From Verrucomicrobiales bacterium (GTDB lineage Bacteria; Verrucomicrobiota; Verrucomicrobiia; Verrucomicrobiales; V1-33): a DNA stretch of 64,000 bases. Each line of letters opens with the position of its first letter. Positions within the stretch are counted from its first letter, which is position 1. The translations under genes were made by a program, and so were the position numbers. This document shows positions 1-64,000 of the stretch, in pieces. The notes beneath the pieces were generated by a model. The model had not been told where the DNA came from and made no database searches. It saw only the letters and a program-made list of their open reading frames with translations. The stretch spans positions 124,001 through 188,000 of the forward strand of contig JAQGPJ010000012.1 in NCBI GenBank assembly GCA_028293125.1, read 5' to 3'.

Positions 1-1
1 C

Positions 2-310
2 ACCCGCATTGTGGAGATCAAGCACGCCACTGGCCAGCAGACACCGCACACCAACATCGTGCGGGAATACCCCCTGCCGGCGGATGCGGCGCACGAGCCT
101 TATTACCCGATCCCGGCTCCCGACACACGGGCCCAGTACGAGAAATACAGGACGGCGGCGGCTCAGGAAAAGAACACGAGCTTTATCGGCCGTCTGGCCA
201 CCTATCATTATTTCAACATGGATCAGGTGGTGGCCCTCGCGATGAAGGAGGCCGACCGCCTGCTGCCGATGCTGCTGGCGGATCCGGTGGCGGTGCCCTG
301 TCCTGAATGA
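2..310 (+). CDS. glf: UDP-galactopyranose mutase, C-terminal part (5' end outside window)
   Basis: About 102 C-terminal codons are present; the reading frame is open to the left edge, so the gene starts outside the window. Glf is a flavoenzyme that interconverts UDP-galactopyranose and UDP-galactofuranose in the cytoplasm. The stretch NTSFIGRLATYHYFNMDQV near the end is the typical C-terminal signature of the family, preceded by HTNIVREYP. It is the first gene of a co-directional polysaccharide locus, which implies that the surface glycan contains galactofuranose. The N-terminal FAD-binding part cannot be seen. Confidence 0.88.
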   Translation, partial: TRIVEIKHATGQQTPHTNIVREYPLPADAAHEPYYPIPAPDTRAQYEKYRTAAAQEKNTSFIGRLATYHYFNMDQVVALAMKEADRLLPMLLADPVAVPCPE

Positions 311-372
311 CATCCGAACCGGCTTGGGCCTGAAACGCCCTTGGTCCTTGGTTTTGCGTGGTTTATTGCCCC

Positions 373-1521
373 ATGGCTGTTCCTCTTTTAGACGTGAATG
401 CCCAGAACCATCCTCTTGCGGAGGAGATGGAGGAGGCTTTCCGGCGTGTGCTGCACGGCGGGCAGTTCATTATGGGCCCGGATGTGGGGGAATTTGAGAG
501 GGAGTGCGCCGCATTCACCGGGGTGCCGGGCAATCTGGGGGTCTCCTCCGGAACGGATGCCATTCTGCTGGCCCTCATGGCGCTGGGAATTGGTCCGGGG
601 GACGAGGTCATTGTCCCGGCCTTCACTTTCTTCGCCACCGCCGGCTGCGTTACCCGGACAGGCGCCACCCCGGTCTTCTGTGACGTTGAGGAGAGCAGCT
701 TCAACATCGATCCGGTGCAGGCCGCCGCGCTGGTCACAGAGAGAACCCGGGCCATCATACCCGTCCACCTCTTCGGCCAAATGGCGGATATGAACGCCAT
801 CATGGCCATCGCCGACCGGCACGGGCTGTATGTGATTGAGGATGCGGCTCAGGCTTTTGGAGCCAGCTTCAAAGGCCGGCCCGCCGGCAGCATCGGACAT
901 TTCGGCTGCTTCAGCTTCTTCCCCTCCAAGAATCTTGGCGCGCTGGGGGACGCGGGCCTGCTCTGCTCCAGGGATGCCGCTCTGACGGAACGCGCCCGCA
1001 TTCTCCGGGTTCACGGAATGGAGCCGAAATATTTTCATCAGGAGGTCGGGGCCAATTTCCGCCTCGACAGTCTTCAGGCCGCATTCCTCCGCGTGAAGCT
1101 CCGTCACTGCCGGACATGGACCGCCGCCAGGCAGGCCAATGCCGCCCGGTATACCGATTTGCTTTCCCAGCCCACCGCCGGAGCAGAGGCGCGAAGGGAA
1201 CTGATTCTCCCCACCGCCGGCCCGGACACCGTTCATATCTGGAATCAGTACACACTCCGCCTGCCGGGCAGAGGCCGGCGTGACGCCCTCAGAACATGGC
1301 TCCAGTCCAGAGGCATCGGCTGTGAAATCTACTATCCCCTGCCGCTGGACCGGCAGCCATGCTACCGTTCCATTCCCGTCTCCGCTCCTCTGCCCGCCGC
1401 CCACCGTTTGGCGGATGAGGTTCTCAGTATTCCCGTATATCCGGAACTGATGGCCAGTCAGCAGGAGGAGGTGGCCACCGCTGTCACCGAGTGGCTCAGC
1501 CAGCAGGCCTGCAGTCCGTGA
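373..1521 (+). CDS. DegT/DnrJ/EryC1/StrS family PLP-dependent sugar aminotransferase
   Basis: The 382-aa protein has the fold-type I aminotransferase hallmarks of nucleotide-sugar aminotransferases: SSGTDAILLAL for the cofactor phosphate, VIEDAAQAFGA with the PLP-ring Asp, and the Schiff-base lysine at about residue 186 in FFPSKNLGALGDAG. Family members transaminate a 3-keto or 4-keto NDP-sugar, usually from glutamate. ATG at 373 is preferred over the in-frame GTG at 358 because MAVPLLDVNAQ is the usual family N-terminus. It lies between glf and rfbF. A 4-keto sugar made by the neighbouring dehydratase is one possible substrate, but the true substrate cannot be read from sequence; members acting on 3-keto sugars are equally possible. 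Confidence 0.9.
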   Translation: MAVPLLDVNAQNHPLAEEMEEAFRRVLHGGQFIMGPDVGEFERECAAFTGVPGNLGVSSGTDAILLALMALGIGPGDEVIVPAFTFFATAGCVTRTGATPVFCDVEESSFNIDPVQAAALVTERTRAIIPVHLFGQMADMNAIMAIADRHGLYVIEDAAQAFGASFKGRPAGSIGHFGCFSFFPSKNLGALGDAGLLCSRDAALTERARILRVHGMEPKYFHQEVGANFRLDSLQAAFLRVKLRHCRTWTAARQANAARYTDLLSQPTAGAEARRELILPTAGPDTVHIWNQYTLRLPGRGRRDALRTWLQSRGIGCEIYYPLPLDRQPCYRSIPVSAPLPAAHRLADEVLSIPVYPELMASQQEEVATAVTEWLSQQACSP

Positions 1522-1549
1522 AGCCGCGAATCCCCGGCGCTGTCATTTT

Positions 1550-2332
1550 ATGAAAGTTGTTATTCTGTGTGGAGGAAAAGGAACCCGTCTCCGTGAGGAG
1601 ACGGAATACCGCCCCAAACCCATGGTGCCCATCGGGGGACGTCCGATTCTGTGGCACATCATGAAAACTTATGCCCACCACGGGCATAATGAATTCATCC
1701 TGTGCCTGGGATACAAGGGCGAGATGATCAAGGACTACTTCCGGAACTACCTTTGGAACACCTGCGACATCACCCTCAAGCTGGGCCGTCAGGGGGAGAT
1801 CGAGTGCCATCATGGCCATGATGAGGAGGACTGGTCCGTGACCCTTGCGGACACCGGGGAGAACTCCATGACCGCCTGGCGGGTGAAAGCCATTCAGCGC
1901 TACATTCCCAAGGGGGAACCCTTTCTGCTGACTTACGGCGACGGCCTCGGCACCATCGATATCAACGCCAGTATCGCCTCCCATAAAGCCTCCGGCAAAG
2001 TCTGCACTCTGACCGCCGTGCATCCCGCCGGCCGGTTCGGCGCCATCCGCATCGAGGAGGACGGCACCATCCATTCCTTCGCGGAGAAGCCTCAGTTCGA
2101 GGACACTCTGGTCAATGGGGGTTACATGGTCTGCGATCACCGCATGTTCGACTATATGCCGGACGATCCCAATGTGATGCTGGAGCGCGCGCCCATGGAC
2201 AAACTGGTGGCTGAAGGCCAGCTGAACGCCTACCGCCACCGGGGATTCTGGCAGCCCATGGACACCTATCAGGAGTCCCAGCACCTGAATCAGCTGTGGG
2301 CGGAGGGGGATGCCCCATGGAAAGTCTGGTAG
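1550..2332 (+). CDS. rfbF: Glucose-1-phosphate cytidylyltransferase
   Basis: The 260-aa protein converts CTP and glucose-1-phosphate to CDP-glucose, the first step of CDP-6-deoxyhexose synthesis. It begins with the nucleotidyltransferase loop GGKGTRLREET followed by RPKPMVPIG, and carries the RfbF signatures WHIMKTYAHHG, YKGEMIKDYF and LTYGDGLG. The length is typical of the family (about 257 aa). It starts 28 nt after the aminotransferase and is followed by CDP-glucose 4,6-dehydratase, the standard rfbF-rfbG pairing. There is no Shine-Dalgarno sequence; the leader before the ATG ends in TTTT. Confidence 0.96.
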   Translation: MKVVILCGGKGTRLREETEYRPKPMVPIGGRPILWHIMKTYAHHGHNEFILCLGYKGEMIKDYFRNYLWNTCDITLKLGRQGEIECHHGHDEEDWSVTLADTGENSMTAWRVKAIQRYIPKGEPFLLTYGDGLGTIDINASIASHKASGKVCTLTAVHPAGRFGAIRIEEDGTIHSFAEKPQFEDTLVNGGYMVCDHRMFDYMPDDPNVMLERAPMDKLVAEGQLNAYRHRGFWQPMDTYQESQHLNQLWAEGDAPWKVW

Positions 2333-2393
2333 CCGGCAGGTCTGCCAAAGGACCGGCTTCGAAAGGGACCGTCCGTCCATCCCCTTCATTCCC

Positions 2394-3518
2394 ATGTTCT
2401 CCGGCGTCTATTCAGGAAAAAAAGTGCTGCTGACAGGCCACACCGGCTTCAAGGGCGGATGGCTGGCTGAATGGCTGCTGGATCTGGGAGCGGAGGTGCA
2501 TGGATACGCTCTGGATCCGCTGCCGGAGGCGGTCCTGTTCCAGCAGTTGGGCCTTGCCGGACGGCTGGCGTCGGATCACCGCGGTGATCTCTCCGAGCTT
2601 CACAGGCTGGAGGCTCTGGTGGCGGATTTGAAACCTGATTTTGTTTTCCACCTGGCCGCCCAGCCACTGGTCAGGCTTTCCTATGAGATTCCGGTCGGAA
2701 CATTCCTCGCGAATGTCATGGGGTCCGTCCATGTGATGGAGGCGCTGAGGAAAAACGGGCATCCCTGCGCCGCCGTGATGGTCACCACGGACAAATGCTA
2801 TGAGAACCGGGAGTGGCTGCACAGCTACCGTGAGGAGGATGCCATGGGCGGGCACGATCCCTACAGCGCCAGCAAAGGCGCCGCTGAAATAGCAATCGCC
2901 TCCTACCGCCACTCCTACTTCTCCCGGCCGGGCAGCCCCGTGGCCTTGGCCAGCGCCCGGGCCGGCAATGTGATCGGCGGCGGCGACTGGGCTGCGGACC
3001 GCATCATTCCCGACTGCTTCCGGGCTCTGGCGGCGGGGCAGTCCATTCCAGTCCGGAACAAAATCGCCACCCGCCCCTGGCAGCATGTGCTGGAGCCGCT
3101 GTCCGGCTACCTGCAGCTCGCCGCCGTTCTTCACCTGTCAAAGCAGGGGAAAACGGACTTTCCCACCGGGGTCCTCAGCGGGGCTTTCAACTTCGGACCC
3201 TCCCTCTCCTCCAACCGCACCGTGGCCGCCCTTGTGCAGGAATTACTGAAACACACCGGTGGTGAATGGACGGACGTTGCCGATCCCGCCGCCGTTCACG
3301 AGGCCTCAAAGCTGAACCTCTCCACGGACAAGGCCTTCCATCTTCTGGGATGGCAACCGGTCTGGGATTTCGCGCAGACCCTTGAATGGACCGCCGCCTG
3401 GTATCTTCAGTCCCGTGATCTTCCAGCCGATTCCTCCCGTCAGGCCCTGACTTTGGAGCAGATCCATGCCTATACCGCCGCCGCGGAGGACGCGGGGCTT
3501 CCCTGGGCCGCCGCCTGA
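2394..3518 (+). CDS. rfbG: CDP-glucose 4,6-dehydratase
   Basis: The 374-aa extended SDR enzyme makes CDP-4-keto-6-deoxyglucose from CDP-glucose. The N-terminal Rossmann motif TGHTGFKGGWLAEWL is specific to RfbG, the segment VTTDKCYENREW carries the dehydratase active site, and DPYSASKGAAE supplies Tyr157 and Lys161. Start chosen at ATG 2394 because MFSGVYSGKKVLLTGHTG matches the family; an in-frame ATG at 2310 would overlap rfbF and add 28 unrelated residues. No rfbH-type 3-dehydrase is present, so a 3,6-dideoxy sugar is not the expected product; the next gene is a C-methyltransferase. Confidence 0.95.
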   Translation: MFSGVYSGKKVLLTGHTGFKGGWLAEWLLDLGAEVHGYALDPLPEAVLFQQLGLAGRLASDHRGDLSELHRLEALVADLKPDFVFHLAAQPLVRLSYEIPVGTFLANVMGSVHVMEALRKNGHPCAAVMVTTDKCYENREWLHSYREEDAMGGHDPYSASKGAAEIAIASYRHSYFSRPGSPVALASARAGNVIGGGDWAADRIIPDCFRALAAGQSIPVRNKIATRPWQHVLEPLSGYLQLAAVLHLSKQGKTDFPTGVLSGAFNFGPSLSSNRTVAALVQELLKHTGGEWTDVADPAAVHEASKLNLSTDKAFHLLGWQPVWDFAQTLEWTAAWYLQSRDLPADSSRQALTLEQIHAYTAAAEDAGLPWAAA

Positions 3519-3534
3519 GTTTTTTCCCTTCCTT

Positions 3535-4764
3535 ATGAGTTCCCTGTGTTCCTGCCGCAGCTGCGGCTCCGCGCGCCTGCATCCGTTTCTCGATCTGGGC
3601 CTGCAGCCGCTGGCCAACAATCTGCTCCGGCCGGGGGATCCATTTGACCAGGAGCCGCGCTTTCCCCTGATCGTTGCGGTCTGCCAGGACTGCTGGCTGG
3701 TGCAGATCACCGAGACTGTGCCTCCGGTCACTCTGTTTGAGGAGTATCTGTATTTCTCCTCCTTCTCCGACGCCATGCTCCGGCATGCCAAAGCCGCCGT
3801 GGAGCACCACATTCCGGAATGCGAACTGGATGCGGGGAGCTTCGTGGTGGAGATCGCCAGCAATGATGGCTATCTGCTGAAAAACTTCGTGGCCGCTGAC
3901 ATCCCATGCTTGGGCGTGGAGCCGGCAAGGAACATCGCCGTGGTTGCGGAGCAGGCCGGAGTGCCCACCTTCTGCGGGTTCTTCGGGGAAAGGACAGCCG
4001 GTCAACTGCGGGCGGAGCACGGCCCGGCGGATTTGATTCTGGGCAATAATGTTTTTGCCCATGCTCCGGACATCAATGACTTTATAGCCGGCATGGCTGT
4101 TCTGCTGAAAGAGGATGGGCGGGTGGTGGTGGAGTTTCCCTATCTCGGGAATTTCATCGATCATCTGGAATTTGACACGGTCTACCACGAGCACGTTTTT
4201 TATTTCTCCGTCACCGCTCTCAGGCCCGCCTTTGAACGGCATGGATTGGAAATCTTTGACGCTGAGAAGGTGGATATCCACGGCGGCTCTCTGCGCCTGT
4301 CCGCAGGCCGTGCGGGACGCCATGCCGTTGCTCCACGGCTGACAGCCCTGGTGGAGGATGAAAATGCTGCGAGGATGACGACGCTGCCGTATTATGAGAA
4401 CTTCGCACGCCGGGTGGAAGTCCTCAAAACCCGGCTGCAGGAGCTGCTTGGGAAGCTGAAGGAGGAAGGCAAAACCATCGCCGCCTACGGTGCCTCCGCC
4501 AAGGGCAGCACCCTGCTCAACTACTTCGGCATCGGGCGGGAGACACTCGATTTTGTGGTGGACCGCAGCACCTACAAGCAGGGCCGCCTGACTCCCGGCA
4601 CACACCTCTCCATTGAGGCGCCGGAAAAGCTGTTGGAGCGCCGTCCGGATTTCACCCTTCTGCTTACTTGGAACTTCGCCGCTGAAATCCTGCGCCAGCA
4701 GGAGGCCTACACGGAAGCCGGCGGCAGGTTTATCATTCCGCTGCCGGAGCCGCGGATCGTCTGA
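3535..4764 (+). CDS. SAM-dependent sugar C-methyltransferase (TylCIII-like)
   Basis: The 409-aa protein has the three-part layout of NDP-hexose C-methyltransferases: an N-terminal zinc-binding module (CSCRSCGS near residues 5-12, then CQDC near residue 50), a central class I SAM domain (VVEIASNDGYLLKNF, then GVEPARNIA), and a C-terminal Rossmann-like domain with AYGASAKGSTLLNYFGI. Enzymes of this family add a methyl group to C3 of 4-keto-6-deoxy sugars. It lies 16 nt after rfbG and before an RmlC-like epimerase, so CDP-4-keto-6-deoxyglucose is the natural candidate substrate. Methylation position and product are inference. Confidence 0.88.
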   Translation: MSSLCSCRSCGSARLHPFLDLGLQPLANNLLRPGDPFDQEPRFPLIVAVCQDCWLVQITETVPPVTLFEEYLYFSSFSDAMLRHAKAAVEHHIPECELDAGSFVVEIASNDGYLLKNFVAADIPCLGVEPARNIAVVAEQAGVPTFCGFFGERTAGQLRAEHGPADLILGNNVFAHAPDINDFIAGMAVLLKEDGRVVVEFPYLGNFIDHLEFDTVYHEHVFYFSVTALRPAFERHGLEIFDAEKVDIHGGSLRLSAGRAGRHAVAPRLTALVEDENAARMTTLPYYENFARRVEVLKTRLQELLGKLKEEGKTIAAYGASAKGSTLLNYFGIGRETLDFVVDRSTYKQGRLTPGTHLSIEAPEKLLERRPDFTLLLTWNFAAEILRQQEAYTEAGGRFIIPLPEPRIV

Positions 4765-4799
4765 TCCCCCGCCCTCCATTCCCGCCGACGCGCCGTTCC

Positions 4800-5333
4800 A
4801 TGGACATCAAGCCCGCAGGATTTCAAGGGGTCCACACGCTCACTTCCGTCAAAAGAGGGGATGAGCGGGGATACCTGATCCGCACCCAGTGCTCGGAAAC
4901 TTTTGCCGGCGCCGGCCTGAACGACCGCTGGGCGCAGAGCAGCATCACCTATTCGGCGCTCCGGGGAACTTTGCGCGGGATGCATTTCCAGACCGAGCCC
5001 TTCGGGGAGATCAAACTGATCCGGTGCGTCACCGGGGCGGTGTGGGATTGCCTGGTGGATATCCGGCCCGGCTCGCCCACGTATGGCCAATGGGAGGCTT
5101 TTGAGCTGAGCGAGGAGAACGGCGCCGCGCTGTATGTGCCGGCAGGCATCGCTCACGGTTTTTACACCCTCACTCCGGAGGTGAGGATGCTTTACTCCAT
5201 GTCCGCTCCCTATTCCGCGCCGCATGCCTCCGGCATCCGCTGGGATGATCCGGATGTGGCCATCGCCTGGCCTGGAGCTCCGGCGGTTCTGTCGGAGCGC
5301 GACGCCACGTGGCCAACCCTGTCCGGACGATGA
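4800..5333 (+). CDS. RmlC-like NDP-4-keto-6-deoxyhexose 3,5-epimerase family protein
   Basis: The 177-aa cupin belongs to the dTDP-4-dehydrorhamnose 3,5-epimerase family. Visible motifs are GTLRGMHFQ with the catalytic His, IKLIRCVTGAVWDCLVDIR, YVPAGIAHGF and GIRWDDPDVAIAW. Family members epimerise C3 and/or C5 of 4-keto-6-deoxy sugars. With rfbF/rfbG and a C-methyltransferase next door, and no rmlA/rmlB in view, the substrate is more likely a CDP-linked (3-C-methyl) 4-keto sugar than dTDP-rhamnose precursor. The stop overlaps the start of the next gene in an ATGA motif. Confidence 0.9.
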   Translation: MDIKPAGFQGVHTLTSVKRGDERGYLIRTQCSETFAGAGLNDRWAQSSITYSALRGTLRGMHFQTEPFGEIKLIRCVTGAVWDCLVDIRPGSPTYGQWEAFELSEENGAALYVPAGIAHGFYTLTPEVRMLYSMSAPYSAPHASGIRWDDPDVAIAWPGAPAVLSERDATWPTLSGR

Positions 5334-6241
5334 AAATCCTGATGACGGGCGCCAGCGGGTTCATCGGCTCCGCCGCGCTTTCCCTGGCTGTCTCCAAAGG
5401 GCATGACGTCACCGTCCTGGCCAGGCCCGGCAGCGCTGCGGGATACCGGGAAAAGCTGGAGCGTGGCGGCATGTCATGCGAGGTGATTGCGGCGGAGCAC
5501 ACGGGATGGGCCGCCGCCGTGCAAAACAGAAATTTCGACTCCTGCCTGCATCTCGCCTGGATCGCCGTCCCGGGGCAGTATCTGAACAGTCCTGAGAATG
5601 AGCAGTTCGCGGCATCCACTCTGGCTTTCGCGGACAGCCTTTTCAAAAACGGACTGCCACATTTTCTGGGTGCAGGCACCTGCATCGAATACGCGCCCGG
5701 ACTGACCGCCCCCTGCCGGGAGGACATCACTCCCTGCGCCCCTGTGTCCCCCTATGCGATAGCCAAACACCGCACGCATCAGTCGCTGGCGGAAATGGCG
5801 GACCGGTATTCATCCGCGCTGGGCTGGGCACGTGTTTTTTACCCTTATGGGGCGGGGGAGCATCCTGGCCGCACCGCCACCACGTTTCTGAAAACCTTGG
5901 CGGCAGGACAGCCCCTCGTGCTTAAAACGGGAGCCTCCCGCAAGGACTTCATTGAGGTCCGGGATGTGGCTTCGGCTCTGGTTCATCTGCTTGGGTGTGG
6001 GGCCGGGGGAGCATTCAATATCGGCACCGGGACCGGCACCGGTATCCGTGAGCTTGCTCTGATAACCGCCGGCTTGGTGGGTGCTGACGGATCCATGGTC
6101 CAGGATGCCGATCCTCCCGCAGTGGATCCGTATGCTTTTCATGTTGCGGACACCACCCGGCTTTCCGCTGCCGGCTGGCAGCCAGCCATTCCTTTAAAAA
6201 CCGGTTTGGGGCACCTGCTGCAGGCTCTCGGCCAAAGCTGA
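5330..6241 (+). CDS. NAD-dependent epimerase/dehydratase family protein (probable 4-ketoreductase)
   Basis: The 303-aa extended SDR has the N-terminal nucleotide motif GASGFIGSAAL, the catalytic Tyr/Lys pair in SPYAIAKHRTH, and a C-terminal substrate region typical of NDP-sugar reductases and epimerases (GAFNIGTGTGTGIREL). The ATG at 5330 overlaps the epimerase stop by 4 nt, so the two genes are probably translationally coupled; an in-frame GTG-type start at 5309 is less likely. As last gene of the rfbF/rfbG/methyltransferase/epimerase block it is the expected 4-keto reductase that completes the CDP-sugar. Product stereochemistry is unknown. Confidence 0.88.
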   Translation: MKILMTGASGFIGSAALSLAVSKGHDVTVLARPGSAAGYREKLERGGMSCEVIAAEHTGWAAAVQNRNFDSCLHLAWIAVPGQYLNSPENEQFAASTLAFADSLFKNGLPHFLGAGTCIEYAPGLTAPCREDITPCAPVSPYAIAKHRTHQSLAEMADRYSSALGWARVFYPYGAGEHPGRTATTFLKTLAAGQPLVLKTGASRKDFIEVRDVASALVHLLGCGAGGAFNIGTGTGTGIRELALITAGLVGADGSMVQDADPPAVDPYAFHVADTTRLSAAGWQPAIPLKTGLGHLLQALGQS

Positions 6242-6437
6242 CCGGCCCTTTCCCCGCGAAAGTTCACTGGCACCACCTTCATTTCACTGTTTCTCAGCGG
6301 CGTTGCAGCAGGCGAAAATAATCATTGGTGCCGCAGCGCAGCAGGGAAAGGATGGCACCGCCATGCCGAACGCCGTTGAGATGCTTCCGGAACTGCCCCC
6401 ATGGGCGGCCACAGCAAAAAATTAACCGGTTTATGCC

Positions 6438-7103
6438 ATGGAATCCTCCCTCGGCGTCAATGACCTGACTCATTACCTGCGGACTCTGCTGGGCACGTTT
6501 TTTCCTGACAGACTGCCGGTGACGGAACATTTCCCCGCGCGGGTGGCCACAGCGCTTGACCGTCTGGAACACTGCTTTCAGAAAGCCGCGCTTCCCCGCT
6601 ACAACAGGAACGGGCAGGCGGTGTTCAACCATCTCCACAGCGATCACTGCCTGGTGTATCTTTGGTTTCTGGCCAACACGGTGTGGAGCGAAGGCGGCGA
6701 GCCGGAACTGAGCAACAAACTTTACTACCTGAACAAGATTCTGCACGGTTTTGACTGTGCTCCGGACACAGGTCTGCCCGATGTTTTTTTGGTGTTCCAT
6801 GGCAATGGCACCGTTCTCGGAAAAGCCAGTTACTCGGACTATTTTGTTGCCCTGCAGGGATGCACGGTTGGCTCCCATCATGGGAAATATCCCACCCTCG
6901 GCAGAGGAGTCGCCCTGACGGCACACAGCGGGCTGATAGGCGGCTGCGTTGTCGGGGACCGTGTCTCTATCGGATGCTCGGCGGTTGTGTTTGGCCGGAA
7001 TATTGAAAGTGACACCACGGTTTTCCGCGATTCCGAAGGGAAACTGACCTTCCGACCGGCCGGGATCCCGTACGCACAGCAGTTTTTCACGGACCGGATA
7101 TAG
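6438..7103 (+). CDS. Serine acetyltransferase-like hexapeptide-repeat acyltransferase
   Basis: The 221-aa protein has an alpha-helical N-terminal half containing NHLHSDHC and a C-terminal left-handed beta-helix with imperfect hexapeptide repeats (GTVLGKASYSDYFVALQG, LGRGVALTAHSGLIGGCVVG, VSIGCSAVVFG). This layout is that of CysE-like acetyltransferases found in O-antigen loci, where they O- or N-acylate sugars; a role in cysteine synthesis is less likely in this context. The 196-nt gap before it holds no recognisable gene. The stretch after it (7104-7179) becomes AT-rich and includes a short inverted repeat GTGTTG/CAACAC (7124-7150) of unknown role. Confidence 0.78.
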   Translation: MESSLGVNDLTHYLRTLLGTFFPDRLPVTEHFPARVATALDRLEHCFQKAALPRYNRNGQAVFNHLHSDHCLVYLWFLANTVWSEGGEPELSNKLYYLNKILHGFDCAPDTGLPDVFLVFHGNGTVLGKASYSDYFVALQGCTVGSHHGKYPTLGRGVALTAHSGLIGGCVVGDRVSIGCSAVVFGRNIESDTTVFRDSEGKLTFRPAGIPYAQQFFTDRI

Positions 7104-7179
7104 CAAACGGAAGGCGAATGCTCGTGTTGGGTATTATGTCAATACAACACAATAATAAATATCAATAAATAGATGAAAT

Positions 7180-8691
7180 ATGCTTTTCCGTAACTTAGGC
7201 GCAAATATGATCGCAGGAGTGGCGGGTCCGGTGATTTCAATTCTTTTTGCTCGTTTTTATATAAAAAAAATTGGTCTGGATGGTTTTGGCGCGGTTGGTT
7301 TTTTTGCGATTTTCTCAGTTGTAATACAGACATTCACCCAAGGTATCAATGTGACTCTTGAGCGGCGCGCCGCTTCGAAACTGCAGGTGCCCTCGGAACG
7401 GCAGTCCGTGCAGGCATTTTTTGGAACCCTGCAGTATGCTTACTGGGTCTCGGCGGTGTTGATATTCGTAAGCGCTGTTGTGTCATCTGGTTATTTATCC
7501 GAGCATCTCCAAGGGCGGAAAGGGCTGCTGGCGAGCGATGCGCAACTGAGTATCTGCGCAGGTGCCGCCCTTATTTCACTAAATATCCTTACAGGATTTT
7601 ATGGCAGCCTCTTTGTTGGAATCGGAAAGCAGGTTTTCCTTTCATCGGTTCAGACGTGCTCGGTTCTTATGCAAACCGCCATCTCAGTGGGCTTGGTCAT
7701 TCTGAAACCTGTTCCGTCCTCATTTATCGCAGGGCAGGTTGTTGCCACTGCCAGTGCGGCACTGATTTTGGGATATAAAGCCAACCGGGAGGTCGGTTGG
7801 CGTGAATCCCGCCTGAAGCCGGACCTGAAATATCTGAAAGCTGAAACCCGGGAATCATTGGCATTGGTTTCTTTGGAGGCACTGGGAGTAATTATCACCT
7901 ATATTGACCGAATGATGGTGGCGGCATTTCTGCCATTCGCAAGTCTGGGAGCCTACACTGTGGCACAGACAGGCGCGCGGGGGTTAAGCGTGCTTCGGGG
8001 ACCGATGCTGCAGGCGTTCACCCCTATTATTCTTTCCTGGAGCGATGAGGCGGACAGCACCCTGGTGCGGGGGAAATTCTGGAAAATTCAGGGGATTCTT
8101 ATGACTATGGTTGGAGTTTTGGCCACCGTCCTTATTCTAACATCAAAGCAGATTATTGTTTTATGGCTTAATGACGACACGCTGGCTGATATTGTGGCCG
8201 CGCCCATGTCCCTTCTGGTGGCGGGTTCCTTTCTGCTGGTGATGAGTGGTCCCTCATATTTGGTTGCTGTTTCAAGGAAGTATACCCGACCGGTGCTGGT
8301 CTATAATATTGCCTCAACTATTGTCATGGCCTCCGCAGGTCCTTGGTGCGCCGGAAAATTCGGTTTAACCGGGGCGGCCTCCATGTGGGTTGGGTACTGC
8401 GCCGGAAGCCTGATCGCGACGCACGCGGGGATTGCACGGCTTTTATATCCCAATGCTTCTCTTGATTTTATCAAGGATGCGGGGAGGATATTTGTGAAAT
8501 CGGTTGCGGTTGTGACGATAGTTTGTGGATTTCATTTTTTTATAATGCATTGGTTCGGGAGCGGTAAGGCCGGTCCCGAATGGGCCATCATCCGTATTGC
8601 TATACTTTCCCTTGTGGGATTTGCGGCGTCATACGGAATATTGCTTGGATTCAGTAGAATTTCCAATTTAAGCCGCTATGTTAGCAGCTGA
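7180..8691 (+). CDS. wzx: Polysaccharide flippase, Wzx/MOP superfamily
   Basis: The 503-aa integral membrane protein has about 12 hydrophobic segments spread over its whole length and an N-terminus (RNLGANMIAGVAGPVISILFARFY, positively charged then hydrophobic) typical of oligosaccharide flippases. Such proteins move undecaprenyl-linked repeat units across the inner membrane. It is in the middle of glycosyltransferase and sugar-nucleotide genes and about 9 kb upstream of a Wzy/ligase-like gene, consistent with a Wzx/Wzy system. Base composition is visibly more AT-rich than in the flanking sugar genes, as is common for O-unit specific genes. Assignment rests on hydropathy and context as well as sequence. 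Confidence 0.85.
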   Translation: MLFRNLGANMIAGVAGPVISILFARFYIKKIGLDGFGAVGFFAIFSVVIQTFTQGINVTLERRAASKLQVPSERQSVQAFFGTLQYAYWVSAVLIFVSAVVSSGYLSEHLQGRKGLLASDAQLSICAGAALISLNILTGFYGSLFVGIGKQVFLSSVQTCSVLMQTAISVGLVILKPVPSSFIAGQVVATASAALILGYKANREVGWRESRLKPDLKYLKAETRESLALVSLEALGVIITYIDRMMVAAFLPFASLGAYTVAQTGARGLSVLRGPMLQAFTPIILSWSDEADSTLVRGKFWKIQGILMTMVGVLATVLILTSKQIIVLWLNDDTLADIVAAPMSLLVAGSFLLVMSGPSYLVAVSRKYTRPVLVYNIASTIVMASAGPWCAGKFGLTGAASMWVGYCAGSLIATHAGIARLLYPNASLDFIKDAGRIFVKSVAVVTIVCGFHFFIMHWFGSGKAGPEWAIIRIAILSLVGFAASYGILLGFSRISNLSRYVSS

Positions 8692-8730
8692 AGATTTGGA
8701 AAAACCATTCCGGTTGAAATTTACTTAGGT

Positions 8731-9747
8731 ATGAATAAGCTTCATAAGCTGACAGTTGTATTGCCTACATATAACCGCCGGGTCCTTCTGGAGCGTGCCT
8801 TGTCATCCGTGCTTGCTCAATGCCGTGGCGACAAGCGTATCTGCATTCACGTATGGGATAATAATTCATCCGATGACACGGAATCATACATGCAAGACCT
8901 TGTAAAAAATGAATCTGCCATTTATTATACACGGCGGTCGGAAAACATCGGAGCAATAACCAACTACACTGACGCCATCGCTAAAGTGGAGACGGAATTT
9001 TATGTGGGGTTGGCTGATGATGATTATTTGCTGGGTGATTTTCTGCAGGAGTCGATTTCACTGCTTGAGGGGGACCGGACACTTGGGGCGGTGGCCATGC
9101 AGACTCTGCATGTAAGCGGCACCGGTGAGGTAACCAAGATAAATCCGGATGATCGCTGGCGGAACGGAAGATACGAGCCTCCGGAAACAATGGAATACTG
9201 GTCACGGCTGGGGCATTTTGAATGGAGTTCGATCGTTTTCCGAAAAGCGGCTTATGATGCGGCTGGAGGCCTGAATTCACGCTATGGCTTGGCATCGGAT
9301 GTGGCGTATCAGATGAATGTATTTCTACATTGGCCTATCTTTATATCTAAAAAACCCGCTGCTGTATATAATATACATGATGGGCAGCAGTCAGCAAATC
9401 TTGGCATCTGGTATTTTAAAGCGGCGCTCCTGATGGTGGAGGATTTCAAAAAAGCGGCCCGTTCCAGACCTGAATTTGAAACATCCCTCCGACTGCTGAC
9501 ACGCCGTTATGCCGAAACGTTCTCAAAGCTGGGATCGGTGGCCGGTTCGCTCAGGGATCTCGCATGCCTCATCCGCGGTATAATCTGGTCCTTTGGAAGC
9601 CCGGGGTGCGCGGGTCTGTGCCTGCTCAGGGGGGGAGCTGCAAAAGCGGGACTGAAAAGGAGACTGCCCCATGCGGGCAGGCAGGCCCAGGGGAGCTCAC
9701 TGGGAATGATTTCGGACTATGCACCCGACTCACTCTCCAAAGTCTAA
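8731..9747 (+). CDS. Glycosyltransferase family 2
   Basis: The 338-aa GT-A protein begins with LTVVLPTYNRRVLLERALSS, the classic GT2 start, followed by DNNSSDDT and the metal-binding acidic cluster GLADDDYLLGDF near residue 95. GT2 enzymes transfer a sugar from an NDP donor to the growing lipid-linked oligosaccharide at the cytoplasmic face. The C-terminal 40 residues are basic and low in complexity. It shares the AT-rich composition of the preceding flippase gene over its first two thirds. Donor and linkage cannot be predicted. Confidence 0.9.
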   Translation: MNKLHKLTVVLPTYNRRVLLERALSSVLAQCRGDKRICIHVWDNNSSDDTESYMQDLVKNESAIYYTRRSENIGAITNYTDAIAKVETEFYVGLADDDYLLGDFLQESISLLEGDRTLGAVAMQTLHVSGTGEVTKINPDDRWRNGRYEPPETMEYWSRLGHFEWSSIVFRKAAYDAAGGLNSRYGLASDVAYQMNVFLHWPIFISKKPAAVYNIHDGQQSANLGIWYFKAALLMVEDFKKAARSRPEFETSLRLLTRRYAETFSKLGSVAGSLRDLACLIRGIIWSFGSPGCAGLCLLRGGAAKAGLKRRLPHAGRQAQGSSLGMISDYAPDSLSKV

Positions 9748-9774
9748 TCATAATTTGGCTGATGCAATTGTTTT

Positions 9775-11046
9775 ATGTCAAAACCAAGACTGCTGTTTGT
9801 AACAGATTTGACTTTATGGCCGCCCCTCAGCGGAGCGTCCGCCTGCGCCTATTACCGGCTGGAGGCGCTGGTGCGGCAGTTTGATGTGGCGGTGGTGCGT
9901 CCGGTCAATGGCAGTCCGGATCAGGGTGTCGGACCAGTGGGTGACAGCTTGGCGTGGGATCTGATCAAGCCCAATGTTTTTGAAAACCAGCGCTGGGAGG
10001 GCAGATATTATCTCTTGGAAAGAGCGCTTACGCCCGTTGCAGCGGTCGCATCCGCATTGGTCGCGAAAATCCGCCGTTTTGAATCGGAGCTGCAGCGGCG
10101 GGTTGTGGAATTCAAACCCGAATTGGTGATTTTTGACCCGGGACCCTCCATTCAGATGCTGACTACAATACCCGGAATTCTGGATATTCCGCGTGTCTGC
10201 ATCGAGTACAATGTCGAGGATGAATGGGTCAGATCCACACTCGGGCATGGGGAGTCGGTGCTGAGAAGGATAATTGTGGATCCACTGATCTATTTTTATG
10301 CCCGGAATCTGAAGGGCAAATACTATGATTTGCTGAATCATAGCAAAAAATGCATTTACATCAGCGGGCGCGACGCGGAGAAGATGGCCCCCCACCTTGC
10401 TTTGACACAGGTGGCGGTGCAGCCTGTCCTTATCAAGCGCCCGAAAGTTTTTAAGCGGGATTACACATCCGCGCGCAGAATCGCCATCATGGGGCACAGC
10501 ATTATGGGACCTGTGGCCACCGGTGCCCAATGGTTTATTGAGGAGGTGCTGAAAAGGGAGGATGTAAAGGCGCTCAACACGGTTCTTCTGCTTCAGCCAA
10601 GGATGGCCAAAGGACTGGAATCCGTTTTAAGCGGAGTGCCTTTCGAATTGCTTCCCGAGGGTCCGCCGGACCGGATTGATGAGGCTCTGCTGACGGCGGA
10701 CATGCTGGTGGTCCCCCTGTTCGCCGGCAGCGGCATCAAATTCAAAGTGATTTTCGCCCTGGCCCTTGGCATGCCGGTGGTTGCCACGGACAAGGCCTCG
10801 GAGGGAATCGGAATCAGGGATGGGGTGGATTACCTCCATGCCAACACCGCCGACGAATTCGCCAGGAGCGTCAGGGCACTGACAGATGATGAGCAGTTGC
10901 GCGGGCGGATTGGCACTGCGGCACGGAGCTATTTTGAAAGTGAGCACAGCATTGAGGCGGCGGCTCCCCGCTGGATAGAGGAGCTGAATTCCACTCTGCG
11001 GGAGGTGCGTGGCGGCAGTCCGGCGCCAGCCGCATCCCAACCCTGA
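9775..11046 (+). CDS. Glycosyltransferase, GT4-like (GT-B fold)
   Basis: The 423-aa protein has an N-terminal acceptor-domain start (KPRLLFVTDLTLWPPLSGAS) and a C-terminal nucleotide-binding domain with LLTADMLVVPLFAGSGIKFKV (the E-x7-E region is replaced by the GSGIKFKVIFALALGMPVVAT variant seen in many GT4-like enzymes). The order ADM-VVPL-GSGIK-K-A-G-PVVAT is that of retaining GT-B transferases such as GT4 mannosyl/rhamnosyl transferases. It lies 27 nt after the GT2 gene and 13 nt before another GT4. Probable role: addition of one sugar of the repeat unit. Confidence 0.86.
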   Translation: MSKPRLLFVTDLTLWPPLSGASACAYYRLEALVRQFDVAVVRPVNGSPDQGVGPVGDSLAWDLIKPNVFENQRWEGRYYLLERALTPVAAVASALVAKIRRFESELQRRVVEFKPELVIFDPGPSIQMLTTIPGILDIPRVCIEYNVEDEWVRSTLGHGESVLRRIIVDPLIYFYARNLKGKYYDLLNHSKKCIYISGRDAEKMAPHLALTQVAVQPVLIKRPKVFKRDYTSARRIAIMGHSIMGPVATGAQWFIEEVLKREDVKALNTVLLLQPRMAKGLESVLSGVPFELLPEGPPDRIDEALLTADMLVVPLFAGSGIKFKVIFALALGMPVVATDKASEGIGIRDGVDYLHANTADEFARSVRALTDDEQLRGRIGTAARSYFESEHSIEAAAPRWIEELNSTLREVRGGSPAPAASQP

Positions 11047-11059
11047 ATTTATCGCGGGT

Positions 11060-12271
11060 ATGAAAATCGGACTTTCGGTGCTCTGTGAGCAACCTGACCG
11101 GAAAACGGGACTGACCTCGCTTTTCACTGCCTTTGTGCGTGAATCGCTGAGGCTGTATGAGGATGTGGAGTTTGTGCTTTTCTGCGCAGAGGGGCAGAGG
11201 CTGGATGTGGACAGCCCGCGTATCACGGTCAAGGAAGGCTACGCTGCCAATAACCGGTTGGTGGCCAGGCTGCATGCGGAGCATTTCAAAATCGGGCCGG
11301 CGGCCAAAAAGGCCGGCTGTGATGTGCTGATGACCACGGGACTTGTGCCGGTGCGCGCGCCGCTGCCGGTGGCTATGCATCTGCTGACCCTGCATCACCT
11401 GTCCTCCACCAACCGCATCGGCGGTCTGCGGTCATTCTACCGGAACTGGGCGAGCTGCCACGGGTTGAAAAAAGCGCGGCTGGTCATCACCAACACGTTG
11501 TTTGCCTGTGAGCAGATCCTCTCCGTCAACCCGGAGGTGGCTCCCAAGCTCCTTCAGAGCTATGAGGGCATCACCCACGGGGAATTCCATCCGGACGGCA
11601 CGGAGGCGGAGCGGGCGATGCTGGAGGAACGCTTCGGCATCACGGGCCGCTACTTTTTTTGGTGCTCCAATTTCTACCCCTACAAGCAGGCGGAGTTGCT
11701 GATGGAGGCTTGGTGCGATCTGCCGGAGGCGCTGCGCCGGGAGGTGCCCATGGTGATGGTGGGAGGAGCAGGATGGGGGGACTCCAAGGAGAGAACGCTG
11801 GAGATCGCCCGCGCCCGGGGAGCTGCGGATCAGGTGAAAATATTGGGGTGGGTCAGTGATGGGGAAGTGCCGGTGCTGTTCCGCCACGCCTCGGTTTTTG
11901 TGCATCCCAGCCGCGAGGAGACTTTTGGCAGGAGCGTGCTGGAGGCCATGGCCAGCGGCGTTCCCTGTGTGGTACAGGGGATTCCGGTCATGCATGAGGT
12001 GACCGCCGGCCATGCGGAGATTGTGGACTACAATGACAGGGCCGCGGCCGCAGCGGCGCTTCAGCGCGCGCTGACGGAAGAAAGTGTCAGAGCCCGTCTG
12101 ATTAAAGGTGGTCTGCGGCGGGCGGCGGAATTCAGCTTCGAACGGCTGGCGGCGGAGCGGATCGAGGCTCTGCGGAGCATGTTGGGACTGAAGCCCGGTC
12201 CCTGGGCCGGGCAGTATCCTCCCCAGTACGCCTCCAGTTTCAGCTTTCCGGGAAGCAAGGGGGACAGCTGA
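11060..12271 (+). CDS. Glycosyltransferase family 4
   Basis: The 403-aa GT-B enzyme starts MKIGLSVLCEQPDRKTG. The C-terminal domain carries the GT4 signature: VKILGWVSDGEVPVLFRHAS, then HPSREETFGRSVLEAMASGV with both glutamates of the E-x7-E motif, then PVMHEV. ATG 11060 is preferred to the longer in-frame start at 11009, which would overlap the upstream gene. It ends 13 nt before hddA, so it is probably in the same transcript as the heptose genes; a heptosyl donor is plausible but not shown. Confidence 0.9.
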   Translation: MKIGLSVLCEQPDRKTGLTSLFTAFVRESLRLYEDVEFVLFCAEGQRLDVDSPRITVKEGYAANNRLVARLHAEHFKIGPAAKKAGCDVLMTTGLVPVRAPLPVAMHLLTLHHLSSTNRIGGLRSFYRNWASCHGLKKARLVITNTLFACEQILSVNPEVAPKLLQSYEGITHGEFHPDGTEAERAMLEERFGITGRYFFWCSNFYPYKQAELLMEAWCDLPEALRREVPMVMVGGAGWGDSKERTLEIARARGAADQVKILGWVSDGEVPVLFRHASVFVHPSREETFGRSVLEAMASGVPCVVQGIPVMHEVTAGHAEIVDYNDRAAAAAALQRALTEESVRARLIKGGLRRAAEFSFERLAAERIEALRSMLGLKPGPWAGQYPPQYASSFSFPGSKGDS

Positions 12272-12284
12272 AATTTGCCTTTCC

Positions 12285-13268
12285 ATGATCATTACCAAGA
12301 CACCTTTCAGAGCCTCCTTTGCCGGGGGCGGCACGGATCTCCCGGCCTTCTATGAAAAGGAGGATGGGATGGTTGTGTCCATGGCCATCAACAGTTTTGT
12401 GTATCTGGCGGTGCATCGGTTTTTCGAGAACCGGATCGTGCTGAAGTATTCGGAGACGGAATCCGTGGAGCATGTGGATCAGATCCGGCATGGGCTGATC
12501 CGTGAATGCCTGAAAATCGTGGGAGTGAGCGAGCCGCTGGAGATCACCTCCTTTGCCGATATTCCCTCCAGGGGAAGCGGGCTGGGATCATCCTCTGCCT
12601 TCGCGGTGGGACTGATATCCGCTCTCCAGGCATTCAAGGGACTGCCGGTGTCGCCGGAGCGGAGCGCGCATCTGGCCTGCGAGGTGGAGATCGGGCGGCT
12701 TGGGGAACCGATTGGAAAACAAGACCAGTACGCGGCGGCCTACGGAGGACTGAACACCATCACCTTCCGCGCCGACGGCACGGTTAATGTGGAGCCCATC
12801 ACGCTGGAGGACGAAGCCCGGCGCCACATGGAGGAGCATCTGGTGATGTTTTACACCGGATTGGTGCGTAGCGCCTCCGAGATTTTGTCCGAGCAGAAAA
12901 AGGCGACGGAATCCGACAAGGACAAGTTTGCCCTGCTGCGCGATATGAAAAGTCTGGCGGTGCACCTGCGGGATGAATTGCAAAAAGGGCATGTGGACCG
13001 GCTGGGACCTCTGATGCACGAGGGGTGGCTGATGAAAAAGGGACTTGCCGCCAAAATATCCCTTCCGGAGATTGACGCCGCCTATGAGGCGGCCATGCAG
13101 GCCGGTGCCACGGGCGGGAAACTGCTGGGGGCCGGCGGCGGCGGATTTCTGCTTTTCTACTGTCCGCCATCCAAGCGGGCGGAACTGATGAGGCGGCTGG
13201 CTCCGCTGCGGGCAGTCCCGATCCGCATGGAGCTGCGCGGCTCGCGGGTCGCCTTTCTCGAGTCCTGA
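12285..13268 (+). CDS. hddA: D-glycero-alpha-D-manno-heptose 7-phosphate kinase (GHMP kinase)
   Basis: The 327-aa protein matches HddA: TPFRASFAGGGTDLPAFY at the N-terminus, the GHMP ATP loop SRGSGLGSSSAFAVGL near residues 100-115, GKQDQYAAAYGGLN, and the C-terminal glycine-rich motif GGKLLGAGGGGFLLF. HddA phosphorylates D-glycero-alpha-D-manno-heptose 7-phosphate at C1 to give the 1,7-bisphosphate, the step that commits heptose to the GDP route. Within 4 kb downstream are the guanylyltransferase-phosphatase fusion and gmhA, giving all four activities of the pathway. Confidence 0.93.
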   Translation: MIITKTPFRASFAGGGTDLPAFYEKEDGMVVSMAINSFVYLAVHRFFENRIVLKYSETESVEHVDQIRHGLIRECLKIVGVSEPLEITSFADIPSRGSGLGSSSAFAVGLISALQAFKGLPVSPERSAHLACEVEIGRLGEPIGKQDQYAAAYGGLNTITFRADGTVNVEPITLEDEARRHMEEHLVMFYTGLVRSASEILSEQKKATESDKDKFALLRDMKSLAVHLRDELQKGHVDRLGPLMHEGWLMKKGLAAKISLPEIDAAYEAAMQAGATGGKLLGAGGGGFLLFYCPPSKRAELMRRLAPLRAVPIRMELRGSRVAFLES

Positions 13269-13289
13269 GAAATCAGCGTATTTATTTTC

Positions 13290-14237
13290 ATGAAACACGT
13301 TTTGATCACCGGGGGAGCCGGATTTATCGGAAGCAATCTCGCCATCCGGCTGGTGAGGGAAAAAGGCTGCCAAGTCACCATTTACGACAACCTGCGGACT
13401 GGGAGCCTGGCCAATCTGGAGGAGGTCCGGCACAACCCGCTGCTGGATTTCCAGGAGGGGGACATTTTGGATTTGCCGAAGCTTAGTGACACCATGAAGG
13501 GGGTGGACACCGTCTTCCATTTGGCGGCAAACGCGGATGTGCGCGGCGGTCAGAGCAACCGCAGGATCGATCTGGACCAGAATACGGTGGGAACATGGAA
13601 TGTGCTGGAGGCCTGTCGGGTGAATCAAGTGGCCCGGTATTTCTTTGCTTCCTCAGCTACGGTGTATGGCGAGCCGGATATCTTCCCGACGCCGGAGACG
13701 ATGCCCCTCATCCAGACCTCCGTGTATGGAGCCTCCAAGCTGGCGGGCGAGGCCATGGCCCAGGCTTATTCGGAGTATGACGACATGCAGGTGGTGATTT
13801 TCCGCTTTGTCTCATGGACGGGCCCCAGCTATTCCCATGGGGTGGTGCGTGATTTCTGCGGCAAGCTGAAGCAGAATCCCGGGTGTCTGCACATCCTGGG
13901 GGACGGCACTCAGAAGAAGTCATTTCTGGATGTGAGGGATGGCATCAACGGGCTCCTGCATGCCGCGGACCACGGTACGGGGCGGGTGCAGATTTACAAT
14001 GTCGGCCATGATGAATGGGTGAACGTGAACGAGGTGGCGGAAACCGTGGTGGATGCCCTGGGGCTGACCGGTGTGCAGTTCGATTACGGCGGCGGGGAGC
14101 GGGGATGGAAGGGCGACAGCCCTCTGGTGCTGCTGGACACCACCCGTCTGAAGTCGCTGGGGTGGAGCGCCGGCATCGGTATTCTGCAAAGCATCCGGGA
14201 CACGGTGCAGTCACTGAAAAAAGCCGGGCTGGCCTGA
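13290..14237 (+). CDS. NAD-dependent epimerase/dehydratase family protein (GalE-like SDR)
   Basis: The 315-aa extended SDR has ITGGAGFIGSNLAIRL at the N-terminus, FHLAANADVRGGQ, the catalytic FASSATVYGEPD and Tyr146/Lys150 in SVYGASKLAGEA, all typical of UDP-glucose 4-epimerase-like enzymes. It sits inside the GDP-heptose cassette, between hddA and the hddC-gmhB fusion, with 21-nt and 63-nt gaps. That position suggests it modifies a heptose nucleotide (for example C4 epimerisation), but the family also includes UDP-hexose epimerases and the substrate cannot be read from sequence. Confidence 0.88.
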   Translation: MKHVLITGGAGFIGSNLAIRLVREKGCQVTIYDNLRTGSLANLEEVRHNPLLDFQEGDILDLPKLSDTMKGVDTVFHLAANADVRGGQSNRRIDLDQNTVGTWNVLEACRVNQVARYFFASSATVYGEPDIFPTPETMPLIQTSVYGASKLAGEAMAQAYSEYDDMQVVIFRFVSWTGPSYSHGVVRDFCGKLKQNPGCLHILGDGTQKKSFLDVRDGINGLLHAADHGTGRVQIYNVGHDEWVNVNEVAETVVDALGLTGVQFDYGGGERGWKGDSPLVLLDTTRLKSLGWSAGIGILQSIRDTVQSLKKAGLA

Positions 14238-14300
14238 GCATGGCCGTGCCATTTTCAGATCACCGGTCATGATGGGCTTTTTAATCAGATTTCCCATATC

Positions 14301-15626
14301 GTGAGACAGGCCGTTATTCTCTGTGGTGGCAAAGGAACCCGTTTGGGTGCCGATTTTTCCCATCTGCCGAAGCCACTGGTGCCGGTGGATGGCATTCCTC
14401 TCCTGGACCGCATTCTGGGTGTGGCGGCGGAGGCCGGGATAAAGGAGGTGATTCTGGCGGCAGGGCATCTGGGCCACCTCATTGCGGAAAGGTATCAGGC
14501 GGTGAATCCCTGGAGACTGAATATCCGCACGCACGTTGAGAAAACTCCTCTCGGAACCGCCGGCTGCCTGCTGGAGATATCGGATCAGCTGGATGAGCAC
14601 TTCGCGCTGCTCTACGGGGATATCTTTCTGGATTTTGATCTGGCAGGTCTGATCCGCCGGCATGAGACTTTTCTTCCGGATGCCACCGTGCTGGTCCGGC
14701 AATCCGACCATCCGGCGGATTCTGATTTGGTGGATGTGGACCTGGCCACCGGGGAGGTGCGGGCCTTTCTTCCCAAAGCCACCCGTGATCCCGCCGGACT
14801 TTACCGGAACTGCGGCAATGCCGCCGTCTATTGCTGCTCCCGCCGCCTGCTGGCCGCCGTGCCGCAGGGGAGGCCGAGCGATATCGCCACCGATGTGTTT
14901 CCCGCCCTGCTGGCGGAGGGAGGCCGCATCCGGGCCTGCTGGCTGGAGGACACCGGTTATGTCAAGGACGTGGGCACCCCGGCCCGTCTGGTGGAGGTGG
15001 AGCGCTATTGGCGCCGCCGTCAGCTGGCCAGAGCCGCGGCGGCGGCTCCCCGCAGAGTGCGGGCGGTGATCCTTGACCGGGATGGGGTGATTGTGGAAAA
15101 CCGGGAGCCGCTGGCCGAGGTGGCGCATATGACCTTTCTGCCCGGCGCGCTGGAGGGCCTGCGTCTTATGAATGAGGACGGGCTGGCCTGCTTTGTGGCC
15201 ACCAACCAGCCATGGATTGCCCGTGGCCTCCTGACGGAGGAGCAGATGACAGCGGTGCATGGACAGCTTTTGACGGCGGTGAACCAGGCGGGTGGCGGCA
15301 TCAGGGCCATCGCCCACAGTCCCTATCATCCGGAGACCCACCACGGTGAGGGCATTCCCGGGCTGCGCCGGGCCTCGGAATGCCGCAAGCCCCGGCCCGG
15401 CATGCTGTTTGCCCTGATGGAGGAGCATGGATTCCTGCCTGATGAAACGGTCATGGTGGGGGATTCTCCCGCGGATATCACCGCCGGGAAAAACGCCGGA
15501 GTAAGGACCGTTCTGATCCGCCCGGCAAGTGCCGGCGGCAGTCTGGAGACCATCGCCTCCATGGCGGACGCCACAGTGGAGGATCTTCAGTCCGCAGCCG
15601 CTGTCATCCGGACCTGGAGCCGTTGA
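14301..15626 (+). CDS. hddC-gmhB: Fusion: heptose 1-phosphate guanylyltransferase plus heptose 1,7-bisphosphate phosphatase
   Basis: A 441-aa two-domain protein. Residues 1 to about 235 form a sugar nucleotidyltransferase (ILCGGKGTRLGADF, LPKPLVPVDGIPLLDRIL, PLGTAGCLLE, LLYGDIFLDFD) like HddC. After a linker (RAAAAAPRRVRA), residues from about 253 form a HAD phosphatase like GmhB: LDRDGVIVENREPL, FVATNQPWIARG, CRKPRPGM and MVGDSPADI. The enzyme would carry out the last two steps of the pathway: 1,7-bisphosphate to 1-phosphate, then GDP transfer. The GmhB zinc loop is altered: the usual CPHH is SPYH and the Cys-x-Cys before RKP is SEC. The start is GTG at 14301. An alternative donor nucleotide cannot be excluded. 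Confidence 0.9.
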   Translation: MRQAVILCGGKGTRLGADFSHLPKPLVPVDGIPLLDRILGVAAEAGIKEVILAAGHLGHLIAERYQAVNPWRLNIRTHVEKTPLGTAGCLLEISDQLDEHFALLYGDIFLDFDLAGLIRRHETFLPDATVLVRQSDHPADSDLVDVDLATGEVRAFLPKATRDPAGLYRNCGNAAVYCCSRRLLAAVPQGRPSDIATDVFPALLAEGGRIRACWLEDTGYVKDVGTPARLVEVERYWRRRQLARAAAAAPRRVRAVILDRDGVIVENREPLAEVAHMTFLPGALEGLRLMNEDGLACFVATNQPWIARGLLTEEQMTAVHGQLLTAVNQAGGGIRAIAHSPYHPETHHGEGIPGLRRASECRKPRPGMLFALMEEHGFLPDETVMVGDSPADITAGKNAGVRTVLIRPASAGGSLETIASMADATVEDLQSAAAVIRTWSR

Positions 15627-15640
15627 TTGAACCGCTTTTT

Positions 15641-16228
15641 ATGTCAGAATCCCCCCACCCCTTTGAAGAATACCTGACGCGGCTCCGGACCGCGCTGGAC
15701 GGCCTCTGCCGGGAGTCCATGGACGCCGCCGTGGACGTGCTAATGGCCTGCTACCACGCCGGCGGCAGCGTATACGTCATGGGCAATGGCGGCTCCGCCT
15801 CCACCGCCACCCACATGGCCTGCGATTTGTCCAAGGGGCCAACCCCTCCGGGACGGCAGGGACTGGTTGTCTGGTCGCTGACGGACAACCCGGCGCTGCT
15901 GACCGCCATCGCGAACGATCTGGCCTATGACGAGATTTTTGCCCAGCCCATCCTGAGCCGCATGCGGCCCGATGATGTGCTGATCGCTGTCTCCGCCAGT
16001 GGAAATTCCCCCAATCTGATCAAAGGCATCAAGGCCGCCAGGCAGAAGGGATGCCGGATCATTGCCCTGACAGGATTCCAAGGGGGATATCTGAAGGACA
16101 ACTCCGACATCGTCCTTCATGCCACGGAATCAACCTACGGTCCGGTGGAGGATGCCCATCTGATCATCAATCACTATTTTGTTGAGGCAGTGAAAAACCG
16201 CCTCGCCACCGAGGCCCGGCCTTTTTAA
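15641..16228 (+). CDS. gmhA: Sedoheptulose 7-phosphate isomerase
   Basis: The 195-aa SIS-domain protein converts sedoheptulose 7-phosphate to D-glycero-D-manno-heptose 7-phosphate, the entry step to activated heptoses. Visible signatures are VYVMGNGGSASTATHMACDL, the sugar-phosphate loop VSASGNSPNLIKGIKAA, and a C-terminal helix with DAHLIINHYFVEAVK containing the active-site His. ATG 15641 is chosen; an in-frame TTG at 15623 would overlap the previous stop. It closes the heptose cassette. The 260 nt that follow (16229-16488) are AT-rich and hold no supportable gene, only a 32-codon reading frame. Confidence 0.94.
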   Translation: MSESPHPFEEYLTRLRTALDGLCRESMDAAVDVLMACYHAGGSVYVMGNGGSASTATHMACDLSKGPTPPGRQGLVVWSLTDNPALLTAIANDLAYDEIFAQPILSRMRPDDVLIAVSASGNSPNLIKGIKAARQKGCRIIALTGFQGGYLKDNSDIVLHATESTYGPVEDAHLIINHYFVEAVKNRLATEARPF

Positions 16229-16488
16229 TTCCGGCAAGGACAGCACGACGATGCATCCATCCTTCATAAAAATGTCCTGGCTGCGGAATGATTATGGAGA
16301 TTCAAAGCTTCAGGATGAAAATAAAATCAAAGGGATGGCGTGTTCATAAATACAAAAAACCTTGAGATGCCGGGAGCCTGGACTGCGTATGGGGCTCATT
16401 TTATCATTTGCCCTGCAATGACCAAGGCAGGCGGTCATTTGTGCAGCCACAAACTGCTGCGAATGCCCTGCGATTTTAAAATCCTGTG

Positions 16489-17595
16489 ATGAAAGAGGCA
16501 CGCCCTGTCTTCTGGCTGCCAGGCCACCCCATTATGTCCGGAACGTCGATGCTCCGGTACTGGTATTTCATGCAGGAGGCGGCGGACCGGACCGGGGATT
16601 TTCAGGCAGGCTGTATTCTTGGAAGGCCTGAGACCATCACCGGAGGCAAAAAGGTTGGCCGTCTGCGGAAAGCCTTTATCAAATACCTCGGTTATCCGCT
16701 GATGGCCCGTAAATCCCCGGCCGGAGCCATTCATCACATTCTGGATCACTCCTGGGCCCACTTGGTGCGGATGCTGCCTAAAAATTCACCCCGCATCGTC
16801 ACGGTTCATGATCTGATTCCTCTGCGGTTTCATGATGGACTCACCAAAGCCCAGGTGGAGCGCTACCGGCATGTCATTGGGAATGTGAGGCACTGTGACG
16901 CTGTCATTGCGGATTCCGCCTACACGAAATCGGAAATTCAGCATTTTTTCGGTCTGAAGGAGGAATTGATTCATGTGGTGCCTCTCGGGGTCAATCCTGT
17001 TGCCCTCAAGGCAGCATCGGCAGTGGAGGGAAGGATTGCCGGCATCGTGGCGGAGGCGCGGCGGGGTGGCGGGCAACTGATGGTGGGGTGTCTGGGTTCT
17101 CCTCTGGGGCGTAAAAATCTGTCTCTGCTGGCCCAGGCAGTGGAACGTTTGCGCCAACGCAAGTATCCGGTGGTCATTGTAAAAGCCGGACCTCCGGCGT
17201 CAGGCGCTGCCGCTGCCCCCTTCCAAAAATTACAATTCGAAGGGGGGCTGATCGATCTGGGGTTCATCAGTGATGCGGAAGTGGGTGATTTTTTCGGCAG
17301 CATTGATGCGCTCTGCATGCCCTCCCTTTACGAAGGCTTCGGGTTGCCCGTTATTGAAGCCATGGCGGCCGGAGTGCCGGTCGTTTGCAGCGGCGTCACC
17401 AGTCTTCCGGAAGTCGCGGGAGATGCGGCATTGCTGTTTGATCCCCATTCGGTGGAGGCTTTGGAGGAAAAACTCGGAAAACTGTTTGACCCGCAAATCC
17501 GTGCGGATTTGGGCCGCCGCGGTTTGAAACGCTCCGCGGATTTCACCTGGGACGCCACTTTGGCGAAATGCCGTGAAATATATCAGCAGTTCTGA
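16489..17595 (+). CDS. Glycosyltransferase family 4
   Basis: The 368-aa GT-B protein carries the GT4 signature in its C-terminal domain: MPSLYEGFGLPVIEAMAAGV with E-x7-E, VVCSGVTSLPEVAGDAALLF, and LGSPLGRKNLSLLAQAV for nucleotide binding. The N-terminal half contains IVTVHDLIPLRFHD, as found in many mannosyl- and rhamnosyltransferases. ATG 16489 is used; a GTG one codon earlier is possible. It is separated from gmhA by 260 nt and so may have its own promoter. The donor sugar is unknown. Confidence 0.9.
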   Translation: MKEARPVFWLPGHPIMSGTSMLRYWYFMQEAADRTGDFQAGCILGRPETITGGKKVGRLRKAFIKYLGYPLMARKSPAGAIHHILDHSWAHLVRMLPKNSPRIVTVHDLIPLRFHDGLTKAQVERYRHVIGNVRHCDAVIADSAYTKSEIQHFFGLKEELIHVVPLGVNPVALKAASAVEGRIAGIVAEARRGGGQLMVGCLGSPLGRKNLSLLAQAVERLRQRKYPVVIVKAGPPASGAAAAPFQKLQFEGGLIDLGFISDAEVGDFFGSIDALCMPSLYEGFGLPVIEAMAAGVPVVCSGVTSLPEVAGDAALLFDPHSVEALEEKLGKLFDPQIRADLGRRGLKRSADFTWDATLAKCREIYQQF

Positions 17596-17702
17596 AAGGA
17601 AATTCCATGGGGCTTTCCTGAACGGCGCGGCGTCTCCATGGTCTGTTGACTATGCCCGTCCCTTCTGCCAGACTCCGGAAAATTTTCAACTGATGTGAAT
17701 TT

Positions 17703-19274
17703 ATGCAGGGGCAATCCATTTCAAAACTGATTATCGCGGCCGTCCTCATAATAGTCGCGGTGTATGTGGTTCTGGACGTGATGACTTCCGGCGGTAATGC
17801 GTTAGGTAAAATTTACGGTTACGTGATGTTCGGGAGCGCGCTCTACGGCTTGATATCCCCCAAGGGTGCTTTTATTTACCTTCTTGTTTTGACAGGATAT
17901 CTTGACATGCTCAAGAGAATCATGATCTTTGACAGCAGGGTTTCGTTGGGGGATCTTTATTATGTGCTCGGTATTGCCCCTGCCACCATGGCCGGGATCC
18001 TCACGAGTGTATGCTATGCGCTGCTACTGGGCAGGCAGAAGGTGGCCAAGGGACAGGTGCTGGAGGGGATATTGGTGATTACGGGCATGGCGACGCTGAT
18101 GGGGATGTCATTGCTGGCGATGGGCCGTTCCGGCCGCGCCCTCGGCGATGTGGTGAACATGGTCTGCTATCTGGCGTTACTGGTGGTTGTGCCTTATCTT
18201 TATAAAACCCCCCGGGACCTTCAAAAGCTTTACCGGCTGATACTGCTGATTTTCATTCCGGCGGCGGTGTACATGATCTATCAATCGATTGTCGGTTTGG
18301 CGGCATGGGAAATGGATTATCTGAAGTCCGGGCTGACGGTTGAAATCCGCCAGCTGCGGGAAGTGAAGTTCCGCAGTTTCGGCACCTTCAACAGCGCGTC
18401 CGCAGCGGCGGTGGTGTTTTCGCTTCTGGCAGTGCTGGCATTGACAGGGCCATGGCGGCGGCGGGACGGGGAGGGGCGTGTGGCCGAAGGATTAGGCTCT
18501 TTCATGAGCGTTTTCTGTTTTCTATTGTTTGCAACGGCGTCTGCGGTCACGATTTCCCGGACCGGCTGGGTTCAGGGTGCCATAGCATTCGGCGCCATGT
18601 TCATGTTCTCCAGCAAACTGAGAACAAACCTGTTTTATCTGATTACCGTGCCTGCTGCTGTTTCAGTTGTCGTATTTGCGTCCTGGATTGTGAAATCCGG
18701 CTGGTTTGATCTGGTTGAAGGTCTGATCCGAAAGTTTGTGAAAGGGGACGTTACTTTACGCACCGTGACTATCAGCACTTTTATCGACCGTTTGATGTCC
18801 TATCAAAAACTGGTTCAGGATGGGGAGCTGTGGACTCCTTTTGGATGGAAGCTGGCGGGAAAAACCCAGTCCCTGTTTGTTCATGATGCCATCTCCGATC
18901 TTCTTATGAAGCTCGGCTACATTCCGTTGGGGACGATTTTCCTGTTTGGAATTTATGCAATGTGGCGTATGCACCGCACTGTGTTGTCGGCCCCTGATCC
19001 GCTCAGCCGCCGGATAGGAGTCACCAGCGCCGCTTTTTTTGTGGGATCCCTTTCCGGCTGTTTGGCAACACCTGCGCAGTTATATATGTTTCCGGCCAAT
19101 TTCCTGATGTGGCTGTTTCCGGCAGTGATCCTCAGCATGGGATATCATCAAAAATTGCAGCAGGCGGCTGCGGCTGCCCCGGCGCCTGGCGAGGGAGCGG
19201 TGGCCCGCAGGACAGTTCGTTCACGCGCGCCACGGCTTCCGTCCCAGCGAATGATTCCTGATACGGCACGGTGA
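17703..19274 (+). CDS. O-antigen polymerase/ligase-like membrane protein
   Basis: The 523-aa protein has roughly 10-12 hydrophobic segments with a larger hydrophilic loop in the second half (FVKGDVTLRTVTISTFIDRL, SYQKLVQDGELWTPFGWKL), the layout of the Wzy/WaaL O-antigen ligase-polymerase superfamily. The loop has the short Arg-rich pattern expected of the periplasmic glycan-binding region. A basic cytoplasmic tail of about 40 residues ends the protein. Composition is more AT-rich than in neighbouring genes over much of its length. Whether it polymerises (Wzy) or ligates (WaaL) cannot be decided; position in the cluster favours Wzy. Confidence 0.78.
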   Translation: MQGQSISKLIIAAVLIIVAVYVVLDVMTSGGNALGKIYGYVMFGSALYGLISPKGAFIYLLVLTGYLDMLKRIMIFDSRVSLGDLYYVLGIAPATMAGILTSVCYALLLGRQKVAKGQVLEGILVITGMATLMGMSLLAMGRSGRALGDVVNMVCYLALLVVVPYLYKTPRDLQKLYRLILLIFIPAAVYMIYQSIVGLAAWEMDYLKSGLTVEIRQLREVKFRSFGTFNSASAAAVVFSLLAVLALTGPWRRRDGEGRVAEGLGSFMSVFCFLLFATASAVTISRTGWVQGAIAFGAMFMFSSKLRTNLFYLITVPAAVSVVVFASWIVKSGWFDLVEGLIRKFVKGDVTLRTVTISTFIDRLMSYQKLVQDGELWTPFGWKLAGKTQSLFVHDAISDLLMKLGYIPLGTIFLFGIYAMWRMHRTVLSAPDPLSRRIGVTSAAFFVGSLSGCLATPAQLYMFPANFLMWLFPAVILSMGYHQKLQQAAAAAPAPGEGAVARRTVRSRAPRLPSQRMIPDTAR

Positions 19275-19501
19275 GCCCCTGCGGTTCGTGCTTTTAAGGA
19301 GGATCCGGAAAAAGCGGGTGCTCGGACAAGCGTGCCATTGCCAACCGCAGGTAAATCCGACGGGACAGCACCGCAGGGTGAAATTTCTGAAAACTTAAAT
19401 CAAATGCGGCCGCCTTGGGGAGGCATTCCGGCCCAACTCCCCTTGTCATTCGAGAAGGACACTCCGATGGCGCAATAAACATCGATTCCAAACTTTGATT
19501 T

Positions 19502-20449
19502 ATGAAATCCGCCCTCGTTACCGGAGCCAATGGCCAGGATGGCATTCTGCTGAGCCGGTATCTCCTGACACTGGGATACAAAGTTTATGGCACTGTGCGC
19601 GGAAAGGACCGGGAAGTGGAGAGGGGCGTGCAGCGGCATGTGATCACAGAAGCCACGCTGACTGTCTGGGAGGAACTGATGGCCCAAGTGACTCCTGATG
19701 AGATTTACCTGCTGGGAGCCGACAGCTTTGCGGGCATGCCGCTGAATGGCGTGTCCGAGATGCTGGAAAGCAATGTGATGCTGATGGCGCATCAGCTGGA
19801 GGCAGCTTCGCGCTCAGTGCCGGGAGCACGCGTGTTCGCTGCAGGCAGCGCGGCGGTTTTCGGGGATCCAAGCTCCCTGCCGCAGACGGAGACGACTCCC
19901 CGTCTGCCAACCTCCCTGTATGGATCCTGCAAGGCGCTGCTGCATCCTCTGGCGGATCTTGGCCGGCGCAGCGGGCAGTTTGTCTCCATTGGGATGCTTT
20001 TCAACCACGAGAGCCTCCTGCGTCCTGAGCGTTTTGTGACCCGTAAAATCACCTCCACTGCTGCGCGGATCGCAGCCGGTTCCACGGAAAAACTGAAGCT
20101 GGGTAATCTGGATGTGGTGCGGGACTGGGGGCATGCCGAGGATTACGTGAAGGCCATGCACCTTATTCTGCAGGCCGGGGAGGCGGATGACTGGGTGATC
20201 GCCACCGGGGAGGGGCATACCGTCCGGGAGTTCTGCCAGATGGTTTTTGAATCTCTGGGACTGAATTACTTGGACCACGTTCTGTCAGTGCCGGAATTCT
20301 GGCGCCCTGCGGAGAAGGTGCCGCTGATCGGGGATTCCAGCCGTCTCATGACACGGCTTGGGTGGCGGCGGGAGAAAAGTTTCACGGCTCTGATGGAGGA
20401 GATGGTGGCGCATGATGTGCAGCTGGCCCGCTCCGGCCATGGGATCTGA
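19502..20449 (+). CDS. GDP-mannose 4,6-dehydratase family protein lacking the catalytic Glu
   Basis: The 315-aa protein is clearly of the Gmd family: TGANGQDGILLSRYLL, TPDEIYLLGADSF, the diagnostic GMLFNHESLLRPERFVTRKI, LGNLDVVRDWGHAEDYVKAM, VIATGEGHTVREF and FWRPAEKVPLIGDSSRL. Tyr140 and Lys144 (SLYGSCK) are kept. However, the Gmd motif Thr-Ser-Glu before (L/M)(Y/F)G is here Ser116-Ala117-Ala118 in AAGSAAVFG, so the Glu that acts at C5 in dehydration is missing, and AAQSHV is replaced by GADSFA. It is also shorter than typical Gmd (about 340-370 aa). It may therefore be a GDP-sugar (GDP-heptose) reductase or epimerase rather than a dehydratase. Confidence 0.85.
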   Translation: MKSALVTGANGQDGILLSRYLLTLGYKVYGTVRGKDREVERGVQRHVITEATLTVWEELMAQVTPDEIYLLGADSFAGMPLNGVSEMLESNVMLMAHQLEAASRSVPGARVFAAGSAAVFGDPSSLPQTETTPRLPTSLYGSCKALLHPLADLGRRSGQFVSIGMLFNHESLLRPERFVTRKITSTAARIAAGSTEKLKLGNLDVVRDWGHAEDYVKAMHLILQAGEADDWVIATGEGHTVREFCQMVFESLGLNYLDHVLSVPEFWRPAEKVPLIGDSSRLMTRLGWRREKSFTALMEEMVAHDVQLARSGHGI

Positions 20450-20476
20450 TTTTCAAAAACGGAACCGGAACCAGGA

Positions 20477-20788
20477 GTGAAATTGAAAGCCCTGTTGAAA
20501 AAGTGGGGCCTGAGCGCGCTGCGGGCAGTGTGCGGCGTGAATCTGGTGGACCAGCGCACCGGCGAGAAGCTGGGGCGGGTGGTGGTGGTGCGCTGGCGGG
20601 GACGGCTGATGATGATCGGTTTTGACGGGGCGGCGGTTTATCCGCATTTCATGCCGCAGACCCGCGAGACCTATTGGGGACAGGAGCTCGGGTTCTCCAC
20701 CCATCCCCCCCCGGATTTTCCCCATGTTGCAAACGGCCATCGTCCTCATCACCCATCAGAGTCCGCCGGAAGTGGCGGCCATGGCTGA
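20477..20788 (+). CDS. Small hypothetical protein
   Basis: A 103-codon frame starting at GTG 20477, 27 nt after the Gmd-like gene, preceded by CCAGGA. The product has a basic N-terminus (KLKALLKKWG), then NLVDQRTGEKLGRVVVVRWRG and YPHFMPQTRETYWGQELGF; codon usage is like that of neighbouring genes. Its last 22 codons overlap the start of the next gene in a different frame, so the annotated C-terminus may be run-on after a lesion or the overlap may be genuine. No family is recognised. It may be a small polysaccharide-locus protein. Confidence 0.5.
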   Translation: MKLKALLKKWGLSALRAVCGVNLVDQRTGEKLGRVVVVRWRGRLMMIGFDGAAVYPHFMPQTRETYWGQELGFSTHPPPDFPHVANGHRPHHPSESAGSGGHG

Positions 20789-21473
20789 AACGTGGCAGCG
20801 ACTGAATCCCGGAGCCCGCGTGCACATCGCCTATGGCGGCACGCGGGAGCGGTTCGCGGAACTCGGTTGGCTGGATCGCACGTTCATTGACGACCCCCGG
20901 CTCCGGACCCGGGACCATCAGCGGGACCGGCAATCCTACTTGGGCCTGATGCGGGAGGTGGCGGTGGATCTGCAGCCGCTGCGGCTAGACCGCGTCCTCA
21001 TGGCCGAGTGCGATGTCATGCCGCTGCGGGCGGGCCTTGTGGATTATCTGGAGAAACGCCGGCGGGAGGAGGGCGCCGATCTGCTGGGACCGCGCATCCG
21101 GCGGGTGGATGGAACCGGACATCCCCACTATTTGGCCCATCAATCCCATCCGGCCTTTGGTCGGTGGCTGGCACAGTCCGCAAGAGCGGAGAAGGGGACC
21201 GTTCTCATGATGGTGGGCTGTCTGACTTGGTGGACTTGGAAGGCTTTTTCGGCGGTGTCGGAGACGGTTGAACCGATGCCGGTTTACTTGGAGCTGGCCA
21301 TTCCCACGGCGGCGCATCAGTTGGGATTCCGTGTTCGTGAACTCACGGAGCTGAACGGGTTTCTTCAGCCACTGGGCGAGATGCAGCCGCACTTGGCGGC
21401 ATGGCAGGCCGCCGGCCACTGGGTGGCGCATCCATGCAAGAAAATTTGGAGGCAGAACAACAGCCCAACCTGA
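20724..21473 (+). CDS. Hypothetical protein, possibly glycosyltransferase-like
   Basis: A 249-aa protein from ATG 20724 (an upstream in-frame start at 20622 lies inside the previous gene). It starts TAIVLITHQSPPEVAAMAET, a beta-alpha start like that of GT-A enzymes, and contains RVLMAECDVMPLRAG, where ECD could act as a D-x-D-like metal site. Downstream are LLGPRIRRVDGTG and a Trp-rich segment LTWWTWKAF. It is the last gene of the polysaccharide locus and is followed by a strong terminator. The enzymatic role is a guess from position and the N-terminal pattern. Confidence 0.68.
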   Translation: MLQTAIVLITHQSPPEVAAMAETWQRLNPGARVHIAYGGTRERFAELGWLDRTFIDDPRLRTRDHQRDRQSYLGLMREVAVDLQPLRLDRVLMAECDVMPLRAGLVDYLEKRRREEGADLLGPRIRRVDGTGHPHYLAHQSHPAFGRWLAQSARAEKGTVLMMVGCLTWWTWKAFSAVSETVEPMPVYLELAIPTAAHQLGFRVRELTELNGFLQPLGEMQPHLAAWQAAGHWVAHPCKKIWRQNNSPT

Positions 21474-21526
21474 TTCCTCCGACCGCCGCTGCCGGGTGAA
21501 ACCGGTCATGATCTTCCTGCATTTTC

Positions 21527-21560
21527 AAAGCCTGTCCGGTTCGCCGGATGGGCTTTTTTT
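21527..21560 (+). terminator. Intrinsic terminator at the end of the polysaccharide locus
   Basis: AAGCCTGTCCGG and CCGGATGGGCTT pair over 12 bp (two G-U pairs) around a TTCG tetraloop, followed by seven T. It lies 54 nt after the last gene of the locus. Confidence 0.88.
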
Positions 21561-21601
21561 ATTGACCCGGCGGGTCCGGATAAATTGTTAGGTGCCGGAG
21601 G

Positions 21602-21898
21602 TCAGGCCGTGCGGGTCAGCTGCCAGAAATAAAAACTGCTGGCGGTGATGAGGATGAGGCCGAGCGACGCGGCATTCATCCGGGGGCGGAGCGGGAGCCG
21701 GGCGGCGGAGTGGAAAAGGAGCATGGTCGAGCCGAGGGCCACCATGCTGTGCAGGATGAGGCTGAGGGTGTTGGCATTGAATCCCTTTCGGCAGGCGCAG
21801 CCGAAGGCCTGCACCACCCAGCCTTGGTGAAACCGGCTGTAAAGGCTGCCGAAAACCGTAGGCAGCACCACAGCGAGGGCAATGGGCAGTTGAGTCAT
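21602..21898 (-). CDS. Small membrane protein, unknown function
   Basis: A 98-aa protein on the minus strand beginning MTQLPIALAVVLPTVFGSLY and ending in SLGLILITASSFYFWQLTRT, with about three hydrophobic segments. ATG 21898 is chosen over an upstream start (22057) because the extra 53 residues are low-complexity and Pro-rich. It is isolated between the terminator of the polysaccharide locus and the DUF1501 gene. No family is recognised. The stretch 21899-22145 upstream of it holds no other gene and probably contains the divergent promoters. Confidence 0.55.
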   Translation of the reverse strand: MTQLPIALAVVLPTVFGSLYSRFHQGWVVQAFGCACRKGFNANTLSLILHSMVALGSTMLLFHSAARLPLRPRMNAASLGLILITASSFYFWQLTRTA

Positions 21899-22145
21899 GG
21901 AGAGGGAACGGCCAAGGGTTGAATGAGTCCCGGGTTTGTCAGGTTCATGGGGCGTGGACGGATAAGGTATTGCCCGATGGGGTGACAATGCTCCATCCTC
22001 TCCCTTGGGAAAGGGCCAATGTATGCCGAGCACCCAAGCGTTCCCCACCATCGGCATGGGTGTGAAAAGAGGGCTCCGACGATTAGGCGAAAGGAAAAAG
22101 AAACGATGAAAACCGGAGGGTCATGGCGTATTTTGCCGGCAGGCC

Positions 22146-23606
22146 ATGAATTCCATTCTCTCCTCCTCTGCTTTTTCCCGCCGCCGGTTTTTCCAGCGGC
22201 TGGGGGGCGGATTTGGGGCCGTGGCCTTGGAGGGCATGCTGCGCCAGGAGGCCCAGGCCATGAGCCGGGCACCCGTGGATCCCCTGGCTCCCTTTGGGCC
22301 CCGGGTGCCGGATTTCCTCCCCAGGGCGAAGTCTGTGATTTTCCTTTTCATGGTGGGCGGGCCGTCGCCGGTGGACACTTTTGATTACAAGCCGGCCCTC
22401 CGGAAGCTTCACGGGCAGCCATTGCCGGACAGCATTCGGAAATCCTTGGACGCCGGGAAATATGCCAATGTCACCCATGGGTGCAAAAACGAGCTGCTGG
22501 GCAGTCCCTACGGCTGGAAACAGCACGGCCAGTCCGGCATGTGGGTCAGCGATCTGTTTCCCCATCTGGCGGAGCAGGTGGATGAGCTATGCTTCATCCA
22601 CTCCATGCAGTCGGACTCCAACAACCACGCGCCCTCCAGCTATCAGCTGCATACGGGGGACATTCGGGCCGGCAAAGCCAGTCTCGGATCGTGGACAACC
22701 TATGGCCTGGGCACACTGAACCAGGACCTGCCGGGCTATGTGGTGCTCTATGATGCCGGCCCGCTGGGAGGGGCGGCGAACTACTCGAATGGATTTCTGC
22801 CGGCGGCGTATCAGGCCACCCGGCTGCGGGATCAGGGCACGCCGGTCATGGATCTGCTTCCGCCTGAGGAATTTGCGCCCGGACAGCGGGACTCGCTGGA
22901 TCTGCTGCGCACCCTGAATCTGGAGCACCGCCGGAGCCGGGCGGGATTGACGGAGCTGGACGCGCGCATTGCCAGCTATGAGCTGGCCTGGCGCATGCAG
23001 TCGGCGGCGCTGGAGGCCGGCGGACTGGAAAAGGAGCCGGAGGGCGTGCGGCGGGACTACGGGCTGGAGCATCAGGATGAGCGCACCCGCAATTTCGGAC
23101 GCAAGTGCCTGCTGGCCCGCCGGTTGGTGGAGCGCGGTGTGCGTTTTGTGCAGGTCTATGACATGCCGGACAAGGATGGATGGGATGCTCATGCCCAACT
23201 GACGGAAAACCACACCCCCCGCGCCCGCTGGACCGATCAGCCGGCGGCGGCGCTGGTGAAGGATCTCAAACAAAGCGGCCTGCTGGACGAAACCCTGGTG
23301 GTCTGGGCCGGGGAGTTCGGTCGCACGCCCCTGATGCAGGGTGATTCGGGCCGGAACCACAACTCCGCCGGCTTCACCATCTGGATGGCCGGCGGCGGTG
23401 TGAAGGCCGGACGGCGGATTGGGATGACGGATGAGGTGGGCTACGAGGCGGTGGAGCGCCCCATTCCCGTGCATGACCTGCACGCCACCATCCTGCATGC
23501 GCTGGGACTGGACCACAGCACGCTCTTTTTTGATTCCAATGGCCGTCAGGAACGTCTGACAGGCGTGGCCGGCCAGGCAGCGGTTGTCCCGGAGGTGTTC
23601 GCATGA
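22146..23606 (+). CDS. DUF1501 domain-containing protein, Tat-exported
   Basis: The 486-aa protein begins with a twin-arginine signal (SRRRFFQRLGGGFGAVALEG) and has the DUF1501 pattern: FLFMVGGPSPVDTFDYKP, SMQSDSNNHAPSSYQLHTG, VWAGEFGRTPLMQGDSGRNH and VHDLHATILHALGLDH. The fold is related to sulfatase/alkaline phosphatase enzymes. The family is abundant in Planctomycetes and Verrucomicrobia and almost always pairs with DUF1549/DUF1553 proteins; its substrate is not established. Its stop overlaps the next start (ATGA), so the pair is translationally coupled. Confidence 0.93.
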   Translation: MNSILSSSAFSRRRFFQRLGGGFGAVALEGMLRQEAQAMSRAPVDPLAPFGPRVPDFLPRAKSVIFLFMVGGPSPVDTFDYKPALRKLHGQPLPDSIRKSLDAGKYANVTHGCKNELLGSPYGWKQHGQSGMWVSDLFPHLAEQVDELCFIHSMQSDSNNHAPSSYQLHTGDIRAGKASLGSWTTYGLGTLNQDLPGYVVLYDAGPLGGAANYSNGFLPAAYQATRLRDQGTPVMDLLPPEEFAPGQRDSLDLLRTLNLEHRRSRAGLTELDARIASYELAWRMQSAALEAGGLEKEPEGVRRDYGLEHQDERTRNFGRKCLLARRLVERGVRFVQVYDMPDKDGWDAHAQLTENHTPRARWTDQPAAALVKDLKQSGLLDETLVVWAGEFGRTPLMQGDSGRNHNSAGFTIWMAGGGVKAGRRIGMTDEVGYEAVERPIPVHDLHATILHALGLDHSTLFFDSNGRQERLTGVAGQAAVVPEVFA

Positions 23607-25543
23607 GTGCGGGAATCCGAAGCTATCTTCAGCGGATGGCAGCACTCGTCCTTACGATGGGAGCCGCAGCCGTGGAAAGCGGCGTCAGCCGGGCGGATGA
23701 TGAACTGGCGTCAGCCGCACCGGATCTGGTGGGCGACGCCTGGTCGGACACCCGGAATCCTGTTGTCAAAGCCTTTCACGGACAGCGGCTGAATCTGTGG
23801 TCCCTGCAGCCGGTGCACGCGGTGAGTCCGCCGGAGGACAATGCAGGCGGCTGGGCGGTGACGGAGCTGGACCGCTTCACGGCGCAGTGGCTGAAGTCGC
23901 AGAGCATCCCGCTGCCGGCGGCGGCGGAGTCACAGACTTTGGGCCGGAGGTTGTTTTTTGATCTGACGGGCCTGCCTCCGGCGATGGAGCGGTTGCAACA
24001 GTTCACCGCCGCTGCGGAACGCGATGGATTGGACGCCGCCGCCAATGCCCTGACGGAGGAACTGCTGGCCTCGCCGCGCTTTGGGGAGCACTTTGCCCGC
24101 ATGTGGCTGGATGTGGTCCGCTACAGCGACAGCAACGGCTTTGACTGGGATGAGTTCCGGCCCCAGGCGTTTCATTTCCGCGATTATGTGGTGCGTTCCT
24201 TCAACGCGGACAAACCGTATGACCGCTTCCTGACGGAGCAGCTGGCTGGCGATGAGCTGGCGGCCCCGGACATGCCGGAATCCGAAGCCGGGGAACTGCG
24301 GACCGCCACCGGGTATCTGCGCTGCGGTCCTTGGGACAACTCCGCCGCTCTTTTCAACGAGCAGGGCCGCGCACGCGCGGAGATGCTGGCGGATCTGACC
24401 GAGACCACCGGCAGCGCCTTTCTGGGACTGACCCTCAGCTGCTGCCGCTGCCATGACCACAAGTATGATCCTCTGACCCAGGAGGACCACTACCGGTTGC
24501 GGGCGTTTTTTGCGGGGGTGAAATTCACGGACGGTTTTCAAGCGGGGGATGAGGTGAAGGACATTCCCGTGATCCGCGTGCTTCAGCAGGGGGATCCACG
24601 ATCGGAAAAAGGGGCGGTGGTGCCGGGGTTTCTGTCTGTCCGTGATCCGAATGCCGCCGATATCCCCGCGCCGCCCAATCCTGAAAGCTCCGGTCGCCGG
24701 CTGGCCTTGGCGCGCTGGATCACCGCGCCGGAGAATCCCTTCACGGACCGGGTGATGGTCAACCGCCTCTGGCAGCAGCTGATGGACCATCCGCTGGTGG
24801 CCACGCCGAACGATTTCGGACTTGCCGGCGCGGCTCCGCAGGATCCGGCGCTGCTGGACTGGCTGGCCGGGGAATTCCGACGCGGAGGGCGGTCCGTCAA
24901 ATGCATGGTCCGGCTGATCACGCGCAGCGCCACCTACCGTCAGGCACCGGGCCAAGCCCCGGCCTCCTTTGCCCTACGGCAGCCCCGGCGTCTGACCGCA
25001 GAGCAGCTGCGGGACAGTCTGCTGGCGGTGTCCGGTCTGCTTACGGCCAAAGCCGATGGCCCGGCGGTGTGGCCGGATCTGCCGCAGGAGCTGATTCTGG
25101 CCAATCCCGCCTTCCTTGACGACAATAAGGAGAAAACCAAGGGTTGGTATCCCTCTCCCGCCGCTGAACAGGAAGCCCGCAGCCTGTTTCTCATTCAGAA
25201 ACGGAATACCCGGGTGCCTTTTCTGGAGACTTTCGATTTGCCGGACAACTCCACCTCCTGCGCCCGGCGCGGTATCTCCACCGTCTCGCCGCAGGCGCTC
25301 GCCCTGCTCAACGGACCGCTCATGATGCGGGCCGCGGGGGCGCTGGCGGTCAAAGCCGGGGAAATGGGGGGCGGGGATTCCGCAGCCCCGGCAGCCCGGA
25401 TCGCGGCGGCATGGCGGCTGGCCCTTCAGCGTCCGCCAACGGAGGCTGAGCAGTCCGCCGCTGCCGTTTTCCTGAAAAGCCGCACCCTGACGGAGCTCTG
25501 CCGCGTGATCCTGAATCTGAATGAATTTCTCTACGTGGACTAA
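23603..25543 (+). CDS. DUF1549/DUF1553 domain-containing protein
   Basis: The 646-aa exported protein has an N-terminal signal-like segment, then DUF1549 (LGRRLFFDLTGLPPAMERL, WLDVVRYSDSNGFDWDEF, CCRCHDHKYDPLTQEDHYRL) and DUF1553 (FTDRVMVNRLWQQLM, LLDWLAGEFRRGG, PRRLTAEQLRDSLLAVSG, TFDLPDNSTSCARR). Many homologues also carry an N-terminal cytochrome-c-like domain or a LamG domain; no CxxCH haem motif is seen here, so this is a short form. Partner of the DUF1501 protein, with which it overlaps by 4 nt. The biochemical role of the pair is unknown. Confidence 0.93.
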   Translation: MSAGIRSYLQRMAALVLTMGAAAVESGVSRADDELASAAPDLVGDAWSDTRNPVVKAFHGQRLNLWSLQPVHAVSPPEDNAGGWAVTELDRFTAQWLKSQSIPLPAAAESQTLGRRLFFDLTGLPPAMERLQQFTAAAERDGLDAAANALTEELLASPRFGEHFARMWLDVVRYSDSNGFDWDEFRPQAFHFRDYVVRSFNADKPYDRFLTEQLAGDELAAPDMPESEAGELRTATGYLRCGPWDNSAALFNEQGRARAEMLADLTETTGSAFLGLTLSCCRCHDHKYDPLTQEDHYRLRAFFAGVKFTDGFQAGDEVKDIPVIRVLQQGDPRSEKGAVVPGFLSVRDPNAADIPAPPNPESSGRRLALARWITAPENPFTDRVMVNRLWQQLMDHPLVATPNDFGLAGAAPQDPALLDWLAGEFRRGGRSVKCMVRLITRSATYRQAPGQAPASFALRQPRRLTAEQLRDSLLAVSGLLTAKADGPAVWPDLPQELILANPAFLDDNKEKTKGWYPSPAAEQEARSLFLIQKRNTRVPFLETFDLPDNSTSCARRGISTVSPQALALLNGPLMMRAAGALAVKAGEMGGGDSAAPAARIAAAWRLALQRPPTEAEQSAAAVFLKSRTLTELCRVILNLNEFLYVD

Positions 25544-25571
25544 ACCGTGGCGGAAGCCCCGCGCACCCGAT

Positions 25572-25600
25572 AAGCCGTGCCAATTCACAGGCTTTTTTTT
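25572..25600 (+). terminator. Intrinsic terminator after the DUF1501/DUF1549 operon
   Basis: AAGCCGTG pairs with CACAGGCTT with a single bulged A, around a CCAATT loop, followed by eight T; 28 nt after the stop codon. Confidence 0.7.
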
Positions 25601-25670
25601 GGGGGGTGGGATGAAGCTTTTAAGGTAAAAATACAGTTGCCGGAAATCACCGCCGGGAACTAGTTGCCGG

Positions 25671-26399
25671 ATGTTCGAGAACGCCATCAAAGTCAACGAG
25701 TTCAACCCTTCTCGAAGTGGAATTTTCTTCAACGCCTCCTACATCATCCGCCGCACCATCTCGGAGGCGCTCCGCACGAACGCCGCGTTTTTGAAAGGCA
25801 AAGTTCTGGACTACGGCTGCGGCAGCCGGCCCTACGAGCACTTCTTCACGGAGGCCACCCAGTATATCGGCGGGGACATTGAGAGCGGCGGGCATCCGGC
25901 GGACCGGAAGAAGGCGGATATCTATTTCGAGGAGATGAAGGTGCCGCTGCCGGACAGGGAACTGGACGGCGTTCTGGCGTCCGAGGTGCTGGAGCATCTT
26001 TTTGATCTGCCGGGCTGTCTGCATGAATTCCACCGCCTTCTCAAGCCCGGCGGGCGGGTATTGGTCACCTGTCCCTTTGTCTGGCCGCTGCATGAGCAGC
26101 CTTATGACTTCGCCCGCTATACCTCCTATGCGCTCAAGTCGGAGTTTGAGAAAGCCGGCTTCCGGCTGGTGAAGCAGGAGCGGCTGGGGACGCCGATTGA
26201 GGTTTTGGGGCAAATGTATCTGGCTGACCTGCTGCCGGAGTTTTCGATCGTCCGCAAAATCCCCGTGCTGAGGACCTTTGTGCCCATGCTCGTGCTGGGA
26301 GGCATCAGCGGCTTCTGCCGGCTGGGAGCCCGGTTCTCGGATCTCAAAAGGGAGCGCAAGCTCTACCTGACCAATCTGGTGCTGGCGGAGAAAATTTAA
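25671..26399 (+). CDS. Class I SAM-dependent methyltransferase (Methyltransf_11-like)
   Basis: The 242-aa protein has SAM motif I VLDYGCGSRPYEHFF (about residue 45), acidic loop GGDIESGG, motif DGVLASEVLEHLFDLPG and post-motif LKPGGRVLVTCPFVWPLHEQ, followed by YDFARYTSYALKSEFEKAGF. This arrangement is usual in methyltransferases found in polysaccharide and secondary-metabolite clusters, although this one stands alone after the DUF1501 operon. The substrate is unknown. ATG 25671 is preceded by GCCGG, with no strong ribosome-binding site. Confidence 0.88.
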   Translation: MFENAIKVNEFNPSRSGIFFNASYIIRRTISEALRTNAAFLKGKVLDYGCGSRPYEHFFTEATQYIGGDIESGGHPADRKKADIYFEEMKVPLPDRELDGVLASEVLEHLFDLPGCLHEFHRLLKPGGRVLVTCPFVWPLHEQPYDFARYTSYALKSEFEKAGFRLVKQERLGTPIEVLGQMYLADLLPEFSIVRKIPVLRTFVPMLVLGGISGFCRLGARFSDLKRERKLYLTNLVLAEKI

Positions 26400-26551
26400 C
26401 CGGATGTCCCGCATCCGGCGGGCAGGGCGGTGCAGGCTTTTGGACCGCCTGTCCGGCAGACCCTCGAGTGACCGGTCCAACGGCGGCAGCCGGCATGGTG
26501 GCAGCTTCCCTTCCAAGGGTGGAAGCCCGCATCCGGACGGCAGTCCGCCGC

Positions 26552-27388
26552 TCAGACGGAATCGGCAGGGGCATCCCAACGTTCGCGGATGCGCACGATG
26601 CTGAGGGCGCGGCCTGTGGTTGGATCCACTTCGACGCAGACCCCGCAGACAAGGACCGGGCCGGAGGCCACCGAAAAACGCACCGGCATGGCGGTCAGAA
26701 AACGCTGCAGCACCGGCTCGATGCGACTGCCGATGATGCTTTCCAAGGGGCCGCACATGCCGGCGTCCGTCAGGTAGGCGGTGCCGCCGGGGAAAATGGT
26801 CTCGTCGGCGGTCTGCACGTGGGTATGGGTGCCGATCACAGCGGAGACGCGGCCATCCAGATAACGGCCCATGGCGATTTTCTCGCTGGTGGCCTCACAG
26901 TGGAAGTCGAGGAAAATCACCGGTGTTTCCGCCCTCAGGGCCGCCACCTCGCGGTCCAGGGCCAGAAAGGGGTTTTCGATGGGTGGATTCATGAAGGTGC
27001 GGCCCATGGCGTTCACCACGGCCACCTTCCCCTTGTCTGTCTCCAGCACGATGCTGCCCTGCCCGGGGGATCCGGGGGGGAAGTTGAGCGGGCGGAGCAG
27101 ACGGGGTTCGGTCTCCATGTAATCCACGATCTCATGCTGATCCCAGCAGTGGTCGCCCAAGGTAACCACCGTGGCCCCCGCGCGGAGCAGGCCGATACAG
27201 AGCTTCGGTGTCAATCCGCGCCCTCCGGCGGCATTTTCCCCATTGATGATGATGAAATCCGCCTGGAAGCGTTCCTTGAGGACCGGCAGCAGCTCCGCCA
27301 CCGCGCGCCGGCCGGGTTCGCCAAACACATCCCCCAAAAACAGGATCCGCAGTGACTGCACATTTGAAACGTTCAACGGTTCTTCCAC
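26552..27388 (-). CDS. TIGR00282 family metallophosphoesterase (YmdB-like)
   Basis: The 278-aa protein matches the YmdB family, cytoplasmic di-metal phosphodiesterases reported to act on 2',3'-cyclic nucleotides: ILFLGDVFGEPGR, IINGENAAGGRGLTP, VVTLGDHCWDQHEI, IFLDFHCEATSEKIAMG and GTHTHVQTADETIFPGGT with GMCGP near the end. The usual GNH metal motif reads GDH here (Asn to Asp). The start is uncertain: GTG 27388 overlaps the divergent amidase gene by 37 nt; GTG 27361 would begin at the conserved core. The roughly 150 nt downstream (26400-26551) hold no gene. Confidence 0.92.
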   Translation of the reverse strand: MEEPLNVSNVQSLRILFLGDVFGEPGRRAVAELLPVLKERFQADFIIINGENAAGGRGLTPKLCIGLLRAGATVVTLGDHCWDQHEIVDYMETEPRLLRPLNFPPGSPGQGSIVLETDKGKVAVVNAMGRTFMNPPIENPFLALDREVAALRAETPVIFLDFHCEATSEKIAMGRYLDGRVSAVIGTHTHVQTADETIFPGGTAYLTDAGMCGPLESIIGSRIEPVLQRFLTAMPVRFSVASGPVLVCGVCVEVDPTTGRALSIVRIRERWDAPADSV

Positions 27389-28761
27389 ATCCGCTTCCTA
27401 GCGCTGAAGATGCGGGCTTGTCCAACGTCTTTCGCACGGGGCGGCGGGGATTTTTGACCACCGTCGCCGGCACGGCGGCGGGAGTGCTGGCGGGGTGTAA
27501 AAAGTCCCCCGCTCCTTCTCCGGTAAAGCCCGCGCCCGCCACTGTCACGGTTCCCGGCAATGGTGGTACGGGAAAACAGTGGAATCTTTCAGAACTGGCT
27601 CCGGTCCCCGATTGGTCCCTGCTGAACGCCTGGCAGGAGACCGTCACGGCGGCGGAATTCCGCTACCTGCTGGAACAGGTGGTCACGGATGGCACGGCCT
27701 TCTGGTCCACCATCGAGCAGCGGCCCGACCGGGCGCTGATCCGCACCTCCACAGCGCGCGGGGATGGCACCCGGTTTGAACTGAGGTTTGCGGAAAAATC
27801 CAAATCCGTCCCCGGGGCCCGTTACTGGCGAAAGGCGTCTGAAATGGGGGCTCCGTCCTCACCGGCCAAGCCTTTGGAGGGCGTGAGGATCGCGTTGGAC
27901 GCCGGACACATCGGCGGGGAGCTGGCCAGGATGGAGGGGCGGTATTTCACCAAGGGTGGAACCACTCCGGTCATGGAGGGGGAATTGACCCTGAAAACCG
28001 CCAAAATGCTGAAACCCCTGCTGGAGGCCATGGGGGCGGTGGTGGCCCTGGTGCGGGAGACAGAGAATCCCCTGACGACCCTGAAGCCTGAAACACTGGA
28101 GCAGGCCGCCCGCGAAAGCTTGGAGGCGGCCCACGGTCTGGGCGGAGTGTTCACGGATCAGCAGATCAAAAATGAAAGCGAGCGCCTCTTTTACCGCACA
28201 GCGGAGATCCGGGCCCGCAGCGTGCGGGTGAATCAGGTGCTGCTGCCCGATGCTGTGGTGTGCCTGCACTTCAACGCGGAGGGCTGGGGTGGAAATCCGG
28301 ACAATCCGGTCTTTTCCCCCAGCAACCATCTGCATGTCCTTTCCCACGGCTGTCTGGATGCTGCGGAATTCCAGCTGGACGACCAGCGCTTGGATGTGCT
28401 GCTGCGGCTGGTGCAGGAAACCCCCGGCGAGGAAATCCGCCTGTGCGACGCCGTGGCCCGCTCCCTAGCCACCGCCACGGGACTGCCCGCCTTCGCCTAC
28501 CTTGGAAAAAACGCCCGCCGTGTGAACAACAACCCCTATCTTTGGGCGCGGAATCTCCTGGCCAACCGCATCTACCACTGCCCCGTGGTGTACACCGAGC
28601 CCTATGTGATGAACTCCCAGGAGGTCTTCGACCGCGTCCAAGCCGGAGCCTACGAGGGCGAGGCCATGATCGCCGGAAAAATGCGCCGCAGTATCTTCCA
28701 CGAATACGCCGCCGGCGTGGCAGAGGGTCTGGCGGAGGCTTTCAGGGGCGGGCGGATTTAG
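27352..28761 (+). CDS. N-acetylmuramoyl-L-alanine amidase (Amidase_3-like), exported
   Basis: Up to 469 aa. Near the N-terminus, RRGFLTTVAGTAAGVLAGCK combines a twin-arginine motif with a lipobox-like LAGC, so the protein is probably exported and may be a lipoprotein. The second half resembles zinc amidases: RIALDAGHIGG (His), VMEGELTLKTAKMLKPLLE (Glu), AVVCLHFNAEG (His) and VVYTEPYVMNSQEVF (Glu). Such enzymes cut the peptide from peptidoglycan glycan strands. The first-codon choice is open: GTG 27352 gives the longest frame; TTG 27418 (MSNVFRTGRRGF) gives a normal-length signal and avoids overlap with the divergent phosphodiesterase gene. Confidence 0.82.
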   Translation: MTAHLKRSTVLPHPLPSAEDAGLSNVFRTGRRGFLTTVAGTAAGVLAGCKKSPAPSPVKPAPATVTVPGNGGTGKQWNLSELAPVPDWSLLNAWQETVTAAEFRYLLEQVVTDGTAFWSTIEQRPDRALIRTSTARGDGTRFELRFAEKSKSVPGARYWRKASEMGAPSSPAKPLEGVRIALDAGHIGGELARMEGRYFTKGGTTPVMEGELTLKTAKMLKPLLEAMGAVVALVRETENPLTTLKPETLEQAARESLEAAHGLGGVFTDQQIKNESERLFYRTAEIRARSVRVNQVLLPDAVVCLHFNAEGWGGNPDNPVFSPSNHLHVLSHGCLDAAEFQLDDQRLDVLLRLVQETPGEEIRLCDAVARSLATATGLPAFAYLGKNARRVNNNPYLWARNLLANRIYHCPVVYTEPYVMNSQEVFDRVQAGAYEGEAMIAGKMRRSIFHEYAAGVAEGLAEAFRGGRI

Positions 28762-28886
28762 AGCCTCTGGCTGAAAGCCTCCGTCAGGTCTGCGTGCGGA
28801 GCTGGCGGGGGACGGTGTAGCGTCAGTTTGGTGGGTGGGGAATTTTCAGAGTTCCAAAGGCAAAGTGCTCTGCCGTCCAATATCTT

Positions 28887-29452
28887 TCAGGAATACTTGA
28901 CCTTCAGGGTCTCAAGCTGGTCAAGAATTTCCGGGGCCTCCTTCAGGGCGGCGAGTTCCGTGAGATGCCGGCGGATGTGGTTCCAGTCAAGAGCCTGCAC
29001 CCCTTGACGAACCAAGGTCATGCGGATGTCCTCCCAGTCCCGGGATCGGGAGGCGAAGGCTTTCATGATGATGAGGTCCTCGGGGGAGCAATTCTGAGTA
29101 GAATTCCGGGGGCATATTCCGCATAGGAAGCGCGCTTGACGGCCTCAGCCTCAAAAGGCAGCGCCCCGAGCGCGATGTCGATGCCGGAACCATTCTCACT
29201 GTAGGGCAACAACACACGGTTGATCAGGGCGAACGGTTTGGCGTCGGGACGCCGGGGCTTGAAGGCGGTCAGCAATTCATCAATGAACGGTTCCTCGTCG
29301 CCGAACCCCGTAAAGAGCGTGAGATCGGTGTCCTTGGTCAACCGCGCCTCCGCGAGGTGCTGCACGGCCAGCCCTCCAATAAAACAGAACGGCCAGCCGC
29401 GCTGCTCACAAAAGGTCTGCACGGCGGCGGCGGCATCAATGAGGTCCGTCAT
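28887..29452 (-). pseudogene. Nucleotidyltransferase (AbiEii/MNT-like), frameshifted
   Basis: The 5' part (29452 down to about 29087) encodes a nucleotidyltransferase: FCFIGGLAVQHLAEARLTKD with Gly26-Gly27 and the Asp41-x-Asp43 metal pair. The frame then stops early, but the next frame continues the protein as EDLIIMKAFASRSRDWEDIR, as expected for the family, to a stop at 28887. One G/C missing from the five-G run at 29082-29086 would restore a 188-aa product. The gene overlaps the upstream ORF by 3 nt (TGATG), so the two form a coupled pair. It is either a decayed member of a toxin-antitoxin-like module or a sequencing error at a homopolymer. Confidence 0.75.
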
Positions 29453-29958
29453 CAGCGGAGTTTGGAAAAAAGGCGCTGCTGCTCCACCAAGCCCGAGTCA
29501 GGGACCGGAGGGGAGGCGGCGAGCGCCATTTCGTATAAACGATTGAAAGCGGAAATATTGGATATGGTGTCGCTGCGGCGCACATCCTCCTCCCGCTGCG
29601 CCTCCAGCAGAGGGCCAACGCGCGCCCAGCGCTCCACATATTCCTTCATGCGGGCGCGGTGTTCCTCCGGACTCACCACCGGGGTTTCCCCAACTTGTTT
29701 TTCACCCTCCTGAACCATATTCAAGGGTAGCCGCCAGACCTTGTCCTTCAAGGTTTTTTCCAGTTTTTCCCTGTGAAGGGGAGGGGAAACATGATGCTGG
29801 CGCGGAGGCAGTGACGGGAAATGCTGGTGCCGTCCTGTCCCGGAGCGTGATACTGCATCTGCCCGCCTGAACTCCACCGCATTGGCCAAAGCCTGCAAAA
29901 ACCGGGCTGTCTGACTCCAATCACCTTTCCGAGGCGCCTGGGATGACGCCTGCTCCAT
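29452..29958 (-). CDS. Hypothetical protein, upstream partner of the nucleotidyltransferase
   Basis: A 168-codon frame; an internal ATG at 29718 would give an 88-aa protein (MVQEGEKQVGETPVVSPEE). The C-terminal half looks folded and helical (HRARMKEYVERWARVGPLLE, AFNRLYEMALAASPP), while the first 80 residues are basic and less convincing. The stop overlaps the start codon of the nucleotidyltransferase, which is typical of two-gene toxin-antitoxin or abortive-infection pairs where the small first gene is the antitoxin. I recognise no named family, so the role is inferred from arrangement only. Confidence 0.6.
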   Translation of the reverse strand: MEQASSQAPRKGDWSQTARFLQALANAVEFRRADAVSRSGTGRHQHFPSLPPRQHHVSPPLHREKLEKTLKDKVWRLPLNMVQEGEKQVGETPVVSPEEHRARMKEYVERWARVGPLLEAQREEDVRRSDTISNISAFNRLYEMALAASPPVPDSGLVEQQRLFSKLR

Positions 29959-30005
29959 AAAATATTAAGAGTGAAGATCCGGAAAAATGGAATTCCCCTT
30001 CATGG

Positions 30006-30043
30006 AAAAACCCCGCAGACCGGAGTCTGCGGGGTTCTTTTTT
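30006..30043 (-). terminator. Bidirectional intrinsic terminator after the RND efflux operon
   Basis: A perfect 10-bp stem CCCCGCAGAC/GTCTGCGGGG with a CGGA loop is flanked by AAAAA on the left and TTCTTTTTT on the right, so it can stop transcription in both directions. It lies about 70 nt past the adaptor gene on the minus strand. Confidence 0.9.
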
Positions 30044-30116
30044 GGGGGTGCTATGCAGGAGGGGGGGCTGCCGGGAGCTGAATAAAAACCCGGCAACCGG
30101 CAGAGAGGGGAGGCTG

Positions 30117-31313
30117 TCAAGCCGCCGGGGTTTCCTTGGGAGACGGGCGCACCGTGAGTCCGGTCACCAAAGAATCCGCCGGATTTAAAATTATTTGATC
30201 CTCCGGCGTCACTCCGCTGAGAATTTCCGTGATCGGGCCAAAATCGCGGCCCGGCTGCACACTGCGGAGCTCGACTTTTCCGTCGTTGTGGACAATCCCC
30301 ACCTGCGGGCCCTCGGCCCGGAAGAGCAGGGCATTCGAGGGCACGGTGATGGCGGCGTCGCTGCGGGCGCCGGTGAGCATCACCAGCGCGTAGCTGCCGG
30401 AAAGGAGTTTGCCGTCCTTGTTGTCCACCTCCAGCTCGGTCAGCAGGGTGCGGGAGGCGGGGTCGATGGAGCCGGCGGTGCGGACGACTTTGGCGTCGAT
30501 TTTCCAGCCCGGTTTCTCCGTGAGCGCCAGGGAGGCGGTTTGATTGGCCGCCACTGACGGGGCGTAGGACTGGGGCACGCGGACAAAAACGCGCAGTTTG
30601 CCGGTCTGGGCGATGTGGAAAAGCTCCACGCCGCTGCCGGAATTGATCAATTGGCCAACATCGATTTTCCGTGCCGTGATGGTGCCGTCGAAGGGCGCTT
30701 TGATTTTGCCGAAGGAGGTCAGGTTCTCCAACCGCTCCACTTTGGCTTTCGCGGCCTCCACGGCGGCGTCCTTCAGCTTCACGTCGGCCAGCTTCTCCTC
30801 GACTTCCTGATCGCTGACGCCGTGGCCGGCGCGCAGGTGGGAGTAGCGTGCGCCGGTGGTGCCGGCCAGTGCCTGACCGGCAGTGGCCTGGTTCAGACCG
30901 GCGCGGGCTTCGGCCAGTTCGTGATCCAGTTCGGGAGTTTCCAGTTCGGCCAGGATCTGCCCCTCCTTCACCGTGTCGCCGATGTCCGCGCTCCAGCTTT
31001 TCACATAACCGTTGGCGCGGGCGTGGATGGCGGCCTCGGCCTGGGGCTTGAGCTCGCCGGAGAGAGTCAGGGGCGCGGAGGCCTTGGCGGGCCCGGGTTT
31101 CACCACGGTGACCGTCAGAATGGCCAGTTCCTTGGACTCGATGGCAGTGACCGCGCGGGCTTTGGCGCGGGGCAGATAGCCGGTGACCACTCCGGCTCCG
31201 GCGATGACGGTGACGGCGAGGAGGATGAGTCCCAGGCGCGGGGATTTGCCCACGCGGGAATCCAGGGGATCGTCCGGATTGAAGTCAGGGGGACAGTCGG
31301 ATGCGGCGTTCAT
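30117..31313 (-). CDS. RND efflux periplasmic adaptor (membrane fusion protein)
   Basis: The 398-aa protein has an N-terminal membrane anchor (LGLILLAVTVIAGAGVVTGY), a lipoyl-like half (HARANGYVKSWSADIGDTVK, GQILAELETPELDHELAEAR), a helical hairpin, the second lipoyl half (IKAPFDGTITARKIDVGQL) and beta-barrel/MP domains (FVRVPQSYAPSV, TVPSNALLFRAEGPQVG). It connects the inner-membrane pump to an outer-membrane channel. ATG 31313 is chosen; the longer frame to 31433 adds a Pro/Arg-rich segment. It is 37 nt downstream of the pump gene. No outer-membrane factor gene is in the window. Confidence 0.93.
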   Translation of the reverse strand: MNAASDCPPDFNPDDPLDSRVGKSPRLGLILLAVTVIAGAGVVTGYLPRAKARAVTAIESKELAILTVTVVKPGPAKASAPLTLSGELKPQAEAAIHARANGYVKSWSADIGDTVKEGQILAELETPELDHELAEARAGLNQATAGQALAGTTGARYSHLRAGHGVSDQEVEEKLADVKLKDAAVEAAKAKVERLENLTSFGKIKAPFDGTITARKIDVGQLINSGSGVELFHIAQTGKLRVFVRVPQSYAPSVAANQTASLALTEKPGWKIDAKVVRTAGSIDPASRTLLTELEVDNKDGKLLSGSYALVMLTGARSDAAITVPSNALLFRAEGPQVGIVHNDGKVELRSVQPGRDFGPITEILSGVTPEDQIILNPADSLVTGLTVRPSPKETPAA

Positions 31314-31350
31314 AGATAGGGGGCGGCGGGTCGGGCGGTTTGCCGGTCTG

Positions 31351-34300
31351 TCAGGCGTGAATGAGTTCCCCGGCCGCTTTGGAACGGGCGGGGCTGGGGA
31401 TGGGCGAAGGGGTGGGAAATTCCCCGCCCTCATCCGGCAGCGGAGGAGCGGGGCGGTGGTTGCGGTGCAGAATGCTGAATACCGTGGGGACGAAAAAGAG
31501 CGTGGCCACGGTGGCCAGCATCAGGCCGCCGATCACGGCGCGGGCCAGAGGGGCGTTCTGCTCCCCGCCCTCACCCAGGCTCAGGCTCATGGGCACCATG
31601 CCGATCATCATGGCCAGCGCGGTCATGACCACCGCGCGGAGGCGGGTGGTGCCGGCGGCCAAGGCGGCGGCCGCCGGGGACATGCCCTCCCGCAGCCGCT
31701 CCCGGGCGAAGCTGACCACCAGCACGGAGTTGGCCGTGGCCACCCCCAGGCTCATGATGGCTCCCATCAGCGCGGGCACGCTCAGGGTGGTGTTGGTGAC
31801 ATACAGGCCCCAGCCCACGCCCGCCAGCGCCGCCGGCAGGGCGCTGATGATGATGAAGGGATCCAGCCAGCTCTGGAAGTTGATGACCAGCAGCAGGTAG
31901 ATCAGCGCGATGGCGATCACCAGGCCGATCGCCAGACCGGTGAAGCTGCTCCGCATGGTCTCCGCCTGGCCTTTGACGATGATGAAACTGCCGCGCGGCA
32001 GGTCCTTCTTCGCGCTTTCCACCAAGGGCATCACCTCGCTGAGCACGCCGCCGAGATCGCGTCCGCTCACGTTGCCGAAAACGTCCACCACCGGCGTCAC
32101 ATTGTAGTGGGAAATGATCGCCGGTCCCTGGCTGCGCTGGAAGGTGGCCAGATTCGTCAGCAGTTGGCCGCCATCCTGGGAGGGAACTCCCGATTTGCCC
32201 ACCGGCAGACTCTCCAGAGCGGTGACGGAGTTCATGGTGAAATCGGGCACGCGGACATTCATGAGGTACTGGATGCCGTTCTTGGGATTGAGCCAGTAGA
32301 GCGGCGACACTTGTCCGCTGCCCGTCAGGCTGAGCAGCACGGAGTTCGCCACATCGCGCTCGTTGAGCCCCAGCTCCACCGCCTTGTCGCGGTCCACATT
32401 CACCTGCATGCGGGGCTGGTCGGCGGGCTGCTGCACCCGCACATCCACGGCACCGGGCACGCCGCGGATTTTGTCGGCCAGTTTGGCGGCGATGATGCGG
32501 TTGGCGGCCTGGTCGCGGCCATAGATCTGGACATCCAGCGGGGCGGGCAGACCCATGTTCAGGGTCTGGGTCACGATGTCCGCCGGCAGCATGTAAAAGG
32601 TGGTGCCGGGGAACTCGCGGTTCAGGGTGACACGCAGCTTTCGGACATACTCGTCGGTCGGCCGGTGGCCATGGGTCAGCGAGACCATGATGTCCGCATC
32701 ACCGGTGCCGATGAGGCCGCTGTTGGAGTAGCTGAGGCTGATGCCGGAGTTTGGAATGCCGATGTTGTCCAGAATACCGGCCAGTTCATGTGCGGGAATG
32801 TCCCGGCGGATGGTCTGCTCCACAGCGTCCACCAGACGCGCGGTTTCCTCAATGCGCGTGCCCGTGCGGGCCCGGAGATGCAGCCGGAACTGCCCGGTGT
32901 CCACGCTGGGGAAAAAGTCCTGTCCGAGCATCGGCACCAGGGCCAGGGAGGCCAGGCACAGGCCGAGGAACAGTGCGGCGAACCGCCACCGGATGCGCAG
33001 GAAGGCCATCAGCAGGCTCTGGTAGAATTGGCGGAACTTTTCAAAGCCATGCTCAAAACCGCGCTGCACCATCACAAAAGGCCGCTTCCACCCGCGCACC
33101 GGAGCTGCGTCCTCATCCCCGCCATGGCCATGCCAGGGGGAGTTGCGGTAGAACCACATCACCAAGGTGGGGATCAGCGTGCGGGAGAGCACGTAGCTGG
33201 CGAGCATGGCGAAGACTACGGCCTCTGCCAGAGGCACGAAGAGATACCGTGCCACCCCCGTCAGAAAGAACATGGGCACAAAAACGATACAGATACAGAG
33301 CGTGGAGATGAAGGCCGGGCCGGCGATCTCCTGGGCACCGTCCAGAATGGCGCGGGTCAGCGGTTTGCCCATGGCCATCTGCCGGTGCACGTTCTCAATC
33401 TCCACGGTGGCGTCGTCCACCAGGATGCCCACCGCCAGCGACAGGCCGCCGAGGGTCATCAGATTGATCGTCTCCCCCAGGGCGCTGAGAATGGCCAGGG
33501 AGCTGAGCACCGCCAGCGGGATGGACAGGGCGATGATCACCGTGCTCCGCCAGGATCCGATGAAGAGCAGGATCATGATGGCCGTCAGCAGCGCGGCGAT
33601 GACGCCCTCGTGGATCACGCCGTCCACCGCCGCCTTCACAAAGACGGACTCGTCCACAAACTGCTGGACCTCGATCTCCTTCGGCAGGGCGGCAATCACC
33701 TTGGGCAGCTCCTCCTTCACCCGGTTGACCACTTCCATGGTGGAGGCGGAGCCGCTTTTCATCACCGTCACCAGCACGCCGCGCCCGCCGTCCTTGCGCA
33801 CGATGTTCTGCTGCGGCTGAAAGCCGTCGCGCACCTGGGCCACATCCTGGAGGAAAATGGTGGACTGGTTCACCACTTTCACCGGCAGGGTGTTCAGCGC
33901 CTCCAGGACCTTGGGGCTGCCATTCAGCTCCACATTGTACTCCGTTTCGCCGATCTTGGCGGTGCCGCCGGGCAGGACCAGGTTCTGGCTGCCCACGGCC
34001 TCGACCACGTCCTGGGGGGTGAGGCTCCTGGCCTTCAGGGCGTTCAGATCCAAGTCCACCGAGATCACCCGCGTCTTGCCGCCGTAAGGCCAAGGCAGCT
34101 GCGCCCCGCGCACCACCGCCAGTCCCACGCGGAACTGGTTCTGGGCGAGGTCGTAGATCTCCTGCTCGGAGAGCGTTTTGCTGGTCAGGCTGTACTGGAG
34201 AATTGGAACGGTGGACGCATTGTAGCGGATGACCAGGGGAGGGGTTTGCCCCTGCGGCATCTGCTTCAATATGGTCTGGGCCACCGCCGTGATCTGCGCC

Positions 34301-34617
34301 ACGCCGGCGTCCACCGAGGCTCCCGGCTGGAGAAACACCTTGATGATGCCTGTGCCGTTGTAGGAGTTCGATTCGACGTGCTCGATGTCGTTCACGGTGG
34401 CGCTCAGGGAGCGCTCGTGCACATAAACGATCCGCTGCTCGATCTCCTGGGCATTCAAGCCCGGGTACTGCCAGATGACCGAAATCACCGGGATCTCAAT
34501 AGCTGGGAAAATATCCGTCGGAGTGCGCCGGAGCATCAGCGGCGTCGTCAGAATCAGGATCAGCGACAGCACCACGAAGGTGTAGGGACGGCTCAGCGCG
34601 AGGCGGACGATCCACAT
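31351..34617 (-). CDS. Efflux RND transporter permease (AcrB/MdtB-like)
   Basis: The 1088-aa inner-membrane pump starts MWIVRLALSRPYTFVVLSL and has the two-fold RND repeat: 12 membrane segments with two large periplasmic loops. The proton-relay aspartates are visible in LAVGILVDDATVEIENVHRQ, the inter-domain motif in GPAFISTLCICIVFVPMFF, and a second-half core in LPAALAGVGWGLYVTNTTLS and GVATANSVLVVSFARERLRE. Related pumps use the proton gradient to export drugs or other small amphiphiles. First gene of a two-gene operon with the adaptor, divergent from a LysR gene that probably controls it. A 1193-codon frame on the opposite strand is an antisense shadow. Confidence 0.95.
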   Translation of the reverse strand: MWIVRLALSRPYTFVVLSLILILTTPLMLRRTPTDIFPAIEIPVISVIWQYPGLNAQEIEQRIVYVHERSLSATVNDIEHVESNSYNGTGIIKVFLQPGASVDAGVAQITAVAQTILKQMPQGQTPPLVIRYNASTVPILQYSLTSKTLSEQEIYDLAQNQFRVGLAVVRGAQLPWPYGGKTRVISVDLDLNALKARSLTPQDVVEAVGSQNLVLPGGTAKIGETEYNVELNGSPKVLEALNTLPVKVVNQSTIFLQDVAQVRDGFQPQQNIVRKDGGRGVLVTVMKSGSASTMEVVNRVKEELPKVIAALPKEIEVQQFVDESVFVKAAVDGVIHEGVIAALLTAIMILLFIGSWRSTVIIALSIPLAVLSSLAILSALGETINLMTLGGLSLAVGILVDDATVEIENVHRQMAMGKPLTRAILDGAQEIAGPAFISTLCICIVFVPMFFLTGVARYLFVPLAEAVVFAMLASYVLSRTLIPTLVMWFYRNSPWHGHGGDEDAAPVRGWKRPFVMVQRGFEHGFEKFRQFYQSLLMAFLRIRWRFAALFLGLCLASLALVPMLGQDFFPSVDTGQFRLHLRARTGTRIEETARLVDAVEQTIRRDIPAHELAGILDNIGIPNSGISLSYSNSGLIGTGDADIMVSLTHGHRPTDEYVRKLRVTLNREFPGTTFYMLPADIVTQTLNMGLPAPLDVQIYGRDQAANRIIAAKLADKIRGVPGAVDVRVQQPADQPRMQVNVDRDKAVELGLNERDVANSVLLSLTGSGQVSPLYWLNPKNGIQYLMNVRVPDFTMNSVTALESLPVGKSGVPSQDGGQLLTNLATFQRSQGPAIISHYNVTPVVDVFGNVSGRDLGGVLSEVMPLVESAKKDLPRGSFIIVKGQAETMRSSFTGLAIGLVIAIALIYLLLVINFQSWLDPFIIISALPAALAGVGWGLYVTNTTLSVPALMGAIMSLGVATANSVLVVSFARERLREGMSPAAAALAAGTTRLRAVVMTALAMMIGMVPMSLSLGEGGEQNAPLARAVIGGLMLATVATLFFVPTVFSILHRNHRPAPPLPDEGGEFPTPSPIPSPARSKAAGELIHA

Positions 34618-34720
34618 GACGGGATAATTGGAAGAGGGGATGAGGGGAAAAGACAGGGTTTTCCGCCTTCCGACACCTGTGCCCGCCCCCAGGCTTTGCC
34701 TAATACAAGTTTGATTCCTG

Positions 34721-34745
34721 GATTGATCGGAATAAGGTATCAATC
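34721..34745 (+). promoter_or_regulatory. LysR-type operator between lysR and the RND operon
   Basis: GATTGAT at 34721-34727 and ATCAATC at 34739-34745 form a perfect 7-bp inverted repeat with an 11-bp spacer, containing the T-N11-A core of LysR boxes. Its right arm ends at the base before the lysR start codon. A second TTGATT lies at 34711. Position in the 128-nt divergent intergenic region is that expected for autoregulation plus control of the pump genes. Confidence 0.75.
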
Positions 34746-35690
34746 ATGGAACTGCGGCATCTGAAGTATTTCACAGCCGTGGCCGGCAAACTGAGCTTCC
34801 GCGGCGCGGCGGAGGCTCTGCATATCGCCCAGCCCGCGCTGAGCGCCCAGATCCGCACCCTGGAGGATGAGCTGGGGGAGAAACTCTTTGTCCGCACCAC
34901 CCGCAGCGTGCGGCTGACCCACGCCGGGCGCATCCTGCTCAACGAGGCCCGCAACGTCCTAGCCGCCGCCGAGCAGGCCCGTCAGCGGGTGCAGGAGGCC
35001 GGCCACGGGTTGGAGGGCATGCTGCGTCTGGGATTCATCGCCCCCTCCGCGAACACCTGGCTGGCGGGGGTGCTGAAGGTCTTCCGGAAACGTTATCCGG
35101 GGGTCATGCTGTCGCTGTCCGACCTCACCAGCACCGAGCAGGTGCGTCAGCTGCACGACGGCAAACTGGATGTGGCTCTGCTGCGGCCGCCGGTGGGGTT
35201 TCCGGATCTCGACTACAGCTTTGTCGAGGAATCCCCCTACATTCTGGCATTGCCCGCCGGCCACCGCCTGGCCCGCAAAAAGGAACTGGAATGGGCTGAT
35301 TTCCACGAGGAGCCGATGGTGATGCTGGAGCCCAACGTCCAGCACGGCTATTATGATCCCTTTTTCGCCGCCTGTTCCAAAGCCGGAGCCTTCCCCAAAC
35401 CCGCGCAGTTCGCCAAGGACATCCACACCAAGATGTGGCTCATCTCCGCCGGCTTCGGCATGGCCCCCACCACGGCCACCCTGGCCAGGATCAAGCGCCC
35501 CGGGCTCGTCTTCCGGGAGCTGCCCCCCGGCCTGCCATCCGTCTCCACCGTCCTCGTGTGGCGCCGCGATGACGATTCGCCCATCCTGCCGCGCTTCCGG
35601 GAGTGCTTTCTGGAGCGCCTGCCCGTTCCCATGGCGACCGGCGGCGGCAGTCCGGCCATGCGGAAGGAAGGGAAACCGGAGACGGACTGA
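34746..35690 (+). CDS. LysR family transcriptional regulator
   Basis: The 314-aa protein starts with the LysR winged helix-turn-helix (MELRHLKYFTAVAGKLSFRG, AAEALHIAQPALSAQIRTLE, GEKLFVRTTRSVRLTHAGR), followed by a two-lobe inducer-binding domain (GMLRLGFIAPSANTWLAGVL, LDVALLRPPVGFPDLD). It resembles the BenM/CatM-like group, which binds small aromatic or organic acids, but the ligand cannot be told. It is divergent from the RND pump operon with a canonical T-N11-A palindrome directly before its ATG, so it probably controls the pump and represses itself. The last 20 residues are an extra polar tail. Confidence 0.95.
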   Translation: MELRHLKYFTAVAGKLSFRGAAEALHIAQPALSAQIRTLEDELGEKLFVRTTRSVRLTHAGRILLNEARNVLAAAEQARQRVQEAGHGLEGMLRLGFIAPSANTWLAGVLKVFRKRYPGVMLSLSDLTSTEQVRQLHDGKLDVALLRPPVGFPDLDYSFVEESPYILALPAGHRLARKKELEWADFHEEPMVMLEPNVQHGYYDPFFAACSKAGAFPKPAQFAKDIHTKMWLISAGFGMAPTTATLARIKRPGLVFRELPPGLPSVSTVLVWRRDDDSPILPRFRECFLERLPVPMATGGGSPAMRKEGKPETD

Positions 35691-35769
35691 GAAGTGGCTG
35701 TTCGTCTCCTGGGGGTCCTCAGAGAAAAGGGAAAAAGTGTGCGCCAAGCCGTAGTCCTACGGGGAAAAC

Positions 35770-35791
35770 GGGTGTGACCGGTTAGTGATGT
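35770..35791 (+). repeat. Left terminal inverted repeat of the ISKra4-type element
   Basis: Reads GGGTGTGACC then GGTTAGTGATGT. It matches the reverse complement of 37317-37338 at 21 of 22 positions (C/T difference at the tenth base). Bases outside the repeat do not match, which fixes the element boundary. Confidence 0.88.
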
Positions 35792-35878
35792 AGCTTGGAT
35801 CATACTTGAGGGGGGAACCCTAGATTTTGAAAATTCCGATTTGTACCGGTTCAAATCCCGGCTTGAGTGGCCGCCGTG

Positions 35879-37254
35879 ATGGCTCCCTCCCCTCCCGCCC
35901 CTCTTGTTGTGACTCTGCCCGACGGTTCGTTGGAGATGCATTTTGTCGTGAGGGTGCCACCCCGTGAGGACATCTCCAGCACCCTGGCTTTTGAGAGGGA
36001 TGTCCGGAGCGCCACCGCCAAAATCGGTCTGGCGCTGATGGAGTATGGCCTCGCCGCCTTCGACACCGAGGGCGAAACCCTTCATGGGGGCGGCCCGCGC
36101 CTGACCTCCAAGGGCCAACAGAGCGAAACCTGGCAGACCAGCTTCGGGGCGCTCACCATCGCCCGCCACGTGTATCAGCCGCCCCCGGGCGGCAAACCTA
36201 TGTGCCATTGGAGGACCGGGCCCGCATCATCGGCCTGAGCACGCCGCTCTTGGCCAGCTCCATCGCGGCCAGCCGACCGCAGGGAGACAGCCAGCCGGCA
36301 GGCTGCCCCGCAGGGGTGAGCGCCAGCGAAGCAACTACAGCGAATCCGGCGGACGGGCCGTGCAGCGGGATCCAAGGGAGCATCATGCCCGGGAGGTGTC
36401 GCTGGACCTGATTCAGAAACTGGCGGCGGAGACCGCCAAAGTGGCCATGGAGCGGGAGGACCGCTGGACCTGCACTCCTGTGACCTTTCCGGATCACGCG
36501 GCGGTCATCGCCCTGGGCTATGACGGCACCTGCGCCCAGACCTGCGGGGAGGGCTGGAAACAGGTCATGGTCGGAACCATGAGCCTTTATGACAGCGGTG
36601 GGGAGCCCCTTGAAACCATTCACCTGGCCAACGCCCCGGAGGACGGGAAAGCCACCTTTCCGGCCCGCATGGACCGTGAGGTGGCGGCGCTCAAAGCCCG
36701 TTATCCCGACGCTCTGTGAGTGGCGTCAGCGACGGGGCCTCCGATCTGCGCGCGGAGCTGGGCAGACACTGCGGGCAGCTCATTCTGGATTTCCGGCATG
36801 CCGCCGGATACGTTGCCGGGTCAGGTCCGGCCATGACCGCCGGCCCCGGCGCGCGTGGCGGAATCGCGGCCCCGCAATGGGTTGACCAAGCCGTGCACCG
36901 GCTAAAAGCCGAGGATGGAGGAGCCGCAAAGCTGCTCGCGGAGATGGAGCGCCAGCCGGACAACGGCTCTGTCCTGACAGGTGCGGAGCGCACGGAGCTG
37001 ACCCGCGCCGCGGGATACTTCGCCAACAACCTGGACCGCATGGACCAAGCCGCCGCCGTGCGCGAAAAGCTGTCCATCGGCAGCGGCATCACGGAGGCTG
37101 CCTGTAAAAAACCGTCGTCAAGGCAAGGCTGTGCGGCGGAGGCATGCGCTGGCATTTGGGCAGCATGCAGCAGGCGCTCTGCCTGCGCGCGCTGCGGCGC
37201 AGCTCCAACCGCTGGGACCAGTTCTGGAAACGCATTGACCGCCACGGCTTCTGA
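35879..37254 (+). pseudogene. ISKra4-family transposase, multiply frameshifted
   Basis: Pieces in successive frames read as one ISKra4 transposase: LEMHFVVRVPPRED and FGALTIARHVYQPPPGGK (to about 36194), VPLEDRARIIGLSTPLLASS (to about 36273), VQRDPREHHAREVSLDLIQK with ALGYDGTCAQTCGEGWKQVM (36360-36715), GVSDGASDLRAELGRHCGQL with LDFRHAAGYV (from 36719), and after 37106-37111 the C-terminus GGGMRWHLGSMQQALCLRAL ending at 37254. Lesions: one base lost near 36194, about 60 nt inserted near 36274-36330, one base lost near 36717, one extra A in the six-A run at 37106. The Asp residues of YDG and SDGASD are retained, but no active protein can be made. Confidence 0.85.
36274..36330 (+). repeat. Short GC-rich palindromic insertion inside the transposase
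   Basis: This segment is absent from the expected transposase and breaks the frame between LLASSIAAS and the continuing YSESGGRAVQRD. It contains two short palindromes, CAGCCGGCAGGCTG and CCCCGCAGGGG, and is flanked by GCGGCCAGC and GCGCCAGC, which may be an imperfect duplication. It looks like a REP-type or miniature mobile sequence; exact ends are approximate. Confidence 0.45.
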
Positions 37255-37316
37255 GAAAAAGCCCGTCCGGCAGCTCTCCCATCAGACAGCCGGCACTGCT
37301 TTCCCCCAAATCCCGA

Positions 37317-37338
37317 ACATCACTAACCAGTCACACCC
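37317..37338 (-). repeat. Right terminal inverted repeat of the ISKra4-type element
   Basis: ACATCACTAACC then AGTCACACCC, the reverse complement of the left end with one mismatch. It lies 62 nt beyond the transposase stop. Confidence 0.88.
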
Positions 37339-37361
37339 CAGCGGGAGAGGTGCGCCGTGTC

Positions 37362-38211
37362 ATGGCCCAAGCCGCCATCCAGGCCATCACCACAGATGAG
37401 GCCGCCGCCGAAGCGCTGCCACTGGTCCGGTTGTGCTTGGACTTCGATGATCCGGAGCAGGCCCGGATACTGCGTGATCTCATCAGGCCGCTGGCCGCAA
37501 AAAAGCACTGGGCCTACACGGCGGACTGGCTGATATTCATTGAGGCCTCGCTGTCCCTCCGCACGGGGGAAACAATGGATGCCACCGCCTCGCTTCCCCT
37601 GATCAACGATGCTCAGCTGAAGGCAAAACTGACCAATCAGCAGATCGGGGTGTTTCTTGCGCGGGGCCGGAGGGCGGATCTTAAAAAGCTCATGGCTAAA
37701 ACGCCGTCAGCCACGCTCCTCAGCCTCTTCTGCCTTTCATCCTCCATTCCAGCATGGAGAGCTTTGGGCCAGGAGGAGGAGGCGGGGACAGGCATGGAGC
37801 GGATACACAGCCATTTCCGCCGTTATCTGGGAATGATTTGGTCGATCCGCGATGTTCCATCCACAATCGATCTGCTGGAGGGAATGGCCATGCTGAATGA
37901 TCCCTCTGTGATCCCGCCGGGTTTTGAGGATGAGCTTGGCCGTTGGGTGGCGGAGCCGAAGGACCTTGACCACTGCCCGATTTATGATAGTTTATGTGCG
38001 CGGGGATTGGGAAACCTGTGCCGGTCTGAGCGGGGAAATCATCAAAAATCACCCCACTGTTTATTCCAGGTATTTCCCCGCCGGCAAAGCGTGCGTTAAA
38101 GCGGGACTGAAGGAACAGGCGGCACCGCTGCTCAAAACCTATCTTGAGAAATCCCATGACGAGCATGAAGTCATTGAGGCCCGTGCCCTTCTCAATTCCC
38201 TCGGCTTCTGA
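37362..38211 (+). pseudogene. Hypothetical helical-repeat protein, frameshifted
   Basis: From ATG 37362 (frame open back into the IS end) the protein is helical and TPR-like: LVRLCLDFDDPEQARILRDL, LIFIEASLSLRTGETMDATA, AKLTNQQIGVFLARGRRADL. At the GGGG run 38002-38005 the frame must shift by one base; the other frame then continues sensibly as GDWETCAGLSGEIIKNHPTV and AAPLLKTYLEKSHDEHEVIE to a stop at 38211. Restored, the product is about 280 aa. The family is not recognised. The 5' end may have been lost to the adjacent insertion sequence. Confidence 0.6.
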
Positions 38212-38249
38212 AGAAAGGACGGGGAGATGAGGAACACATGGCCTGTCTG

Positions 38250-38501
38250 TCAGGCTGATCCGGGTAATTCAATACGCACCAGCTTCAGCCTGCCGGAGGC
38301 CCCGGCGCGGATGGAGACCTCCGCCTTCCGGCAGCTGAATTTCTCCGCCACCAAGGCGGTCAGCTCCTCATTGGCGCGGCCATCCACGGGCGGGGATTTC
38401 AGCCTGGCCACCCAGCCCTCCCCGCCGGGGAGCTCCTCCAGCACGCTCTCCCGCGCGTTGGGCTTTACCCGGATCCGGATCGTGGTGTGGGAACTGCTCA
38501 T
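38250..38501 (-). CDS. DUF167 (YggU) family protein
   Basis: The 83-aa protein has the DUF167 pattern: TIRIRVKPNARESVLEELPG, WVARLKSPPVDGRANEELTA, LVAEKFSCRKAEVSIRAGAS, GRLKLVRIE. Proteins of this family are small alpha/beta folds of unknown function, widespread in bacteria. ATG 38501 is used; a longer frame to 38576 adds 25 unrelated residues. It is convergent with the frameshifted gene ending at 38211 and divergent from the secreted protein gene at 38755. Confidence 0.88.
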   Translation of the reverse strand: MSSSHTTIRIRVKPNARESVLEELPGGEGWVARLKSPPVDGRANEELTALVAEKFSCRKAEVSIRAGASGRLKLVRIELPGSA

Positions 38502-38675
38502 GGTTTGAATCTCCAAGCAAGCATGTCCTGAAGCGCCCCGCCCGGCAAGCTGGCTGAAGCGGAGGCGGCGCGGCAACCGAATTCAAACAGCAAAATCCGG
38601 CGGTCACCCGGGCATAGGTTGCAACAAGGTGGGAAAGAGCGGGTGAAGGAGCCGTATTGGGAGCAGGCCGGACTG

Positions 38676-38696
38676 GCACCGGAAGGGTGCTTTTTT
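38676..38696 (+). terminator. Possible weak terminator or leader hairpin
   Basis: GCACC-GGAAG-GGTGC followed by six T. The stem is only 5 bp. It lies 59 nt before the start of the secreted protein gene, so it could be a leader attenuator rather than an operon end. Confidence 0.35.
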
Positions 38697-38754
38697 CGGG
38701 GCACTCCGCCGGATGCCTGACTCCCAGGCTTTTCCTTTTATCATTCCCGGACAC

Positions 38755-40263
38755 ATGACCCGACGCCAAAGCCTCTCCCTGTGTCTCGCCTCCCTGGCTG
38801 CCGGGCATGGAAATATTCCTGCGGTTTTGGCTGCGGATGAGCCACGGAAATCCGCCGGGACAAAGCCGGATCCGGACGGAGGGGTTTTTGAGCTGCGGGG
38901 ATACTACATCACCTTCATGCGTATGCCCGCGATGGGTTGGCCGGAGTGGAGGACAGCGCTGGACGCGCTGGCGGAGGACGGCATCAACCTGCTGGTGATG
39001 TGGTTGCCGGGCGGATTCCGATCCAAAAAACACCCGCTGACCTGGCAATACAATGAGGATCATCCAAATGTCCGCCAGGACTTCATGCGGGATCTCATCA
39101 CCTATGTGCAGGGAAAAGGAATCCGGGTGCTGCTGGGATTCACCCCGTTCGGTTATGACGGCGTGAACCGGATGGCGCTGGAGCATCCGGAGTGGAGGGC
39201 GCAAAAGGAGGACGGTTCGCCGGTGGATGAATTCGGCATCCACTCGTGGGGCTGGAGCCTGTGCCCGGCCAGGGCGGAGGTGAGGGAGTTCATGCGGTCC
39301 TATCTGCGGGAGATGGTCTTTGATTTTTACCCGCAGGCCGATGGCCTGATGGTGGAGTCGTCCGATTACAATGTCTGCCTGTGCCCCGAATGCCGCGCGA
39401 AGCCCTATGAGGAGGAGTTCCGGCTCACGCGGGAAATCTCTCAGGAGGTGTGGAAGGCCAAACCGGAGGCGCTCATTCTCGTTTATCCGCATTACTTCAC
39501 GGGCCGCAGCGTTCCCGGTCTGGCCGCCTCCGCCCCGGCGGTCCGCCAGCCGTTCGATCCCCGCTGGGGTCTGGTCTTCACGCCGCACAGCGCCCACTTC
39601 GATGCGGATCTGATCCGTCAGGCCAGCCATACCCTTTATTCCGGACCGGAGGCTGTGCTGGGCACTCCCGCCGGCGTCGCCGCCGGAGCGCGCGCAGCCC
39701 GTGATCACGGGGTCAAAGGCTATCTGCCCTCGCTGGAGGCTTTCAGCTACCAGGTGACGAGGCCAGAAGGCGGCGAGCCGTATTTTATTGGACGGCGCAG
39801 GCTGCCGCTGGGACAGGATCCGGAAAAGGAGGGGCGCAATCCATGGAACTCCCTGCCATGCCGGGTGCAGCGGCTGGCGGTGCGCGCCTTCAGCCGCCAG
39901 CCGGACCTTTCCATGGGGCAGTTCAGTCAGCAGGTGGAGAAAGCTTTTTTCGCGGAGACATCCCCGGCGTCCCTCCCGCAGGCGGTCGCGGATCTGCTGG
40001 AGCTGCAGCGCATCTGGACCTTTGAGGCGGAATGGTACTGGTCCTCCCCGCTGCTGGATCCGGACTTCTTCAAATCCCGCGCCCGGCGGCTGGCGTGGCC
40101 TGCGGATAAGCTGGCCGCGTATCAGCGGAATCTGGACACCCTCCGCCAAATCGCCGTCCGCTGGCAGGCCTCACCCGGCGGCACGGAGCGCGGAATGTTC
40201 CAGTTGGCGGACAGTGTGGTCCAGCGTTGGAGCCATGCCGGGGAGCCTGCCCAAGTGCGTTGA
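38755..40263 (+). CDS. Secreted glycoside-hydrolase-like TIM-barrel protein
   Basis: The 502-aa protein starts with an export signal (MTRRQSLSLCLASLAAGHGN, Tat-like RR), then FELRGYYITFMRMPAMGWPE, WRTALDALAEDGINLLVMWL, DLITYVQGKGIRVLLGFTPF and PQADGLMVESSDYNVCLCPE: a beta/alpha barrel pattern reminiscent of GH20/GH10-like and putative beta-N-acetylhexosaminidase-type proteins, with a CLCPECR cysteine cluster. Acidic residues in MVESSDYN may be catalytic. The substrate is unknown. ATG 38755 is chosen because the signal starts there; an in-frame ATG at 38713 adds 14 residues. Confidence 0.72.
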   Translation: MTRRQSLSLCLASLAAGHGNIPAVLAADEPRKSAGTKPDPDGGVFELRGYYITFMRMPAMGWPEWRTALDALAEDGINLLVMWLPGGFRSKKHPLTWQYNEDHPNVRQDFMRDLITYVQGKGIRVLLGFTPFGYDGVNRMALEHPEWRAQKEDGSPVDEFGIHSWGWSLCPARAEVREFMRSYLREMVFDFYPQADGLMVESSDYNVCLCPECRAKPYEEEFRLTREISQEVWKAKPEALILVYPHYFTGRSVPGLAASAPAVRQPFDPRWGLVFTPHSAHFDADLIRQASHTLYSGPEAVLGTPAGVAAGARAARDHGVKGYLPSLEAFSYQVTRPEGGEPYFIGRRRLPLGQDPEKEGRNPWNSLPCRVQRLAVRAFSRQPDLSMGQFSQQVEKAFFAETSPASLPQAVADLLELQRIWTFEAEWYWSSPLLDPDFFKSRARRLAWPADKLAAYQRNLDTLRQIAVRWQASPGGTERGMFQLADSVVQRWSHAGEPAQVR

Positions 40264-40333
40264 ATAGCTTTCCAGCTAGTTTGATTTCCTGCGGAAAGTG
40301 GCCTGCGGCGGAGTTTTTTGCTGACGGAGGGAA

Positions 40334-40892
40334 TCATTTTTCGCTTGGCTCTTTCCGCCACCATTCAGGGGATGCATCTCCGATCTGGATAAGGCTGATT
40401 CGTGCCGATTTTCCATCTATGATGACCCATCTGGCCACAAATCTGTGAGCTCCAATGGGCGCAAAGAGGACTTCCAAATCAAAGTTGCCCCCTTTCCGGT
40501 AAAAGAGACATTCTCCGCTTCGATATCCGCAGGTGTGGACCACGGGTCCCCAATGCCCTCAACGTCCAAGGATATTTTCCTTCCTTCGGTTTCGATCAAT
40601 CCCTTCTTTAAAATGCCGTAAGGGATGTCCATTTCAGAATTGTAAATCCGCCCCTTATAGAGGGTGTACCCCCCCCTTTGCTGCTGCCTCGCTGGACGGG
40701 GGATTCGATCACCTGCGACTCGAAATGCAGTTTGGCGTCCGTTGTTATAATCACACCGCTTTTTCCATCGCCCCCGTCCTCCACAGCCTTGATGGCGAGA
40801 TTCACCTCCTCAAGTTTGGGTTTGGCTGGCTTATCCGCCGCGTGGCAAAACAGTGAAACCAACAGGAAAAATACGAGTATCGAAGGTTTCAT
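40334..40892 (-). pseudogene. Secreted hypothetical protein with two frameshifts
   Basis: It begins with a clear signal peptide (MKPSILVFFLLVSLFCHAAD) and continues KPAKPKLEEVNLAIKAVEDG. The frame breaks at the eight-C run 40669-40676, continues in another frame as YTLYKGRIYNSEMDIPYGIL and KISLDVEGIGDPWSTPADIE, breaks again at the five-C run 40489-40493 and ends NFDLEVLFAPIGAHRFVARW ... GDASPEWWRKEPSEK. Joined, it is about 185 aa with a beta-rich look. The local base composition is lower in GC than the surroundings. No family is recognised. Confidence 0.65.
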
Positions 40893-41101
40893 AAATTAAA
40901 TGGCGGACGGGTTGCGTTTGCGAGGAGGAGTCCTCTTTCTCTACGCATTACCCCGACTAGGGTTTCAAGATTTGCCCTTAGGTTCCAAAACGGACTGCTT
41001 CGCAGTCATGAAAGGAGCGGCCCCGTGGCCGATTTCCTCAATGGCCTGCTGCATGGCTGGGGTCTTGGCCATCTCCGTCACCGCAGCCCGGACCATGACA
41101 T

Positions 41102-41135
41102 AAAAAAGCCGCCCGGTCTTTTCAGACCGGGCGGC
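41102..41135 (-). terminator. Intrinsic terminator after groEL
   Basis: On the minus strand a perfect 12-bp stem GCCGCCCGGTCT/AGACCGGGCGGC with a GAAA loop is followed by six T, 87 nt past the groEL stop. The surrounding gap 40893-41221 contains no convincing gene; a 43-codon minus-strand frame (40965-41096) is not supported. Confidence 0.92.
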
Positions 41136-41221
41136 GAAGCAAGGCGGAGGAACGGGAGCTGATCCGGGCCAGAAGAAAACTTCTGAGCCCTGAATCCTGA
41201 ACCCTTTACCCTCTCCCCCGA

Positions 41222-42892
<1,671 letters not shown>

Positions 42893-42933
42893 TTATTGGG
42901 GGCTGGCTGCGGGGTGGCGGGCTTGGAAAAAGC

Positions 42934-42953
42934 CCGGCTGCTCCGCCAGCCGG
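42934..42953 (-). terminator. Intercistronic hairpin between groES and groEL
   Basis: Minus strand: CCGGCTG-GCGGAG-CAGCCGG then GCTTTTTCC. A 7-bp GC stem and a five-T run could partly terminate after groES or act as an RNA processing/stability site in the bicistronic message. Confidence 0.4.
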
Positions 42954-42958
42954 AGTGG

Positions 42959-43255
42959 TTACTTGCTAATGACGGCGAGGATGTCGGACTCGGAAAGAAT
43001 GAGGTTCTCCTCGCCGTCGATCTTGATTTCCGTGCCGCCGTATTTGGAGATGAGGACCACATCGCCAACCTTGACGGTGAACGTGTGTTCATTGCCCTTG
43101 TCGTCCTTGCCACCGGTGCCGAGAGCGGTGACTCGGGCCTCCTGCGGCTTTTCCTTGGCGGTGTCCGGAAGATAGATGCCGCCGGCGGATTTTTCCTCGG
43201 ATTCGATGCGCTTGACGAGAACGCGGGCGCCCAGGGGTTGGATTTTGGTGGCCAT
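42959..43255 (-). CDS. groES: Co-chaperonin GroES (Cpn10)
   Basis: The 98-aa protein caps the GroEL chamber. It shows [40 protein letters not shown] (including the mobile-loop region) and [23 protein letters not shown] 43255 gives the usual N-terminus MATKIQPLG; a second in-frame ATG 14 codons upstream (43297, [14 protein letters not shown]) would give a short extension that repeats the MATK start. The 286-nt gap to dnaK (43256-43541) should hold the groESL promoter; no CIRCE element was found there. Confidence 0.96.
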
Positions 43256-43541
43256 TGGTTTCGGTTCGGTAGGTTGTGTTTTTGCTTTGGTTGCCATTTC
43301 GGACAGATTTCTAGCGGTTGGGATGGATCGTGGTTTCAGCGGACGGCGGGGCCGTTCCGCGAAAGGGGTGCTCCCGGACGGGCCGGAGAGGGGTGGGGGA
43401 AAGGCCCCGGAGACCACGGATTCAAACGGGTAGGGCACGGATGTCCTGGAAAGAGAGGCGGGGGCCGGTTCTATCCTGAAATCATCCGTGCTGACCGTTT
43501 TATCCGTGCTGTCCGTGGTTGTGCGGGCGGGAATCGCGGAA

Positions 43542-45500
43542 TCAGGCTTTTTTGTCCCCGTCCACGACTTCGAAGTCGGCGTCCACCACCTTGCCTTTGG
43601 CCTGCTTCGGCTCACCGGAGTCGGCTGCAGAAGCCGAGGCTCCGCCGGCGGCGGCACCGGCCATGTCGGCGGGATTGAATCCGCCGGGACCGCCCGCGCC
43701 TTGGGCGGCGGCGGCGGCCTGGCTGAAGAGGCGCTCCAACTCGTCGGTGGCGGACTTGATCTGGTCCACATCGTTGGAGGAGATGGCAGACTTGATCCTG
43801 TCGACCTGATCGGTGATGGGCTTCTTCTGCTCGTCGGTGACCTTGTCGCCGAGTTCCGCCAGCTGCTTTTCGACTTGGAAGATCAGAGCCTCCGCGCGGT
43901 TGCGGGCCTCCGCGGACTCCTTGCGCTTCTTGTCCTCCTCAGCGTGCAGTTCGGCATCGCGCTTGGCTTTCTCGATCTCGTCCTGGCTCAGACCGCTGGA
44001 TCCCTTGATGGAGATGTGTTGGGTTTTGCCGGTCTTCTTGTCCTTGGCGGACACATTGAGAATGCCGTTGGCATCGATATCGAAGGTGACCTCGATCTGC
44101 GGCTCACCACGGCGGGCGGGTTCGATGCCGTCGAGCTTGAAGGTGCCGAGCACCTTGTTGTCGCGGGCCATGGGGCGTTCACCCTGGGTGACCACAATCT
44201 CCACTCCGGGCTGGTTGTCACTGGCGGTGGAGAAAGTCTCCTGCTTCTTGAAGGGAATGGTGGTGTTCCGGGGAATCATGGGGGTGGCGACACCGCCCAT
44301 GGTTTCGATGGCGAGGGTGAGCGGAGTGACGTCCAGGAGCAGAATGTCCTTCACGTCGCCTTGGAGCACCCCGCCTTGGATGGCGGCACCAATGGCCACC
44401 ACCTCATCCGGGTTCACACCTTGATTGGGGGTTTTGCCGGCGAGCTTCCGCGCGGTCTCCACCACCTTGGGCATGCGGGTCATGCCTCCCACCAGCACCA
44501 GTTCGTCGATCTGCTCGGCGCTCACCTTGGAGGCGGCGATACACTCCTTCACAGGCTTCACGGTGCGTTCAAAGAGGCTGTCTGTCAGCTGCTCCAGCTG
44601 GGCGCGGGTCAGCGTTTTCTGAATGTGCTTCGGCCCCGTCTGGTCGGCGGTGATGAAAGGCAGGCTGATGTCGTAGCTCTGGCTGGAGCTGAGGGCGATT
44701 TTGGCCTTCTCAGCCTCCTCCTTGATACGCTGCAAAGCATCGGGCTGCTTGCTGAGATCGATGCCGTTCTCATCCTTGAAGCCTTTGACGATCCAATTGA
44801 TGAGCACATTGTCCCAGTCGTCACCGCCGAGGTGGGTATCGCCGTTGGTGGCCAGCACCTCGAACACGCCGTCACCGATATCCAGCACGCTGATGTCGAA
44901 GGTGCCGCCGCCGAGGTCGTAAACGGCGATTTTCTCGTTGGCCTTTTTGTCCAGACCGTAGGCCAGGGAGGCGGCGGTGGGCTCGTTGATGATGCGGCGC
45001 ACATTCAGGCCGGCAATCTCGCCGGCGGCTTTGGTGGCGTTGCGCTGGGAGTCGTTGAAGTAGGCGGGAACCGTGATGACGGCGTCGGTGATGGTCTCGC
45101 CGATCTTGGCTTCGGCATCCGCCTTCAGCTTGGCCAGCACCATAGCCCCGATCTCCTGCGGGCTGTAGGTTTTCTTTTCACCGGCGATCTCCACCTCAAT
45201 GTGGGCGTCGCCATTGGCGGCGGCCACGATGGTGTAGGGCACCGCTTTGTCAGCCTCCGTGAGTTCGGTGTACTTACGGCCGATGTAGCGTTTGGCGGAG
45301 AAAATGGTGTTGCGCGGGTTGGTCACGGCTTGGCGTTTGGCAGCTTGGCCCACCACGCGTTCACCGTTCCGGGTGAAAGCGACAACGGAGGGAGTGGTGC
45401 GGGCTCCTTCGCTGTTTTCAAGGACCACGGCCTGTCCGCCGTCCATGACAGCCATGCAGGAGTTTGTGGTGCCGAGGTCGATACCGAGAATTTTAGCCAT
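43542..45500 (-). CDS. dnaK: Molecular chaperone DnaK (Hsp70)
   Basis: The 652-aa Hsp70 begins [20 protein letters not shown] and has the nucleotide-binding signatures [57 protein letters not shown] and [12 protein letters not shown]; the peptide-binding domain carries [18 protein letters not shown]; the C-terminal lid ends in a Gly/Ala-rich tail. dnaJ and grpE are not adjacent. A sequence matching a sigma-54 promoter lies 62-77 nt upstream of the start codon. An 674-codon frame on the opposite strand is a shadow of this highly biased gene. Confidence 0.98.
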
Positions 45501-45561
45501 AAAACGGAGTAAAAAGGGTTAAGGGTTTGGAAAGGGATTGCAGGAATTCGTGGCTCTGTAT

Positions 45562-45577
45562 TGCAAAGGAAGTGCCA
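45562..45577 (-). promoter_or_regulatory. Sigma-54 (-24/-12) type promoter upstream of dnaK
   Basis: On the minus strand TGGCAC-TTCCT-TTGCA matches the sigma-54 consensus TGGCAC-N5-TTGCW at every fixed base, with the GG and GC dinucleotides 12 bp apart. It points towards dnaK and would start transcription about 50 nt before the ATG. The stretch 45501-46027 otherwise contains no convincing gene, only this site and the infC terminator. Confidence 0.6.
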
Positions 45578-45890
45578 GAAGGGGATAAAAATTCATAACT
45601 TATTCAATTTGAGCCGTTTAACTGAAAATTGAGATGTGGCGGCGGCTTTTGCCAAGTCGCGATTTGGGACAAAACGACGCTCATGGAGCGCGCAAAAATG
45701 GCGCAGCAGGGACAATTCGCCCCAGCAGGCTGGAAGTTCGTTCCTGGCCTGAATCCATTTTTCCGGCTTCCTCGCCGGATGCAAAACTTCCTTTGGCACT
45801 GAGGAAACGCGGGAGTTGAAAAGCCGGATGCCCGGTGCTTGTCCAAGGCAAAGCCGAGTGAAATCAGCAGGGACGGGAAAAGAGGACATG

Positions 45891-45932
45891 AAAAAGCCCG
45901 GCGGGATTCGGGCAATCCGTGCCGGGCTTTTT
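45891..45932 (-). terminator. Bidirectional intrinsic terminator after infC
   Basis: AAAAAGCCCGGC pairs with GCCGGGCTTTTT, with an inner GGATT/AATCC extension around a CGGGC loop. It lies 96 nt past the infC stop on the minus strand and ends in a T run in both directions. Confidence 0.88.
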
Positions 45933-46027
45933 AAAAGCAATATTTGTCCGGGAAAGCTGGCGTTGTCCGGAAAGGAGCCAGGATATTGTGGATTCCAGTC
46001 CTGTCCGCTCAAACAGCCCCAAAAAGG

Positions 46028-46714
46028 TTATTCACCTTTGCGGCGCTTCTTCGGGCGTCCATTGTCGTCCTCCATTTCATCAACCACGGCTTCAAGGGTA
46101 AGCGTGTGGACGTGGGGGGAGTGGTCATCCTCCAGCTCCTCATCCTCGTCCTCGTCGTCATGCACATCCTCCACATAGTCATGTTTGGGCTTTTCGAAGC
46201 GGCGCTGGCGCTGGTTGGCGGGAAGGGGGGACAGGGCCATGCTGATGGCCCGGCCTGCCTGACGGGGAGGCATATCAAGGTGCCCCATGGTTTTGAGGTC
46301 CTCCACGATGCGCATCATGCGGGCGAAACCGATCTCCGGGTGGGCACCTTCGCGGCCCCGGAACTGAAGCACCACGCGCAGCTTGTTGTTCTCGTTCAGA
46401 AACTCCTCCGCGTGCTGGAGTTTGATCATGTAATCATTCTCACTGATATTCGCCCGGAATTTCACCTCCTTGACCTTGCCGCCCTTGTGCTTGGTCTTGT
46501 CCTTATTTTTGGACTGCTCGTATTTATACTTGCCATAGTCGACAATTTTACAAACAGGCGGTTTGGCGTCGGCGGACACCTCCACAAGATCAAGTCCGCG
46601 CTGGCGGGCGAGCTGGAGGGCTTCCGGAACGGTCATCACCCCCAGCTGCTGGTGGGAGTTGCCATCGACAACGCGGATACGGGGAGCCCGGATGCGGTCG
46701 TTCACGCGCGTCAT
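46028..46714 (-). CDS. infC: Translation initiation factor IF-3 with acidic C-terminal extension
   Basis: The 228-aa protein (from ATG 46714) has the IF-3 N-domain (RVNDRIRAPRIRVVDGN, VPEALQLARQRGLDLVEVSA, KPPVCKIVDYGKYKYEQSK) and C-domain (VKEVKFRANISENDYMIKLQ, LRVVLQFRGREGAHPEIGFA). IF-3 binds the 30S subunit and proofreads start-codon choice. The last ~45 residues form an unusual acidic tail (DYVEDVHDDEDEDEELEDDH) ending in KKRRKGE. The frame is open upstream; an ATT at 46757-46759 begins IPSPPPRKQPSRYRD, so a non-AUG start like that known for enteric infC is possible. No Shine-Dalgarno decides the start. The gap 46715-47130 shows no other gene. Confidence 0.93.
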   Translation of the reverse strand: MTRVNDRIRAPRIRVVDGNSHQQLGVMTVPEALQLARQRGLDLVEVSADAKPPVCKIVDYGKYKYEQSKNKDKTKHKGGKVKEVKFRANISENDYMIKLQHAEEFLNENNKLRVVLQFRGREGAHPEIGFARMMRIVEDLKTMGHLDMPPRQAGRAISMALSPLPANQRQRRFEKPKHDYVEDVHDDEDEDEELEDDHSPHVHTLTLEAVVDEMEDDNGRPKKRRKGE

Positions 46715-47130
46715 GTCGCGGTAACGGCTGGGCTGTTTTCTGGGAGGCGGTGAGGGAATAAGCGTGAACGGGTTACAGGTTAGGGAGATTAATGGAAGAA
46801 ATCGAAAGGCGCAAAACTCCCGGGGAACGGGAGGAAAAGTGACGGGACTCTCCGTGAAAAAAATTCGCAACTGGCGGAATCATGACCACAGCACACGTCG
46901 GATCAGGGAAGCGGTCGCAGGGCCGGGGCTGAGGGATGGCAGAGCGGACATCGCCGCGTCATCAGCCGGAGCGCAGACAAAAAGCAGGTGCATCGCCGGG
47001 ATACCAGCAGGAGTTCCAAAAATGGGAAAAGACATCAGCATTTGTCGCACCAATAAACACCAATATACAAACTCCCGGCTGATTGCGCAAGATGCAATTT
47101 TCCCTTGGAATTGGGAAAATTCCCTCATTT

Positions 47131-47841
47131 TTACGACCATGGACGGCGGCGACGGGAGAAGGGGAGATACAGCAGGCTGAAGAGGATCAGGGCCACGCCC
47201 TCCAGCGCCAGCACGTACCAGGGCCATGAGCCGAGGACATCCAGCAGGCTGGCCTGAGACGGTTTGGCACGGAGGTAGCCGTAGTTGGTGCCCATGGTGA
47301 AATTCACAAGAGAGGCCACGGCGAGATAGACCTGAGCCCAGCCAAACGCGCGCCAAATGGCCCCCGGCTGCGGTTTCAGGCCGAGGCCGAACACAAGGTA
47401 AAACGCGGAGATGACCACCCCGCCGTGCAGGCCGAAGAACAGAAAAAATGTCGCGGCGGGAAAGTCATCCGGGGCGTTGGGGGTAAGGAGTCCGTTCAGA
47501 GTGCCCGCAATGCCCCAGAACCAGACGATTTCCGCCCAGCGCTGCCGCCGGGTGATGAGTGCCACGGCGGCACAGGCGGCGCTGACGTCGCAGAGGTGAC
47601 AAGGCAGAGCATTCTCCAGCGTCAGCCAGCCCTGCCGCCAGCCCAGCAGGAGGGCGACGGGATACAGGGCCAGCATGCAAACCGCCAGCGCCAGATTCTG
47701 CCGGCGGGCGCGATCCGGATGCCGCCGGGCGCGGCGGACGAGAAATGCGATGATCAGCGGCACCAGAACCAGCACCGTCAGATGCGGCAGGCTGTAAGCC
47801 TGAAAAGCGGGGGGGACTGCGGATTCGGAAGCCACCGGCAA
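47131..47841 (-). CDS. TIGR02206 family (YwaF-like) integral membrane protein
   Basis: The 236-aa protein has about seven hydrophobic segments. The motif LTLENALPCHLCDVSAACAA and the later GLHGGVVISAFYL are the signature of the TIGR02206/YwaF family of membrane proteins, whose function is unknown. N-terminus MPVASESAVPPAFQAYSLPH. It lies 106 nt downstream of sufD in the same direction but shows no clear link to Fe-S assembly. Confidence 0.86.
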   Translation of the reverse strand: MPVASESAVPPAFQAYSLPHLTVLVLVPLIIAFLVRRARRHPDRARRQNLALAVCMLALYPVALLLGWRQGWLTLENALPCHLCDVSAACAAVALITRRQRWAEIVWFWGIAGTLNGLLTPNAPDDFPAATFFLFFGLHGGVVISAFYLVFGLGLKPQPGAIWRAFGWAQVYLAVASLVNFTMGTNYGYLRAKPSQASLLDVLGSWPWYVLALEGVALILFSLLYLPFSRRRRPWS

Positions 47842-47947
47842 ACGGAGGAATGTTTACAGATCGAAGGAATTCCGGAACGGTGCCTGGAAACCGGACCAGG
47901 GCATGGTGGAGAGAATGCCGCCCCTCCGCTGTCGGACCGCAACTGAA

Positions 47948-49270
47948 TCAGCCTTCCGGGTGAATGCTGTCAAAGCGGGCCGCGATAGCGCCGGCGAGCA
48001 GGGCGCTGATCTCCGGATGATCCACCTTCTCCACCACCTCCTGGGCAAATCCCAGGGCGATGAGGTGGGCGGCGGAGGCACGCGGAATGCCGCGGGACTC
48101 AAAGTAGAACAACTCGTCCTCGGCGATGCGGCCGCTGGTGCTGCCATGGCTGCACTTCACCTGGTCGGCGTTGATCTCCAAGCCGGGCATGGAGTTGGCC
48201 TCACAGGACTCGCTGAGCAGCAGGTTGCGGCATTTCTGGTAAGCGTCCGTGAAGTGCGCGCCGTCGTCCACCTTGATAAGGCCGGCGAAAATGGTGCGGG
48301 CGGTGTCGAAAAGCACATTCTTATACAGCAGATCGCTGTAGCTGTGCGGACTCATGTGGTCCTGGAGAGTGCGCTGGTCAATTTCCTGACTGCCGGCGGC
48401 GAGGGAAACGCTGAACATTTCGCTGCGGCTGCCCTGTCCGGTGACGAGGCTGCGGCATTCGGTGCGCGTCCAGCCGGCGGCGAGGTTGATCAGGCTGTGG
48501 CGCACTTGGGCATCGCGGCCCCCGCGCACAGTGGACAGATGGATATTTTTGTCCGCTTCATTCCGCTGGTTCAGCAGGACGTAGTTGATCGACGAGCCCT
48601 CGCCGGCGATCAGCTGCGCCGCGCCAATGCTGAGCCCGGCGTCGTTCCCGGTGCTGAGATGGTGCTCCAGCACGGTTACTTTGGCGTGGCGCTCCGTCAG
48701 GATGACAGTGCGGGGGAAGGCCGCACTGTCCGCGCCGCCGAGCCAATGAACGATCTCCACCGGATCACTGATCTCCGCCTTGGCCGGGACAAGAATCACC
48801 ACTGCATCCCGCAGCTGGGCCTGGTGCAGGGCCGCGAATTTCTCCCCGCCCAGTCCGGTGTCCGGCACCGTCAGCGTCTCCTTCAGCAGATCCCCGTGAC
48901 GCTCCAGCGCCTCCGCGAGCGTGAGCACCTGGAGGGAAGTGTCGGAAATCCCCCGACTGACAAGCCGGTCATTCACAAACACCAGACGCGCCGCTGTTTT
49001 CTCCAGCAGGGCTGTGTTTTCAAGGTCCGGCACCTCCCCGTCATCATCCGCCGGCGCGGTGTAGGAATCGAAATCCAGCAGCTTCAGATCCGCGAACCGC
49101 CATGACTCATCCCGGCGGCCGGGCATGGGCAGATTGGCAAAAGTCTCCCAGGCCGACAGCTGCGACTGAGCGAACCATGCCGGCACGGCGGCGTGGTTCC
49201 ATGACGGGGCATCAAGGAATACGGATCTCACAAAGGAAGTCTGGAGTGGGTCTAAAGTGGTGGCGGACAT
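47948..49270 (-). CDS. sufD: Fe-S cluster assembly protein SufD
   Basis: The 440-aa protein is the SufD subunit of the SufBC2D scaffold. Motifs: PGRRDESWRFADLKLLDFDS near the N-terminus, VILTERHAKVTVLEHHLS, YVLLNQRNEADKNIHLSTVR, and the C-terminal SufB/SufD core KCSHGSTSGRIAEDELFYFE with SRGIPRASAAHLIALGFAQE. Start at ATG 49270 (MSATTLDPL); the longer frame to 49378 runs back into sufB. It lies 82 nt after sufB. Order fur-sufC-sufB-sufD is seen; no sufS, sufE or sufU gene is in the window. Confidence 0.95.
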   Translation of the reverse strand: MSATTLDPLQTSFVRSVFLDAPSWNHAAVPAWFAQSQLSAWETFANLPMPGRRDESWRFADLKLLDFDSYTAPADDDGEVPDLENTALLEKTAARLVFVNDRLVSRGISDTSLQVLTLAEALERHGDLLKETLTVPDTGLGGEKFAALHQAQLRDAVVILVPAKAEISDPVEIVHWLGGADSAAFPRTVILTERHAKVTVLEHHLSTGNDAGLSIGAAQLIAGEGSSINYVLLNQRNEADKNIHLSTVRGGRDAQVRHSLINLAAGWTRTECRSLVTGQGSRSEMFSVSLAAGSQEIDQRTLQDHMSPHSYSDLLYKNVLFDTARTIFAGLIKVDDGAHFTDAYQKCRNLLLSESCEANSMPGLEINADQVKCSHGSTSGRIAEDELFYFESRGIPRASAAHLIALGFAQEVVEKVDHPEISALLAGAIAARFDSIHPEG

Positions 49271-49352
49271 TTGGGGAACAAGGCTGGACGTCCTGAAGAG
49301 ATCCGGACGGAGTGATAAGATTTTGTGGCAAGGGTTCAGACTTGTTTCCCCA

Positions 49353-50795
<1,443 letters not shown>

Positions 50796-50876
50796 GTTAA
50801 AAATTCAGGTTTGGGGAGTTTAAAACCGGTGCGGGCAGGCAGGTCTTTAGTTTTCAGCTGGGAATGAGGCGGGGAT

Positions 50877-51086
50877 TCAGGCGGACGGAGGTTTTCCGGA
50901 TGAAATGGCTCCTTCCGCCGCCTGTGCCGGTTGGTTGAATTCCAAAGCCTCCACCAGGATTTCCCGGAGGGACGCCAGCAGCGCAGGCTTGGCGCGCTCC
51001 TGGGCACTGACACCGGAGAGTTCCTCCACCCGGCCAATCCACCAGCCGGCATGCCGGGCGCAGGTGACAGTATGGGCGGGCAGCAT
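50877..51086 (-). CDS. Small HicB-like domain protein inside the suf operon
   Basis: A 69-aa protein on the same strand as and between sufC and sufB. The sequence HTVTCARHAGWWIGRVEELS, GVSAQERAKPALLASLREIL, VEALEFN has the beta-hairpin then helix pattern of HicB-type antitoxin domains (xGxWxxxVxELxGVxxxGxTxxEAxxNxxEAxxxxLE). No hicA toxin partner is next to it. The real function may be unrelated to toxin-antitoxin systems; it may regulate or modulate the suf operon. Not confirmed by any search. Confidence 0.55.
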   Translation of the reverse strand: MLPAHTVTCARHAGWWIGRVEELSGVSAQERAKPALLASLREILVEALEFNQPAQAAEGAISSGKPPSA

Positions 51087-51160
51087 GGCACTGAGAAGGT
51101 GTCGGAGGTTGATCGGGCCGGGCTTTGGTTTTTACTGAAGGATGTCTGCGGCCCTGCGCC

Positions 51161-51904
51161 TCACGCCGCTTTCGTCAGCCAGTCGTAGCCACGCTCCTCA
51201 AGTTCGAGGGCGAGGTCCGGGCCGCCGGATTTGATGATCTGGCCGTCCGCCATGACGTGGACGACGTCAGGTTTGATGTAGTCCAGGAGGCGCTGGTAGT
51301 GAGTGATGAGAAGGATACCCCGGTCCGCGCCTCGCATGGCGTTGACGCCGTCGGAGACGATTTTGAGGGCGTCGATGTCCAAGCCGGAGTCGGTTTCATC
51401 CAGCACGGCATACTTGGGTTCCAGCATGGCCATCTGGAGGATTTCGTTGCGCTTTTTCTCACCACCGGAGAAGCCCTCGTTCACGCTGCGGGCGGTGAAG
51501 GAGCGGTCCATCTTCAGCAGATCCATTTTACCGTAGAGCTGTTTGTAGAACTTCACGGCGTCGATGGGCTGACCCTTGGGCAGGCGGGCCTGGAGGGCGG
51601 CGCGGAGGAAATTGGCGTTGCTGACGCCGGGGATCTCCATAGGATATTGGAAAGCGAGGAAAAAGCCGGCGCGGCTGCGCTCGTCGATGGGCATCTCCAG
51701 CAGATTCTCCCCGTCCATGAGGATGGTGCCGCCGGTGACGGCGTAGTCCTCATGGCCCGCGAGGACCTTGCTGAGAGTGCTTTTGCCGGATCCGTTGGGT
51801 CCCATGATGGCATGGACTTCCCCCTTCGGCAGATCCAGGCTCAGGCCTTTGATGATTTCGCGGTCGCCGATGGATACGTGGAGGTCTTTGATTTCAAGCT
51901 TCAT
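51161..51904 (-). CDS. sufC: Fe-S cluster assembly ATPase SufC
   Basis: The 247-aa ABC ATPase energises the SufBC2D scaffold. Walker A is [17 protein letters not shown], the Q-loop region contains [13 protein letters not shown], the ABC signature is [17 protein letters not shown], and Walker B is [17 protein letters not shown]; the C-terminus has [18 protein letters not shown]. First suf gene after the Fur-family regulator (90-nt gap) and 74 nt before the HicB-like gene. Confidence 0.97.
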
Positions 51905-51994
51905 GGAAGGGGGGGAAGGAGTTTCAGTTTTCAGAGGCGGTGATCGGACCGCGGAAGCAGTGCCCCGGGAAGGGTTTGGCCTGTAAGGGGACGA

Positions 51995-52471
51995 TCAGTT
52001 TTGAAGGGCCTTGGGAACGGCGGCGCACGACGGGCAGAGACCGCGGAGGGCGATCTCGGTGCGGTGGGTGACGCTGCCGGGGGCGGTGTCCAAGGCCTCG
52101 GTGAGGGCGGCGGCATCGCGGATGTCGATGTCACTGATAGTGCCGCAGGCCTCGCAGTGGAAATGCGCGTGATCGTTCAGATTGGGGCAGTAGCGGGAGG
52201 GGGCGCGGTCCAGATTCACCTGCCGCACCAGTCCGCTCTGGGTCAGGGTCTCCAGACAGTTGTAAACTGTAGCCAGGGAAATGCCGGGCACCCGCTCCTT
52301 GACCCGGACGAACACCTCCGTCGCCGTGGGATGGTCGCGCTGGCCGGTCAGCACTTCAAAAACCTCACGGCGCTGCTTCGTCAGCCGGAATTCCGGACCA
52401 AGCGCCAGCCCGCCCCCCTCTCCGGTGGGAGAGGACAGTTCAGAGATATCGGAGGATTGCTTGCGGGCCAT
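51995..52471 (-). CDS. Fur family transcriptional regulator
   Basis: The 158-aa protein has the Fur winged helix (RLTKQRREVFEVLTGQRDHP, TATEVFVRVKERVPGISLAT, VYNCLETLTQSGLVRQVNLD) and the metal-binding/dimerisation half with HAHFHCEACGTISDIDI and a second CPSC zinc-type site. Which metal or signal it senses (Fur, PerR or Zur-like) cannot be told. It is the first gene of the suf operon, so it probably controls Fe-S assembly. ATG 52471 is used although GGAGG lies directly against it; a TTG at 52516 would add 15 residues. Confidence 0.93.
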   Translation of the reverse strand: MARKQSSDISELSSPTGEGGGLALGPEFRLTKQRREVFEVLTGQRDHPTATEVFVRVKERVPGISLATVYNCLETLTQSGLVRQVNLDRAPSRYCPNLNDHAHFHCEACGTISDIDIRDAAALTEALDTAPGSVTHRTEIALRGLCPSCAAVPKALQN

Positions 52472-52497
52472 CCTCCACCATGCAGGAAAATTCTCTT

Positions 52498-52526
52498 TTA
52501 TCAAGAATAATTCCAATTAGCATCAA
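52498..52526 (-). promoter_or_regulatory. Putative promoter/operator of the fur-suf operon
   Basis: An AT-rich island in GC-rich DNA. Minus strand: TTGATG (-35-like), 17-bp spacer, TGATAA (-10-like, weak). The spacer contains GAATTATTC, an odd palindrome (52505-52513) that could be the operator bound by the encoded regulator. The rest of the 298-nt divergent gap to 52769 shows no gene. Confidence 0.35.
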
Positions 52527-52769
52527 TCTGCGCTCATGCTGTTTCTGAGGATGACAGTCTCCCGGCGCCTACTGAAGGAGAAATGAACCGCAAATAATCG
52601 GCAAGCATGAATCGCCCGCCGGTTTCCCCGTCGTAATCCGCAGCAACTGAATCTTTGTATGCCCCTGCTGCTTGCCAGCATGGAGTCAACCATTGCCAGC
52701 CTGCTTCCATTTCCGCAGGCGGTTTCCGTTTTTCAGTACCGCCCCCTGTGGCTTTTCCTGTATTTAGTT

Positions 52770-54767
52770 ATGAAAACAACTCCACCCCTCCGATCCGGAA
52801 GGTTTTCCCGGCTGGCCTGCCGGCTTTCCCGCGGACTTCCTGCAGTGCTTATTTTGGGCCTTGCCCTTTGGCAACCGGCCGCGTTCGCCCAGGACGCCGG
52901 CAATGATCCGCAGGAAGGGGAAGTGATGACGCGGGGGCCGGTTCACGAGGCCTTTGCCGGGGTCATCAGCTACAATGCGGAGCCAGGCATGGTGGTCGCC
53001 AAGGCACCGCCGGAACTAATCGAGGAAATCCCGCCGGAGGAGCGGCCCGAGGGTGACAATGTCACTTGGATCCCTGGCTATTGGGCTTGGGACGATGAGC
53101 GCAGCGATTTTCTCTGGGTGAGCGGGATCTGGCGCAATCTGCCGCCCAAACGGGAGTGGATCGCCGGTTACTGGGCCAGGATTGATGAAGGATATCAGTG
53201 GACCTCCGGTTACTGGTCCGACGCCGGCGCGCAGGAAACCACCTATTTGCCTGCGCCCCCACCCACGGTGGAGGAGGGGCCGAATATTGCGGCTCCCTCG
53301 GAGGATTATGGCTGGACTCCGGGGAACTGGGTGTGGCGGAGCGATCGTTACGCTTGGAGTCCGGGCTACTGGGAGGAGGGCCGCCAGGACTGGGACTGGA
53401 TCCCCGCCCACTACGTCTGGACGCCCCGCGGGCATGTGTTTGTCGATGGTTACTGGGATTATCCAGTGCGCCGCCGCGGAGTGCTGTTCGCACCGGTCTA
53501 TTTCAACGCGCAAGTCTATTCCCGTCCCGGTTACTCCTATTCCCCATCTGTGGTGATTGGTCTGGGGCTGATCACGGACCATCTTTTCATCCGGCCGCGT
53601 TACGATCACTATTACTTTGGGGATTATTATTCCAAGGAATATGCCAGCCGGGGTTATTACACCTCCTACTCCTATCAGTCGGACCGCCGGGGATACGATC
53701 CCATTTATTCCTGGCAGCGCTGGGACCACCGCCAGGACAGGGACTGGGAGAGCCGTTACCGGCAGGCATATGAGCACCGCCGGGATGATGAGAGGGCGAG
53801 GCCACCCCGCACATGGGCTGATCTGGTGAAATGGCACCCGGAAGGTGGTGGTGACGATGGAGGAAAAAAGAGCCGGTTGGCGCAGAGCTTCAGGGATTAC
53901 ACCAAAAGGCAGGGCGGGGAAAACCGGTTTCTGCCCGTGGCCGCTGTGGACCGCGAGCGCTTTGGCCTTCTGGGCAGGGAAATGCAGAAATCCCGCGATG
54001 ACAGAAGGGATCTGGAGATGAGAGGCGGCGGCGATAAAAAAGACAGAAAGAAGGAGCCCTTCAAGGGAAGGGCTGCCCGGTCCCCCATCGTGTTCAAAAA
54101 CATCGGCGACGGCAAAGGAGGAGGAAAGCCCCCTGAGCCCCGGCGGGGACCCAAAGGGGGAGATAAAGACAGACCGGATGACGGCAAGCATGGGCATTCC
54201 CAAAGGCCCGACAACACCTCTCCGCAGCCTGACGACCGCAAAGCTGACAAGGGAGGCCCAAAAAACAATCCTGGAAGGCCGGACAGCATTCCCCCGCAGG
54301 GTGATGACCGCAAGCCGGGCAAAGATTCCCACGGAAAAGACTCCCGCAGGCCCGATAATGATCCCCGCCGGAATACCCCAGGCAAAGCGGACAAACCAAG
54401 CAAAGACTCCTCAAGGAAAAAGGAAGGAAATCAGGATAAAAAGTCCACTCCCTCCGCAGGAAAGCCTGACCCGGGGCCGGGGCAGAAAGCCAAAAAGGAT
54501 GGGCCGTCATCTCCGCACCAGTCTGCCGGAGATTCCAAAAAGTCAAAATCCTCCGGCAACCGGTCCGGAGAACGTCCTCAATCCGGAAAGCCGGAGGCCC
54601 CCAAAAGCAAGCCCCAGTCAAAAAACAAGCCTCAGTCACAGAGCAAGCCCCCTTCCCAGCCTAAACAGAACCAGCCAGCCGCGCAGCCCAAAGGGAACAA
54701 AGGGTCAGCAGGGAAGGATCATAATAAGGACTCCAAAGAGGGAGGGCAGAAAAAGGATAAGAAATAA
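52770..54767 (+). CDS. Secreted YXWGXW-repeat protein with basic low-complexity tail
   Basis: The 665-aa protein has a signal peptide ending near AAFAQDAG. Seven consecutive repeats of about 20 residues follow, each with W-x-x-G-Y/N-W: WIPGYWAWDD, WVSGIWRNLP, WIAGYWARID, WTSGYWSDAG, WTPGNWVWRS, WSPGYWEEGR, WIPAHYVWTP. Next is a Tyr-rich region (RPRYDHYYFGDYYSKEYASR) and then about 300 residues of Lys/Pro/Ser/Asp/Gly-rich, probably disordered sequence ending in KKDKK. YXWGXW proteins are common in PVC bacteria, with unknown function; a cell-surface role is likely. ATG 52770 fits the signal; ATG-less upstream residues to 52659 do not. Confidence 0.82.
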   Translation: MKTTPPLRSGRFSRLACRLSRGLPAVLILGLALWQPAAFAQDAGNDPQEGEVMTRGPVHEAFAGVISYNAEPGMVVAKAPPELIEEIPPEERPEGDNVTWIPGYWAWDDERSDFLWVSGIWRNLPPKREWIAGYWARIDEGYQWTSGYWSDAGAQETTYLPAPPPTVEEGPNIAAPSEDYGWTPGNWVWRSDRYAWSPGYWEEGRQDWDWIPAHYVWTPRGHVFVDGYWDYPVRRRGVLFAPVYFNAQVYSRPGYSYSPSVVIGLGLITDHLFIRPRYDHYYFGDYYSKEYASRGYYTSYSYQSDRRGYDPIYSWQRWDHRQDRDWESRYRQAYEHRRDDERARPPRTWADLVKWHPEGGGDDGGKKSRLAQSFRDYTKRQGGENRFLPVAAVDRERFGLLGREMQKSRDDRRDLEMRGGGDKKDRKKEPFKGRAARSPIVFKNIGDGKGGGKPPEPRRGPKGGDKDRPDDGKHGHSQRPDNTSPQPDDRKADKGGPKNNPGRPDSIPPQGDDRKPGKDSHGKDSRRPDNDPRRNTPGKADKPSKDSSRKKEGNQDKKSTPSAGKPDPGPGQKAKKDGPSSPHQSAGDSKKSKSSGNRSGERPQSGKPEAPKSKPQSKNKPQSQSKPPSQPKQNQPAAQPKGNKGSAGKDHNKDSKEGGQKKDKK

Positions 54768-55191
54768 GGGCTGGAGCCTTTTGGCTGTCAGCTGGAGAAT
54801 CAGTCCCGACGGAACTTCCCGAAAGCTTTCCCAGGAACCATTCATACAATCCACCGCATCCGAAGCCGCAAATTCCAAGGGCATCCTGGCCAAGTCAATT
54901 CGGGCAGCGGCGGGACTGGTGAACTTGCCCGCCTTCATGGCTCACACGGCACCGCTGAAATCAGACTCACCCCGCAGGCGGCGGGGTCCACCCACTTCAA
55001 GTCGGAGACTCTTCAGTAGGTTGAAGCGGTTCCAATTTTGTGGCCGGAGGCCGTTGGCATTGGCGTTGAGAGGCAAAGAAAGTCAGCTGGAATTCTCCGG
55101 CGGAACCGTCTTGGCTGCGCCAGCCCAGCGCTGCCGACGGTGTCATTTTCCCAGGTGCGCGGGCGGCGCAGCACTGCATGGGTGCGGCCAT
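54768..55191 (+). other. Gap without a recognisable gene
   Basis: 424 nt between the YXWGXW gene and thrB. Frames open through it belong to shadows of the neighbouring genes. No clear promoter, terminator or RNA is seen. Confidence 0.6.
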
Positions 55192-56064
55192 ATGGCTTAC
55201 CGCACTGTCACGATTCAGGTTCCAGGCAGCACCTCCAACATCGGTCCCGGCTACGACTGTCTGGGGATCGCGCTGGGCATTTACAACCGCATGACTCTGA
55301 CGCGTGCGGAGGGCGGGAGGGAGATTCACCCCCCGCACGGCATGGTGCGGGAGTGCGCCCGACTGTTCTTCAAACGGACCAATGTGCCGGAGTTCGCCTT
55401 CTGCTGGGAGATCAGCGGGGAGGTGCCGGTCAGCCGGGGTCTGGGCAGCAGCGTGACCGTCCGGCTGGGAGTGCTGGCGGCGCTCAATGAGCTGTGCGGC
55501 CAGCCGCTGACACGGGACGGGCTGTTCGCTCTGTGCTCCGAGATGGAGGGGCATCCGGACAATGCCGGTCCGGCGGCGTTCGGGGGATTTGTCCTGACCA
55601 GCGCCCGGGGCGAATCCTTCCGGTTCGAGGTCGGGCCGGAGCTGAAATTTGTGCTCCTCATCCCGGATCAGGAGGTAGTGACCGAGCACGCCCGCCGCGT
55701 GCTGCCGCCCCAAATCTCCCACCGCGAGGCGGTGCTGAACATGGGCAACGCCTGCACCATCACCGCCGCCTTCGCCACGCAGCAGTACGCGAAGCTGCGC
55801 GACGGTTTTGAAGACTATCTCCACCAACGCTATCGCGCGCATCTGGTGCCGGGCCTGTTCGATGTCATTGAGGCCGGGGCCAGCAGCGGAGCCTTGGGCG
55901 GGTTTTTGAGCGGGTCGGGCTCCACCATCGCCTGCCTGACTCTGGGCGGCAATGAGGATGCGGTGGCGGCGGCGATGCTGAAGGGGTGGAAAGGCACGGC
56001 GGCGGCGGAGACGCGCATCCTGACGGCGGACAATCTCGGAGCCACCGTGCTGCATGTGGAATAG
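55192..56064 (+). CDS. thrB: Homoserine kinase
   Basis: The 290-aa GHMP kinase phosphorylates L-homoserine for threonine synthesis. Motifs: VTIQVPGSTSNIGPGYDCLG at the N-terminus (ThrB-type), the ATP loop PVSRGLGSSVTVRLGVLAAL, EGHPDNAGPAAFGGFVLTSA, and SSGALGGFLSGSGSTIACL near the C-terminus. ATG 55192 is chosen as it starts the conserved domain; an upstream open frame extends to 54178 but is shadow. Other thr genes are not nearby. lpxK follows 148 nt downstream. Confidence 0.93.
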   Translation: MAYRTVTIQVPGSTSNIGPGYDCLGIALGIYNRMTLTRAEGGREIHPPHGMVRECARLFFKRTNVPEFAFCWEISGEVPVSRGLGSSVTVRLGVLAALNELCGQPLTRDGLFALCSEMEGHPDNAGPAAFGGFVLTSARGESFRFEVGPELKFVLLIPDQEVVTEHARRVLPPQISHREAVLNMGNACTITAAFATQQYAKLRDGFEDYLHQRYRAHLVPGLFDVIEAGASSGALGGFLSGSGSTIACLTLGGNEDAVAAAMLKGWKGTAAAETRILTADNLGATVLHVE

Positions 56065-56212
56065 CGGTGTGGCATTGTGAAAAAAGCTCCTGCCGAAGTT
56101 TATGCCGGACGTGGCATTTTTACGGATTTTCCCTTCCGCCGGCGGAATCCGGTATCATGGTGGCGCAGTCCATGGCCGTGCCGGTGCGCCGCCGGGGGCC
56201 TTTTCACAAACC

Positions 56213-57406
56213 ATGGGTGAGCGTCTCGACAGTCTGGAGCAGTTCGGCATTGAGGTCATCCTCAACCGCCGGCGCGGATTCCGTGCCGGGCTGCTGCGCG
56301 GGCTGCTGCGGACGCTGTCGGGAGTCTTCGCCGGCATGGTGCAGGGGCGGCTGGCACTGTTCCGGAACCGGGTAAAGACGGACCACTACCTCGGTGCCAT
56401 GGTGGTCAGCGTGGGCAATCTGACGGTGGGCGGCACCGGCAAGACGCCGGTGGTCGAAATGCTGGCGCGCCGGCTGCACAGCGAGGGCCGGCGGGTGGCG
56501 ATTCTCAGCCGCGGCTACAAAAGCAAAAAGCCGGCGCTGTCCCGGCGGCTGTGGTATCGGTTCACCGGGCGCACGATGGAGATTCCCCCGCGGGTGGTGA
56601 GCGATGGACTGGAGATCCGGCTGGACAGCTTCACGGCGGGGGACGAGCCCTACATGCTGGCGCGGAATCTGCCGGGCGTGGCGGTGGTGGTGGACAAGGA
56701 CCGGGTGAAGGCCGGGCGCTATGCCGTGCGGGAGCTGGGCTGCGACACCCTGGTGCTGGATGACGGCCTGCAGTATCTGAGGCTCCGCCGGCGGCTGGAT
56801 GTGGTTCTGGTGGACCGCCAGGCTCCCTTTGGCAATGAGCACCTGCTGCCCCGCGGCACCCTGCGCGAGCCGCCGCGGAATCTGCGCCGCGCCAGTCATA
56901 TCTTCCTGACCAAATGCGATGACCGGTCCAATGATGAGCTGATCGCCCGTTTGCGCCGGCACAACCGCACGGCCTCCATCATGGAATGCCGGCACCGGCC
57001 GGTTTATCTTCAGAATGTTTATGATCCCCACGACCGGCAGGAGCTGGATTTCCTGGACGGGAAAAAAGTCGCCACCATCTCCGGCATTGCCGTGCCTGAG
57101 AGTTTCGAGGGCATTCTCGACAAGCTGGGTGCCGTCATCGTGGTGCGGCGCCGGTTCACGGACCACCACCGTTACACCGAGGACGAGGTCAATGAGGCCA
57201 TCCTCCGCGCCGATGACAAGCTGGCCCATTTTGTGGTCACCACCGAGAAGGACGCCGTGCGGTTCCCGGCTTTTGAGAAAACCCTGTTGCCGGTGTATTT
57301 CCTCCGGGTGGAGATCGAGATCCTGCGGGGACACGAGGCGGTGGACGAGTGCATCCAACGCATTTGCCATCCCCAGGGAGCCGCCCCTCCCATGAAATTC
57401 GCCTGA
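56213..57406 (+). CDS. lpxK: Tetraacyldisaccharide 4'-kinase (lipid A biosynthesis)
   Basis: The 397-aa inner-membrane kinase phosphorylates the lipid A disaccharide at the 4' position. It has the P-loop [20 protein letters not shown] (about residue 65), [28 protein letters not shown], and [20 protein letters not shown] with the catalytic DDGxQ motif, then [12 protein letters not shown] and [11 protein letters not shown]. It is longer than many LpxK (about 330 aa), with a longer N-terminus. ATG 56213 ([11 protein letters not shown]) is used rather than an ATG at 56102. Shows that the organism has an LPS outer membrane. Confidence 0.95.
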
Positions 57407-57495
57407 CAGCTCCGGCTCTCCGTGCCGTTGTGCGGAGGTTCCCTTTCCTTCGTTTTTCCTTTTCCCGTCACTGCCGCTGTTTCCTATACCCACCC

Positions 57496-58122
57496 ATGTC
57501 CCGCGAATTCGAAGCCATTTATCATGAGGAGAACGAGGCGCTCGCCAGGGTGCTGCGCCGCGCCTTGGGAAAATCCGGTCTGAAGATGCCGGTGGCGCAG
57601 GGCGGTCCCCTGCAGATTCTGGATCTGGCCTGCGGCCCGTGCCGGGAGGCGGCGACGCTGGCGGAGGTGTTCCGCGAGGTGCGGGGCGGGAGCGATTCCG
57701 TGCGGTTCGTGGGCGCGGACATCCGCCGGCGTGAATTGGACGAGGCCGCGGCCCGCGCCCGGAATGCAGGCCGGCAGGGTGACTCCTTTGAGTTTTTGAC
57801 GGAGAACTGCGCGAAAATCGGACGCCATGCGGAACTCGGCTCGGAATTCGATGTGACGTTTCTGCGGCATCAGAACTACTGGAACGACCGGCCTGTGTGG
57901 CAGCGGATTTTCGAGCAGGGCCTGAACAAGCTGAAGGACGACGGCCTGCTGGTCATCACGTCCTATTTTGACCGTGAGCACGACTTGGCGCTCCAGGCTT
58001 TGGAGCGTGCCGGCGCGGAGCTGATGGTGACGGAGATCAATGAATCCAGCCGCCTGCTGCCGACCGATTCTCCGGGAAAATCCGTGGACCGCCACGTGGC
58101 GGTTTTCCGCCGCCGGTCATAG
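57496..58122 (+). CDS. Class I SAM-dependent methyltransferase
   Basis: The 208-aa protein has SAM motif I QILDLACGPCREAATLAEVF, the acidic second strand VRFVGADIRRRELDEAAA, and a later motif DVTFLRHQNYWNDRPVWQR followed by KLKDDGLLVITSYFDREHDL. The asparagine/histidine-rich HQNYWN stretch is unusual and may identify a subfamily. The substrate is unknown. It is 89 nt downstream of lpxK; a role in LPS modification is possible but not shown. Confidence 0.85.
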   Translation: MSREFEAIYHEENEALARVLRRALGKSGLKMPVAQGGPLQILDLACGPCREAATLAEVFREVRGGSDSVRFVGADIRRRELDEAAARARNAGRQGDSFEFLTENCAKIGRHAELGSEFDVTFLRHQNYWNDRPVWQRIFEQGLNKLKDDGLLVITSYFDREHDLALQALERAGAELMVTEINESSRLLPTDSPGKSVDRHVAVFRRRS

Positions 58123-58347
58123 GCCGGTGCAGGGCTGACAACGGAAGGTGCAGGATACTCCATGGCCGGAGCACCCGGCTGTGACTGTGCAAAGATTGAA
58201 CGGCACGGCGGGCAGGGGGTCTGAATGAATCAGACGGGAACAATTCTGTAACCGTAAAAGCCTGACGAAGCGTCGTTTGGAAAAGCGGGCGGCATTGGGA
58301 AAATCCGGTGCCGGCCATGTGATTCCCCGATCCCTCAAGGTCTTCCC

Positions 58348-58548
58348 ATGAAACTCCTTCCGCTTTTTGCCAGCCTTCTGATCCTCCCTGCCATTTGCGC
58401 AGCGGAGGCTGTCCCCGCTGCGCATAAGCCGTCCCGTCTCCAGCTTGAAGCTTGGCGGCAATGGCTGGCTGGAAAATCCAATGCGGCCCCCGCTACGCGA
58501 ATGGTTGAAGAAATAAGCCCTAAAGACTTCATGGACAGGATTAATTAA
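58348..58548 (+). CDS. Small secreted protein, unknown
   Basis: A 66-aa frame: signal peptide MKLLPLFASLLILPAICAAE followed by a short mature part (LQLEAWRQWLAGKSNAAPAT, MVEEISPKDFMDRIN). The same MKLLPLF start is seen in the exported protein at 62725. No family or partner is evident. A short periplasmic or surface protein is likely if it is expressed. Confidence 0.5.
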   Translation: MKLLPLFASLLILPAICAAEAVPAAHKPSRLQLEAWRQWLAGKSNAAPATRMVEEISPKDFMDRIN

Positions 58549-58666
58549 TTACCTTCCTCTTCCGCGTTCACGGCGGCAGTCCGTATGCTGAATGCCGTTT
58601 TTTCTGCGTCCCATTCATTGCCACACCACACCATACCAGCCCACTCCCATCTCCAGCCACTCTCTT

Positions 58667-60046
58667 ATGAAACCTGCACTGATTCATGGCACCTGGCTCG
58701 TTGTCGCCGCAGGAGCCTACTTCGCGGGGAACGCCCTGCACAAAGCTCCGGCTCCCGCCGCCGGTACCAGGGCCGTGCTGGTGTCCCTTGGTATGAGCGC
58801 CGCGGAGAAAGCCGGCTCGCTCAAAACCTCCGCAGTCTCCCGGGACGCCTCCATCGCTGAATTTCTCAGCCGCTATGAGCTGGGCTCCGGCAAGCCGATG
58901 TCGCAGGAGAAGATGCGCAATGCCATGTCCGAGGCCCTGCGCGAGACGGATCCCATCAAGAGCACCATGCTTTTCGCCCGTCTGCTGGAGGAGATGACGC
59001 CGGAGAATGCCTCCGCAGGCATGACCACGCTGCGGGAGAGTATCTCCGGGTTTGAAATGATGCGCTACATGCCGTTGCTGGCCTATCAGTGGGGCTCCGT
59101 GGACGCCGTCGGCGCTCTGAAGGAGCTGGAGGGCCAGAACGGGCGCGAGAACATGATGGCCCGGCCCATTATTCTCTCCGGCTTGGCCAGCAAGGATCCC
59201 GCCGCCGCCGAGGCTTGGCTGGCGGAGCAGAAAGACCTGCCCGGCAGGGAGTTCTACACACAGTCCATCATCAACGGGATGGCCAAATCGGATCCCGAGG
59301 CCGCACTGGCCTTCGCCGCCAAGCAGGAGAGGCCCGAGGACCGCACCCGCGCTGCGGAGACCATCGCGCAGGAGAAGATCAAGGGAGGCATTGACTCTGC
59401 CGCCGCCTGGGCGGCGGGACTGAAGGATCCGGATATGAAAAAAGGCGCGGCTCAGGCCATCGCCAATCAGTATTCCCGCACCGATCCCGCCAAAGCTGCT
59501 GAATATATTAAACAGTATGCCGGCGAGGAATGGGCTGGCAACGCCATCGGCGATGTCACGGGCAGCCTGGCCCGCAAGAGTCCTGAGGAGGCCATAAAAT
59601 TTGCCTCCAGCGTTCAGGGGGATAACCAGATCCGCGCCTACCGCGAGGCGGTGCAGGAATGGACCCGCCAGGACGCCACCGCCGCCAGCACTTATGTGAA
59701 CCAGATGCCGCAGGGCACGGCGCGTGATTCATCCGCCGCCGCTCTGGCCGGAACGGTGGCCCGCGAGGGGGATGCCTCCACGGGGATCATCTGGGCGAAC
59801 TCCATTTCCGATCCTCAGGTGCGCGAAAATGCCTTGGTGGAGGTGGCCCGGAGTTTTCAGCGTCAGAACCCCGAAGGTTATGCGGCTTGGGTGGCCACCA
59901 GCGGACTGTCCGCGGAGGCCCAGCAGCAGGTGAACGAGCGCGGAAACGGAGGTGGAGGCCGCAACTGGGGCGGCGGCGGTGGCGGCCCCGGAGGGGGGTT
60001 TGGCGGATTCGGCGGAGGGGGCGGAGGCCGCCGGGGAGGCCGCTGA
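58667..60046 (+). CDS. Secreted alpha-helical repeat protein with Gly-rich C-terminus
   Basis: A 459-aa protein with an N-terminal membrane/signal segment (HGTWLVVAAGAYFAGNALHK). The middle consists of about 30-residue helical repeats built around a D-P-x-x-A-x-x-W/F core: DPAAAEAWLAEQKDLPGREF, SDPEAALAFAAKQERPEDRT, TDPAKAAEYIKQYAGEEW, KSPEEAIKFASSVQGDNQIR. The last ~35 residues are almost only Gly with Arg (GGGFGGFGGGGGGRRGGR). Such proteins are frequent in Verrucomicrobia; the role is unknown, perhaps a scaffold at the cell surface. A strong terminator follows. Confidence 0.75.
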   Translation: MKPALIHGTWLVVAAGAYFAGNALHKAPAPAAGTRAVLVSLGMSAAEKAGSLKTSAVSRDASIAEFLSRYELGSGKPMSQEKMRNAMSEALRETDPIKSTMLFARLLEEMTPENASAGMTTLRESISGFEMMRYMPLLAYQWGSVDAVGALKELEGQNGRENMMARPIILSGLASKDPAAAEAWLAEQKDLPGREFYTQSIINGMAKSDPEAALAFAAKQERPEDRTRAAETIAQEKIKGGIDSAAAWAAGLKDPDMKKGAAQAIANQYSRTDPAKAAEYIKQYAGEEWAGNAIGDVTGSLARKSPEEAIKFASSVQGDNQIRAYREAVQEWTRQDATAASTYVNQMPQGTARDSSAAALAGTVAREGDASTGIIWANSISDPQVRENALVEVARSFQRQNPEGYAAWVATSGLSAEAQQQVNERGNGGGGRNWGGGGGGPGGGFGGFGGGGGGRRGGR

Positions 60047-60130
60047 CCAATCCCATCCAGCCAGCTTTTCACCGGTCTTTCCGGATTCAGGAGAGCCGGT
60101 AGGCCGGTCGGATTTTCATCCTTTCCAGAC

Positions 60131-60166
60131 ACACCCGGCTGCGGTTTTTCGCAGCCGGGTGTTCTT
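60131..60166 (+). terminator. Intrinsic terminator before dnaN
   Basis: A perfect 13-bp stem ACACCCGGCTGCG/CGCAGCCGGGTGT with a GTTTTT loop, followed by TCTTTT. It separates the repeat-protein gene from dnaN. Confidence 0.92.
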
Positions 60167-60242
60167 TTGATCCTCCTGTTGCAAATTAGCCCTGGCAGTT
60201 GGAACAGCCCCGGATTTAGTTCTCCTCCTTTCCTCAGACGTT

Positions 60243-61367
60243 ATGAAGTTCCGCATCAGCAAAGAGAAACTCCTGGAGGGCTTGCAGCAGGTCCAGAATG
60301 TGGTCAGCAGCCGCGCCACCCTGCCGGTTCTCTCGAATGTGCTGATCGAAGCGGAGAGCAGCGGCCTGCGCTTCACCACCACCGATCTGGACATCGTGGT
60401 CAGCGGACGCATCGCGGTGACGGAGGAGCCGGATGGTCCTTTGGAGATCATGGAGACGGGTTCCGTCACCCTGCCGGCGCGCCGGCTGGCGGCCATCGTC
60501 CGGGAGCTTCCCGCCAGCGAGGTCACGGTGACCGTGGATTCGGAGAACACTGCGGCCATCCGCTGCGGCAACAGCTTTTTCAAAATCCTTGGACTGCCTG
60601 CGGAGGACTTCCCGCCGCCGCCCAAATTTGAGGACGTCAAAGAGTTCATCCTTACGCAGAAAACCCTGCGCGACGCCCTTAAAAAAACGGCCTACGCCAT
60701 TTCCACTGACGAGACCCGTTACGTGCTCAACGGCATCTACTGCCAGTTCAAGGAAAACAAAATGACGCTGGTGGCCACGGACGGCCGCCGCCTGGCGATG
60801 ACCGAGGCCGAGGTGGAGTTTCCTGAAAGCAACGAGGCTGCCGTGATTGTGCCCACCAAGGCGGTGAGCGAGCTGCAGCGGTTGCTGAAGGATGATCAGG
60901 GTCAGCTGGTCATCCGCATCGGCGCGCGGCAGATTGCCTTTGAACTGAATCAGAGCCTCCTCGTCAGCAAGCTGATCGAAGGCAACTACCCCAATTTCCG
61001 CCAAGTCATCCCCGGCGCCGCCAACGAGCGTGTCACGCTGGAGCGCGAAGCTTTCCTCCAAGCGGCCCAACGTGTTTCCCTGCTGGCGCCGGACAAGAGC
61101 AACTCGGTGAAGCTGCACTTCACGAAGGACAACATCGAGATCACCGCCAACAGCGCGGACATCGGGGAAGCGAGGGAGTCCATCGCCGTGAAATATAACG
61201 GTCCCAACATGGCCATCGCCTTCAACCCGGAATACCTCGTCGCTCCTTTCCGCAACCTGGATGCCGATGAGATTTTTCTGGACCTCATTGATGAGGTCAG
61301 CCCGGGCGTGATCAAGATCGCCTCGCCCTTTCTCTACGTGCTGATGCCGATGCGCGTCAGCCAGTGA
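60243..61367 (+). CDS. dnaN: DNA polymerase III beta sliding clamp
   Basis: The 374-aa clamp protein has the three-domain beta-clamp layout: domain I from MKFRISKEKLLEGLQQVQNV with SSGLRFTTTDLDIVVSG, domain II with YAISTDETRYVLNGIYCQFK and LVATDGRRLAMTEAEVE, and domain III ending in the conserved YVLMPMRVSQ. It tethers replicative polymerase to DNA. Length and motifs are normal. dnaA, recF and gyrB, common neighbours near an origin, are not beside it, and no oriC-like DnaA-box cluster is seen in the 60046-60242 region. Confidence 0.97.
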   Translation: MKFRISKEKLLEGLQQVQNVVSSRATLPVLSNVLIEAESSGLRFTTTDLDIVVSGRIAVTEEPDGPLEIMETGSVTLPARRLAAIVRELPASEVTVTVDSENTAAIRCGNSFFKILGLPAEDFPPPPKFEDVKEFILTQKTLRDALKKTAYAISTDETRYVLNGIYCQFKENKMTLVATDGRRLAMTEAEVEFPESNEAAVIVPTKAVSELQRLLKDDQGQLVIRIGARQIAFELNQSLLVSKLIEGNYPNFRQVIPGAANERVTLEREAFLQAAQRVSLLAPDKSNSVKLHFTKDNIEITANSADIGEARESIAVKYNGPNMAIAFNPEYLVAPFRNLDADEIFLDLIDEVSPGVIKIASPFLYVLMPMRVSQ

Positions 61368-61479
61368 GAAAAGCAAAAAACGGAGACAGAACGGGGCGGG
61401 GCGGTTTAAAAGGTGGATCGGAGAAGTGGTGCGTATCCTTGCGCAACGGGGATGCGTATCCATATTCTTTGAGGATCCC

Positions 61480-62637
61480 ATGACTGCCCAGACCGCTGCG
61501 GATGATTGCCAGTCTATGCCGGTGCCGCCGCCGCGGCTCTGGCCCGGGCTCGCCGTTGGCCTCGCGCTGCTGGCCGCCGCCGGGCTGGTGTTCCACCGCA
61601 CTTGGACCATGGCGCGGGATGGAGCCGCGTTGCAGGCGGTCCGAACTGCGTCAGCCGCCGCCGCCGCCATGGAACGGACGCGGGCGGAGGAGGCCTGGGC
61701 CGCCGCCAACGACCTGCGGCGCAGAATGTCCGGCTTTCTGAGCCAGGATGCCCGGCCTGCCTTGGCGGTGGCCAGGGAAAAGGATTTGGAGGCGCTGGAC
61801 CGCGCGGTGCGGTCGCTGGATGCGTGCTTTGACCGCTATGCCGGGGGCGTTGACCGATTCACTGGTGAGCTCACGGGCTGGGGCACCCGCTTCCGTCTGA
61901 TCTGGCGGAAAGGCGTGGAGACTGCCAAACAGCGGGAGATTCCCGAGGGCACCGCCAAACTGGTGCGGGATAAATTTGAATCCTGTGTGGTGTCCGACGC
62001 CCGGCTGGAGGCGGATGTGATGGCGGTCATGCGCCAGTTCGCCTACGATCTGGAGGCCAATCGCAATGAGCTGCTGGGCACGCTGAAAACCCGGTTGGCG
62101 GCCTCGTCGCTGCCGGTGGAGGTGCGGAAGGTGGCCATGCAGGAGTTTCAAACCCAGTTTCAGCAGAACCTGACACGGCTGCTCAAAGAGCTGCCCTCCC
62201 ATACCGTCGGGGTCGGTGTGGGCAGTCTCACGGCGGGGATTGTAGCTGAGGAGGCTGTCCGGCAGCTGGTGAGGATCGTGCTGACCCAGGCGGCGGCGCG
62301 TCTGGCGGGCAGCGCCATGGCCAGCGGCGGCGCGGCGGCCACTGCGGTGGCCGCGGGCGGGACCGGCGGCACCGTGGTGGCTCCGGGAGTCGGCACCGCC
62401 ATCGGAGTGGCGGGAGGATTTGTGGTGGGAGCCGTGGTGGACTGGTGGATGACGGATAAATTCGAGGCCCAGGTGAAGACGGATGTGCTGACTTTTCTAA
62501 GAGCCACCCGCAATGCCTTGGTGGGTGGACCGCAGGGGATTGAGTCTCTGCTGAAAGCTCAGGTGGACCAGGCGTCCTCCGCATGGGAACGTGCCGTCAC
62601 CGGCTCCCTGCAGGCGTCGCTGCATCCGCCACCCTGA
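61480..62637 (+). CDS. Membrane protein of unknown function (first of a pair)
   Basis: The 385-aa protein has one N-terminal transmembrane segment (LWPGLAVGLALLAAAGLVFH), a long helical periplasmic-type region (AMERTRAEEAWAAANDLRRR, REKDLEALDRAVRSLDACFD), and a Gly/Ala-rich hydrophobic stretch (AMASGGAAATAVAAGGTGGT, GVGTAIGVAGGFVVGAVVDW) that could insert in the membrane. GAGGA lies 5 nt before ATG 61480, one of the few visible ribosome-binding sites here. No family is recognised. The next gene, 87 nt on, encodes a signal-peptide protein with a C-terminal membrane anchor; the two probably act together. Confidence 0.7.
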   Translation: MTAQTAADDCQSMPVPPPRLWPGLAVGLALLAAAGLVFHRTWTMARDGAALQAVRTASAAAAAMERTRAEEAWAAANDLRRRMSGFLSQDARPALAVAREKDLEALDRAVRSLDACFDRYAGGVDRFTGELTGWGTRFRLIWRKGVETAKQREIPEGTAKLVRDKFESCVVSDARLEADVMAVMRQFAYDLEANRNELLGTLKTRLAASSLPVEVRKVAMQEFQTQFQQNLTRLLKELPSHTVGVGVGSLTAGIVAEEAVRQLVRIVLTQAAARLAGSAMASGGAAATAVAAGGTGGTVVAPGVGTAIGVAGGFVVGAVVDWWMTDKFEAQVKTDVLTFLRATRNALVGGPQGIESLLKAQVDQASSAWERAVTGSLQASLHPPP

Positions 62638-62724
62638 TTCCCGCTTCCGGTCTCTTTCCCCCTCCCAGCTTCAGCCTGAATCTGAATCCACTTTTAAAGT
62701 CCCCCTTCAACCTTCCTGACCGCC

Positions 62725-63597
62725 ATGAAATTGCTGCCTCTTTTTGTGTTGCTGGCTATCCCCACTCCCGCCTTTGCCCAGGGAGGAGCCGCCGCCCGTG
62801 TGGCAGTGGAGGTGATGGAGGGCGTGATGCGCCGCGGGGCCAGTGAGGCAACGGAGCGCACGGCACGGGAACTGGCCGAATTTGGAGGTCAGAAAGCGGT
62901 CCGTGAAATTCTGGAGCAGGCCGAGCGCGAAGGGGGGGAACTCCTGATGCGCCAAGTGGCGTCGCAGACAGAAAAACACGGCGTGCTGGCGCTTCAGGCC
63001 TTGAAGGGTGCCGGAGCCCCCGTGATCCGCGCCGTGGACGGTGTGCCGGCGGAATTGGCGGAGAACAGTCTGCGGGCCTTGGTGCGGGAGCCGGTCGCCA
63101 TGAGGCAGCTGGCCACGGAGTTCGGCAGCACGGCTCTGGAAACCGCCGCCAAACATTCCGGTCTGGCGGTTCCTATCGGCAGACGCCTGGGCACTGAAGG
63201 CTTGGAAACTGCCCGCCATCTGAATCTGGACCAGGCCGCGATGCTCAGCCGCAACGCCGACAGCCTGGCGCAGCTGCCGGCCGCCGAGCGCTCGCAGCTT
63301 CTTGGCTTTATCCGGCAGTCCCCTGCCAAGGCGCTGGCTTGGGTGGAAAAGCATCCCCGGCTGCTGGTTGCCGCCAGCGCCACCACCGCTGTAGTGTTGG
63401 CCCGCGAAGAGATTTTCGGCATTGCCGCCACTGGTCAGCAGGGTTTCATTGAGCGCGCCGCCGGAGCTGTTTACCGAGCCTTCCAGAAACCCATCAATTG
63501 GGCTCTGGGAGGGGTGGCGGCCATCGTTCTCGCCTGGGGCGGCTTCAAGGTCTGGGCGGTCGCCTGCTTTCTGAAGCGCAGACGCCGCACAGCCTGA
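62725..63597 (+). CDS. Exported protein with C-terminal membrane anchor (second of a pair)
   Basis: The 290-aa protein starts MKLLPLFVLLAIPTPAFAQG, a clean signal peptide, followed by a helical region (EVMEGVMRRGASEATERTAR, QAEREGGELLMRQVASQTEK), a second segment AEFGSTALETAAKHSGLAV-like, and a C-terminal transmembrane helix with a basic stop-transfer tail (WALGGVAAIVLAWGGFKVWA, FLKRRRRTA). It would be anchored in the inner membrane with most of it outside the cytoplasm. Shares direction and a short gap with the upstream membrane protein; function unknown. Confidence 0.7.
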   Translation: MKLLPLFVLLAIPTPAFAQGGAAARVAVEVMEGVMRRGASEATERTARELAEFGGQKAVREILEQAEREGGELLMRQVASQTEKHGVLALQALKGAGAPVIRAVDGVPAELAENSLRALVREPVAMRQLATEFGSTALETAAKHSGLAVPIGRRLGTEGLETARHLNLDQAAMLSRNADSLAQLPAAERSQLLGFIRQSPAKALAWVEKHPRLLVAASATTAVVLAREEIFGIAATGQQGFIERAAGAVYRAFQKPINWALGGVAAIVLAWGGFKVWAVACFLKRRRRTA

Positions 63598-63659
63598 TCT
63601 GGCTGCGGGACAGAACGCTGCAGGAAGGCACCGGGTGGCTGTTCCCTTCCGGACGGTCC

Positions 63660-64000
63660 TCAGATGTTGGACCCGAGAAAGGTATGGATGCCGCACTCTG
63701 TTTTGTCAAAACCCTCCCAGCGGCCCGCCCGCTCCTGCTCACCGCCGCTGGCACGGGTGCAGGGCCAGCAGCCAATGGTGCGGTAGCCCCGGTCGTGCAG
63801 GGGATTGTAGGGAATGCCATTGGCCTTGATGTATTCCCAGACGGCCTCCCGGCTCCAGTTGGCCATGGGATTGAGCTTGAGAATGTGGTTCCCGCGCAGT
63901 TTGTCGAACTCATACAGCTCCAAAATGCCGGTTTTCGAGCGGGTATCACTCTGATTCCGCCGCAGACCGGTGATCCAAACGTCCAGATGCGATAGCTTCT
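63660..64000 (-). CDS. cysH: Phosphoadenylyl-/adenylyl-sulfate reductase, C-terminal part (5' end outside window)
   Basis: About 113 C-terminal codons; the start is beyond the right edge. The visible part has HLDVWITGLRRNQSDTRS, LNPMANWSREAVWEYIKANG, IPYNPLHDRGYRTIGCWPC and ends TECGIHTFLGSNI. The ECG-I/L-H motif holds the catalytic Cys; the GCWPCTR pair matches the iron-sulfur cluster-binding second Cys pair of adenylyl-sulfate (APS) reductases, so it is probably APS-type and depends on Fe-S supply. It reduces activated sulfate to sulfite for cysteine synthesis. Confidence 0.92.
   Translation of the reverse strand, partial: KLSHLDVWITGLRRNQSDTRSKTGILELYEFDKLRGNHILKLNPMANWSREAVWEYIKANGIPYNPLHDRGYRTIGCWPCTRASGGEQERAGRWEGFDKTECGIHTFLGSNI

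Follow-up and report, generated by a model that had tools for sequence, protein, structure and literature searches.

GDP-mannose 4,6-dehydratase (Gmd) uses bound NADP+ to oxidize the C4 of its substrate, then eliminates water from C5/C6, aided by a Glu residue, and finally returns the hydride to C6. Its motif has been defined as [ST]SE..Yx3K, in which one Glu is the sole additional catalytic residue, and the pattern of the non-dehydrating GalE as [ST]..Yx3K (PMC8987622, a review of nucleotide-sugar dehydratases). Some intact Gmds, e.g. that of P. aeruginosa, reduce their own 4-keto product to GDP-D-rhamnose (PMC3584063); these bifunctional enzymes use for C4 reduction the same scaffold as the protein considered here, but retain the Glu and dehydrate too. 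A similar logic of dehydratase plus C4-reductase acting on a GDP-sugar is found in DmhA/DmhB and in the GDP-heptose dehydratase and C4-reductases of C. jejuni (7us5; PMC10680097). The RMD enzymes (2pk3, 6x3b) share with our protein the SDR fold and the reaction that we propose for it.

This protein is encoded in a stretch of 64,000 nucleotides from a Verrucomicrobiales bacterium (contig JAQGPJ010000012.1), hereafter called the window. With moderate confidence, we consider it a C4-ketoreductase that arose from Gmd and acts on GDP-4-keto-6-deoxymannose, most likely producing GDP-D-rhamnose. The original prediction was of a non-dehydratase acting as a reductase or 4-epimerase on a GDP-sugar, of which loss of dehydration and C4 reduction are the best supported parts and 4-epimerization is less likely. 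The reading of C4 reduction is favoured because the Glu is lost across the lineage, the YxxxK dyad is kept, the gene is under purifying selection and most carriers have an adjacent intact gmd.

A Gmd-family protein without the dehydratase Glu

The ORF starts with ATG and runs for 315 codons before its stop, giving a protein of 315 amino acids. Its features are listed below, conservation referring to an alignment of 54 family members (A3).

19502..20449, + strand: Gmd-family extended SDR (PF16363) without the dehydratase Glu; predicted GDP-4-keto-6-deoxymannose C4-reductase
19523..19543, + strand: GxxGxxG dinucleotide-binding motif, G8-A-N-G-Q-D-G14; G8, G11, Q12, D13 and G14 invariant
19847..19855, + strand: S116-A117-A118 replacing [ST]-S-E; A118 at the position of the dehydratase Glu
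19919..19933, + strand: Y140xxxK144 catalytic dyad, kept; invariant
20003..20014, + strand: N168-H169-E170-S171 Gmd block, kept; H169, E170 and S171 invariant, N168 nearly so
20033..20050, + strand: F178-V-T-R-K-I183 Gmd block, kept
20120..20149, + strand: R207-D-W-G-H-A-E-D-Y-V216 Gmd block, kept

The protein belongs to the Gmd superfamily, matching PF16363 over residues 5-301 with 237.9 bits against a gathering threshold of 27. Among solved structures it is closest to eleven sequences of GDP-mannose 4,6-dehydratases (best 1rpn, E=1e-58), and its homology with Gmds such as 1rpn, 1n7g and 2z1m extends over the whole length at about 40% identity, with the NHES, FVTRKI and RDWG blocks, the YxxxK dyad and the GxxGxxG motif in common. 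The Gmd blocks (NHES, FVTRKI, RDWGHAEDYV) and Tyr140/Lys144 that had been reported as kept are indeed all present in the translated ORF. However, the protein scores 213.6 bits in the GDP-mannose 4,6-dehydratase equivalog TIGR01472, about half of the curated cut-off of 415, whereas the intact copies in carrier genomes reach 503-576 bits; besides the altered catalytic motif, it has lost the Gmd-conserved residues V77, T87, R137, N153 and E156. Its match to RMD is much weaker than that to Gmd (67 bits to 2pk3 and 38 to 6x3b vs 202 to 1rpn), placing RMD in another branch of the SDR superfamily, and the GalE model TIGR01179 gives 32 bits against a cut-off of 262.3 bits. Membership of the RMD, Fcl or GalE families is ruled out by such scores.

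The Thr-Ser-Glu of Gmd had initially been described as replaced by Ser-Ala-Ala; the position of the Glu is occupied by A118, as stated, but Ser116 is permitted by [ST]SE and the change concerns only the following Ser (at position 117) and the Glu. The role then given to this Glu, abstraction of the C5 proton, needs adjusting, since in human GMD the residue is the acid directly and the base via a water (Table 1 and text of PMC8987622). The loss is due neither to chance nor to misalignment, because the GMDs of the PDB align without gaps through the motif, the Glu is present in 42 of the 42 canonical Gmd-like sequences of A3 and the same-genus orthologues, about 62% identical to the window protein, have Ser-Ala-Val at this position. 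Moreover, comparison of the window gene with these orthologues gives a dN/dS of 0.24-0.27, and comparison among the latter one of 0.13-0.18; the Glu-less state is therefore maintained in a gene under selection, rather than in a decaying copy. A pseudogene is ruled out by these values together with the intact frame in relatives. The resulting sequence, SxxYx3K, has the GalE-type [ST]..Yx3K pattern and matches the non-dehydrating NS-SDRs in Table 1 of the review (PMC8987622).

The AlphaFold2 model of the protein (mean pLDDT 95.1) superposes best on GMDs, with Z 38-41, and nearly as well on the RMD 2pk3, with Z 39.6, a result that fits either reaction and does not discriminate between functions. 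In this fold the loop that contains Asp74 borders the active site, and Asp74 could in principle provide acidic help; it is conserved in the window lineage, being kept in the three full-length sequences of the same genus, whose canonical counterparts nearly always have Gln, Met or Ser at this position. Since the motifs of the substrate pocket are also intact, one may imagine that the protein is a dehydratase still, with Asp74 or a water network standing in for the Glu. We regard this as very improbable, given that no canonical Gmd in our alignment lacks the Glu and that relatives already have an intact gmd next to the gene. Also against it counts that in RmlB the residue after HLAA is a Glu, yet this is not the dehydratase acid of RmlB.

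The Glu-less clade and its pairing with intact gmd

Among 162 family sequences gathered by genome and contig searches, the Glu is absent in 14, some being copies of one gene. About ten of these Glu-less proteins, from five phyla, cluster together with support of 92/80 in our careful tree, and a quick tree of 83 rows concurs on this clade (SH-aLRT 96). Within it, the window protein, its two orthologues and a Ser-Ala-Cys protein of the Alphaproteobacterium Robiginitomaculum form an inner group (98/89). Six proteins with Ser-Ser-His/Tyr/Phe/Arg, from Planctomycetota, Verrucomicrobiota, Bdellovibrionota and Nocardia, are joined to this group at 92/80; the deeper join appears less sure than the inner group because several branches are long.

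Three further proteins lie outside the main clade and look like separate changes, namely L114 (Ser-Ser-Asp), the archaeal L135 (Ser-Ser-Ala) and P0005 (Ser-Ser-Gln); the last is a Gmd-like protein of genome G451 (L185:1501-2433, minus strand), with an intact gmd some 6 kb away. When a Glu-less profile (A2) was run against 387 genomes, with the five best candidates per genome scored, it gave no separation from canonical Gmds. No further close copy of the Robiginitomaculum protein was found in 137 genomes of the family of this organism, other matches being 37-39% identical. Searches of an open-access library turned up no account of Glu-less Gmd reductases, which is weak evidence of novelty as most subscription papers were outside its scope.

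In most genomes of the clade the Glu-less gene lies at most about 2.5 kb from an intact gmd. Two genomes of the same genus as the window, G001 and G003, have a canonical gmd with Glu directly upstream of the Glu-less orthologue on the same strand, that of G003 scoring 508 bits in TIGR01472 (cut-off 415). The Robiginitomaculum locus (L071) shows the order glycosyltransferase, gmd (1368-2351), Glu-less gene (2359-3279), glycosyltransferase, and its gmd shares 75% identity with the G003 gene. The G003 cluster contains homologues of both glycosyltransferases of this locus (36-37%), and the window contains a homologue of one:

16486..17595, + strand: GT4 glycosyltransferase; 47% identical to its homologue in the G003 cluster, 34% to that directly beside the Glu-less gene in L071

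Although their hosts belong to different phyla, L071 and G001/G003 have partner gmd copies that form sister branches (100/98), and the corresponding Glu-less copies also group together (98/89); the pair has therefore moved together.

Elsewhere, in several phyla, a C-methyltransferase (PF08421/PF08484) stands between the two genes, in the order gmd - C-methyltransferase - Glu-less, as found in L065:863-4187 (where the methyltransferase was recognised by eye), L081:5408-8624, L137:8956-12222 (L137/L139) and L138:1316-4569; in L030:7890-10182 the C-methyltransferase precedes the Glu-less gene and gmd is about 2 kb away. The module looks like a route to a C-methyl-branched GDP-6-deoxyhexose, for which a reductase is the missing step after methylation of the 4-keto sugar. 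In Nocardia the module has as a neighbour a long ORF with the look of a polyketide synthase.

The frequency of linkage is biased upward by L065, L081, L137 and L138, which were fetched via canonical gmd; where the Glu-less gene was itself the point of entry (six loci), gmd is linked in four (G001, G003, L071 and G074) but not in the window and L119. Of 11 carrier genomes, 10 contain a single gmd that exceeds the curated cut-off; the eleventh is 68% complete. The sole intact gmd in the window's own genome is unlinked, on contig C108, beside fcl. Fcl (GDP-fucose synthase) was undetected in G001, G450, G452, G453, G454 and G455, where gmd adjoins the Glu-less gene, and the Glu-less protein is therefore the nearest candidate user of the Gmd product in these six genomes. 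A GDP-fucose synthase frame beside gmd in G451 (L207, G451:C13:710238-711155) has one internal TAA stop, and may be broken or contain a sequencing error.

The linkage bears on two other readings of the protein. One is that it is a non-catalytic partner or regulatory pseudo-enzyme of Gmd, e.g. a subunit of mixed tetramers, as might be suggested by the direct contact of the genes in several genomes and by the oligomeric nature of Gmd (PMC3584063). We find this highly improbable, because Tyr140, Lys144, the dinucleotide-binding glycines and the substrate blocks are invariant or nearly so across a wide clade, and because in the window and L119 the gene has no gmd linked to it. The other reading is a GDP-sugar 4-epimerase, for instance converting GDP-mannose to GDP-talose with tightly bound NAD(P)+ as in GalE, in line with the SxxYx3K pattern and with a fold near that of 4-epimerases (Z about 36). 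However, a gmd partner consumes GDP-mannose irreversibly, which indicates a step after dehydration, and a 4-epimerase would be unexpected beside gmd or after a C-methyltransferase; we thus hold this activity to be quite unlikely.

GDP-heptose genes and the choice of substrate

The window also contains genes of GDP-heptose type, like those of the C. jejuni systems:

12285..16228, + strand: HddA-like kinase, GalE-like SDR, nucleotidyltransferase-GmhB fusion and GmhA-like isomerase; GDP-heptose-type neighbours that the Glu-less enzyme does not require elsewhere

The names HddA-, GmhA- and GmhB-like and nucleotidyltransferase, in the window as in G003, are best-hit assignments under the curated cut-offs. 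The fused gene (14301-15626) joins a sugar-1-phosphate nucleotidyltransferase to a GmhB-type HAD phosphatase, and in it the Man1P guanylyltransferase model outscores HddC, both being under cut-off. The GalE-like SDR at 13290-14237 (SSATVYG) lies between hddA- and hddC-like genes, is 76% identical in G003 and has 8rdg/8rdi as the nearest solved structures; it could be a C4-dehydrogenase or an epimerase on GDP-heptose.

On the basis of such neighbours, GDP-manno-heptose or a keto derivative of it had been put forward as the substrate of the Glu-less enzyme. A GDP-heptose pathway, with GDP-4-keto-heptose as the predicted substrate of C4 reduction, would agree with the sharing of one cluster by hddA-, GmhA- and GmhB-like genes and a non-dehydratase SDR in both the window and G003, with the known routes of C4-dehydrogenase plus C4-reductase on GDP-heptose (PMC10680097) and with the lack of a GDP-sugar dehydratase in the window cluster. 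Yet hdd genes neighbour the Glu-less gene only in the window and G003, and GDP-heptose synthesis genes are not its constant company: HddA was undetected in seven of the ten other carrier genomes, namely the same-genus G001 as well as G450, G451, G452, G454, G455 and G074, with the Robiginitomaculum genome among these seven, and also in an eighth, G002, which is only 68% complete. Carrier G453 has a distant HddA homologue (42%), and G004, of the same genus, has an HddA-like kinase without the Glu-less gene. The partner gmd speaks against heptose as well, since the partner protein scores 432 bits to the GDP-mannose dehydratase 1n7g vs 96 to the GDP-heptose dehydratase 7us5, which is a distant branch also from the window protein (21% identity in structure); the gmd adjoining the orthologue is thus of GDP-mannose type by every comparison made. 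Furthermore, a Cj1427-like role of the SDR at 13290 would be putative, its closest solved structures being those of GalE-like SDRs. GDP-heptose as the general substrate is unsupported by the scores of the partner Gmd and the distribution of HddA, and we judge the heptose pathway unlikely; a role in it that is specific to the window may be entertained because no gmd is linked there. A hexose substrate is the better-supported general reading.

Predicted C4 reduction and its meaning

Following the preferred reading, C4 reduction of a GDP-hexose, one copy of Gmd would have lost its acid/base Glu, with the pocket for GDP-mannose, the binding site for NADP(H) and the dyad of Tyr and Lys all retained. 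Elimination would then fail, and hydride transfer at C4, which needs only Tyr, Lys and cofactor, would persist. Given NADPH, which we infer to be the cofactor, the enzyme would reduce the C4 ketone of GDP-4-keto-6-deoxy-D-mannose supplied by intact Gmd. If the mode of binding is kept, the hydride would be delivered to the face from which Gmd takes it, and microscopic reversibility of the C4 step of Gmd would lead to the manno configuration, i.e. to GDP-D-rhamnose. Since some intact Gmds (e.g. in P. aeruginosa) are already capable of reducing what they produce, a dedicated reductase lies one catalytic loss away from its ancestor. GDP-D-rhamnose could then be the donor for the neighbouring GT4 glycosyltransferase, and in the organism of the window it is the unlinked gmd on C108 that would have to supply the keto-sugar.

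Extended to the whole clade, this suggests a widespread and distinct family of dedicated C4-ketoreductases, derived from Gmd by loss of the dehydratase Glu and acting on the product of intact Gmd, a proposal to which we give an even chance. In one branch, GDP-D-rhamnose or its 4-epimer would arise by a route independent of the RMD family, and the other, with the gmd - C-methyltransferase - Glu-less order, would reduce a C-methyl-branched GDP-4-keto sugar. If so, the loss of one catalytic group has turned a dehydratase into a reductase, providing a natural experiment on the division of labour within Gmd, and the members of the family become candidates for the reductase step towards GDP-linked 6-deoxy and C-methyl-branched sugars. 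In the literature on virenose, only the known RMD, bifunctional GMD or GMER types have been proposed for the reductase step (PMC3539893). The Glu-less proteins are also a trap for annotation, as homology would name them Gmd although dehydration is not expected.

Two other genes occupy the same order after the Glu-less gene in its relatives:

20477..20788, + strand: small ORF directly 3' of the Glu-less gene; frame start conserved in relatives; no Pfam match
20622..21473, + strand: conserved protein with neither a known family nor a Pfam match; 59-64% identity in relatives; start codon probably further in

Near the beginning of the window, between 358 and 6241, an aminotransferase gene is followed by a CDP-glucose-type pathway:

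1550-2332: nucleotidyltransferase
2310-3518: RfbG-like 4,6-dehydratase
3466-4764: C-methyltransferase
4800-5333: RfbC-like epimerase
5309-6241: SDR reductase

By its composition, this gene set would be as for a branched CDP-deoxysugar.
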